From assembly GCA_013297765.1 (NCBI GenBank), contig JAAFID010000006.1:1-47112 (forward strand): 47,112 nucleotides of DNA, written 5' to 3'. Positions 1-47,112 of this stretch are shown piece after piece (within the stretch, counting starts at the first letter, position 1; each line of letters starts with the position of its first letter). The stretch is from Cytophagales bacterium. Its GTDB lineage: Bacteria; Bacteroidota; Bacteroidia; Cytophagales; Cytophagaceae. Under the pieces are notes generated by a model. The model worked only from the letters and a program-made list of their open reading frames with translations, had not been told where the DNA came from and did no database searches. A program made the position numbers and the translations under genes.

Positions 1-42
1 GGCATTGACCGTAATACGAACAGTGGTGCACATAAAAACTAA
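1..42 (+). CDS. C-terminal end of a gene truncated by the window edge (..GIDRNTNSGAHKN*)
   Basis: Frame 1 is open from base 1 to TAA at 40-42 and is followed at once by a strong hairpin (43-77). The peptide is too short to identify. Confidence 0.3.
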   Translation, partial: GIDRNTNSGAHKN

Positions 43-380
43 GTCTTCGTTCGGCATGCAATGCCAAGAATGAAGACGGTGTTGAACATTTCAAAAACAA
101 GAGTTTTTGAGAAAGATAGTGCGGCAGATTGGTAGCGGGGCTCGATGGAAGTGCATTTATTTCTGGATCAAAAAAGAAAGATAGGTTTGGTCAAAAGAAT
201 TAAGAAACAAATCGATAAATTTGGACTCACTAATGAAGATATAGGATTTTCAACATCTTGATTAATAATAAAAATTTACGTTAGTCAGAATGGCAAGAAA
301 AAGGTAAAAAAATAATTTGAGTATGGCAATCAAATTTCAAGCTTACTTCTTAAAAAGCTATAAATCGAAAAAGTGGTATT

Positions 381-442
381 AACCAATTTGATTAGCATAA
401 AAAAACACTTTGGGTGGTTTTTTTATGCTAATCAAATTGGTT
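381..442 (-). terminator. Long perfect inverted repeat or terminator directly downstream of the 446-1108 gene
   Basis: 26-nt perfect arms (381-406 / 417-442, AACCAATTTGATTAGCATAAAAAAAC) with a 10-nt loop. The minus-strand core AAAAAAACCACCCAAAGTGTTTTTTT looks like an intrinsic terminator. Confidence 0.75.
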
Positions 443-445
443 TCA

Positions 446-1108
446 TTAAAAATAAGTACCTATTCTAAAACCTATTTTTGGAGCAATACCTGTTTGGAAC
501 AATTGATTGTATCTCATATATGCTGAAAAGTTTTCAGTTCCAGCAGTAGGATAATTTTTCTGGGTGTATTTCATTCCTCCCCCAGCATATAAATCTAACA
601 CAAACACATCAGCAATGATTAATTGATATCCAAAAACAAGCCCACCATTGTAATATGTACTATAAGCCTCATCCATAGTTACTTTTACAGGATTGATATA
701 CATTCCAGTATTAGGATCATATACATTACTGTAGTAGTTATTATTAATTTTATTTACGTCTAAATTTTTAAATCTTAGGTCTTCATATTTAAAAAAAGGT
801 GCAACAAAAAAACCATTTAGATTTTTTGAGGGTTTTAAATAATACCTTACTTGCACTTCTCCAGAATAGCCTTTTATCTCTTCATAGTAACCATTTTTTG
901 GTTGATTAAGGGTAAAACTACCAAAAACTTGAATACTAGCTTTGTTTGTTATAGCTCTTTCGTAACCCAATAGAATGGTATTTGCAAAAAGATTTGTAGG
1001 TCCAAATTTAAAGGTATTGCTTTTGACGGGATTTGTAGTTTGGGCATTGGCCATGCTCAAAGTCAATAGGCATGCACTAGCAAGCATAGAAAGAGATTGT
1101 AATTTCAT
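446..1108 (-). CDS. Outer membrane beta-barrel-like protein with signal peptide
   Basis: N-terminal signal MKLQSLSMLASACLLTLSMANAQ; alternating aromatic beta-strand pattern; ends in F. Confidence 0.6.
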   Translation of the reverse strand: MKLQSLSMLASACLLTLSMANAQTTNPVKSNTFKFGPTNLFANTILLGYERAITNKASIQVFGSFTLNQPKNGYYEEIKGYSGEVQVRYYLKPSKNLNGFFVAPFFKYEDLRFKNLDVNKINNNYYSNVYDPNTGMYINPVKVTMDEAYSTYYNGGLVFGYQLIIADVFVLDLYAGGGMKYTQKNYPTAGTENFSAYMRYNQLFQTGIAPKIGFRIGTYF

Positions 1109-1210
1109 ATAGTTATAGTGTTAATTAAGATAAAGATATAAATTTTATACCACCAACAAAAATATTATAGCAAGTAGGGCAAAGTATTTACTTTGCCCTA
1201 TAGAAAAAAA

Positions 1211-1630
1211 TTAAAATTGCTCAGTTTTAGAAAAAAAGAAATTAGATTCTATTTCTGCATTTTCGTCTGAATCTGAACCATGAACAGCATTAGCCTCTAG
1301 CGATTTTGCGTATTTTTTTCTAATTGTTCCTTCTTCTGCATTGGCAGGATTGGTGGCACCTATCAATTTTCTAAAGTCTGCTACTGCATTTTCTTTTTCC
1401 AAAATCATAGCCACCACTGCCCCCGAAGACATATAGGCTTTCAGGTCTCCATAAAACCCACGCTCTTTGTGCACTTCATAAAATTGGCCTGCACGCTCTT
1501 CGCTCAGTTTTGTTAATTTTGCAGCCACCACTCTGAAACCTGCTGCCTCAATCATTTGTGTTATTCCGCCTATGTGCCTGTCTGCTACTGCATCTGGCTT
1601 TACCATAGTAAATGTTCTGTTACCTGACAT
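1211..1630 (-). CDS. ndk: Nucleoside diphosphate kinase
   Basis: [23 protein letters not shown]...[18 protein letters not shown]...NAVHGSDS is the NDK signature. Start reassigned to the ATG at 1628-1630; the ORF track extends to 1678. Confidence 0.95.
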
Positions 1631-1890
1631 ATTAAATTTAAAATTGGTTAGTGCCACAAAGGTAGCTAGATTTAGCATGATTGAAAATTTTATCCTTCAA
1701 CAAATAAATATTTCTTGGTCTAATGTTAGTAGTTCATGCTTTTTCTTAGCTATTATTTTGTTTTTAATTTCAAATTGAGCCAACTTTACAAATTATAATC
1801 AATAGCAAGTATCTATTGCACTAATTTTATATTTTACAGATGAGTCTGAATTTTACTTTTTCAAAATTACCTTTTCACATATAGTATGTT

Positions 1891-2931
1891 ATGATGGAAA
1901 AATTTGAAGCATTAAAACTGCTTCTAGAAGCCCCTAAAAAAATCATCATCACCACACATCACAAGCCCGATGCCGATGCACTTGGTTCTTCACTCGCATG
2001 GTGTAGATTTTTAAATAAAAAAGGACATCAAGCAAAAGTAATTGCCCCTAGCGATTATCCACGATTTTTGAACTGGATGACAGGCAATAGCGATGTATTG
2101 GTATTTAACGATACTACTAAACAGCAAGCAACCGACCTTACCAATGCTGCCGACCTTATATTCTGCTTGGATTTTAATTCTCTATCAAGAATCAACGATT
2201 ATGGAGAAATAGTAAAAAATGCCCGAGGAATAAAAATAATGATTGACCATCATTTACAGCCCGATGATTTTGCAGATTTTCAAATATGGGACACAGCCGC
2301 CGCCGCTACAGCTATTCTTATTTTTAAATTGATAAAAGCACTGCAATCGCAGCAATTGATAGATGTATGTATTGCAGAATGTCTTTATGCTGGTATTATG
2401 ACTGATACTGGTTCGTTCAAGCACCCAAATACCAATCAAGAAGTACACGAAATAGTTGCCCAATTGATGCAAATTGGTATCAATACAAGCCGTATTCATA
2501 AACAAATATTTGACAATAATTCTGAAGAAAAATTAAAATTTTTAGGCTTTGCCCTATCAGAAAAATTAGTTGTTTTAAAACAATATCATACTGCCTACTT
2601 TGTGATTAATCATAAAGAATTAGAGCGATACAACTCTCAAACAGGCGATACAGAAGGCCTAGTGAATTACGCACTTTCTCTTGAAGGAATCGTAATGGCT
2701 TGTCTTATCATAGAACGATCAGATGCTGTAAAACTATCATTTCGTTCTAAAGAAAATTTTTCGGTCAATCAGTTTGCTAGAGATAATTTTGAAGGGGGTG
2801 GTCACCGCAACGCCGCCGGAGGCAAATCAGACCTAAACTTAAAAGATACCGAAACCAAATTTTTGGAAGCTTTGCCACATTATGAAAATGAATTATTAAT
2901 CAATTATAAAATAGAACAAACAACATGTTAA
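1891..2931 (+). CDS. DHH-family phosphoesterase (NrnA/RecJ-like oligoribonuclease)
   Basis: HHKPDADALGSS, DFNS, DHH and GGGHRNAAGG motifs. Confidence 0.9.
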   Translation: MMEKFEALKLLLEAPKKIIITTHHKPDADALGSSLAWCRFLNKKGHQAKVIAPSDYPRFLNWMTGNSDVLVFNDTTKQQATDLTNAADLIFCLDFNSLSRINDYGEIVKNARGIKIMIDHHLQPDDFADFQIWDTAAAATAILIFKLIKALQSQQLIDVCIAECLYAGIMTDTGSFKHPNTNQEVHEIVAQLMQIGINTSRIHKQIFDNNSEEKLKFLGFALSEKLVVLKQYHTAYFVINHKELERYNSQTGDTEGLVNYALSLEGIVMACLIIERSDAVKLSFRSKENFSVNQFARDNFEGGGHRNAAGGKSDLNLKDTETKFLEALPHYENELLINYKIEQTTC

Positions 2932-3782
2932 AAAATGTATTTACTATCGCCGCTATGGCTGGTGTAGTGCTTCTTTCTTCTTGCAAAGAATATAAAACAA
3001 ACGAAAATGGATTAAGATATAAAATTCTAGCCGACTCTACTGGTCCAGTAGGCGAGGAAGGCGGTGAGGCTTTGATTCATTTCCAAATTACTAACCATCA
3101 AGATTCGTTACTGGAATCGACCTTCAAACGCAACAGCCCAATGCCTATTCAGATAAAAAGTGGAGAATTTAAAGGCGGCTTGGTCGAAGGCTTGATGCTA
3201 CTTTCAAAAGGCGATAGTGCTGTATTTTTAATCAGTGCCGATTCGATTTTCAAAAAACAACCCACTTTGCCACCAGGTGTATTCAAAGGTAAAGATTTGA
3301 AATTTACAGTAAAAGTAGTCAGTCTTTTAGGTAAAGCAGAAATTGCAAAAGAACGTTCCAAAATGGAAAAAGAGTTTGAAACAAGAAAGCAGGAAATGGA
3401 AGGTCAATTGGGCAAAGACACCCTAGTGATTATTGACCATTTGAAAACCAAAAAAATCAAGTATAAAAAAAATCAAGGTGGCGTTTACTATAGCATTACC
3501 AAAGCAGGTAACGGCAAAAAGTTAGCTATGAACGATAGTATCAAAGTAAATTATGTAGGTAAATTTTTGGATGGAAAAGAATTTGATTCTGGAAAAGATT
3601 TCCCAATCGTATTGGGCGTAAGCCAAGTGATATATGGTTGGCATATGGGTTTGAGCGAGCTATCTCGTGGCGATAAAGCTACCCTATACATTCCTTCGCC
3701 ATTAGGCTACGGTGCTCAAGGTGCGGGCACAATTCCACCCAATACCATTTTAGTTTTTGATATAGAGATACCAGAAAAATAA
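2925..3782 (+). CDS. Lipoprotein with two FKBP-type PPIase-like domains
   Basis: Lipobox LLSSCKEY; C-terminal FKBP (NYVGKFLDGKEFDSGKDFPIVLGVSQVIYGWHMGLSELSRGDKATLYIPSPLGYG) and a degenerate N-terminal FKBP-like half. Overlaps the DHH gene by 7 nt. Confidence 0.85.
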   Translation: MLKNVFTIAAMAGVVLLSSCKEYKTNENGLRYKILADSTGPVGEEGGEALIHFQITNHQDSLLESTFKRNSPMPIQIKSGEFKGGLVEGLMLLSKGDSAVFLISADSIFKKQPTLPPGVFKGKDLKFTVKVVSLLGKAEIAKERSKMEKEFETRKQEMEGQLGKDTLVIIDHLKTKKIKYKKNQGGVYYSITKAGNGKKLAMNDSIKVNYVGKFLDGKEFDSGKDFPIVLGVSQVIYGWHMGLSELSRGDKATLYIPSPLGYGAQGAGTIPPNTILVFDIEIPEK

Positions 3783-3806
3783 TATTTTCAAAAATTAAAT
3801 ATTTAC

Positions 3807-3838
3807 ATGAGCCATTTTCTTTGGGGGAAATGGCTCAT
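3807..3838. terminator. 11-bp perfect stem between the FKBP gene and guaA
   Basis: ATGAGCCATTT (3807-3817) / AAATGGCTCAT (3828-3838). Confidence 0.6.
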
Positions 3839-3865
3839 CATTATTATTAAACGATTGTAATTTAT

Positions 3866-5395
3866 ATGTCTGAAAAAATTTTAATACTCGACTTTGGTTC
3901 TCAATACACACAGTTGATAGCACGTAGGGTACGTGAACTAAATGTGTACTGCGAAATACACCCATACAACAAACTACCTAAGATTGATGAAAGTATAAAA
4001 GGAATCATTTTATCGGGTAGTCCATGTTCCGTAAGAGAGATAGATGCACCAGAAGTAAACTATCAACAATGGATGGGGAAATTACCTATTCTAGGCGTAT
4101 GCTACGGTGCACAACTGATGGCACAAAAATCGGGTGGCTTGGTGTCGCCATCCAATGTGCGTGAGTACGGGCGTGCCAAGCTGACCCATGTAAACACCGA
4201 TAATAAATTGATGAAGGAATTGACAGCAAATTCTCAAGTATGGATGTCGCATGGAGATACCATAACATCCATTCCAGCCAATTTTGAAATTATTGCCAGT
4301 ACCGATACCGTGCAAGTAGCTGCTTTCAAGGTTACAGGGCAAGATACCTACGGAATACAATTTCATCCAGAAGTTACTCATTCTCTAGAAGGTAAAATAT
4401 TGCTAAGAAATTTTGTAGTACATATTTGCAATTGCAGCCAAGACTGGACCCCCGATGCATTTGTAGATAGTACCATTGCAGCACTGAAAGCCACTTTACA
4501 AAACGACAAGGTAGTACTGGGTTTATCTGGTGGGGTAGATTCATCTGTTGCAGCGATTTTGATTTCCAAAGCAATAGGCAACAACCTGACCTGTATATTT
4601 GTGGATAATGGCTTGTTGCGCAAAAATGAATTTGAAGAAGTATTATCATCATACAAGCACATGGGCTTGAATGTAATAGGTGTAAATGCAAAAGAACAAT
4701 TTTATGCTTCCCTAGCTGGCCTTAGCGAGCCAGAAGCAAAACGAAAAGCCATTGGCAAAACTTTTATTGAAGTATTTGACCAAGAAGCACACAAAATTCA
4801 AGACGTTAAATGGTTGGCTCAAGGCACCATATATCCCGATATCATAGAGTCTGTCTCTGTAAAAGGCCCTTCCGCAACCATCAAATCGCATCATAATGTA
4901 GGCGGCCTACCCGACTATATGAAATTAAAAATTGTGGAGCCTCTTAAAACATTGTTCAAAGACGAGGTTAGGTTGGTAGGCACCACCCTAGGTATAGACC
5001 CTCATTTAATTGGCCGTCACCCATTTCCTGGACCAGGCTTGGCCATTAGAATTTTGGGCGACATCACTCCCGAAAAAGTGGAAATACTTCAAAATGTGGA
5101 TTCCATATTTATTGGTGGTTTGAGGAAAGCGGGATTGTATGATAAAGTATGGCAGGCAGGAAGTATGCTGCTACCCATTCAATCGGTAGGTGTCATGGGC
5201 GACGAGCGTACTTATGAACGTGTGATTGCATTGCGTGCAGTAACCAGTACAGATGGGATGACCGCCGACTGGGCTCATTTGCCTTATGATTTTTTGGCCG
5301 ATATAAGCAACGAGATAATAAACAAAGTAAAAGGTGTAAATCGTGTGGTGTACGACATTAGTTCTAAACCACCTGCTACTATTGAGTGGGAATAG
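3866..5395 (+). CDS. guaA: GMP synthase (glutamine-hydrolysing)
   Basis: [53 protein letters not shown], and C-terminal KPPATIEWE. Confidence 0.98.
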
Positions 5396-5499
5396 CCCTT
5401 TAATTTTTACTACTGCTTTTTTGGGGATAGCATGTTTCTTATTTACTTTGACAGAAGCAATATATGTAACTTTATAGGAGTGTAAATAAATAAAAGTCA

Positions 5500-5847
5500 A
5501 TGAATACAACTTTAAAAAAAAAGATTTTTAAAATAATTGCCCTGTTGGCAGTTTGTTTTTCATGTCAAAATAACAACGTTCCTGATGGTGTTATTGCCAA
5601 AGATAAAATGACTAAAATATTGATAGAGATCCATAATTTAGAAGCTAAAATAGCTGTACAAAATATGCCTGCTGATTCCTCTAAAATGTATTACTACAAA
5701 CTACAGGGTGAAATATTCAAATCTTACCAAACCGATTCGTCACAGTTTAATAAAAGTTTTAAGTATTATTTGGGTCAAGGAACGGCATTCGACAATATTT
5801 ATGCAGCCGTGGTAGATAGCTTGAGTTTGCAGGAAGCAAAAAAATGA
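5500..5847 (+). CDS. Small DUF4296-like protein
   Basis: Signal/lipoprotein-like N-terminus (VCFSCQNN) followed by 'IAKDKMTKILIEIHNLEAKI', resembling the Bacteroidetes DUF4296 pattern. Confidence 0.6.
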   Translation: MNTTLKKKIFKIIALLAVCFSCQNNNVPDGVIAKDKMTKILIEIHNLEAKIAVQNMPADSSKMYYYKLQGEIFKSYQTDSSQFNKSFKYYLGQGTAFDNIYAAVVDSLSLQEAKK

Positions 5848-5937
5848 CTTAAAATAAGGGATTAAAAACAATAAATATATGACAAGTATTTTTAATGGTA
5901 TTTTTATATTTTTAAGCCTAAAATAAACGAGGTAGCT

Positions 5938-5968
5938 ATTGCGTATAAACTAATTTACATTAAATTTG
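5938..5968 (+). promoter_or_regulatory. Candidate Bacteroidetes-type promoter (ATTG-N19-TAAATTTG)
   Basis: ATTG at 5938-5941, 19-nt spacer, TAAATTTG at 5961-5968, matching the TTTG-N19-TANNTTTG consensus. Confidence 0.5.
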
Positions 5969-5972
5969 TATC

Positions 5973-6035
5973 ATAGCTGGTTGAAAGATCTTGGAGCATA
6001 TATAGGACGCCCGTCCTTTGCTCCAAGTTTTTTTT
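5973..6035 (+). ncRNA. Candidate short intergenic sRNA of about 60 nt
   Basis: Lies between the candidate promoter (5938-5968) and a terminator hairpin CTTGGAGCA...TGCTCCAAG + T8. No long ORF; flanked by convergent genes. Confidence 0.4.
5990..6035 (+). terminator. Rho-independent terminator
   Basis: CTTGGAGCA (5990-5998) / TGCTCCAAG (6019-6027), inner AGGAC/GTCCT stem, then TTTTTTTT. Confidence 0.85.
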
Positions 6036-6084
6036 GTGCTTAATTTAAAATTCGCTGGCTTGATAAAAAGATAAAAAATAATAC

Positions 6085-6846
6085 CTATAAACTTAACTTT
6101 AATCCGTCGTAAGCGATTTTTACATTTTGAGGTAGTTCTGCTTGTACTTGAGTGTGCAAGCCCATGGTATGACTCAGGTGTGTAAGATATGCCATTTCTG
6201 GCTGAATGGTTTCTATAATGTCCAATGCCTCGGCAAGTGTAAAATGCGAGATATGTGGTGTTTTTTGTAGAGCATTTAAAACCAAAATTTTGCTACCTTT
6301 TATTTTCTCTATTTCTATTTCCGAAATACGGTTGGCATCGGTGATGTAGGTAAAATCTTTAAAACGATAGCCAAAAACAGGAAGTAAATGATGATAAACT
6401 TCTATTGGTATTACTTCTACACCTTCTATTTGAAATTTTGTATTTTCTATAATGTTCAAATCAATGAGCGGTACACCTGGGTATTTGATGTCGGCAAAGG
6501 CGTACTCAAATTCTTTTTTTATTTGGTTTAATACATTATTTGTTGCGTAAATAGGAAGATTCTTTTTTTGCAAATAATTAAAACCTCTTACATCGTCTAG
6601 GCCTGCAGTGTGGTCTTTGTGCGCATGGGTGAATAGCAAAGCGTCTAACTGTAGAATATGTTCTCGTAATACTTGCTGTCGAAAATCGGGGCCACAGTCT
6701 ATGATAAAACTTTTTGAATCTATTTCTACATGTATTGAGGCTCGCAGCCTCTTATCTCTAAAATCTAATGATGTGCATACAGCACAACGACAACCTATGA
6801 TAGGAATACCTTGCGAAGTGCCCGTACCTAAAAATGTAATTTTCAA
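6085..6846 (-). CDS. MBL-fold metallohydrolase, PhnP-like
   Basis: LKITFLGTGTSQGIPIIGCRCAVC, THAHKDHTAGLDD. Probable TTG start at 6844-6846; the track ORF extends to 6948 over the upstream gene. Confidence 0.85.
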   Translation of the reverse strand: MKITFLGTGTSQGIPIIGCRCAVCTSLDFRDKRLRASIHVEIDSKSFIIDCGPDFRQQVLREHILQLDALLFTHAHKDHTAGLDDVRGFNYLQKKNLPIYATNNVLNQIKKEFEYAFADIKYPGVPLIDLNIIENTKFQIEGVEVIPIEVYHHLLPVFGYRFKDFTYITDANRISEIEIEKIKGSKILVLNALQKTPHISHFTLAEALDIIETIQPEMAYLTHLSHTMGLHTQVQAELPQNVKIAYDGLKLSL

Positions 6847-7118
6847 ATGGGAAGTTCGGTTTGTGTAATTTCCAAATACAATATTCTGTTTTTTTCTGTA
6901 AGCCTTGATACATCTGGCTCTATGGCTCGAAGTATTTCTATGAGACAATTGATTTTACCTTCTAGGGGAAAGTATTTATTCACAATGGCTATTTTAGTGT
7001 CTTTGAGTAGGCAAAATCCAGAATGGAAATTGCCTTTTTCATACCGCAGCATATAGTCAGATTCGCTGAAAATATCCTCTAGTTTGCTTAAAAAATGAGT
7101 AGTGTATTTGATGTTCAT
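6843..7118 (-). CDS. Hypothetical protein, 91 aa
   Basis: Complete ORF; its stop overlaps the probable TTG start of the PhnP-like gene, suggesting translational coupling. Confidence 0.65.
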   Translation of the reverse strand: MNIKYTTHFLSKLEDIFSESDYMLRYEKGNFHSGFCLLKDTKIAIVNKYFPLEGKINCLIEILRAIEPDVSRLTEKNRILYLEITQTELPI

Positions 7119-7151
7119 TTACCCTAATGGCTAGATTGCTATACTTGGATT

Positions 7152-7529
7152 TTATTTAGCAGTCCATCTTTTTACGCTGTCCACCAACTTGTCAAAATCT
7201 AGTGGTTTGGGAATGTATTCATTAATGCCTACATTTTTAAAATCAATATCGGTATAGTTTTTGGCATTGCCAGTAATTGCTATAATAGGAATTTGAGACT
7301 TGGTGCTATCGCTTAGTGCTCTAATGGCTTTGGCACATTCCATTCCATCCATTTGGGGCATATTGATGTCAAGCAAAATGACATCGAAAGTGGCATTTTC
7401 CAATGCCTTCAACACATCTTTTCCATTTTTTACGGTGCTAATTTCGAAATTTTGAAATTGCAATATTTTTTTTGTAAGATTCTGTATTACAGAACTATCT
7501 TCGGCTATTAATACTTTTTTGGCTGACAT
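7152..7529 (-). CDS. Single-domain response regulator
   Basis: VLIAEDSSVIQ...DVILLDINMPQMDGMECAKAIR...IAITGN...YIPKPLDFDKL. Confidence 0.93.
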   Translation of the reverse strand: MSAKKVLIAEDSSVIQNLTKKILQFQNFEISTVKNGKDVLKALENATFDVILLDINMPQMDGMECAKAIRALSDSTKSQIPIIAITGNAKNYTDIDFKNVGINEYIPKPLDFDKLVDSVKRWTAK

Positions 7530-7549
7530 ATTTTTATCATTAATTGATG

Positions 7550-10500
7550 TTACGAATTCAATAAAGTTGGATAATGTTGTTTAAAATAATAAAAAGCTTT
7601 GAAAAGTTCTTCGAAGTCTGCAACTAAATTTTCTTGATTACCTTGTTTCAAATTATTTTCAATGTATTGGGAAAGTCTTTCTAGCTCAATAATACCTAGG
7701 GTTCCAGAGGTACCTTTCAAAGTATGCAAAATACTCAAAAGATTTTTAATATCATTGTTTTGTATGGCTGTTTTACATTCTATAATCTGTTCTTCGGTTT
7801 CTTCTGCAAATTCTAAATAAATAGCTTGCAACATTTCATCATTGGCAAAAGATTTTAGTTTATTTACTACTTGACTATCTAAGCAGGTTATTACATCGGT
7901 ATATTTTTTTTGAACAATTTCATCTGCAATTAAAGACGAGGCCTTGTCGGTCACACTTATTTCTTCAATTTTTAAATTTTGTAACCATTTTTGTACTTTT
8001 CCTATCAATGCTTCAGAGGTGATGGGTTTAGAAATATAATCATCCATACCATTGTTCAAAAACTTTTCTTTATCGTCTTGCATTGAATAAGCAGTCATGG
8101 CAATGATTGGAGGCAAAGTAACAAGATTCAATTTTCTAATTTCAGCAGTAGCTGTAACGCCATCCATTTTGGGCATTTGAATGTCCATAAAAACAATGTT
8201 GTAAAAATTTTCTTTTACTTTGTCTATGGCCTCTATCCCGTTGCTAGCAAGGTGTACTATACAACCTGATTTTTTCAAAATTTCAGATGCCACCAATCTG
8301 TTGATTTGGTTGTCATCTACCAATAAAATTCTAGGAGAATAGCCTACAAATTTTTTAGAGGTTACTGTTTCTTCTTTTGCCGATGCTTTATCGGCTCCAC
8401 GCATGCTTTCTCTAGCTTCAAAGGTAAACCAAAAAGTGCTTCCAATACCTACTTCCGAACTGACACCTACCTGCCCATTCATCATTTTACAAAGTTCTTT
8501 GGATATAGCTAGCCCTAGGCCTGTGCCTGAATACGACTTTGAAGAAGAATTGTCCACTTGACTAAAGGATTCAAAAAGTTTTTTCAAATCATCTGGCGAT
8601 ATTCCAATTCCTGTATCGCTTACCGCTACTTTAATTCGATAAGTATCTTCGTGTTTTTGCTCTAAAAAGACATTGATGGCTACGCCGCCAGTTTCGGTAA
8701 ACTTGATTGCATTTGAAGTAAGGTTGGATATAATTTGTAGTAGCCTTATTTCGTCGGCTAGTATAAACCTAGGCACATCGGCAGCTAGGTGATAGGTAAG
8801 GCTTATATTTTTACCTATTGCTTGCTGATAAAATAGAGCATATAATTTGTCTATTGTTTGTTCAAAATTGATAGATGTCAATTTCAATTGCATCTTGCCA
8901 GCCTCTATTTTCGATAGGTCTAGGATGTCGTTGAGTATGCTGAGCAATGTTTCAGAAGATACTTTGATGGTTTGCACATAACTGCGTTGCTCTATATCCA
9001 GTGGCGTTTCGTTCAGCAAATCTATCATTCCTATGATGCCATTCATGGGCGTGCGTATTTCGTGGCTCATGTTCGCCAAAAAACTTTCTTTTATTTTTAG
9101 CGAGCGTTCGGCAAATTCTTTTGCCTTTAGCGTTTCTTGCTGTGCTTGCTGCAAGTAGGTAATGTCTCTGGCTACACCCTCTACAGCTATTGGTTTTCCT
9201 TCTTTATTTAATATCAACCGAATGTTTGAGATGGTTTGAATAATCTCACCATTTTGCAATTGCAAATTATTTTCAAAATTTCTTACGGAGCCTGTTTTCA
9301 AGAGTTCTCGAATAAGCATGGCTTGTTTTTTTTGATTTACATAAAATTGGGTAATGTGCTTTCCTATAATAGCATCTTCTGAATAGCCGCTCAAAATGCA
9401 GCCAGAAGGGCTAATCATGGTAATTTTTCCAAACACATCAGTACGGTAATAGATGTCTTGAAAAGATTCAAAAATACTTCTGAATTTTTCTTCGCTTTCT
9501 TGCATGGCAAGTTCCGAATTTTTCTTTTCGGTAATGTCGTGCGATATACCCGATACCTCTTCTATTACACCATTGGGCAGAAATATAGGATTGAGGTAGG
9601 TTTCTCTCCATATCCGGTGACCATCTTGATTGATGGTGCTGGTTTCAAAATGTTGTGGCTTGCCTTCAAATGCTGCTTGATAACTTTCATTTACAAAATT
9701 GTGGTACTCTGGGGCAGCCAGCATCATGCTTTCTTGAGTCTCTGCAAGTGGGTCTATTTCGGGTAGTTTGCCAAATTTTCGTAAAATAGCATTGGCATAG
9801 TTTTGATTAAAATTGGTCAATCTTAGTTTTCGATTTACCGACCATATAAGGTGTGAACTGCTTTGAAATATTGATTCTAAGCGTGCTGTTTGTTCTATTA
9901 TTTTTTCTTCATTTCTTTTTCTTTCTATCGCAATGGCGATTTGCCCAGAAATAAAATCTAATAATTCGAGGTGTCTTTTTTTATACTTGTTTCTATCGCT
10001 ATGGCTCTTTACTGCTATTACCCCAATGGTTCTATTCTCTAATCTTAGTGGTACACCCAGCCATATTTTGGGTACTGGTCCTAGCAACTCAAGTGTGTGT
10101 TCATTGGCTAGTTTAATGATGTCTTCTTCGTATAGAAAAGTGGGCTTGTCGTTGAAAAGTGAATATTCAGTAAGCCCCTTCCCTATCTTACGTTTGTTGG
10201 TGGTAATCACATGGGGAATTGTTTCATCGACATAGTAGGGAAAGTCTAGCGAATCGTGTTCTTTGTCGTACAATGCTACGTGAAAGTTATTGACGGCTAT
10301 CATTGATTTTAGCTCTTGGTGAATATTGTGCAAGAGTGTTTCTAAATTGTTGCTATTAATGGTAAGGGTGGCAATTTTGTAATATAAATTTTGTGCTTTT
10401 TCGGCACGAATTCGTTCTGTTGCATTGTGAAAAATGCCTCTGAAGGCCACAGCATTGTTATTTTCGTAGCGAATGTTAATACTGCCAATTAAGTATATAC

Positions 10501-11245
10501 TTTTACCCTGTTTGGTTAGAAATACAGTTTCTATTTTATCATCGTGATTGCCTTGCAAAATTTGTTGCAAAACATCTAAAGTTTCTTCTTTATAATCTGG
10601 GTGCAGTAGGTCTGCTATAGATAGTTTGATGATTTCTTCATCAGCATATCCTAGGGTATTTTTCCAAGCATTATTTACAAAAAGTATTTGACCATCTATA
10701 GTGAAAACCTGTATTAAATCGTTCGCATTTTCAAACAAATCATATAGGTGTTCATTGCTTTCTTTCAGGGCTTTTATCACCCTCTTTTTCTCAGTAATAT
10801 CCTCTCCTACTAGTGTTATTTCATCTACATTATCATCGGCATAATCTGCAATTACATGAAACTTTACGTGCTTTATGGAGCCATCGAGTGTAACAATTTT
10901 TCTTTTAATACGCTTCAACGAATTGTCTTTTGCAAAAATTTGGTGTAGCTCTTCTATTGGCTCTTCAACGTTTTCTTTGGGGAATATTTCACTCCATTTT
11001 TTTCCTATTAAAAAATTTTTTTCCCAACCAGTAAACTGTAGTAGCGCTTCGTTGCAATAGGTAATGATGCCTATTTTATTGATACTAAGGGCTACAAGTC
11101 CCACTTTTTCTAGGGTAAGCCTGTATTTTAGTTCTGATGCACTGACTTCGTGCGGGGATGTTTGTTTTTTGCCAAATGGAAGTAAAGAGGTGAGGTATTT
11201 AATTTCATCTATTAATTCGTGCTTAGTTTTATCAAACAATTCCAT
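7550..11245 (-). CDS. Hybrid sensor histidine kinase (PAS-PAS-GAF-PAS-PAS-HisKA-HATPase-REC-HPt)
   Basis: SHEIRTPMNGIIGMI (HisKA), VSDTGIGISPDDL and GTGLGLAIS (HATPase), RILLVDDNQINR...VFMDIQMPKMDG (REC), LHTLKGTSGTLG (HPt). Confidence 0.95.
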   Translation of the reverse strand: MELFDKTKHELIDEIKYLTSLLPFGKKQTSPHEVSASELKYRLTLEKVGLVALSINKIGIITYCNEALLQFTGWEKNFLIGKKWSEIFPKENVEEPIEELHQIFAKDNSLKRIKRKIVTLDGSIKHVKFHVIADYADDNVDEITLVGEDITEKKRVIKALKESNEHLYDLFENANDLIQVFTIDGQILFVNNAWKNTLGYADEEIIKLSIADLLHPDYKEETLDVLQQILQGNHDDKIETVFLTKQGKSIYLIGSINIRYENNNAVAFRGIFHNATERIRAEKAQNLYYKIATLTINSNNLETLLHNIHQELKSMIAVNNFHVALYDKEHDSLDFPYYVDETIPHVITTNKRKIGKGLTEYSLFNDKPTFLYEEDIIKLANEHTLELLGPVPKIWLGVPLRLENRTIGVIAVKSHSDRNKYKKRHLELLDFISGQIAIAIERKRNEEKIIEQTARLESIFQSSSHLIWSVNRKLRLTNFNQNYANAILRKFGKLPEIDPLAETQESMMLAAPEYHNFVNESYQAAFEGKPQHFETSTINQDGHRIWRETYLNPIFLPNGVIEEVSGISHDITEKKNSELAMQESEEKFRSIFESFQDIYYRTDVFGKITMISPSGCILSGYSEDAIIGKHITQFYVNQKKQAMLIRELLKTGSVRNFENNLQLQNGEIIQTISNIRLILNKEGKPIAVEGVARDITYLQQAQQETLKAKEFAERSLKIKESFLANMSHEIRTPMNGIIGMIDLLNETPLDIEQRSYVQTIKVSSETLLSILNDILDLSKIEAGKMQLKLTSINFEQTIDKLYALFYQQAIGKNISLTYHLAADVPRFILADEIRLLQIISNLTSNAIKFTETGGVAINVFLEQKHEDTYRIKVAVSDTGIGISPDDLKKLFESFSQVDNSSSKSYSGTGLGLAISKELCKMMNGQVGVSSEVGIGSTFWFTFEARESMRGADKASAKEETVTSKKFVGYSPRILLVDDNQINRLVASEILKKSGCIVHLASNGIEAIDKVKENFYNIVFMDIQMPKMDGVTATAEIRKLNLVTLPPIIAMTAYSMQDDKEKFLNNGMDDYISKPITSEALIGKVQKWLQNLKIEEISVTDKASSLIADEIVQKKYTDVITCLDSQVVNKLKSFANDEMLQAIYLEFAEETEEQIIECKTAIQNNDIKNLLSILHTLKGTSGTLGIIELERLSQYIENNLKQGNQENLVADFEELFKAFYYFKQHYPTLLNS

Positions 11246-11503
11246 GCTATCAGTATTTAAGGCTAGCTCAAATATAACATTTGATGCTGGTTTGGCAATC
11301 GGCTGAGAATATTTGTTGTGTCTGTTTGGTTGATTTTTTTAAATAGAAAAATATCAATTCGGCTATAAGTCTATTCGTAAAAAAATAATCGTCGTTCTGT
11401 TGGCAATTCAGTATCATTTTCTTTTTTTTAGTTAAACTTGCAATCTACTATTCAATGAATGAATAAATCTTAATTATTTACTCCATTAAAAAACAACCCC
11501 AAA

Positions 11504-12853
11504 ATGACACAAGAACAATTAGGTACACTTACTGTGGTTACTGGCGACCAAGAGTTTTTTCCAGGTATTGGTAAAATTGCTTTTGAAGGCAGGGAATCTA
11601 GAAATCCTATGGCTTTCAAACATTACAATGAGCACCATATCGTTGGTGGCAAAACAATGAAAGACCATTTGCGATTTGCAGCAGCTTACTGGCATAGCTT
11701 TGTAGGTACAGGTGGTGACCCATTTGGCCCAGGCACCAAAACATTTGCCTGGAATAGTGGCGACCCCATCACAGCAGCAAAATTGAAAGCCGATGCGGCT
11801 TTTGAATTTATTACCAAAATGGGCATTCCCTATTACTGCTTTCATGACTTTGACCTAGCACCAGAAGGCAATTCTGTGGCCGAATCTGAAAGAAACCTAC
11901 AAGAAATAACGGCTTACGCAAAACAAAAACAGCAAGATTCAGGGGTAAAATTACTTTGGGGTACTGCGAATTTATTTTCAAATCCAAAATACATGAATGG
12001 GGCCAGCACCAATCCTGATTTTCAGGTATTGTGCCATGGTGCTGCTCAAGTAAAGGCAGCGATAGATGCTACTGTAGAATTGGGCGGTGAGAACTATGTA
12101 TTCTGGGGCGGTCGTGAAGGCTACATGTCTTTGTTGAATACCAATATGAAACGTGAAAAAGAACATTTGGCAAAATTTCTTCAAATGTCTCGTGACTATG
12201 CCAGAAGTATTGGTTTCAAGGGTACTTTCTTGATAGAGCCTAAGCCCATGGAGCCTTCAAAACATCAATATGACTTTGATAGTGAAACGGTGATTGGTTT
12301 CTTAAGACAATATGATTTGCTAGGTGATTTTAAACTAAACATAGAGGTAAACCATGCCACACTTGCTCTACATACCTTTCAGCACGAGTTGCAAGTGGCA
12401 GCAGATGCTGGCGTATTGGGCAGTATAGATGCCAACCGTGGCGATTATCAAAATGGATGGGATACCGATCAGTTTCCTATCAATTTATATGAATTGACCG
12501 AGGCCATGCTGGTGGTATTAGAATCAGGTGGGTTTGGTAAAGGCGGTGTAAATTTTGATGCCAAAACCCGCAGAAACTCTACCGACCCAGAAGATTTGTT
12601 CATAGCACACATAGGCGGCATGGATACTTTTGCAAGGGCTTTGGTGATTGCCAATAATATCCTTACCCAATCAGATTATAAAAAATGGAGAACTGACCGT
12701 TACGCTTCATTTGACCATGGCGACGGTCAAAAATTTGAAAAAGGAGAATTGTCTTTGACAGATTTGAGAAATATTGCTGCACATCACGGTGAACCTAGGC
12801 AAATAAGCGGTAAGCAAGAACTGTTTGAAAATTTAATCAATCAATTTATATAG
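11504..12853 (+). CDS. xylA: Xylose isomerase
   Basis: [75 protein letters not shown]. Confidence 0.97.
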
Positions 12854-12877
12854 TTGCGTCGTTTTCTTTATAAATAA

Positions 12878-12911
12878 CAAAGCCCGAGTGTTCAACAATG
12901 CTCGGGCTTTG
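12878..12911. terminator. Hairpin downstream of xylA
   Basis: CAAAGCCCGAG (12878-12888) / CTCGGGCTTTG (12901-12911). Confidence 0.7.
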
Positions 12912-12985
12912 CTGTTAAAATATTAGACAATTTGATGAAAAAATATAAATTCATTTAGGTAAATTGAAATATTAAATTCCCTTCT

Positions 12986-15865
12986 ATGGCTCTTTTAAAA
13001 TCATATCTCTCGACTACACTATTGTTTATCACTATTGGTGCATCGGCACAGTTTATGTCACAAAAAAAAATCATCTCAGAAACTGTCCCTAATACTGTGG
13101 TGGTAAAACTTTTGCCCACTTCTATTGGTTTGGTAAAAGGTGCAAGAGTATCGTCGCCTATTTTCTCCAAGATTTTTGAATCGGTAGACATCATATCCTT
13201 CAAGCAGTTATTTCCATTGGCTACAAAACAAAATTGCTTGGCTAAAAATATAAATAAGGCTAACAATATAGATCTTTCTGGAATTTATGTTTTAAAATAT
13301 GCGGGCAATAAAAGTATTGATGAAATCATAATTCAACTAAAAAAATCAGGCTTGGTAGCCTATGCAGAGCCACAGTTTATAGACCATGCACTATTCACAC
13401 CCAACGACCCCGAAGCAGATGCAAATAAAGGCAAACAATATCAACTAGCTGCAATCAAGGCCTACGAAGCATGGGACGTGGAAAAAGGAGATACAAATAT
13501 GGTAGTAGGCATTGTAGATACTGACCAAAACATCAATCATCCTGATTTAGTGGGGCGTACAAAAATTAATATCCTTGACCCAATCAATGGAAAAGATGAT
13601 GACAATGATGGATTTATAGATAACTACAAAGGGTGGGATGTAGCCGAGGATGATAACGATGTAACCGCAAAACAAGTAATTGTAGATAATGCTACAAAGA
13701 CTAGTAAAGACACTTTGAACGGGCATAGCCACGGTACTAGAGTATTTGGCTTTGCAGGTGCTACAGTAAATAATGGAATAGGCATTGCAGGGGTCACTTT
13801 TAACAATAAAATGTTGCCAGTGAAAGCAATGAGTGATGTAGATGCAAGAACAGGAAGTATTTCAGATGGATATATAGGAATAATTTATGCTGCCGAGCAT
13901 GGTGCAAAAGTTATTAATTGTTCTTGGGGTAGTTTTGGTAGCTATTCACAATTGGCACAAGAAGTAATCAATTATGCAACCTTCAATTTTGATGCACTAG
14001 TAGTAGCCGCTGCTGGCAATGAAAATGTAGATAAAATGTTTTACCCTGCATCTTATGAAAATGTGATGTGTGTAGCTGCGTCAGAAGTTACAGGCAATAA
14101 AGATGATATAAAAGCACCATGGGCTACCTACAGCCATCAAGTAGATATTAGTTCACCAGGCGTAAATATGTACAGCACATACAGAGATGGCTACGCACAA
14201 GAAAATGGTTCGTCTTATGCTGCACCCACAGTAGCAGGGGCTGCTGCCTTGGTAAGGGCACATTTTCCAAAATATAACGCTTTGCAAACACTAGAACAAT
14301 TGCGTACTACAGCAGACAATATGGATGCCACCCCAGCCAACGCTGCGTACAAAGAAAAATTGGGCAAAGGCAGATTAAATATTTTTAGAGCATTAACTGA
14401 AACTACCTCACCAGCAGTGAAAATGTTTAAAAGCAACCTACCAAACAACCTTACTACCTTTGCCTATAAAGGCGAAACGATAAAATTGGTAGGCTATTTT
14501 AGAAATTATTTGGCATCGACCACCAATTTAAAAATAACACTTACAGCACTTTCACCATTTATAGATGTGCAAGACAGTGTTATAAGCCTTGGTAAAATAG
14601 GAACCCTAGACTCTGCCACCCACGAGAGCAGACCATTTGTATTTACTATAAAAAATAACATTCCAGTAAATCAAGCAGTAGAATTTAAATTGAGTTTTTC
14701 TGATGGTAACTATACCGATTATCAATATTTTTGGGCTACTTTCAATCCAGATTTTGTAACCCTAGACACTAATCAAATCAAAATAACGATTACCAGCAAT
14801 GGTAGAGTGGGCTTCAACGATATTTCCAGTTCACAAGGCTTGGGCTTGGTTTACAAAAATAGAAATTTACTATTTGAATCTGGACTGGTAATTACAGCTC
14901 CCAATAAAAAAATATCAGATTGTGTTCGCTCATCTCCAATTAGCAATAATGCACTCAGTTTTAAACCCATCAAAATAGTAGACTTTACTACCTCTACCTT
15001 TGCGGGTCAAGAAACTACTTCAGAATTTGAAGACACCAGCGGGAATAGAATAGGCGTTAAGGTAATCCAAAATTCTTACGCTGCTGCTACAGCACCTAAC
15101 GATAAATTTGCCATAGTGAGATATTATATTACCAATACCGCTAGTGCTGCTATAGATAGTATGAGGGTTGGTATTTATTCCGATTGGGACATTATGACCT
15201 CAAATAGAAATCGAGCAGATTATGACCCAGCTACCAACATGGCATTTTGCTTCAGCTCACAAACAAATGGCATCTATGCAGGTGTAGCATTGTTGAGCGG
15301 GCAACCTGTTTCTGTATTTTCATTCGACCACTCTAGCACCAATACTAGTAACAATATCAACCCCAATGATGGCTTCACAAATGAAGAAAAAAATAGGTCA
15401 TTGGCCAATGGTATCCTTCGTGCCAAAGCAGGGATAAATGGTTTAGGAGGCGACGTGTCGCAAATGATTGGCGGTACGCTACTTAATATGCAGCCCAATG
15501 AAACTCGTCAAATAGCATTTGCTTGGATAGCTGGCGACAATAAAGCAGATTTGATAAACAGTGCTAAAGCAGCGAAAACATTATATGACGCAACTATAAA
15601 ACCATTGTCGGTTTATACAGAAAACGAAGCTACAGAAATTGCCATTTTCCCAAACCCTACCAAAAATATACTGTATGTAAATATTTTCAATAGCACCAAT
15701 GCTAGCCCTGCTAGTATAGAAAATATGATAGGTAGTACCGTATGGAATGGTATTATAGAAAAACCTACTTACCCCATAGACATTGAACAATGGAGCAAGG
15801 GGCTATATATTTTAAAAATAAAAGTGGGAGATAAAATAGTCGTGAAGAAATTTATAAAAGAGTAA
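12986..15865 (+). CDS. Secreted S8/subtilisin-family serine protease with T9SS type A sorting domain
   Basis: VGIVDTD, NGHSHGTRVFG and GSSYAAPTVAGAAAL (Asp/His/Ser motifs); C-terminal IAIFPNPTKNILYVNI...GLYILKIKVGDKIVVKKFIKE. Confidence 0.9.
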   Translation: MALLKSYLSTTLLFITIGASAQFMSQKKIISETVPNTVVVKLLPTSIGLVKGARVSSPIFSKIFESVDIISFKQLFPLATKQNCLAKNINKANNIDLSGIYVLKYAGNKSIDEIIIQLKKSGLVAYAEPQFIDHALFTPNDPEADANKGKQYQLAAIKAYEAWDVEKGDTNMVVGIVDTDQNINHPDLVGRTKINILDPINGKDDDNDGFIDNYKGWDVAEDDNDVTAKQVIVDNATKTSKDTLNGHSHGTRVFGFAGATVNNGIGIAGVTFNNKMLPVKAMSDVDARTGSISDGYIGIIYAAEHGAKVINCSWGSFGSYSQLAQEVINYATFNFDALVVAAAGNENVDKMFYPASYENVMCVAASEVTGNKDDIKAPWATYSHQVDISSPGVNMYSTYRDGYAQENGSSYAAPTVAGAAALVRAHFPKYNALQTLEQLRTTADNMDATPANAAYKEKLGKGRLNIFRALTETTSPAVKMFKSNLPNNLTTFAYKGETIKLVGYFRNYLASTTNLKITLTALSPFIDVQDSVISLGKIGTLDSATHESRPFVFTIKNNIPVNQAVEFKLSFSDGNYTDYQYFWATFNPDFVTLDTNQIKITITSNGRVGFNDISSSQGLGLVYKNRNLLFESGLVITAPNKKISDCVRSSPISNNALSFKPIKIVDFTTSTFAGQETTSEFEDTSGNRIGVKVIQNSYAAATAPNDKFAIVRYYITNTASAAIDSMRVGIYSDWDIMTSNRNRADYDPATNMAFCFSSQTNGIYAGVALLSGQPVSVFSFDHSSTNTSNNINPNDGFTNEEKNRSLANGILRAKAGINGLGGDVSQMIGGTLLNMQPNETRQIAFAWIAGDNKADLINSAKAAKTLYDATIKPLSVYTENEATEIAIFPNPTKNILYVNIFNSTNASPASIENMIGSTVWNGIIEKPTYPIDIEQWSKGLYILKIKVGDKIVVKKFIKE

Positions 15866-15968
15866 GGTTTATTTTTTATAATTTGTAAAAATTTAAAAAA
15901 CATTGCATAATAGGTGTCAATAGGCCTACTTTTGCGGTAATCATATTTCAGAATAAAACTAATACAGC

Positions 15969-17363
15969 ATGGCGCTAGTGGAAATGGTAATGCCAAAGAT
16001 GGGCGAAAGTATAATGGAGGGAACCATACTTAATTGGTTGAAGAAAGTTGGCGATAGAATAGAGCAAGACGAGTCTGTACTAGAGGTAGCTACCGACAAG
16101 GTAGATACCGATGTACCTGCACCTTATGCAGGCGTTTTGCACCAAATACTTGCCAATAAAGGCGATGTAGTGCAGGTGGGGATGCCTATTGCACTTATTA
16201 ACAGCACCCCCGATGAAATACCAACTACCTCAACAATATTAGAACAAAAACAAACTACGTCGCTACCAGTATTGGCAGATAAATTAGTGTCACAGCCACA
16301 AAATCATATTGAGCAACATCTGCCTCTGCCTACTACCAAGCAGCTAGTGACACCTACCACTTTGGCTTCAAATAAGAATGAAGGAAGATTTTATTCGCCA
16401 CTAGTTCTCAATATTGCCCGCCAAGAAAATATTTCTCTTACTGTACTAGAACAAATGAAAGGTACTGGTAGAGAAGGCAGAGTAACCAAAAACGATATTC
16501 TTTTATACCTTCAATCTCGCAAAGTTGAGGCTCAACAACATGATGTAGAGCGTACAGAAACAATCATTGAGACTCCAGTAGAAATAAAAAACGTACCGCC
16601 TGTGCAGGCAATTGAGCCAACACCAGCCAAAACCTATGCTTCGGTATCGGGCAAGCACGACATCATAGAAATGGATCGGATGAGGAAAATGATTGCCGAA
16701 CGAATGCTCGATTCGCAACGTATTTCTGCACACGTTACCTCGTTTGTAGAGGCAGATGTTACTAATATAGTGTACTGGCGAAACCGCATGAAACAAGATT
16801 TTATGCAGAAAGAAGGGTTGGCACTCACCTTTACACCTATTTTTATGGAGGCTGTCATCAAAGCTTTAAAAGATTATCCGCTAATGAACTCGTCGGTAGA
16901 TGGAGATAAAATTATTGTAAAAAAAGACATCAATATTGGCATAGCCGTCGCCCTCTCCAACAATAATTTGATAGTACCTGTGATAAAAAATGCCGATGAT
17001 ATGAATATTGTAGGTCTTACCAAGCGGGTGAATGATATTGCAAAAAGAGCCAAATTAAATAAAATATCGCCCGATGAATTGCAAGGCGGCACCTACACCA
17101 TATCCAACGTGGGGTCATTTGGCAATGTAATGGGTACGCCAATATTGGTGCAGCCTCAGGTAGGTATTTTGGCATTAGGTACTGTGGTAAAGAAACCCGC
17201 CGTAATAGAGACCGAGCAAGGCGACACTCTAGGCATACGCCACATGATGTTTTTGTCGCACTCTTACGATCATCGTATTATAGATGGGGCATTGGGTGGC
17301 ATGTTTGTACGCCGTGTAGCCGATTATCTAGAGCAATTTGATCTATCTAGAAAAGTATTTTAA
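15969..17363 (+). CDS. Dihydrolipoamide acyltransferase (E2 of a 2-oxo acid dehydrogenase complex)
   Basis: Lipoyl domain with ATDKVDTDV; E3-binding motif; catalytic SHSYDHRIIDGALGG. Confidence 0.93.
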   Translation: MALVEMVMPKMGESIMEGTILNWLKKVGDRIEQDESVLEVATDKVDTDVPAPYAGVLHQILANKGDVVQVGMPIALINSTPDEIPTTSTILEQKQTTSLPVLADKLVSQPQNHIEQHLPLPTTKQLVTPTTLASNKNEGRFYSPLVLNIARQENISLTVLEQMKGTGREGRVTKNDILLYLQSRKVEAQQHDVERTETIIETPVEIKNVPPVQAIEPTPAKTYASVSGKHDIIEMDRMRKMIAERMLDSQRISAHVTSFVEADVTNIVYWRNRMKQDFMQKEGLALTFTPIFMEAVIKALKDYPLMNSSVDGDKIIVKKDINIGIAVALSNNNLIVPVIKNADDMNIVGLTKRVNDIAKRAKLNKISPDELQGGTYTISNVGSFGNVMGTPILVQPQVGILALGTVVKKPAVIETEQGDTLGIRHMMFLSHSYDHRIIDGALGGMFVRRVADYLEQFDLSRKVF

Positions 17364-17365
17364 AC

Positions 17366-17941
17366 ATGTGGCAAGACCTAGACAAGCAAGCTACGCTATT
17401 TCTCAATTCACTTCATCACCCTAGTATAGACCAAGTGATGATATTGATTTCAAATAAACCCACTTGGTATCCACTGTATGTACTACTTATAGGTTTAATT
17501 ATCTATACTTCTAGAAAAAGGAGTTGGTTGGTATTGGTGAACATTGCTTTGCTCATTACCCTTGCCGACCGTATTTCTTCAGGATTGATAAAACCTTTAG
17601 TGATGCGTTTGCGACCTTGTCATGAAGCATTGATGTATCCTTTTCTTCACCTGCCCGATGGCTGTGGGGGTAGCTACGGATTTGTATCTTCTCATGCAGC
17701 CAACACTTTTGCTATTGCATGTTTTTTATTTTTGTATTTTAATAAACAGAAGTGGACTTATTTACTTTTTCTATGGGCTGCAGTGGTAAGCTATAGTCGT
17801 ATTTATTTAGGGGCACACTACCTAGGCGATGTGATGTGTGGTGCTTTACTCGGCGGTGGCTTGGGCTGGCTGGTATATAGGTCGTATTTGGTATTTTACC
17901 AAAAAATATTTCAGACTTCACATCTATTCAATTCAAAATAA
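17366..17941 (+). CDS. PAP2-family phosphatase
   Basis: KPLVMRLRPC...GFVSSHAANTFA...SRIYLGAHYLGDV motifs. Confidence 0.9.
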   Translation: MWQDLDKQATLFLNSLHHPSIDQVMILISNKPTWYPLYVLLIGLIIYTSRKRSWLVLVNIALLITLADRISSGLIKPLVMRLRPCHEALMYPFLHLPDGCGGSYGFVSSHAANTFAIACFLFLYFNKQKWTYLLFLWAAVVSYSRIYLGAHYLGDVMCGALLGGGLGWLVYRSYLVFYQKIFQTSHLFNSK

Positions 17942-18945
17942 TGCAGATGCCACATCAGTTCTCTGTCATTATACCCATTTACAATCGCCCTGATGAAATG
18001 GATGAATTGCTGCAGTCTCTTTGCCAGCAAACGATTGTCAATTTTGAAGTCATAGTGGTCGAAGATGGTTCTACTACACCATGTTGGCATGTGGTAGAAA
18101 AATACAAATCCCAATTAGATATTCATTATTTTGCAAAGACCAATTCTGGTCCTGGCGATAGCCGCAACTTTGGTGCAGCACAGGCCTGCACCGATTATTT
18201 TATTTTTTTTGATTCTGATTGTTTAATACCGCCACAATATTTTGAGCGACTTGCCAATAAAATCAATGCACAAGACATTGCATGCTTTGGAGGCCCCGAC
18301 AAGGCACACCGCACATTCTCGCCAATCCAGAAAGCCATTAGCTATTCCATGACCGCTATGCTTACTACAGGAGGCATGAGAGGCGGTAGCGAGCAAATGA
18401 TAAAATTTCATCCACGCAGTTTCAATATGGGTTTTTCTCGAAAAGTTTTTGACCTTACCCAAGGCTTTTCTGCTATGCGGTTTGGCGAAGATGTAGATTT
18501 TAGCCTTCGGGTAGAAAAACTAGGTATTACTTGTTGGCTTATTGCAGATTGCTACGTTTACCACAAGCGACGTACTGACTTTGGTAAATTTTACAAACAA
18601 ATTTTTAATTCGGGGATTGCTAGAATCAATCTTTATCTGAAGCATCCATCATCATTAAAACTGACCCATTTTTTTCCATCGGCATTTGTAGTAGGAAGTA
18701 TAGCAGCACTGGTATTATTGACTTTTGGCGTTTATTTACCTTTATATTTACTATTGATTTATTGCCTTTTACTTTGGTTAGATTCAGGTTGGAGCAATAA
18801 AAGCATATACATAGGTTGGCTTTCGTTGGTCGCCACATGGGTCCAGATGTATGCCTATGGACTAGGTTTTATGACTTCTTGCTGGAATAGAATTATCCTA
18901 AAAAAGGAAGAATTTTCAGCTTTTAATAAGAATTTTTACAAATAA
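17941..18945 (+). CDS. Family 2 glycosyltransferase
   Basis: FSVIIPIYNRPDEMDELLQSL...VIVVEDGS...DSRNFGAA...FFDSDC; C-terminal TM segments. Confidence 0.9.
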   Translation: MQMPHQFSVIIPIYNRPDEMDELLQSLCQQTIVNFEVIVVEDGSTTPCWHVVEKYKSQLDIHYFAKTNSGPGDSRNFGAAQACTDYFIFFDSDCLIPPQYFERLANKINAQDIACFGGPDKAHRTFSPIQKAISYSMTAMLTTGGMRGGSEQMIKFHPRSFNMGFSRKVFDLTQGFSAMRFGEDVDFSLRVEKLGITCWLIADCYVYHKRRTDFGKFYKQIFNSGIARINLYLKHPSSLKLTHFFPSAFVVGSIAALVLLTFGVYLPLYLLLIYCLLLWLDSGWSNKSIYIGWLSLVATWVQMYAYGLGFMTSCWNRIILKKEEFSAFNKNFYK

Positions 18946-18979
18946 ATAAAATCGTATAAATTAGTTAAAAGCACAGAAA

Positions 18980-19690
18980 ATGATTGAAAATTTACCCTAT
19001 TACATTTCCCTCATTTTTGTATTGGCAACTTTTGCCACCATGGTATTTTGTTATTGGGCACTTAAGCAATCAAATTCTCAAAGTTATGGCCAATATACAG
19101 GTAAAATAATGTTGGGAATACTCCTTTGGTTAATATTTCAAGGGGTTTTAGCGTATAACAAATTTTACTTATTTGATTCAAAATCATTTCCTCCCCCAAT
19201 ATTTTATTTGGGTATTTTACCCACCATTTTATTAATGATGGCCTTATTTACAACCAAAAAAGGAAATCAGTTTATGGATTGTTTGCCGTTATCAATTTTA
19301 ACCTATTTGCACATGGTAAGAATTCCTGTGGAACTTGTTTTATATTTGCTGCATGTAAACAAAGCCGTTCCAGAATTAATGACTTTTGAGGGACGCAATT
19401 TTGACATCATAGCAGGTATCACATCACCATTTATCGCCTATTTTGGTTTTAACAAACAAAAATTGACTAAATCTACACTACTGCTGTGGAACTTTTTCTG
19501 CCTTGCATTATTGATAAATATTGTAGCCAATGCCTTTTTATCTACGCCTTCGCCAGTACAGAAATTTGCATTTGACCAACCCAATATTGCCATTTTGCAC
19601 TTTCCATTTGTGTGGTTACCTACGTTTATTGTTCCTATAGTTTTACTGGCACACCTTGTATCTATCAGAAAATCAATTTACAGAAACTAA
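18980..19690 (+). CDS. Multi-pass membrane protein of unknown function
   Basis: Several hydrophobic helices; complete ORF. Confidence 0.7.
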   Translation: MIENLPYYISLIFVLATFATMVFCYWALKQSNSQSYGQYTGKIMLGILLWLIFQGVLAYNKFYLFDSKSFPPPIFYLGILPTILLMMALFTTKKGNQFMDCLPLSILTYLHMVRIPVELVLYLLHVNKAVPELMTFEGRNFDIIAGITSPFIAYFGFNKQKLTKSTLLLWNFFCLALLINIVANAFLSTPSPVQKFAFDQPNIAILHFPFVWLPTFIVPIVLLAHLVSIRKSIYRN

Positions 19691-19718
19691 ATGCAACACA
19701 TGAGAGGGCAATAAAAAA

Positions 19719-19766
19719 AAGCTACTAATGCAACTATGAAAATGAATCATCATGCATTAGTAGCTT
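19719..19766. terminator. Bidirectional terminator between convergent genes
   Basis: AAGCTACTAATGCA (19719-19732) / TGCATTAGTAGCTT (19753-19766) with flanking A/T runs. Confidence 0.8.
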
Positions 19767-19780
19767 AAATTTTTCGCCAC

Positions 19781-20935
19781 CTATTTTTTCTTCAACCTAT
19801 CTTTAAATACCTTTTCAAATTTTTCAATTTTGGGTTGAATCACCATGCGGCAGTAGGGTTGATTTTTGTTTTGTTGGTAATAATTTTGGTGATAATCTTC
19901 CGCTTTGAAAAACTTTTTAAACGGTAACAGTTGAGTAACGATTGGCTTGCCATATACTTCTTCTTTGTTTATGGCATCAATGATGTTTCTTGCAGTTTCA
20001 TATTGAGTATTGTCGTTGTAGAAAATTACCGAGCGGTATTGTGTACCCACATCTGCCCCTTGTCTATTCAGTGTGGTAGGGTCATGGACTGTAAAAAAAA
20101 CTTTTAATATTTCTTCCAATGATGTTTTGGTATTGTCATACACCAACTGAACGACTTCTGCATGCCCAGTATTCCCTTCTGACACTTCTTCGTAGGTGAT
20201 TTTGTTTTCATCGCCTCCTGAAAAACCAGAAGATACGCTTACCACACCATCCAACATTTCATATACTGCCTCTACGCACCAATAGCAGCCACCACCAAGG
20301 GTAATCGTTTGAATGTGGCTTATGCCAGCATCGTTTTGTTGTTGCTGTTGCTGCTGCTGTTCTTTTTTGACATCTGCCTCGCTCACAAAATCTAAAGACA
20401 AAGAGTTGACACAGTAGCGTAGTCCTGTATCTGTAGGGCCGTCGTCAAACAAATGCCCTAGATGACCACCGCATTTGGCACATAGAATTTCGGTACGTTT
20501 CATGCCGTGCGAATTATCTTCTATAGTTTTGATTTTGCCACCAGCAATCTCTTTGTCAAAACTGGGCCAACCGCAATGTGAATCAAATTTCATATTGTCG
20601 GTAAATAGTTCGTTGCCACAAGCGGCACATTTATAAACTCCTTTTTCCTTATTCATCAACAATTTGCCTGTAAAAGGTGCTTCTGTACCTTTTTTACGAA
20701 GTACATAGTATTGCTCTTCCGACAATTGTTTTTTCCAATCTTCATCAGTTTTTTCCATGGGTAGTTTATTGTTTTTAGGTACAGTAATATTGGCAATTTC
20801 TGCCGTTTTATTATTCTGTGCACAGGCATTTAGTGCAAAGGCAATTATAATTGCCATAAGATAAAATCCAAATCGTTTATTCTTTTTCATCATATTGATT
20901 TTATAAGTTTGAATGATTAGACGATTACTTTTCAA
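19781..20935 (-). CDS. msrBA: Lipoprotein MsrB-MsrA methionine sulfoxide reductase fusion
   Basis: Msr[10 protein letters not shown]...HCGWPSF...RYCVNSLSL. Msr[19 protein letters not shown]...TQYRSVIFY. Lipobox LNACA; (Q)8 linker. Confidence 0.95.
20336..20359 (-). repeat. (CAR)8 trinucleotide run encoding eight Gln in the MsrB-MsrA linker
   Basis: CAGCAGCAGCAACAGCAACAACAA on the minus strand. Confidence 0.9.
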
Positions 20936-20960
20936 ATACCTTACAACTGCTTAACAAATA

Positions 20961-22289
20961 TTATTTATCATTGCCTTTTAGTACTTCAAAAATAGCTTTT
21001 GCTTTCAGCATACATTCCTCATACTCTTGCTCTGCTATGCTATCTGTAGTAATGGCACTACCTACGTGAAATGACAATTGTTGTATTGATGGATGGTAAA
21101 CTATTGAGCGAATTACCACATTAAAATCAAAATCTCCATTGGGCGATATCATTCCAATAGCTCCTGAATATATACCCCGATTGGTTGCCTCTAATTCGTC
21201 AATCAATTTCATAGCACTAATTTTGGGTGCCCCCGTCATGCTGCCCATGGGAAAAGTGGCTTTGAAGATTTCTTGCAAATTTATTTCTGGTTTCAAATCT
21301 GCCACTACCGTTGATATCATTTGATGCACTTGTTTGAAACTGTAAACTTCAAACATTTCGGTTACCATTACCGAACCAATGGTTGCTATTTTGGCCAAGT
21401 CGCTGCGCATCAAATCTACAATCATCATGTTTTCGGCTTGCTCTTTTTCACTATTGCGTAACTGATTTTTTAATATCTCGTCTAAAATAGCATCAGGGCT
21501 GCGACGCATAGTACCTTTAATAGGTTGTGAAATAATTTTATGGTGCTGTTTTTTCAAAAATCGCTCTGGCGAGGCACACATGACCACACCATTGGGCGTT
21601 TTAGCCAATACCGCAAAGGGCATAGGAGATTGTTGATTCAATTGCGAAAAAATATCTATATAATCGAGTGCTGCTGCACTAGCTGTAAATTCTATACAAT
21701 AATTCATTTCATAGATATCGCCTTGCCATAGGTGCTGCTTTATTTTTTCAATTTGTTGTAAATACGTTTCATGATTTACTGTAGCAATGATTTGTAACGA
21801 TTTGTTTTGCTTGGGTTGTGCCGATAAATCTATGTTTATAATGGTTTCAAAGATGACCTGTGGGTGTACTTCTTCACTATCTATCATAGCGGTATCTTTA
21901 CCAAAGGTTATAACATATAGTGGTGCAACAAAACCAAGATTTGGAAATGGAATGGTGGCATTTGAGGAAGAGTGTAGCAATTCAATTTGGTTTTTTAAAT
22001 TGTAAGCTACATACCCACACCAATAACGATTTTTGTATTCTATTTGCGACAATATCTCTAGCTTATTGCCTTCAAGTATAGTTGCAGCGCCTACACACAG
22101 TCTATGTTCAAAACCATTGTAAGGGTAAGCGATATTGTTGTTAGTGAAATAAAAAAAATGCTCAAAACTAGCTGCCCAACGCAATGCCTTTGCCACAAAC
22201 TGTGACATGGGCAAATTCTTTAAAGGTATTTCTATATGGTAATACATAAAAAAGAAAAAGGGAGCTACAGGCTCCCTTTCCAACATCAA
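20961..22289 (-). CDS. pabB: Aminodeoxychorismate synthase component I (chorismate-binding)
   Basis: QGDIYEMNYC, SPERFL, QPIKGTMRRS, ENMMIVDLMRSDLA, FPMGSMTGAPKISAM. Confidence 0.9.
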   Translation of the reverse strand: MMLEREPVAPFFFFMYYHIEIPLKNLPMSQFVAKALRWAASFEHFFYFTNNNIAYPYNGFEHRLCVGAATILEGNKLEILSQIEYKNRYWCGYVAYNLKNQIELLHSSSNATIPFPNLGFVAPLYVITFGKDTAMIDSEEVHPQVIFETIINIDLSAQPKQNKSLQIIATVNHETYLQQIEKIKQHLWQGDIYEMNYCIEFTASAAALDYIDIFSQLNQQSPMPFAVLAKTPNGVVMCASPERFLKKQHHKIISQPIKGTMRRSPDAILDEILKNQLRNSEKEQAENMMIVDLMRSDLAKIATIGSVMVTEMFEVYSFKQVHQMISTVVADLKPEINLQEIFKATFPMGSMTGAPKISAMKLIDELEATNRGIYSGAIGMISPNGDFDFNVVIRSIVYHPSIQQLSFHVGSAITTDSIAEQEYEECMLKAKAIFEVLKGNDK

Positions 22290-22300
22290 TCAGGTAAAAA

Positions 22301-23065
22301 CTACTTTTTAGCCAATACTGGGGCAGGCTCTGCAACGAAAGGTAACTCTACGTCGCAAAATATTCTACCACAATGTTCGCATACAATTATTTTTTTCTTT
22401 TCACGAATATCACCTTGTCTTTGGGGTGGCACCGTATTAAAGCAGCCTCCACAAGCATCTCTTTTTACAGGAACAACCGCCAAGCCGTTTACAGCATTTG
22501 AACGGATTCTGTTGTAAGAATAAAGTAAACGTTCATCAATAATACTTTCCGCACCACTGCGGTCTTTCATTAATTTATTTTCATCTTCTTTGCTTTCGTC
22601 CACTATTTGATCTAACTCTAATTTTTTATTTTTCAAATCTGCTTGTCTTTCGGCAAGCATTTCTTTAGTAGATTCTATTTCTTTATTTTTTAAGTCTATC
22701 TTAGCATTTGCCTCTCTAGTTTTTTTCTCCATAATCTGGATTTCTAGAGATTGCAATTCCATTTCTTTAGTGATGGCGTCGTATTCACGATTGTTTCTCA
22801 CATTAGACTGTTGCTCGGTGTATTTTTTGATGTTTTTCTCAGCATCTTTTCCACCTTGTTTGTATTTTACTTTATCTTGCTCTAGGGCTTCAATTTCAGA
22901 ATTGTGTTTGTCTATTCTTACTTTATATCCTTCTAATTCATCTTCTAAATCTCTCACTTCTTCGGGCAGGTCGCCTCTTACTTTTCTTATTTCATCCAGC
23001 TTTGAATCTATTGTTTGTAATTTGACCAGTGCTTCAAGTTTTTGTGCTACGGTGGTTTCCATCAT
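22301..23065 (-). CDS. Coiled-coil protein with C4-type zinc ribbon
   Basis: Long coiled coil; DACGGCFNTVPPQ...IIVCEHCGRIFC. Confidence 0.88.
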   Translation of the reverse strand: MMETTVAQKLEALVKLQTIDSKLDEIRKVRGDLPEEVRDLEDELEGYKVRIDKHNSEIEALEQDKVKYKQGGKDAEKNIKKYTEQQSNVRNNREYDAITKEMELQSLEIQIMEKKTREANAKIDLKNKEIESTKEMLAERQADLKNKKLELDQIVDESKEDENKLMKDRSGAESIIDERLLYSYNRIRSNAVNGLAVVPVKRDACGGCFNTVPPQRQGDIREKKKIIVCEHCGRIFCDVELPFVAEPAPVLAKK

Positions 23066-24163
23066 TTAGAGATAACTTATTGGGTTGGTATTGACTTTCG
23101 ATAAAACGAGTGCAATATTAGCGAATTTTTGATTCAAATACTCATATATTAATTCTTTTGTGAAATATTCTGCTTCATAATGGTTAATATCTGCAATCAT
23201 AGTATGTTGGTCGGCATCAAAAAAATCATGGTATTTAAAATCTGAACTAATGTACACATCGGCTTTTGCTTTTTGTGCGGCCCCGAATAGAAAACTTCCC
23301 GACCCGCCACAAAGGGCAACTGTGCGAATGGGCTTGTTTACAAAAGTGGTATGCCTTACCAACGTAAGCGAAAGTTTTTCTTTCAAATATACCATAAAAT
23401 CTTTGGGCAGCATGGGTTGGGCAAGCGTTCCATAGCGACCAGCCCCTAGTTGAGGATGGTTATTTGCTAATACAGAAACATCAAAAGCTGGCTCTTCATA
23501 AGGATGTGTTGCTTTTAATTGATATAAAATTGAGGATTGTAAATACAGTGGAAATATCACTTCTACCCTATCTTCATTTACTTTTTCTAATTGCTGTGCG
23601 ATGCCTAGAAAAGGCTTGGCTAAGTCGTTTGGCTGAAACTGCCCAGTACCTGTTGTGGTAAATGCACATTGAGTATAGTTACCCACTACCCCTGCACCTA
23701 CTGCGTGAATGGCCGCAAGTACTTTGTGGGTGTGTGACGAAGGTGAATAAAAAGTTAATTTGGCAAGGCTACTTGTCAATGTTTGCAAGGGTTTACAATT
23801 TTCCAAGCCTAGTTTTTGGGCAATTTTATGATTTACACCCAGCCACACGTTGTCGAGGTTGGTGTGCATAACATAAATCGCAATATCATGCTTTATGGCA
23901 GCTAATACAGTGCGCTGTGTGTATGTATCGGGTGTTAGTTTTTTTAAACCTTTAAATATAATGGGATGATGTGCAACAATCACATTGCAACGTTTGTCTA
24001 AAGCTTCTTGTACTACTTGCTCTGTAACATCTAGGGTAATCAATATGCCCTTTAGGTCTAGACTGATATTACCTACCAGCAAACCACAATTGTCGTAGCT
24101 TTCTTGCAATGCGAGCGGAGCCAATGTCTCCAAATATTGAACAAGGTCATAAATCTGTGCCAT
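23066..24163 (-). CDS. Nif3-like dinuclear metal centre protein
   Basis: SYDNCGLLVG, AHHPIIFKGLKK, MHTNLDN, ALCGGSG, INHYEAE; central insert as in long Nif3 proteins. Confidence 0.92.
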   Translation of the reverse strand: MAQIYDLVQYLETLAPLALQESYDNCGLLVGNISLDLKGILITLDVTEQVVQEALDKRCNVIVAHHPIIFKGLKKLTPDTYTQRTVLAAIKHDIAIYVMHTNLDNVWLGVNHKIAQKLGLENCKPLQTLTSSLAKLTFYSPSSHTHKVLAAIHAVGAGVVGNYTQCAFTTTGTGQFQPNDLAKPFLGIAQQLEKVNEDRVEVIFPLYLQSSILYQLKATHPYEEPAFDVSVLANNHPQLGAGRYGTLAQPMLPKDFMVYLKEKLSLTLVRHTTFVNKPIRTVALCGGSGSFLFGAAQKAKADVYISSDFKYHDFFDADQHTMIADINHYEAEYFTKELIYEYLNQKFANIALVLSKVNTNPISYL

Positions 24164-24224
24164 CTAATGCGGTAATTATAGTTTTGAAATTGCTAAATTG
24201 CACATTCATTTTGGCGATTTGTAT

Positions 24225-25271
24225 ATGTTTTTTATAAAAATTTTTCTATTTCCTATTTCCATCATCTATGCGGCGGTGACATGGGTTAGAAATTGTTTTT
24301 ATGCCATAGGTGTTTACCCTATTTATAGTATTCCCAAATCTAGTATTTGCATAGGCAATATTACCGTAGGCGGCACTGGCAAAACTCCTATGACCGAATA
24401 CTTGATACAAATGCTAGCCGATAAATATTCGATTGCCATACTAAGCCGAGGTTATGGTCGCAAAACAAATGGAATAGTACAAGCAGATAAAAGTAGCAAC
24501 GCCTCCAGTATTGGGGATGAACCCATGCAAATTTTTCAAAAATTTGGACATCAGTTGCGGGTGTTTGTAGGCGAAAAAAGGAAAGACGCTATCTTATATA
24601 TTCTTAAACATTTTACTGACACTACCCTTATATTGCTCGATGATGCTTATCAACACAGAGCAGTGAGTGCTACCATCAATTTGTTGCTGTGCGACTATCA
24701 TAGGCCTTTTTACAGCGATTGGGTATTGCCTACTGGGTTGCTTAGAGAATCTAGGTGGGGTGCAAAAAGAGCTCAAGCAATAATAGTGACCAAGTGCCCG
24801 CCTTTACTATCAGAAAATGACAGAATAAAAATAAGAAAACGAATACGCACCTATGCCAAACCTGGAGCACCCGTATTTTTTAGCTACATTCAATACGGTA
24901 TCCCGGTCGGGGCAAATACAACAGAAGATTTTGATAGTAGCCAAAAAGCATTTGTGTTTTCTGGCATTGCTAATGACATACCGCTGATAAACTATTTGAA
25001 AAATAATGTTAATCTTTGTGGAAATATTACTTTTCGTGACCACCATCAATACACTGTTGGCGACATTCGTAGCATTGTACACGAATTTGAAAAAATACCT
25101 TCGCCCAATAAAGTATTAATCACTACTGAGAAAGATTATGTAAAATTGCAAGAAGCAGGTTTGAAAGAAATATTGGCAAATCACCCACTATATTACTTGC
25201 CTGTAACATTTGCCATCATTCAACAACAAAAAGAATTTGAACAATTCATAACAGATTCGCTTACCATATAA
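24225..25271 (+). CDS. lpxK: Tetraacyldisaccharide 4'-kinase
   Basis: ICIGNITVGGTGKTPMTEYLI...ILSRGYGR...GDEPMQ...LLDDAYQHR. Probable ATG at 24225-24227. Confidence 0.93.
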   Translation: MFFIKIFLFPISIIYAAVTWVRNCFYAIGVYPIYSIPKSSICIGNITVGGTGKTPMTEYLIQMLADKYSIAILSRGYGRKTNGIVQADKSSNASSIGDEPMQIFQKFGHQLRVFVGEKRKDAILYILKHFTDTTLILLDDAYQHRAVSATINLLLCDYHRPFYSDWVLPTGLLRESRWGAKRAQAIIVTKCPPLLSENDRIKIRKRIRTYAKPGAPVFFSYIQYGIPVGANTTEDFDSSQKAFVFSGIANDIPLINYLKNNVNLCGNITFRDHHQYTVGDIRSIVHEFEKIPSPNKVLITTEKDYVKLQEAGLKEILANHPLYYLPVTFAIIQQQKEFEQFITDSLTI

Positions 25272-25303
25272 TACTATATCTACGACCTATACCATAGCAC
25301 CTA

Positions 25304-27343
25304 GTGAACCTTAAATTACACCTCATTTTTATCATTATTGCCCATTTTTGTACCAATGGTTTTACTCAAATTTTGGACGATAGTACCAAGCAAATTTACA
25401 ACGCCAATAGTACTAAATATGTATTGGAAAATGATTTACTCAACAACAAATACAACATAGTAAAAACCGACACTTCTTTATCCACAATGGGTGCAAGCCA
25501 TAAAGTAGATACCATAATAGATGGATTTCACAACTACAACTTTACGGTTCGTGACAAAAATTTTAGGCAAGATTTGGGAAATTACCTTAGCCCTATTCAA
25601 GACATTTATTACCATCAACCTCAAGAAATAGGCAAACAATTAGGCTACTCTACTCTAGACCTATATGCCATAAACCCAAAAAATATAAAATATTTTGATA
25701 CAAAATCGCCCTATTCCAAAGTAGAATATATTCAAGGTACAAAAGGGCAACAAGGCATCACAGTAGAGCTGAGTCGCAACATTACCCCCAACTGGAATAT
25801 GGGATTTGATTTTCGTCGACAAACTTCAAAAAAAATATTAGGAACTAGCAATGGTGCTGGAGGTAGCTTAAAAGCACTAGAAAATAGTGATTATTTTTTC
25901 GCATTTTATACTCGAGCATTTTCTACCAATCAACGTTATCAATTGCTTGCCAATTTTACACACGGGCATCAAATAAACTACAACACAGGCGGTATAAAGC
26001 CTACAAAAAGAGACAGCATTGTAAGCGAAAATTTTAATTATGAACTAGCTGAAACCTTTTTTACTGCCGCTAGAGGGATAGACAAACGGTATAATTTTCA
26101 TCTATACCAAGAATATGCCCTAACCAAAAACAGGAATATCCAGCTTTACGCCATAAGCGATTATGGGAAAAAAACAGTACGATTTAACAATAATTTGACC
26201 GACAAAGACAATCGATTTATTAAAGATACTGCCTTATATGCTAGCCAACCACTTTTCAATACTATAGCAAATACGAAATGGAATGTAAAAAAAATGTTCA
26301 ATTTTACTTCATTGCTTATGGCCGACCGAACAGAATACAGTCTGCTAGAAAATCAAATAGGTATTAAAGGTAAACTAGGAAAAGTAGATTTTCGAGGATA
26401 TTATAGAAGAAAAGACTTTAGCTACAAACAACTAGGATATATTCAGGATTCACTACCATTTTCAAAAGACTCGGCAACTTTCACACCTGCCGATTCCATA
26501 CCAGTTAACCGTATTTTTGTAGAAAATTTTATAGGTACACAATGGAACTGGCAATTAGATGAAAATACTTATGCACTATTCGACGCAGCCTATATGCTAG
26601 GTAGAGATTATAGATTTAGAGTTGAGTTGGGGCATCGTAATTTTAAATTAGGTTATTCTAAAATGTACTACTCCCCCACCCTAGTGCAGCTAGAAAATAG
26701 AAGTAATTTGAAGGCATTGAGCTGGAACAACCTAAATTCGAATGGTAATTCCCAATTTTTAAATACGCAATCAGATGCGTTTTTGGGAGAATTGAAATTT
26801 GTAAGCAAAAGATTTACTTTTAACCCTGGCCTACGCTATGAACTAATTAGAAACCTAGTGTACTATGATACCCTCGCACGCCCAAATCAAGCCAAGAGCA
26901 ATCTTAATTTCATTACAGCAGATGTTTTTCTTGCCTTTCAAGTATGGCGTATTCACCTAGAAACATACACAAAATATACATACCAAAATATAGATAGCTT
27001 TTGGGTAGTGCCGAAAATATTCAATAGAAATAGAATTTACTTTGAAAATGATTTATTTAAAAAAGCAGCAGTGATTCAGCTTGGGGTGGACGTGTATTGG
27101 CGTAGTAGTTACTATGGCTACAGCTATATGCCCGTAACGCAGCAGTTTTATGCCAACAATACTTTCTTGCTTAAAAGTTTTGTACAAACAGATGTGTTTT
27201 TAAATATACAAATCAAAAATGCAAGTGTATTTTTGAAATATGCCTTCGTAAATCAAGGTAGAGGTGGATACTTTATCACCCCTAGTTACACCGCAATTCC
27301 CAGCTCGTTTGATTTTGGCATTCGGTGGATGTTTTACGACTAA
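25304..27343 (+). CDS. Putative outer membrane porin (Porin_10-like)
   Basis: Signal peptide, beta-barrel aromatic pattern, C-terminal ...FDFGIRWMFYD. Confidence 0.75.
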   Translation: MNLKLHLIFIIIAHFCTNGFTQILDDSTKQIYNANSTKYVLENDLLNNKYNIVKTDTSLSTMGASHKVDTIIDGFHNYNFTVRDKNFRQDLGNYLSPIQDIYYHQPQEIGKQLGYSTLDLYAINPKNIKYFDTKSPYSKVEYIQGTKGQQGITVELSRNITPNWNMGFDFRRQTSKKILGTSNGAGGSLKALENSDYFFAFYTRAFSTNQRYQLLANFTHGHQINYNTGGIKPTKRDSIVSENFNYELAETFFTAARGIDKRYNFHLYQEYALTKNRNIQLYAISDYGKKTVRFNNNLTDKDNRFIKDTALYASQPLFNTIANTKWNVKKMFNFTSLLMADRTEYSLLENQIGIKGKLGKVDFRGYYRRKDFSYKQLGYIQDSLPFSKDSATFTPADSIPVNRIFVENFIGTQWNWQLDENTYALFDAAYMLGRDYRFRVELGHRNFKLGYSKMYYSPTLVQLENRSNLKALSWNNLNSNGNSQFLNTQSDAFLGELKFVSKRFTFNPGLRYELIRNLVYYDTLARPNQAKSNLNFITADVFLAFQVWRIHLETYTKYTYQNIDSFWVVPKIFNRNRIYFENDLFKKAAVIQLGVDVYWRSSYYGYSYMPVTQQFYANNTFLLKSFVQTDVFLNIQIKNASVFLKYAFVNQGRGGYFITPSYTAIPSSFDFGIRWMFYD

Positions 27344-27412
27344 GAGAACTGAAACTAGATTTTGTTTGCTAGATTTATACTTTGCAAATTGACCATTACC
27401 TATAGAAAAAAT

Positions 27413-27649
27413 ATGACAAATAAAGAAAAATTTAGCTGGAATATCCATTGCAAGCACACTCCAGAAATTATTGACAGAATACTGATGCCTATTCGCAAAA
27501 GAGCCATGATGGTTACTGCTATCGAGTATCATACCATTAGTGCCACCGAGGCTAAATGCAATATGCAGTTTGAAGCCGAAGCCAGCGAAGCTGAAAAAAT
27601 TTATAAAAATATGCTTAGAGTAGTGGATATTATTGATATTGAGCGATGA
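27413..27649 (+). CDS. Small ACT-domain-like protein, reminiscent of IlvM
   Basis: ILMPIRKRAMMVTAIEYHTIS...MLRVVDIIDIER resembles the ALS small-subunit ACT pattern; likely start MTNKEKF. Confidence 0.5.
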   Translation: MTNKEKFSWNIHCKHTPEIIDRILMPIRKRAMMVTAIEYHTISATEAKCNMQFEAEASEAEKIYKNMLRVVDIIDIER

Positions 27650-27822
27650 AAAATAGAATAACATTTAAGTGCAATGCTTTTTAATAAAAAATCATATTTA
27701 TTAAATTAGTTATCACTTTGCAAAGGATGAATTTATAAGGGTGTATAAGCAATCATTCAATAAGACTTTCAGAAAACTTAATCACTATATTTACAAGCAA
27801 TAAGCATTTTGAATTACCTCTT

Positions 27823-28707
27823 ATGGCTGCAAAAAACACCATACACCCCATTCCGCTTTACCGCATAGACAGCTTTTCAAAAAAAAAGGAGAAAAAGCCT
27901 TATGACGTAGATGTGTTTGACACCAGTAGGCATTTCAATGTAACCTATCCACATCGTCACGATGATTTTTATGAGGTACTTTATATCTGCGAGGGTAGCG
28001 GCAAGCACACCATAGATTTTCAGGCCTATGATATAAAGCCAAATCATGTCTTTTTTTTGTCGCCTGGGCAAATACATGAATTGACACTCAGCCCCGACAC
28101 TAAAGGCTATATTTTTTTATTTACATCGGCATTTTATCATTTTAATAAAACAGATGTTTTCAAATTGTTTGAGTTGCCATTTTTCTATACCATAGGCAGT
28201 GGTAGCACCCCCTTGCAATTTACAGAACCTCAAAGCATTGCTCATATTTCGCAACTATTTCAGCTTGCTATTAAAGAAATAAACCAACACCATACCGATA
28301 GCGAGGATGCCATTAGGGCATGGTTAGATTTGATATTGATACATTGCAAACAGCATTATACCCTTGAAGAGGTAAATATTAAAGACAAATCGCAACTATT
28401 GGTAAGGCGGTTCAAGCAATTGATAGAATACAAATGCACCGAAAATATGAGCATAGGTGATTACGCACGCAGCCTATCTGTATCGCAAAATCACCTAAGC
28501 GAGGTAGTAAAAACAGTAACTGGTCGTACCTCTACCGATTTAGTAAATGATAGAATGCTGTTGGAGATAAAAAGGTTACTACAATACTCTACCCTCAATA
28601 TTTCTGAAATAGCTTATCAACTGAACTTTTCTGACCAATCTTACTTTTCAAAGTATTTTAAAAAACTTACAGGAATATCACCTAACGATTTTAGAGCTGG
28701 TGTGTAA
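27823..28707 (+). CDS. AraC-family transcriptional regulator with N-terminal cupin
   Basis: HRHDDFYEVLYICEGSG cupin; C-terminal HTH SQNHLSEVVKTVTGRTSTDLV...SEIAYQLNFSDQSYFSKYFKKLTGISPNDFR. Confidence 0.93.
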   Translation: MAAKNTIHPIPLYRIDSFSKKKEKKPYDVDVFDTSRHFNVTYPHRHDDFYEVLYICEGSGKHTIDFQAYDIKPNHVFFLSPGQIHELTLSPDTKGYIFLFTSAFYHFNKTDVFKLFELPFFYTIGSGSTPLQFTEPQSIAHISQLFQLAIKEINQHHTDSEDAIRAWLDLILIHCKQHYTLEEVNIKDKSQLLVRRFKQLIEYKCTENMSIGDYARSLSVSQNHLSEVVKTVTGRTSTDLVNDRMLLEIKRLLQYSTLNISEIAYQLNFSDQSYFSKYFKKLTGISPNDFRAGV

Positions 28708-28823
28708 TGTGCTATTCGAGACACATTATTGTATAAAATTTTAGTAATCAAGAACCCATAAGATGATTTTTTTCACAATTTTATATTACTCTCTTTGCCC
28801 TATATTTGTGCTTTACAACATGA

Positions 28824-29795
28824 TTGTTAAAAATGGTTTGGTTTAATCCTTGGAATAATTTTAATAAAATTTTTTTGGCATTATTTGCACTGCTTTACCT
28901 GGTGTACCTTATTCGTATATTGTTTCTTTCCCAAAAATACAAACTAGATTTTACCAACGTTTTAAAAAAACTATTTTTACGGTCGCTTTACTTTGCCCTC
29001 ATCATTATTGCTATTTTGGGTCCTTCATTTGGCGATGCACAAAAAGAAACACCTATAGAGGGCAAGGACATCTATTTTATGGTAGATATATCGTTGTCTA
29101 TGGCAGCAGAAGATATAGCCCCATCACGCATAGCACTAGCAAAAGCATGTTTGTTGAATATCAATAAAAAAATATCAACAAACGATAGGGTTACTTTATT
29201 GCTTTTTGCAGCCAATACTGTAGTAGCTTGCCCACTCACTTTTGACCACTCTGCTATGGATATTTTTATTACAAGCATAGGCACAGGCACCCTAGAAAAT
29301 GGAGGAAGCGACATCAATCAATCTTTTGAATTTATAAAATCAGAAATGAAAATTTCTAAAAAAAATAAAACAGAAAAGAAAATATTGCTTTTGATATCCG
29401 ATGGAGAATATGAGCAACCACCTAAAACAGATTTACTACAGCAACTAAAGAAAGATTTTATCATCAACACCCTTACGGTAGGCAGTAGTAAAGGCAGTAA
29501 AATACCTATAGTTGGCGGATTTAAAAGAGATAAAAAAGGCAAATGGGTTATCACCAAAACCAATACCGCAACAATGGAAGCTATAGCCAATAATACTGGT
29601 GGCAACAATAGCATACTTACTGACCCCTATATTGCTGCAGATAACTTTATAAGCAATACACAAAAACTAGAGCTACAATTCAAGGGTTATAAACAAAGAG
29701 CAGTATCGGCCAATAAATATGAATACTTTTTGATATTGGCATTGCTACTCATTTTGGTAGATGGGCTTTCTACACTTAAAATAATTTATATCTAA
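28824..29795 (+). CDS. VWA-domain membrane protein, BatB-like
   Basis: MIDAS motif FMVDISLSMAAEDIAPSR; N- and C-terminal TM segments. Confidence 0.85.
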   Translation: MLKMVWFNPWNNFNKIFLALFALLYLVYLIRILFLSQKYKLDFTNVLKKLFLRSLYFALIIIAILGPSFGDAQKETPIEGKDIYFMVDISLSMAAEDIAPSRIALAKACLLNINKKISTNDRVTLLLFAANTVVACPLTFDHSAMDIFITSIGTGTLENGGSDINQSFEFIKSEMKISKKNKTEKKILLLISDGEYEQPPKTDLLQQLKKDFIINTLTVGSSKGSKIPIVGGFKRDKKGKWVITKTNTATMEAIANNTGGNNSILTDPYIAADNFISNTQKLELQFKGYKQRAVSANKYEYFLILALLLILVDGLSTLKIIYI

Positions 29796-29803
29796 TTGCC
29801 TAC

Positions 29804-30565
29804 ATGAAAATTATAACCTTCATTATCATCAGTATTTTCACCTCTTTGGGTTGGCACTTTACCCTTATCAAACACACCAACGATTTGAAAGAAAAAGCGG
29901 CAACCTACTGCAAAAAAAATAATTTACCCAAAGCCTTAGCAGCCTACTATTCACTTAGTCACGAATATCATTTGAAAGATGAAAATATAGACCTCAATAT
30001 GGCCAACTGCTATTTTGAACTGGGAAACATAGAGGCAGGCAAAAAAATATACACCCAGCTAAGCAAATCTGAAAACAAGATGATAAAAGCCCAAGCATAC
30101 ACACAACTGGGGGTGTGCAATGCTTTGATGGGAAAAAAAATGATGGCATTATCCTGTTTTAAACTTGCCCTTATAGCTGACCCTAGTCATGATATAGCCA
30201 GGTACAACTATGAACTACTAACAAAAAAAAATCCCGATAAGGCCAATACAAACAAAGTAAAAGCAAGCGTATCGCAAAAATCAGACTCAGATACGGAAGC
30301 TGAGATAGACAGTAAAAACAACAATGAAGAAAAAGAAGCCAATCAAAAACCAATAGAGCAAGAAGCATTGGCAAACAATAATTTTGATACTAATGGCGAC
30401 CATACAGCCGATAAATGGAATACAAAATCGAATAAAATAAACGAGGCGAGTCTAGCTAAAGCTATGCTATTACTAGAATACATGAAACAGCAGGAAATAA
30501 ACTATTTACAACAAAAAAAAATTAATAGGCAAAAAAAGAAATCTCAAAATTCAATGGATTGGTAG
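29804..30565 (+). CDS. TPR protein, BatC-like
   Basis: TPR-like helices; follows the BatB-like gene by 8 nt; Lys/Gln-rich C-terminus. Confidence 0.7.
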   Translation: MKIITFIIISIFTSLGWHFTLIKHTNDLKEKAATYCKKNNLPKALAAYYSLSHEYHLKDENIDLNMANCYFELGNIEAGKKIYTQLSKSENKMIKAQAYTQLGVCNALMGKKMMALSCFKLALIADPSHDIARYNYELLTKKNPDKANTNKVKASVSQKSDSDTEAEIDSKNNNEEKEANQKPIEQEALANNNFDTNGDHTADKWNTKSNKINEASLAKAMLLLEYMKQQEINYLQQKKINRQKKKSQNSMDW

Positions 30566-30571
30566 GGTTTT

Positions 30572-31273
30572 TCACTCTTTATGCTCTAGTAAATTACATT
30601 CTTTTCTAATGCTAAAAAATCCTTTTCCATCGCATATCAGGCATTTATCTAGTTCATTGCTTTTGCCTTGACATTTAGAGCAAGTATAGTAGCCTGTACC
30701 TACACACTTTTTGCAGGTTTCAAACTTTTCTCCAAAATTATCTTGGGTTTTTAATACCCCTCTACCAAAACAAATATTGCAAACTTCTGTGCCCTTTCCT
30801 TTACAGGTGCGGCATTGTGTCTCACTTTTCCCTTTACCATGACATTGATCGCAAGTAGTAGTTTCAAAGTAATGTCCTTTAATGTTACAATCTGCTAAGT
30901 GTAAATAATGATTGGCAAAGCCAGCATATCGACCAGTATCTGTACGAAGGGTAAGGTATTTTTCAAAGGCTGCTTTGGCCTGCACATATTTGCCCAAATT
31001 TAATTGGGTGTATCCATAAAAATAGGCCAAATCGTCGGGAAAGGTTATGTCTAACCTGCCTATTTTTTTAAATAAATTTTCAGCCTCAGCATATTTTTTT
31101 TGTTCTATTGCTTCTATCGCTTGAGCATAATATTTTTTAAATATTAGCCTAGTATCGTCTTGTGCCAATAGGGTTTGTGGGAATAGGGTTGCTAAAATGA
31201 ATACAAAATATAGTAATCCCGAATAGGTCTTTTTCAAATTTATAAATTGATTTACTAATACGCTTTGATTCAT
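30572..31273 (-). CDS. Exported TPR protein with DnaJ-like CxxCxGxG zinc-finger repeats and no J domain
   Basis: Signal peptide ...FVFILATLFPQTLLAQ; TPRs; CDQCHGKG, CRTCKGKG, CNICFGRG, CKKCVGTG, CSKCQGKS, CLICDGKG. ATG start at 31271-31273. Confidence 0.8.
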   Translation of the reverse strand: MNQSVLVNQFINLKKTYSGLLYFVFILATLFPQTLLAQDDTRLIFKKYYAQAIEAIEQKKYAEAENLFKKIGRLDITFPDDLAYFYGYTQLNLGKYVQAKAAFEKYLTLRTDTGRYAGFANHYLHLADCNIKGHYFETTTCDQCHGKGKSETQCRTCKGKGTEVCNICFGRGVLKTQDNFGEKFETCKKCVGTGYYTCSKCQGKSNELDKCLICDGKGFFSIRKECNLLEHKE

Positions 31274-31289
31274 TTTAATTATATTTTTT

Positions 31290-31595
31290 TCACCCAATTA
31301 GCAAGTTTATCTGTTTGCCAAGTCCAAACTCGAAAATCTTATAAAGGGTTGAAAGTTGAATATCACACTTACCATTTTCAAGTCTAGATATGTAACTTTT
31401 TTTTGTTCCAATTTTTTCTGCTAGTTGCTCCTGTGTCATTTTAGATTCCTTTCTGGCTTCTTTCAACATTTCACTAATTACGAAATATTGAGCTTTCTTC
31501 TCAAATTCGTCACGCTTTTCAGCACCAATTTTCCCATATTTAACATCTAACAACTCCTCAAAGTTTTTGGTATTTCTAATTTTATTTATATCCAT
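31290..31595 (-). CDS. HigA-like XRE antitoxin
   Basis: HTH: SKMTQEQLAEKIGTKKSYISRLENGKCDIQLSTLYKIFE. Confidence 0.88.
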   Translation of the reverse strand: MDINKIRNTKNFEELLDVKYGKIGAEKRDEFEKKAQYFVISEMLKEARKESKMTQEQLAEKIGTKKSYISRLENGKCDIQLSTLYKIFEFGLGKQINLLIG

Positions 31596-31941
31596 CGCTT
31601 TTCTTTTTTAAATTAAAATATTCGCATTTGACTTTCAAAGCCAAATCAATTTCCTTTTTAGGTGTCTTTTGCGATTTCTTTTGAAAACCATTAAAAAGAA
31701 CCACAAGATTTCCTTTGTCAAAACAACAAAAGATTCGATATATATTGCTTTCTACTTCAATTCTAATTTCATAAAGTCCATCGGTTCCAGTCATATGGTC
31801 AAGAAACTTTTTCGGGACATTCTGAACCGTTCGAATAATTTTGAATACATATTCAATCTTTTCCTGTACTTTCTCGGTCTGCTCTAGGTAAAAGTCAGTA
31901 AAATAATGTTCGTGAAAAATGATTTGCCTCTGAACTTTCAT
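31582..31941 (-). CDS. HigB/RelE-type (Gp49-like) toxin
   Basis: Gp49-like body: VPKKFLDHMTGTDGLYEIRIEVESNIYRIFCCFDKGNLVVLFNGFQKKSQKTPKKEI; overlaps HigA by 14 nt. Confidence 0.9.
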   Translation of the reverse strand: MKVQRQIIFHEHYFTDFYLEQTEKVQEKIEYVFKIIRTVQNVPKKFLDHMTGTDGLYEIRIEVESNIYRIFCCFDKGNLVVLFNGFQKKSQKTPKKEIDLALKVKCEYFNLKKKSDGYK

Positions 31942-32051
31942 TATACAAAGTTAACTTTAAAGTTTACACTTGCAAGTCTTTTAAACTAATTTTGATAGTT
32001 CGCTGTTTTTTTTCTATCCTTACCACAAACACCCGGGTATAAGACCTATGC

Positions 32052-32222
32052 GTGTAATTCCTGTTTTTATCCCACGTTGCTACCGAAATTAACCGCACGC
32101 ACGTTAAGAACTTCCAGTACAGTAAATGTATTATAGCTGTTGGGCAGCTGCACCCGATTACTTCACGCTGGTTGAAAGATTTTCTTGAACTCAATAGTGA
32201 ATTTGTCCAACGTGTCATATGA
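32052..32222 (+). pseudogene. Decayed C-terminal coding fragment
   Basis: Open + frame after a stop: ..FLFLSHVATEINRTHVKNFQYSKCIIAVGQLHPITSRWLKDFLELNSEFVQRVI*; no start codon upstream. Confidence 0.35.
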
Positions 32223-32415
32223 TTTGTTGGGGAGTAATCGAACCCTTAGGGTGTCTTATATTACACTCAACCCAATTCTTTTGTGGTCAATCTGTCCAGA
32301 GGGCATTGTAGACAACAATTCATGTAAATATGGTGATGCATTTCCATGTTCGCCCTAGCGGAGAGGAGGCAATCAAATTCATAGCCAGCATGGCATTTGC
32401 ACCATGTTGGTTGCT

Positions 32416-32946
32416 TTAATTTAATAATTGCACGTATTTCTTCAATTCATCAAACACATCATAAATGTCTCCTAGCTTTATAAAATCGAATAAAATATTT
32501 TGTCCCTGTAATTCTTTTGTAATTTTGAAATTTTTGAATTCTGCTATTCGGATAGGTTCCTTACCTGAAAAATTAAATTTATTCCCATGACTTAAACCAT
32601 TTCTAAAGTGTCTTAAAAATTCTAATAAGGGACTTTTATCAAAATAGCTATTGCGAGCTAAAATATCTCCGATATATGATATTTCAGCTATAATAATCAT
32701 TCTATAATAATCTAAGTTAAATTCAGCATTACCTCTAATTGCATTAATTGATTCATAAAGATCTAAACCTTCATAGTATGAATTATCCATCCTTCCTAAT
32801 CTGGCAGTAGATCCTGCATCATATCCTTTTGACTGTATATTTTCAAATATGTCTGGATAATTTAGTAGTACTATGCCAAATGAAGAGGCATTGTTATACT
32901 TTTTGTATTTTTCAATGGCATCAATTATTAATTGTTTATCATCCAT
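32416..32946 (-). CDS. HEPN-like protein (pEK499_p136-like pattern)
   Basis: All-helical 176-aa ORF with LEFLRHFRNGLSHGNKF, i.e. the HEPN R-x4-H motif (RNGLSH). Confidence 0.6.
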   Translation of the reverse strand: MDDKQLIIDAIEKYKKYNNASSFGIVLLNYPDIFENIQSKGYDAGSTARLGRMDNSYYEGLDLYESINAIRGNAEFNLDYYRMIIIAEISYIGDILARNSYFDKSPLLEFLRHFRNGLSHGNKFNFSGKEPIRIAEFKNFKITKELQGQNILFDFIKLGDIYDVFDELKKYVQLLN

Positions 32947-33231
32947 TTTTATTTATAATAATTGCAACTAACAAATCCCTTTGCGAAGTATTTCCCCTAC
33001 ACAATATAGGTTAATTATAGCCCTTTACCAACCAAACATCTTCTAGTCTCAGATTATCTGCTAGCTTATGTTCTATCCCAAGATAGGTTCAGCACATAGA
33101 CGTTGGTTACTTTTGCTTCTACAATCAAGTCCATAATGACAACAATTTTTAATTTTGTTAAAAAAAACGTAACATCACAAACAACATTCCCCATTATTTG
33201 TACCATTATTGTATCTTAAATAACATATACA

Positions 33232-33411
33232 ATGCAACTAAAAGACTATTTTAAATTCAACGAGGTCTTGACCTATTATTTCAGAAAAAAAGACCCCTCT
33301 CGCCCTACCAGCATCAACCTAAAACTGATGCACGGTATCAACAAAATTTCTATTATCATATTTTTATTTTGCGTATTGGTTATTTTATATCGTTTTCTTT
33401 CAAGACTCTGA
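33232..33411 (+). CDS. Small single-TM protein, 59 aa (DUF6728-like), absent from the ORF track
   Basis: MQLKDYFKFNEVLTYYFRKKDPSRPTSINLKLMHGINKISIIIFLFCVLVILYRFLSRL*; followed 9 nt later by the YjbR gene. Confidence 0.75.
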   Translation: MQLKDYFKFNEVLTYYFRKKDPSRPTSINLKLMHGINKISIIIFLFCVLVILYRFLSRL

Positions 33412-33420
33412 TTTATAAAA

Positions 33421-33780
33421 ATGAATATTGAGGAATTTAGAATCTATTGTCTATCCAAATTAGGTACCTCTGAAAGTATGCCTTTTGGAGGCGATACATT
33501 GGTTTTTAAGGTAGGCAGCAAAATGTTTGCCCTTACAGATTTAGAAGAATTTAATAGTATCAATTTAAAATGTAATCCTGAAAAGGCAATAGAGCTAAGA
33601 GATACCTATGAAGGTGTAACTGCTGGATACCACATGAGCAAAAAACACTGGAACACAGTGCAGGTTAAAAGTGATGTAAATGTAGCCTTACTAAAAACCT
33701 GGATAGATGATTCCTATCAATTGGTGTGGCACAGCCTTTCTAAAAAAGAAAGAGAGATGATAAAGGAAGAAACCAAGTAA
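33421..33780 (+). CDS. MmcQ/YjbR-family DNA-binding-like protein
   Basis: MPFGGDTLVFKVGSKMFAL...GYHMSKKHWNTV...DDSYQLV. Confidence 0.9.
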   Translation: MNIEEFRIYCLSKLGTSESMPFGGDTLVFKVGSKMFALTDLEEFNSINLKCNPEKAIELRDTYEGVTAGYHMSKKHWNTVQVKSDVNVALLKTWIDDSYQLVWHSLSKKEREMIKEETK

Positions 33781-34022
33781 AATTACTTAGAATTGTACTT
33801 TTTTTAATTGAAATAATTATATTTATACACAATTGTTTGCACCTAAAAATATTTTTCCTATCTTAAATTGATTTTTATAAACAGAAATAAATGAAGAGAC
33901 ACTTACTGCTTGCTAATATTTGATTCAGTGATTGCAAGTACTGGCAATTTTTGCCAGTTATGTTTACATAAAAATATGTAAAACCTAAAACAAATTGTTC
34001 ATTTCAATTTATTTATGTTATG

Positions 34023-34253
34023 ATGACAACCCTAGAATACAACAAAATAATTCTTTCAAAAGTAAGTTTTCATGCAGAATTATTTGAAAAAGAACTGTTC
34101 AAAGCCCTGCAATCTATGATTCCTCAAAACCGATCCTTGCTATTGGGTTGGTGTCACTACAAATATAGTTTTAAGCACTATCGAACCATTCGCAAATTCT
34201 TTCCCAAAAAAGTACGCAAGTCGATTCTGAGCATTCTACCTAAGGTACTGTAA
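34023..34253 (+). CDS. Small hypothetical protein
   Basis: 76-77 aa ORF, basic and rich in aromatics; no recognised family. Confidence 0.5.
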   Translation: MTTLEYNKIILSKVSFHAELFEKELFKALQSMIPQNRSLLLGWCHYKYSFKHYRTIRKFFPKKVRKSILSILPKVL

Positions 34254-34337
34254 TAGCCAATGTATTTTAACAATTAATGTGTATTGGTAAACTTTACCTT
34301 ACAATATTTTTTATCTCATCCATTCCCTACTATTTTT

Positions 34338-34370
34338 GCGACAGCAGTCCATGGTTGGATTTGCTGTCGC
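34338..34370. promoter_or_regulatory. Nested inverted repeat in the nuoH leader
   Basis: GCGACAGCA (34338-34346) / TGCTGTCGC (34362-34370), inner TCCA/TGGA, directly after TATTTTTG (34331-34338). Confidence 0.6.
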
Positions 34371-34386
34371 AACTTTATACAGTTCT

Positions 34387-35490
34387 ATGATTGCATTGCT
34401 TTTTATTCTACCGTTTATACTCACTTTTGTGGTACTAGGCGTGTGGGCAGAACGTAAAGTTGCAGGCTTTATTCAAGATCGCTACGGGCCTATGGAGGTA
34501 GGTTACTACGGTATAGGGCAAACGATTGCAGACCTGCTCAAAATGTTGCAAAAAGAAGATCTTGTTCCTTTTAAAGCTGATAGAAAACTTTTCTTACTTG
34601 CCCCAATTGTTATTTTTGTAGCCATCTTAGCAGGTTATGCTGTATTGCCATTATCGCCTAGTCTAATAGGCTCATCGGCCAAGGTGGGCATATTTTTCAT
34701 GCTTACTATCATTTCACTTGATGTAGTTGGTTTGTTAATGGCAGGCTGGGGATCTAATAATAAGTATGCGATACTAGGTGCAGTAAGGGCAGTAGCCCAA
34801 ATAATCTCTTATGAAATACCGCTTACGTTGTCGGTTTTGAGTGTAGTAATGATTTGTCAAACTTTGGATTTGCAAGAAATCAGTTACCAGCAAGGAATTT
34901 TGCTACCACAATTTGCCAATGCTTCTATTGATCAAAATTATTTATTTGGTATCAAAGCCTTAAATATTAATGTTACCAACGTCGGTGGTTTTCTTACTTG
35001 GAATATCTTGAGAAGTCCGTTACTGTTCGTTTCGTTCATTATCTTTTTTATTGCCTCGCTCGCTGAATCTAATAGAGCACCGTTTGATTTACCCGAAGCA
35101 GATTCAGAGTTGGTGGCTGGCTATCATGTTGAATATTCTGGATTTCGATGGGGATTGTTTATGCTAAGCGAGTACGCCATGATGCTGTTGGTTTCGTTTT
35201 TAGCGGCAATATTGTTTTTGGGTAGCTGGAATACGCCACTGCCCAATATAGGTGCAGCAAGGCTTGCAGACTGGACAACTGGCTCGCCAAATACTTTTTT
35301 GGGCAACGTGGTAGGGTTTGGTTGGTTGGTATCTAAGGCTTTTGTCTTGGTTTTTATCCAAATGGTAGTTCGCTGGACTTATCCAAGGTTACGGGTCGAT
35401 CAATTGATGAATTTATGTTGGAAATTTCTTACCCCCATTGCCTTAGCAATAGTAGTACTTTCGACTTTTTGGAGGTTATTAATGATATAG
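34387..35490 (+). CDS. nuoH: NADH-quinone oxidoreductase subunit H
   Basis: WAERKVAGFIQDRYGPMEVG, ISYEIPLTLSV, ESNRAPFDLPEADSELVAGYHVEYSG. Probable start at ATG 34387. Confidence 0.95.
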   Translation: MIALLFILPFILTFVVLGVWAERKVAGFIQDRYGPMEVGYYGIGQTIADLLKMLQKEDLVPFKADRKLFLLAPIVIFVAILAGYAVLPLSPSLIGSSAKVGIFFMLTIISLDVVGLLMAGWGSNNKYAILGAVRAVAQIISYEIPLTLSVLSVVMICQTLDLQEISYQQGILLPQFANASIDQNYLFGIKALNINVTNVGGFLTWNILRSPLLFVSFIIFFIASLAESNRAPFDLPEADSELVAGYHVEYSGFRWGLFMLSEYAMMLLVSFLAAILFLGSWNTPLPNIGAARLADWTTGSPNTFLGNVVGFGWLVSKAFVLVFIQMVVRWTYPRLRVDQLMNLCWKFLTPIALAIVVLSTFWRLLMI

Positions 35491-35538
35491 TTTTTGTATT
35501 TTTACAAATAAAATTTCTTTTGGAATGAATTAAGGTTA

Positions 35539-36456
35539 ATGTCACAAACCACTTACATAGCACAAATATTCGATGTCGCAAAGTCTTTGTTTGTGGGTAT
35601 TAGGCTTACGTTAAAACATTTTTTTCAAGCCACCCAACAACGAAAACCTTTAGGTGTAGAGCATTTAGATTATTTTAAGCAAGACACTGGCTTATTTACT
35701 ACGCTGTACCCACACGAGGCATTGCCCATACCTGACCATGGCCGTAACCGCTTGCACAATGAAATAGAAGATTGTATTGTATGCGACCTGTGTGCAAAAA
35801 TTTGTCCTGTAGATTGTATAGACATTGTACCTATAAAATCTACAGAAGAGATAGGCAAAACCTCAGATGGTTCTTCAAAGCGACTATATGCAGCCACCTT
35901 TGATATAGATTTGGCCAAGTGCTGCTATTGTGGGCTGTGCACTACCGTATGCCCTACCGAGTGCCTTACCATGACCAATGCTTTTGACTATAGCGAGTTT
36001 GACATTCGCAATATGATTTACAATTTTTCTGATTTAACTCCAGAGCAAGCGAAAGAAAAACAAGAAATATACAACGAAGCACAGCGATTAAAGGCAGAAG
36101 CCAAAGCATTAAAAACAACAAGCGAGGTAAAAGATGAATCGGTAACAAAGCCAGCAGGCTTGCCCAAACCTGCATTTAAACCTACCATAAAGCCACCTGT
36201 GGCCTCAAAACCAACGGTAGAACCAGTCGATAAAAATGAACAAGAAAAAACTGAACCCAAGGAAGATTTGCCAAAGAAAATAGTGTTTAAACCCACAATA
36301 AAACCTTTGCCAAAGCCCGAAGATACAGTACCACCCAGCATTGTCGATAATATTAAAGCAGAAGAACCACCAAAACCCAAGCCAGTATTCAAGCCTGTGA
36401 TAAAGCCACCTACTGCAAAAAAAACAAATACAGATATTGATCCATTAACCTTATAA
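35539..36456 (+). CDS. nuoI: NADH-quinone oxidoreductase subunit I with extended K/P-rich C-terminal tail
   Basis: Two 4Fe-4S motifs: CIVCDLCAKICPVDCI and CCYCGLCTTVCPTECL. Tail with three FKPxIKP repeats. Confidence 0.92.
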   Translation: MSQTTYIAQIFDVAKSLFVGIRLTLKHFFQATQQRKPLGVEHLDYFKQDTGLFTTLYPHEALPIPDHGRNRLHNEIEDCIVCDLCAKICPVDCIDIVPIKSTEEIGKTSDGSSKRLYAATFDIDLAKCCYCGLCTTVCPTECLTMTNAFDYSEFDIRNMIYNFSDLTPEQAKEKQEIYNEAQRLKAEAKALKTTSEVKDESVTKPAGLPKPAFKPTIKPPVASKPTVEPVDKNEQEKTEPKEDLPKKIVFKPTIKPLPKPEDTVPPSIVDNIKAEEPPKPKPVFKPVIKPPTAKKTNTDIDPLTL

Positions 36457-36464
36457 TTAGCAAT

Positions 36465-36992
36465 TTGATTCCATTATTTTACTTCTTTTCTAGTCTTGGG
36501 GTAGCGGCAGCAGCATCCTTATTATTTATAAAAAACATATTGCACGCCGCATTAATGCTGATGGTTGCACTTATTGCCATAGCTGCCATATACGTATTTG
36601 CTGGTGCCGATTTTTTAGCCATAGCCCATATCATGATTTATGTAGGTGGTGTATTGGTACTCATTTTGTTCAGTATCATGCTTACCCGTCGCAGCGACCA
36701 CCCCTACCCTGCTAGTAACAATAGATCTGTGTGGACAGCCAGTATCATCACCATATTGACATTTTTTTTACTATGCTCACTTATCCTCAAAATCAATTTT
36801 TCTACTTTACCCCTTACAGCATCGCCATGGATAGCTGACTCTACAGCACAATCACTAGGAAAATTGCTGATGACAAACCATATCATAGCTTTTGAACTAG
36901 CAGGAATATTGCTAATGGTGGCACTAATGGGAGCATCTTGGATTGCTACTCAACACCAAGAGAATTCAGAAAACACAAAAAACAATGGATAA
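36465..36992 (+). CDS. nuoJ: NADH-quinone oxidoreductase subunit J (TTG start)
   Basis: NILHAALMLMVALIAIAAIYVFAGADFLAIAHIMIYVGGVLVLILFSIML. Confidence 0.93.
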   Translation: MIPLFYFFSSLGVAAAASLLFIKNILHAALMLMVALIAIAAIYVFAGADFLAIAHIMIYVGGVLVLILFSIMLTRRSDHPYPASNNRSVWTASIITILTFFLLCSLILKINFSTLPLTASPWIADSTAQSLGKLLMTNHIIAFELAGILLMVALMGASWIATQHQENSENTKNNG

Positions 36993-37296
36993 TATACCTA
37001 CCGCACATTTTTTAATCTTAGCAGCAGCTTTATTGGCAATAGGCATGGCCTTAGTATTGGTTAAAAAAAACGCCATCATGGTATTGATGGGCATAGAACT
37101 TATGCTGAATGCCGCCAACATTAATTTAGTGGCATTCTCTCGCCAAGATGCCCATCAATTGCAGGGGCAGTTGATGGCCATGTTTGTGTTGGTAGTAGCG
37201 GCAGCAGAGGCCTCCATTGCATTGGCTATGGTAATCAAAGTATTTTATCATTTTAAAACATTAGATTTGGACGAATTAAGCGAATTGAAAGGCTAA
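36985..37296 (+). CDS. nuoK: NADH-quinone oxidoreductase subunit K
   Basis: KNAIMVLMGIELMLNAANINLVAFS...VAAAEASIALAMVI; overlaps nuoJ by 8 nt. Confidence 0.95.
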   Translation: MDNIPTAHFLILAAALLAIGMALVLVKKNAIMVLMGIELMLNAANINLVAFSRQDAHQLQGQLMAMFVLVVAAAEASIALAMVIKVFYHFKTLDLDELSELKG

Positions 37297-37335
37297 TCCA
37301 TCGGCTCTGTTTTTCTTTACCATAGTCAATTATTC

Positions 37336-39405
37336 ATGCAAGAAAACCTTATCACTATTCCCTCTTTCCTAGCAAACATTGCACTCATGGTATTGTTTAT
37401 GCCATTGTTTTCATTTTTAATTTTATTTTTTTTCGCCAAATATTTGCCCCAAAAAGGCGATTGGCTGGCAAGTTTACTGAGTGGTATTAATGCAATTTTG
37501 TCCATCGTTTTATTCTCAACGGTCATTTCTCAACAAACAATTTCGGGTTACTTGCTGCGCTTTGATTGGTTCCAATTGGGCAATCACCATTTTCAAATAA
37601 GCTTTTTAATCGACACCATTTCTACTATCATGTTGGTTATTGTAACGTTTATTTCGTTTTTAGTAAACCTCTATTCTATAGAGTATATGAGGGGAAAGCG
37701 AAACTATCAGCGGTACTTTCCTTATCTTTCCATTTTTACTTTTGCCATGCTGGGCATTGTGCTTAGCCACAACCTACTGCTAACATTTATGTTTTGGGAA
37801 TTGGTAGGGTTTTCATCGTATTTGCTCATTGGTTTTTGGTTTGATAAAGCATCGGCAGTAAAGGCCAGCAAAAAAGCATTTTTGTTTAATAGAATCGGAG
37901 ATGTTGGTTTTTTAATTGCGTTATTATTGGTGTATAATTATTTACACACTTTCGATTTGTCAGAAATAAAAAAACTATTGGTATCTAATAGTTGGGTTAC
38001 CGCTATGCCATTTTGGATAAGTCTTGCAGGGCTAGGTTTTTTTGCAGCCTGTGTAGGCAAATCGGCTCAGTTTCCACTGCAAGTATGGCTACCAGATGCT
38101 ATGGAAGGCCCCACGCCAGTATCAGCACTAATCCATGCAGCAACTATGGTAGCTGCAGGGATATATCTATTGGTAAAAGTTCACTTTTTACTAACTCCTG
38201 AAGTAAAAATATTTATAGCCTTTACGGGTGCTACTACAGCATTTATAGGGGCTGTGCCTGCATTATTTCAAAACGATATAAAGAAAGTATTGGCCTACTC
38301 TACCATTTCCCAACTAGGCTATATGGTGATGGGTATGGGCATGGGGAGCTATGCACCTTCATTTTTCCATCTCATTACCCATGCGTTTTTCAAGGCATGT
38401 CTATTTTTGTCGGTAGGGTCAATCATACACGCTATGCACGAGATAAAATACGAAATGTTTTTGCATAAAAATTACAACGATTTTGACTTGCAAGATATGC
38501 GGCTGATGGGGGGATTTTACAAAAAAATGCCCATTGCTTTCGGGGCGTACTTGGCCTCTTCTTTGGCTTTAATTGGTGTACCACTATTTTCAGGTGCATT
38601 GTCAAAAGAACTATTGCTAGAGCAATCTTGGGTATGGGCACAGCAACAGGCAGCCGAGGGCAAATTTGTATTTTATATTATTCCCATACTAGCATACAGC
38701 ACACTTCTAATTACTTGCTTATATGTTTTTAGACAATTGTTTATGGTATTTTTCGGTACATTTAGACTTGCAGAAATTGATATCAAGGCTAAAGAGCATT
38801 TTAATCAATTAAAAGAATCGCATTGGCTACTTAATATTCCGTTGATACTATTGGCGATACTTTCAATGTGGTGGGTATTTGCTATCAATCCTATTGACGG
38901 CACTACAGGCTGGCTAATGTTACTATTGGGAGCAGACTCTTTTTCGTTTCATTTCTCTCCGGTGCCTTTGCTAATAATAGCTTTGGGAGTAGTTATTTTT
39001 CTTTGGAGAAAGAAAGAATTGCAAGAAACACTGTATTTTTTTAAATTGAATGGACATTCTAATACTTCTTCATTTTTAAAAGCTATTCGCAACGACTGGA
39101 ATATGGATGCGTTGTACTACCATACTTTGGTAAATGGTGGTTTTAGTGTTGCAACCATTATATCAAAAATTGACACCAAAATAATAGACCCTCTAATACA
39201 TGCTGTGTCTGTGACCTACGTCATCGTTGGTCACTTGGCAGCCTGGGTAGATAAATATATTATTAATGGTATGCTTCATGTGTTACTACATTTGAACAGT
39301 TCGTTAGGTGCATTTACTCGTTCATTTCAAGGTGGTAAAGTGCAGCAGTATTTTTTATTTGTATTTGTAGTTGCCTTAGGTGCATTGGCTTGGGCAATAT
39401 TTTGA
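37336..39405 (+). CDS. nuoL: NADH-quinone oxidoreductase subunit L
   Basis: LTFMFWELVGFSSYLLIGFW, AQFPLQVWLPDAMEGPTPVSALIHAATMVAAGIYLL, KKVLAYSTISQLGYM. Confidence 0.96.
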   Translation: MQENLITIPSFLANIALMVLFMPLFSFLILFFFAKYLPQKGDWLASLLSGINAILSIVLFSTVISQQTISGYLLRFDWFQLGNHHFQISFLIDTISTIMLVIVTFISFLVNLYSIEYMRGKRNYQRYFPYLSIFTFAMLGIVLSHNLLLTFMFWELVGFSSYLLIGFWFDKASAVKASKKAFLFNRIGDVGFLIALLLVYNYLHTFDLSEIKKLLVSNSWVTAMPFWISLAGLGFFAACVGKSAQFPLQVWLPDAMEGPTPVSALIHAATMVAAGIYLLVKVHFLLTPEVKIFIAFTGATTAFIGAVPALFQNDIKKVLAYSTISQLGYMVMGMGMGSYAPSFFHLITHAFFKACLFLSVGSIIHAMHEIKYEMFLHKNYNDFDLQDMRLMGGFYKKMPIAFGAYLASSLALIGVPLFSGALSKELLLEQSWVWAQQQAAEGKFVFYIIPILAYSTLLITCLYVFRQLFMVFFGTFRLAEIDIKAKEHFNQLKESHWLLNIPLILLAILSMWWVFAINPIDGTTGWLMLLLGADSFSFHFSPVPLLIIALGVVIFLWRKKELQETLYFFKLNGHSNTSSFLKAIRNDWNMDALYYHTLVNGGFSVATIISKIDTKIIDPLIHAVSVTYVIVGHLAAWVDKYIINGMLHVLLHLNSSLGAFTRSFQGGKVQQYFLFVFVVALGALAWAIF

Positions 39406-39603
39406 TTTCAGAAAGAAACTTTTGAGATTTATGCAATATTGACTTCTTCTAAAGACAAATTTTCTTTATGTAATTTAAAGAAATACCATAATGATGAATT
39501 CTGCTCAAGCCCATCTGCCTACAGTTTGCTTTTTTGGTAATGAAACGATGCTTACATTAATGCAAACTTTACAGCCATAAAATTGTTGAAGCATAAAGTA
39601 ACA

Positions 39604-40797
39604 ATGGAAGCGTCTAAAAATTATGATTATATCATTGCTGGGGCTGGGGCTGCTGGTCTTAGTATGGCTTATTATTTACTGAACCACGCAATTTTTTGCA
39701 CCAAAAAAATATTAATTATAGATCAAACGCAAAAAGTTGCCAATGACCGCACATGGTGTTTTTGGGAAAAGGGTAGTGGTTTGTTTGAGCCATGCGTAAC
39801 CCAGCAATGGCAAAGTCTCTATTTTGCCTCGCCAGAGTGGTCTGCTATTGTGAATACTGCCCCATACCACTATAAAATGATTCAGGGAAAAGATTTTTAT
39901 GCTTTTTGTTGGGCAAAAATAAAGCAATATGCAAATGTAGATGTGGTGTACGACCATGTTGAAAGCATTACTAATGATGGGCTGGTACACTGCACCAATG
40001 ATATTTTTTGGGGCAACACAATATTCAATAGTGCACTGTATGAAATAGCAAAGGAGGAATCGAAACATCACTTATTGCAGCATTTCAAGGGTTGGTATGT
40101 AGTTTTTGAGTCGCCTATATTAGATACCAATATTGCCACGTTAATGGATTTTGATGTGGAACAGCATGGCGATTGTAGGTTTGTGTATGTACTACCCACC
40201 TCACCATTCAAGGCTTTAGTAGAATACACTGTTTTTTCAAAATCACTACTTCATGAGGTTGATTACGAAAAAGCATTGCAAATCTACCTAAATCAAAAGT
40301 TTCCTAACCAATCTTACCAGATTGAGCATACAGAATTTGGGGTAATACCAATGACAAATGCTACAATAAAGGCGCTGCACAACGGCGAATCCATCATTGC
40401 TATAGGTACGGCTGGTTACGCATCTAAGGCTTCCACAGGGTACACCTTTGCTTTTATACAGCGGCAGTGTCAGCAAATTATTGCTCATTTGGAAAATGAA
40501 AATAAACAAAAGATAAACTTGCGAGCAACCATCAAGTTCCAGTTTTATGATTCGGTCTTGCTCAATGTTATCGCCACCCACAAGTTTGAAGGTTGGAAAA
40601 TATTTAGCCGAATGTTCAAAAAATTGCCTACCCCCTTGGTTTTAAAATTTCTAAACGAAGAAACAAAATGGCATGAAGACATACAGATAATGGCTTCGGT
40701 CAATTTCTGGAGCTTCACCAAGGCAGCTTTTCAAGAAATTAAGGCTGCGATAAAAATATTTTCCAAAGCGAAAAAAAACCTGCAACCACTAGAATAA
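39604..40797 (+). CDS. crtY: Lycopene beta-cyclase
   Basis: YDYIIAGAGAAGLSMAYYLL FAD-binding N-terminus; DRTWCFWE; EFGVIPMT...GTAGYASKASTGYTF. Confidence 0.9.
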   Translation: MEASKNYDYIIAGAGAAGLSMAYYLLNHAIFCTKKILIIDQTQKVANDRTWCFWEKGSGLFEPCVTQQWQSLYFASPEWSAIVNTAPYHYKMIQGKDFYAFCWAKIKQYANVDVVYDHVESITNDGLVHCTNDIFWGNTIFNSALYEIAKEESKHHLLQHFKGWYVVFESPILDTNIATLMDFDVEQHGDCRFVYVLPTSPFKALVEYTVFSKSLLHEVDYEKALQIYLNQKFPNQSYQIEHTEFGVIPMTNATIKALHNGESIIAIGTAGYASKASTGYTFAFIQRQCQQIIAHLENENKQKINLRATIKFQFYDSVLLNVIATHKFEGWKIFSRMFKKLPTPLVLKFLNEETKWHEDIQIMASVNFWSFTKAAFQEIKAAIKIFSKAKKNLQPLE

Positions 40798-41356
40798 TGC
40801 CTAGCAGCCGCTGTAATTGTTGAATTGCTTTTACATTTAACATTGCTTTAATGCGTAATGCTAAAAAAGATTTGAGCATGTCTATCGCAAATACAGTTGC
40901 AAAACATCCTAAAAAAAAATTACCGATTAAGATTGGAGATGCTACATAAGAGGCAGTTACAAAACTACAAGTGCCAAGCCAAAAAAATAGTACTGTTGGC
41001 GTTAATAAATTGAGGCCAAATCCTTTGATGATAAATGATTTTTTAGATTTTTCAATAGTCAATGGAGCACTAGAATTGCTTTTTGAAAAAATATAATACA
41101 ATCCAATACCACACATGGCAATAGAGCCCAAAAGTTTAATTGAATAGGCAACGGTAGGATAAAGGTATAAAGTAGAAGCAATGGTGAGTGAAAGCAGAAT
41201 GAGCACAAAGTCGCTTGCAGTAACGCCCAAAGCATACAAAAAGCCTGCTTTAAAGCCATAGTTTATACTGGTCTGTAACAATCCAAAGAACACAGGCCCT
41301 ACCATGAGCGATAGTGTAAACCCAAACCCAACACCATGTAGCAAAGCCTCTAGCAT
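40739..41356 (-). CDS. LysE-family exporter
   Basis: GFTLSLMVGPVFFGLLQTSINYGFKAGFLYALGVTASDF...LNLLTPTVLFFWLG. Confidence 0.85.
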   Translation of the reverse strand: MLEALLHGVGFGFTLSLMVGPVFFGLLQTSINYGFKAGFLYALGVTASDFVLILLSLTIASTLYLYPTVAYSIKLLGSIAMCGIGLYYIFSKSNSSAPLTIEKSKKSFIIKGFGLNLLTPTVLFFWLGTCSFVTASYVASPILIGNFFLGCFATVFAIDMLKSFLALRIKAMLNVKAIQQLQRLLGIILVVAGFFSLWKIFLSQP

Positions 41357-41359
41357 AAA

Positions 41360-42913
41360 CTAAAAACCAATTTTGCTTTTGGCAACAAAGCTTTCCCACT
41401 CTTCAAACATAGCTTGCTTCATTACCCTAGGAAATTTGCTTTGCCCACCTTCTTTACCTCGGTATTTGAGGTATTCATAAAAAATAGCAACGGGAATAAT
41501 TTTTACTATCACTTCTTTCAATGCTGCCAGCCGTTCAGTTTTGTAGTCGTCGTTGATTATTTTTAAATGGGCGTCTAACTTTTCTTGAAATACATTGCTG
41601 TCTGCTGCAACGTCAGTACCTATATACCAACTGTGTGCAAACATAGTGTGGTAGGGTATGCCACAAACCGTAAATTCTTTTACAGAAATATTCATTTCGT
41701 CGGCCACCAGTTGTGTAGCTTTGGTCATATTTTCTACCGACAAATGCTCGCCTACCAAACTTAAATAATGCTTGGTACGTCCCGAAATCACTATTTCAAA
41801 TTTAGGTACAGAGGTAAACCGCACTACGTCGCCAATCAAATATCGCCATGTGCCAGCGTTGGTAGAAATCAATAAAGCATAATCTACCGATTCCTGTACT
41901 TGGTGAATCATGAATGTTTGTGGGTTGGCAACCACCTCGCCATCGCTATCAAAATTTTCTTCGTTGAATGGAATAAATTCATAAAACAAACCATTATTCA
42001 GCACCAGTTGCATCGAAGTACGGTTGGGGTGGGTTTGAAAAGCCAGAAAACCTTCTGATGCTAAATAGGTTTCTATATAAATAAGTGGGTGGGCAAGCAG
42101 TTTTTCAAATGCTTTTTTGTAAGGGGTAAATGACACACCACCGTGTACAAATATGGCAAGGTTTGGCCATATATCATGGATGGTTTTTACTTGATAATGG
42201 GCTATTATTTTTTCCATCAATAGCTGTATCCATGCGGGTACACCACATATAAAACCTATATCCCAGTTTTTCGCTTCTAGGGTTATTTCTTCCAATTTGG
42301 CATTCCAATCTTTGTTCTTTGCTATGCGTTTGCCTGGCTTGTAAAACATTTGAAACCAAAACGGGATTTTGCTGGCTTGTATTCCACTCAAATCACCTTC
42401 AAAAAAGTTTTTTTCTTTTTTCAAATCTGTGCTGCCGCCCAGCATCAATATGCCTTTACGAAACATTTGATCGGGCAAATCATAATTGGCCAAAGTAAGT
42501 ATTTGTCTAATACTTGTTCGTTTATTGGCCTTCATCATCTCCTTGGTCAGCGGAATAAATTTGCTAGATGCCTCTGAAGTACCCGAACTCAATGCAAAAT
42601 ATTTTACTGTACCTGGCCAACACACATCGCCCTCGCCCTCTTTGCTACGGTGCCACCATTCTTTATATATTTTATTGTAATTAAAAACAGGTACACGGCG
42701 ACAGTAGTAGTTATAAAATTTTTCTTTGTCAGAAGATTTGAATTGAAGCAATATTTCGGCAAATGAATGTACAAAGCCAAATGAAGTTAATCGAGATTTA
42801 CGAATCAGTTTTTTCAGTTCTTTACGCTGCAATTCAAACGGAGTGAGCGTATCCAACTCTATGATCTTTCTGATTTTTATTCCTCTATTGAGTAATGTAC
42901 CCAGCAAGTTCAT
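41360..42913 (-). CDS. GH3-family acyl-adenylate/amido synthetase
   Basis: FALSSGTSEASSKFIPLT, YLASEGFLAFQ, GTWRYLIGDVVRFTSV, ISGRTKHYLSLVGEHLS. Confidence 0.88.
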   Translation of the reverse strand: MNLLGTLLNRGIKIRKIIELDTLTPFELQRKELKKLIRKSRLTSFGFVHSFAEILLQFKSSDKEKFYNYYCRRVPVFNYNKIYKEWWHRSKEGEGDVCWPGTVKYFALSSGTSEASSKFIPLTKEMMKANKRTSIRQILTLANYDLPDQMFRKGILMLGGSTDLKKEKNFFEGDLSGIQASKIPFWFQMFYKPGKRIAKNKDWNAKLEEITLEAKNWDIGFICGVPAWIQLLMEKIIAHYQVKTIHDIWPNLAIFVHGGVSFTPYKKAFEKLLAHPLIYIETYLASEGFLAFQTHPNRTSMQLVLNNGLFYEFIPFNEENFDSDGEVVANPQTFMIHQVQESVDYALLISTNAGTWRYLIGDVVRFTSVPKFEIVISGRTKHYLSLVGEHLSVENMTKATQLVADEMNISVKEFTVCGIPYHTMFAHSWYIGTDVAADSNVFQEKLDAHLKIINDDYKTERLAALKEVIVKIIPVAIFYEYLKYRGKEGGQSKFPRVMKQAMFEEWESFVAKSKIGF

Positions 42914-43067
42914 GCGTATATTATTTATAAAATTAATGTTATAGAAAAGTAATCCATAGCTTTAAAGAATATCTTTGTGCTAGGAAAAACATGTTTCAAG
43001 TAACTCAAAAAACAACAACTATCCTAGCATAAATTTGTACTAGTAATCAACATCGTTTTCTCATTTT

Positions 43068-43736
43068 ATGAATGCTATAGCCCAACATTTACAAAAGTTC
43101 AAGTCAGAATTAAACCCTTTTAACTGCCAGCTGATAGCAGTGAGCAAGACATACACCAGCGAGATTGTAAAGCAAGCGTATGATGCTGGACAAATACATT
43201 TCGGAGAAAATAAAGTACAAGAAATGGTGCAAAAACAAGAACAATTGCCCAAGGAAATCAACTGGCATTTGATAGGCCATTTGCAAACGAATAAGGTAAA
43301 ATACATTGCTCCATTTGTACACCTCATTCATGCTGTAGATAGCCTAAAATTGCTAGCAGAGATAAATAAAGAAGCTAAAAAATGTAACCGCATTATTGCC
43401 TGTTTATTGCAAATTTATATTGCACAAGAGGAAACAAAATTTGGACTTTCATTTGCCGAAGCCCAGCAATTGCTAGAGAGCGATGCGCTAAAAACATTTG
43501 AAAATATCAGCATTGCTGGCTTTATGGGCATGGCGACAAACACCAGCAATGTGGCTCAAATAAAATCAGAATTTGAATCTTTACAGCTATTTGCCACACG
43601 CATGAAAGAAAAAATACAATTACCAAATGTAGCACTAAGGCACCTATCCATGGGCATGAGCGGCGATTATAAAATAGCTTTAGCAGCAGGTAGCACCATG
43701 GTAAGAATCGGTAGTGCTATTTTTGGAAGTAGGTAA
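43068..43736 (+). CDS. YggS-family PLP-binding protein
   Basis: LIAVSKTY, GENKVQEMVQK, WHLIGHLQTNKVKYI, LSMGMSGDYKIALAAGSTMVRIGSAIFG. Confidence 0.95.
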   Translation: MNAIAQHLQKFKSELNPFNCQLIAVSKTYTSEIVKQAYDAGQIHFGENKVQEMVQKQEQLPKEINWHLIGHLQTNKVKYIAPFVHLIHAVDSLKLLAEINKEAKKCNRIIACLLQIYIAQEETKFGLSFAEAQQLLESDALKTFENISIAGFMGMATNTSNVAQIKSEFESLQLFATRMKEKIQLPNVALRHLSMGMSGDYKIALAAGSTMVRIGSAIFGSR

Positions 43737-43752
43737 ACGAATAAACGAAATA

Positions 43753-44802
43753 TTAATCCTCCATAAAATTATTCATAAAACTACTTTTTAATGCTAGCCA
43801 TACCATCAAAGCTATTAAACCCCAGTAAAGATAATAGGTATAAAAATCTTCTGCATTGGTAGCCCTATCTATGGTAAATGAATTTTTTGCCAATTTATTG
43901 ATTTTGCCAAAGCATTTTTTTAAACTTGATTTGTCGGTAGCTCTAAAATAGGCACCATCGCTTAGATAGGCTATTTCTTTCAATGATTTTTCATCAAGTG
44001 TAGAGGTTACCCAATTAGTGATACCTTGAGCCGTTTTTCCAAAGGGTGCTTCTCCGTTTTTCCCTACACCTATGGTATATATTTTAATGTTAAATTTCTT
44101 GGCCAACATAGCGGCTGTGGCTGGTGAAAGGTTGCCAGCAGTATTGTCGCCATCGGTTAGCAATATCATCAATTTTGTTTTCGATGGCGAGTTGCGCAGC
44201 CTATTAATCCCCACCCCTAGTGCATTGCCAATGGCTGTTGCACCTGTATCTAGATCATTGGTTTTTATTGCGGCAAGGCTTTGCTGCAATAAGTCATAGT
44301 CTGTAGTAAGTGGCAGTAGCGAGTAGGCAGCTCCTGAAAATACTACCAAACCTATCTTATCTTGCACTCTGTTTTTTATAAAATCGCTCACTATCGACTT
44401 TGCAACTTCTAAGCGATTAGGAACAAAATCTTCCAACATCATGGACTCTGATATATCAAGTACAAACAATAAATCTATTCCTTTTACTTTCTTTGACACT
44501 GCCGAGTCTAGTGTTTGCGGCCTTGCCAAAGCCAGCAGTATCATGATTAAAAAAAACAAAAAAACACCTACTGGCACAAAGCGAAGCAGGGCCAAATAAT
44601 ACCCAAAATCTCGTTTAGGTACAGCAGTACCTATTTCTATCTTTTGCCGAAAACGTACGTGAAATAGCCATCGAAATACGGGCAATAATATCACTAATGG
44701 AATAAGGTATAAAAAGAACGGGCTATCCCAATGAAAAGATTTTAACGTACTGGGCTGAAACCATTGCCATGATAGCAGTTCTGTAAAATCGGATTCAGGC
44801 AT
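43753..44802 (-). CDS. VWA-domain protein, BatA-like
   Basis: LLFVLDISESMMLEDFVPNRLEVAK...LITDGDNTAGN-like VWA (ILLTDGDNTAGNL); TM helices. Confidence 0.9.
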   Translation of the reverse strand: MPESDFTELLSWQWFQPSTLKSFHWDSPFFLYLIPLVILLPVFRWLFHVRFRQKIEIGTAVPKRDFGYYLALLRFVPVGVFLFFLIMILLALARPQTLDSAVSKKVKGIDLLFVLDISESMMLEDFVPNRLEVAKSIVSDFIKNRVQDKIGLVVFSGAAYSLLPLTTDYDLLQQSLAAIKTNDLDTGATAIGNALGVGINRLRNSPSKTKLMILLTDGDNTAGNLSPATAAMLAKKFNIKIYTIGVGKNGEAPFGKTAQGITNWVTSTLDEKSLKEIAYLSDGAYFRATDKSSLKKCFGKINKLAKNSFTIDRATNAEDFYTYYLYWGLIALMVWLALKSSFMNNFMED

Positions 44803-45700
44803 TGCGTACCTCCTTTTTCTTTTTTTGAAACCGCTGTACCGAAAATCGCTTCAGTACATTCAATTGCTTTTGAAAATTTTGCAACACGTCGCTGCCGTAT
44901 ATACTGCGATCAAGCTCTTGCAAGGTATTGGCCAGTTCTTCATTTTGAAAAATGCCAATAATTTCGGTAGTGGTATAGGTGTTGATGGGGGTGGTTTCAA
45001 GGCGTGACAAATATATTTTCCACTCGCCAATAGCCAATTCTAAATCGCTGATATTTTTTTCGGCAAGTAGTTTTTTTTCTAGTCGCTCGTACACTTTTAA
45101 AAATGCCAAATGTGATTTGCGAAGTACATATAACCGATACCTTCTAATGATATTTTTTCTAAACAATACAAATACCGTAAATATGCTCGCCAGCCCGCCA
45201 ATACCAAATATTAGAAAATAAGGATAATTGAAATTAAGCTGCACTGATACCATTGCAGTATCATTTTTTAAAAATGATTTTTGCAAATCTGCCCCCACTT
45301 GCTCTTTAAGTATCACCGAGGCTGCAGCACTAAATACCACCGTACTATCGCCATATTCATTAATGATGATGACAGGTAGCCTTAATTGCAAAAAAGATTG
45401 TACCTTAAATGTACGAAGGTAATACACCACACTATCGACACTGTTATTGGCTACGGTAGCAGTGGTAAATGGTCGTTTCTTAACCAATTCAAAAGGTGAA
45501 AAATCGTACGTAGTATCGGGAAATATAACTTGATAATCTTTGGGGTGTGTATAGCAAAATGCAAACTTTACCTCTTCGCCAATTTTGATTGTGTCTTTAT
45601 TGAAACTTGCGTACAGTTTTTCATTTTGTGCCATAATATGCTGGCTATCAAAACCCATAAATATAAACCCTAGAATGATATGTACAAAAGAAAATTTCAT
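44795..45700 (-). CDS. BatD-like/hypothetical membrane protein
   Basis: Signal peptide, Ig-like beta region, central TM (FLIFGIGGLASIFTVFVLF); between BatA- and DUF58-like genes with overlaps. Confidence 0.6.
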   Translation of the reverse strand: MKFSFVHIILGFIFMGFDSQHIMAQNEKLYASFNKDTIKIGEEVKFAFCYTHPKDYQVIFPDTTYDFSPFELVKKRPFTTATVANNSVDSVVYYLRTFKVQSFLQLRLPVIIINEYGDSTVVFSAAASVILKEQVGADLQKSFLKNDTAMVSVQLNFNYPYFLIFGIGGLASIFTVFVLFRKNIIRRYRLYVLRKSHLAFLKVYERLEKKLLAEKNISDLELAIGEWKIYLSRLETTPINTYTTTEIIGIFQNEELANTLQELDRSIYGSDVLQNFQKQLNVLKRFSVQRFQKKKKEVRNA

Positions 45701-46566
45701 TTGGAATAATTGCGTATTCTAAACAATTGAACAAGTTTTACTATATAATTTTCTTGGGTATCTATCCATACATAGTTTGCTGCATATTTTTTACATAAAG
45801 CTTCCAATTGTGCTTTTTTGAGTGCTAACTCTTGATTCATATTCTTTCTAAAATTTGTAGAAAATGAATTGACCCAATACGTTTTTTTGCTCTCTTTGTC
45901 ATATAGCGGAATGATGCCTAGCTTAGGGAAATAGACCTCTCTAGCTTCGGACAAATGTATTACTACCAAGTCATGTTTCTGAGCTAATGCAATTAGATTG
46001 CGTTCGTAATTTTCATCTATAAAATCGGAAATAAATATGACGACACTTTTTCTTTTCAATGAACCCAATACAAGCTTCAAACAGTTGTTGATATTGGTAT
46101 TGTTAGATACAGGAACCAATTCAAATATTTTTTTTATGATTTGAAAAGCATGTTTCTCGCCTTTGTTGGGTTTTATATACAGTTCTTTTTGATCGCTGTA
46201 GCAAATAAGGCCTACATGCCCACTTTCCTTTACTGCCGATAGGGCTAGCACACCACAAATTTCTTTGGCAATGTCTATTTTGCGGTGCTGCTCTCTACCT
46301 ATTTCTTGCGAGGCACTTACGTCTAGCACAAATAGCACGCTCTGTTCCTTTTCTTCCTTAAATGTTTTTACATACGCACCATGCCCTTTGGCCGATACTA
46401 TCCAATCTACCGTACGCACATCGTCGCCATATTGATAGGCTCGCACATCGTCCGATTCTATGCCTGACCCTTTGAACACCGAATGAAAATTGCCCTGCAT
46501 GCGATTGCTTATCAGTTGCCTGATGCGTATTTCATGCTTTCGTAATTTTCGTATCAGTTCGTTCAT
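45697..46566 (-). CDS. DUF58-domain protein
   Basis: GSGIESDDVRAYQYGDDVRTVDWIVSAKGHGAYVKTFKEEKEQSVLFVLDVSAS. Confidence 0.93.
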   Translation of the reverse strand: MNELIRKLRKHEIRIRQLISNRMQGNFHSVFKGSGIESDDVRAYQYGDDVRTVDWIVSAKGHGAYVKTFKEEKEQSVLFVLDVSASQEIGREQHRKIDIAKEICGVLALSAVKESGHVGLICYSDQKELYIKPNKGEKHAFQIIKKIFELVPVSNNTNINNCLKLVLGSLKRKSVVIFISDFIDENYERNLIALAQKHDLVVIHLSEAREVYFPKLGIIPLYDKESKKTYWVNSFSTNFRKNMNQELALKKAQLEALCKKYAANYVWIDTQENYIVKLVQLFRIRNYSK

Positions 46567-46772
46567 TTATATTTATTTAATCGTTCCATGATACTTTGTG
46601 AATAACCCGATTTTGAACCTAAAAAAACTGCTACTAAACCCAAAAGTTGATAGAAGGTAAAACGTTCAATTTACCACCAAATATCATTTTTTACAAAATC
46701 GCCGTTACAACCTGATATTTTTTCTATTGCTGTGGTGCTGATTCTTGTTTCTGCTGTGTTGTATGTGCTGGT

Positions 46773-47112
46773 TTATCCGTCTGTTGGTTTGTTGTTTATA
46801 AAATCCTCTGCTAACATTTTTGCTTGTGTGATTACTGTGTCCACCGCTTTTTCTTGAAGGTCTGGCGGATAACCGTGTAGTCTTAAAATTCGTCTTATGT
46901 TTCGTCTTAATGCCGATTGTACACTTTCTTTAATTGTCCAATCTATTGTTGTGCTGTTGCGAACTGTTTTTAAAAGTTCTTGGGCTATGTGTTTTAAAAT
47001 ATCATCGCCCAATATTTTTACTGCACTATCATTTACTTCCAATGCGGTGTAAAATGCATACTCTCTATAATCCAAACCTAAATCATCGCCTTTTTTATTG
47101 GCATCTCTTATT
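46773..47112 (-). CDS. hsdR: Type I restriction enzyme R subunit C-terminus, truncated by window edge
   Basis: IRDANKKGDDLGLDYREYAFYTALEVND...DWTIKESVQSALRRNIRRILRLHGYPPD, matching the HsdR C-terminal (DUF3387) pattern. Frame is open to the right edge. Confidence 0.88.
   Translation of the reverse strand, partial: IRDANKKGDDLGLDYREYAFYTALEVNDSAVKILGDDILKHIAQELLKTVRNSTTIDWTIKESVQSALRRNIRRILRLHGYPPDLQEKAVDTVITQAKMLAEDFINNKPTDG

Follow-up and report, generated by a model that had tools for sequence, protein, structure and literature searches.

A predicted stand-alone sRNA gene between two protein-coding genes

The locus studied here raises the question of whether a short intergenic interval contains an sRNA gene of its own and, if so, how the RNA might act. 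The interval lies between a DUF4296 lipoprotein-like gene (positions 5500-5847, + strand; PF14129, E = 2e-19) and a convergent metallo-beta-lactamase-fold gene (6085-6846, - strand; PF12706, E = 5e-35), both of which lie outside the predicted sRNA. We analyzed it as part of a 47,112-nucleotide stretch of DNA from a Cytophagales bacterium (referred to as the window), for which an original prediction had proposed that an sRNA of about 60 nt stands alone, with a promoter and a terminator of its own. The proposed promoter, ATTG-N19-TAAATTTG, was confirmed to the letter on the + strand: a -33-like element, ATTG, occupies 5938-5941 and is separated by a 19-nt spacer from the -7 element TAAATTTG (5961-5968), which is of the TAnnTTTG type and whose spacing recurs among family loci; read from sequence, the pair corresponds to a Bacteroidota sigma-A type promoter. 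The predicted sRNA extends from 5972 to 6035 on the same strand, with a transcription start at about 5972-5974 and an end inside the T tract; the evidence is covariance model matches across the order and an identity among paralogues that is confined to this interval. It opens with a single-stranded 5' head, CATAGCTGGTTGAAAGAT (5972-5989), which is near-invariant in alignments and is the proposed seed, its CAU facing the AUG of a target. The head is followed by a two-tier terminator hairpin with the loop GCCC (5990-6027), indicated by both folding and covariation, in which an outer stem (CTTGGAGCA at 5990-5998 and TGCTCCAAG at 6019-6027) encloses an inner stem (AGGAC at 6004-6008 and GTCCT at 6013-6017), and by the T8 tract of the intrinsic terminator (6028-6035). 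The GC-rich double-stem hairpin and T8 had both been described beforehand, as had the distance of 143 nt that separates the start of the stem from the upstream stop codon at 5847. The predicted fold is stable at -22.7 kcal/mol (z -3.8), and 0 of 200 shuffled sequences folded equally well. A simple sigma-70/terminator scan did not flag the 5938-6035 region, which is expected because the promoter is of the Bacteroidota type and the stem is long and bulged. Elsewhere in the window, we note an ordinary arrangement, read from translation alone, of a large hybrid sensor kinase that contains PAS-like and receiver segments (7550-11245) beside a stand-alone response regulator (7152-7529).

Members of the family recur across the Cytophagales

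A second copy is present in the window's own genome (3.56 Mb in 290 contigs) at C24:37864-37934 on the minus strand, with 96% identity over 71 nt and unrelated flanks. When 59 relatives were searched, this 5' block turned up again and again, and the loci that we read display an almost invariant head, CATAGCTGGTTGAARGA, followed nearly always by a GC-rich hairpin and a T-rich tail. In an exact scan for the head, the named genomes among the matches listed were mostly Cytophagales, including Cytophaga aurantiaca, Rhodocytophaga aerolata, Thermoflexibacter ruber, Raineya, Microscilla, Agaribacillus, and Bernardetiaceae; the listed matches in other phyla mostly had no hairpin, as chance predicts. 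Both searches suggested in the original prediction were run. The covariance model search (model R1) placed the family in 71 of 148 Cytophagales genomes, at 1 to 20 copies each, and across 297 phylum-wide genomes it returned the window's own genome and one weak match only. The Rfam search, by comparison, yielded nothing: at the gathering threshold, Rfam 15 matched nothing anywhere in the window or in 20 relatives, and relaxing the limit to E = 10 brought out nothing of note for the small region. The family, which recurs across the order, was previously unlisted. The literature searched contained no relevant paper on the head motif and none that paired the Cytophagales, which are environmental polymer degraders, with a small regulatory RNA; no regulatory sRNA of the order was described among the papers found. 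Carriage by phages was also considered and is not supported: viral contigs gave eight head matches, of which only one (L172) had a weak hairpin, and none was a clear family member.

We conclude from these sequence comparisons that 5972-6035 is almost certainly a genuine sRNA gene, belonging to a family that is new and order-wide, and that the family is patchy in its distribution and nearly confined to the Cytophagales. A lack of conservation in relatives had been named as the outcome that would speak against a stand-alone sRNA; head and hairpin instead recur throughout the order, well in excess of what chance would give, and everything computed fits the original prediction, which understated what is there.

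An invariant head precedes a covarying terminator

The head has the 17-letter consensus CAUAGCUGGUUGAARGA and is unpaired and near-invariant, whereas the letters of the GC-rich terminator vary between species. We examined the hairpin in an alignment of ninety members, many of which were recruited by the head alone, so that the hairpin is partly independent evidence, even though the model guided the alignment. In the outer helix, 96% of cells are paired, and all eight of the eight pairs have changed on both sides. Paired cells amount to 88%, compared with 58% after shuffling, and the covariation score is 0.62 compared with 0.20, a value reached by 0 of 500 shuffles. When the partner was slid by one column, pairing dropped to ~54% and the score to 0.18-0.19. 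The compensatory changes and the length changes are inconsistent with a conserved reading frame, indicating that the sRNA has no coding potential. With an independent promoter, an intrinsic terminator, and no coding potential, the predicted RNA has the features expected of a trans-acting base-pairing sRNA.

Promoter classes and genomic context

At 20 of 90 loci, CATAG is preceded by the element TAnnTTTG at a distance of 2-8 nt, counted from the G of the element, compared with a mean of 0.63 and a maximum of 4 in shuffled sequences. The window copy is one of these short-leader members, and its transcript is expected to start at or next to CAUAG; at a place similar to that of its -33-like ATTG, other short-leader copies have TTTG-like elements. 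In other members, TAnnTTTG is located ~40-90 nt upstream, the head being preceded by a leader that has its own hairpin; in several of these (L021, L085, L104, L105, and L121) the leader contains a second RGCTGGTTRA motif. The orientation of the upstream gene is mixed, and neighbors differ among copies. At 18 of 94 loci, the gene directly upstream on the same strand encodes a DEAD-box RNA helicase (one representative was assigned by PF00270, E = 8e-49, together with PF00271, and the remaining loci by BLAST). These helicase-linked loci span several families and mostly have the longer leader, and at some of them a convergent M28 peptidase gene comes next; long-leader copies directly 3' of a helicase gene include L006, L007, L009, L024, L029, L054, L059, L064, L111, and L132. 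In a same-genus relative (L003), the copy sits after an NFACT/RqcH-type ribosome quality-control gene.

Hfq was not found over the Pfam cut-off in any of 59 genomes of the order (0/59), and the same search was positive in five control genomes. Dependence on Hfq, which presupposes that the genome encodes it, thus has no footing in these 59 genomes.

Head complements are enriched at start codons in the window's family

The head and UCUUUCAACCAGCU-AUG are exactly complementary; the reverse complement of the head, (A)UCUUUCAACCAGCUAUG, ends in AUG. We counted such sites in 19 genomes from the window's family. The 13-mer TTCAACCAGCTAT, allowing up to one mismatch, had 236 matches, ~30 of which were sRNA genes, compared with 85 for the reversed pattern. 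The 17-mer TTCAACCAGCTATGAAA, which includes ATGAAA, had 99 matches with up to two mismatches (~30 again being sRNA genes), whereas permuted-seed controls that kept the same ATGAAA gave 21 and 13. Most of the non-sRNA sites were fetched and scored for an ATG that begins an ORF 60 aa or more in length, provided that no longer frame covers this ORF. By this measure, the ATG was a plausible gene start at about 24 fetched sites (22 without near-duplicates), compared with 5 and 1 for the permuted seeds. Complementarity to translation initiation regions is thus above chance in these 19 genomes, a result that favors start-codon masking, with two permuted seeds being few controls. The predicted duplexes range from -15 to -29 kcal/mol, several of the mismatches being G-U pairs, and at L198, L205, and L253 they comprise 16-18 contiguous predicted pairs; L253 is ambiguous in that its opposite strand is also a weak covariance model match. 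A separate, unbiased duplex-energy test on 397 start regions of sampled loci was underpowered and gave a slight, suggestive excess, with 16 regions at -12 kcal/mol compared with 7.0 +/- 5.0 and 5 of 60 shuffles as high.

The candidate targets are often secreted or outer-membrane proteins with signal-peptide-like N termini. They include an outer-membrane beta-barrel (L229), a protein with a weak type IX sorting tail that scores below its curated cut-off (L205), and a phosphoribosyltransferase-domain gene whose site is kept in four related genomes (L264-L267). In the window's own genome, a single moderately good start-codon site was found, at the gene of a BNR-repeat protein (L262; -15.7 kcal/mol, two mismatches). 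The excess at start sites is demonstrated for the window's family only. Elsewhere, most exact complements are the sRNA genes themselves, and, judged by position, the order-wide exact complements that end in ATGAA for the most part represent the opposite strand of sRNA genes in which TTCATAG occurs. We also observed the head complement between the stop codon and the intrinsic terminator of unrelated genes (L187, L202, L203, and L204), where it may mark 3' UTR sites or sponges; simple start-codon masking leaves these sites unexplained, and another explanation is needed there.

A start-codon-masking model and its alternatives

We favor, with a probability of about 0.6, the reading that the window locus is a member of an order-wide multicopy family of trans-acting, Hfq-independent sRNAs that mask start codons. 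The sigma-A promoter would yield a transcript of about 63 nt beginning with CAUAG or next to it, with the intrinsic terminator forming its 3' half. The free head, CAUAGCUGGUUGAARGAU, would pair with (A)UCUUUCAACCAGCU-AUG in an mRNA, the AUG being the start codon (we write the target leader as UUUCAACCAGCUAUG, or as UUUCAACCAGCU-AUG). Pairing over the start codon would block ribosome entry and probably expose the mRNA to decay, with no Hfq involved. The DEAD-box helicase encoded beside many longer-leader copies may help to remodel the duplexes. The family, its covariation and promoter spacing, the start-codon complements in the window's family, the helicase linkage, and the absence of Hfq are computed observations; from them we infer transcription of the sRNA, repression of targets, and the helicase role.

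The strongest competitor, though an unlikely one, is that the invariant head binds and titrates an RNA-binding protein or the neighboring DEAD-box helicase, with mRNA pairing being secondary. Conservation of the head goes far beyond that of most seeds, the helicase linkage would suit such a decoy, and the second RGCUGGUURA in the upstream leader of several long-leader members resembles sponge RNAs that repeat a motif. However, most members carry a single copy of the motif, and it is the complement, not the motif itself, that is found at start codons on the mRNA strand.

We consider it improbable that the element is mainly the end of a neighboring mRNA, i.e. a 3' UTR or attenuation element in which a terminator carries a conserved upstream tag, even though 18 loci follow a same-strand helicase gene and the window copy follows the same-strand DUF4296 gene. 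The mixed orientation to the upstream gene, the differing neighbors, and promoter elements at fixed spacing all speak against it. Further, paralogues share only the RNA body and a similarly spaced promoter element in otherwise different surroundings, a pattern that counts against a read-through 3' UTR.

Still less probable is a DNA-level repeat (REP/MITE-like, or a terminator repeat) that has no role as a regulatory RNA: the presence of as many as 20 near-identical copies in a genome, some of them arranged in short tandem arrays, would be in keeping with it, but the T tract is strand-specific, promoter spacing is fixed, paired positions change in a compensatory manner across families, the head is invariant even in single-copy genomes, and its complements lie at start codons.

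The least credible alternative, that AUAGCUGGUU mimics 23S rRNA and lets the RNA engage ribosome-assembly factors, was rejected, as the likeness is to a ten-letter stretch that we take to be universally conserved in 23S rRNA (the stretch for comparison was not found in the window's assembly), whereas the second copies of the motif retain GCUGGUURA without AUA, and conservation runs on into GAARGA, which is presumably absent from that rRNA stretch.

Relation to known sRNAs

In enterobacterial envelope sRNAs with a 5' seed, such as RybB, the conserved extreme 5' end is the seed, the terminator is the 3' half, and the targets are translation initiation regions of outer-membrane protein mRNAs; these sRNAs need Hfq. 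The start-codon-masking model shares with them the 5'-end seed, the 3'-half terminator, and predicted outer-membrane targets, and differs in that Hfq was not found in the 59 Cytophagales genomes.

Within the same phylum, FopS of Bacteroides thetaiotaomicron has 14 paralogues with canonical sigma-A(Bfr) promoters and a seed that binds close to the start codon, repressing the translation of outer-membrane genes, and its structure has been deposited in Rfam (PMC11697453). The family described here resembles FopS in being multicopy, with a single-stranded 5' seed, a terminator, and a sigma-A promoter, and in the predicted target position near the start codon; this is a likeness of architecture only, not of descent. 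It differs from FopS in its range (Cytophagales rather than Bacteroidaceae), in a head that is near-invariant over the order, and in the DEAD-box helicase beside many copies. FopS was not among the Rfam matches up to E = 10 for the window or 20 relatives, assuming that its model was present in the copy searched. The family would work like FopS, and membership in FopS is not supported, in a comparison made by architecture and Rfam models.

A second precedent is Yfr1 of cyanobacteria, an RNA of 54-69 nt that is found lineage-wide, its conservation lying in an ultraconserved single-stranded core and in the terminator stem (PMC2190773). Conservation of a short RNA across a whole lineage, with an unpaired core and a terminator stem, is common to both; Yfr1 differs in its core, ACUCCUCACAC, in an extra 5' stem-loop, and in its phylum. 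For the Cytophagales, the family provides a conserved RNA whose seed is explicit, for which start-codon targets are predicted, and to which an RNA helicase is linked; it bears on how Bacteroidota that are Hfq-free and largely without Shine-Dalgarno pairing may silence genes by covering the start codon.

Copies within a genome are alike over the transcript

Within a genome, copies are often about 90-100% identical over the transcript, whereas the letters of the hairpin vary freely between species. In genomes G150 (12 copies read) and G048 (6) and in the window's own genome, the copies are nearly the same between CATAG and the T tract, hairpin letters included; beyond both transcript ends, identity drops to ~27%, a background level, and the promoter regions are unrelated apart from the element, which most copies keep at the same spacing. 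Several subtypes coexist in G114 (17 read). Because the identical hairpin letters vary between species, purifying selection alone does not easily account for this pattern, and gene conversion over ~60 bp or transcript-sized copying would explain it. We tentatively suggest, while regarding it as doubtful, that the sRNA multiplies or is homogenized as a transcript-sized unit. If so, RNA-templated insertion beside existing promoters, or ~60-bp gene conversion, would spread a start-codon-masking RNA around the genome. These transcript-exact paralogues raise the question of how bacterial sRNA genes multiply. Head-to-tail arrays of the sRNA also occur, with three copies at ~383-nt spacing in L358 (G033:C62:18952-20183) and two at 188-nt spacing in L070.
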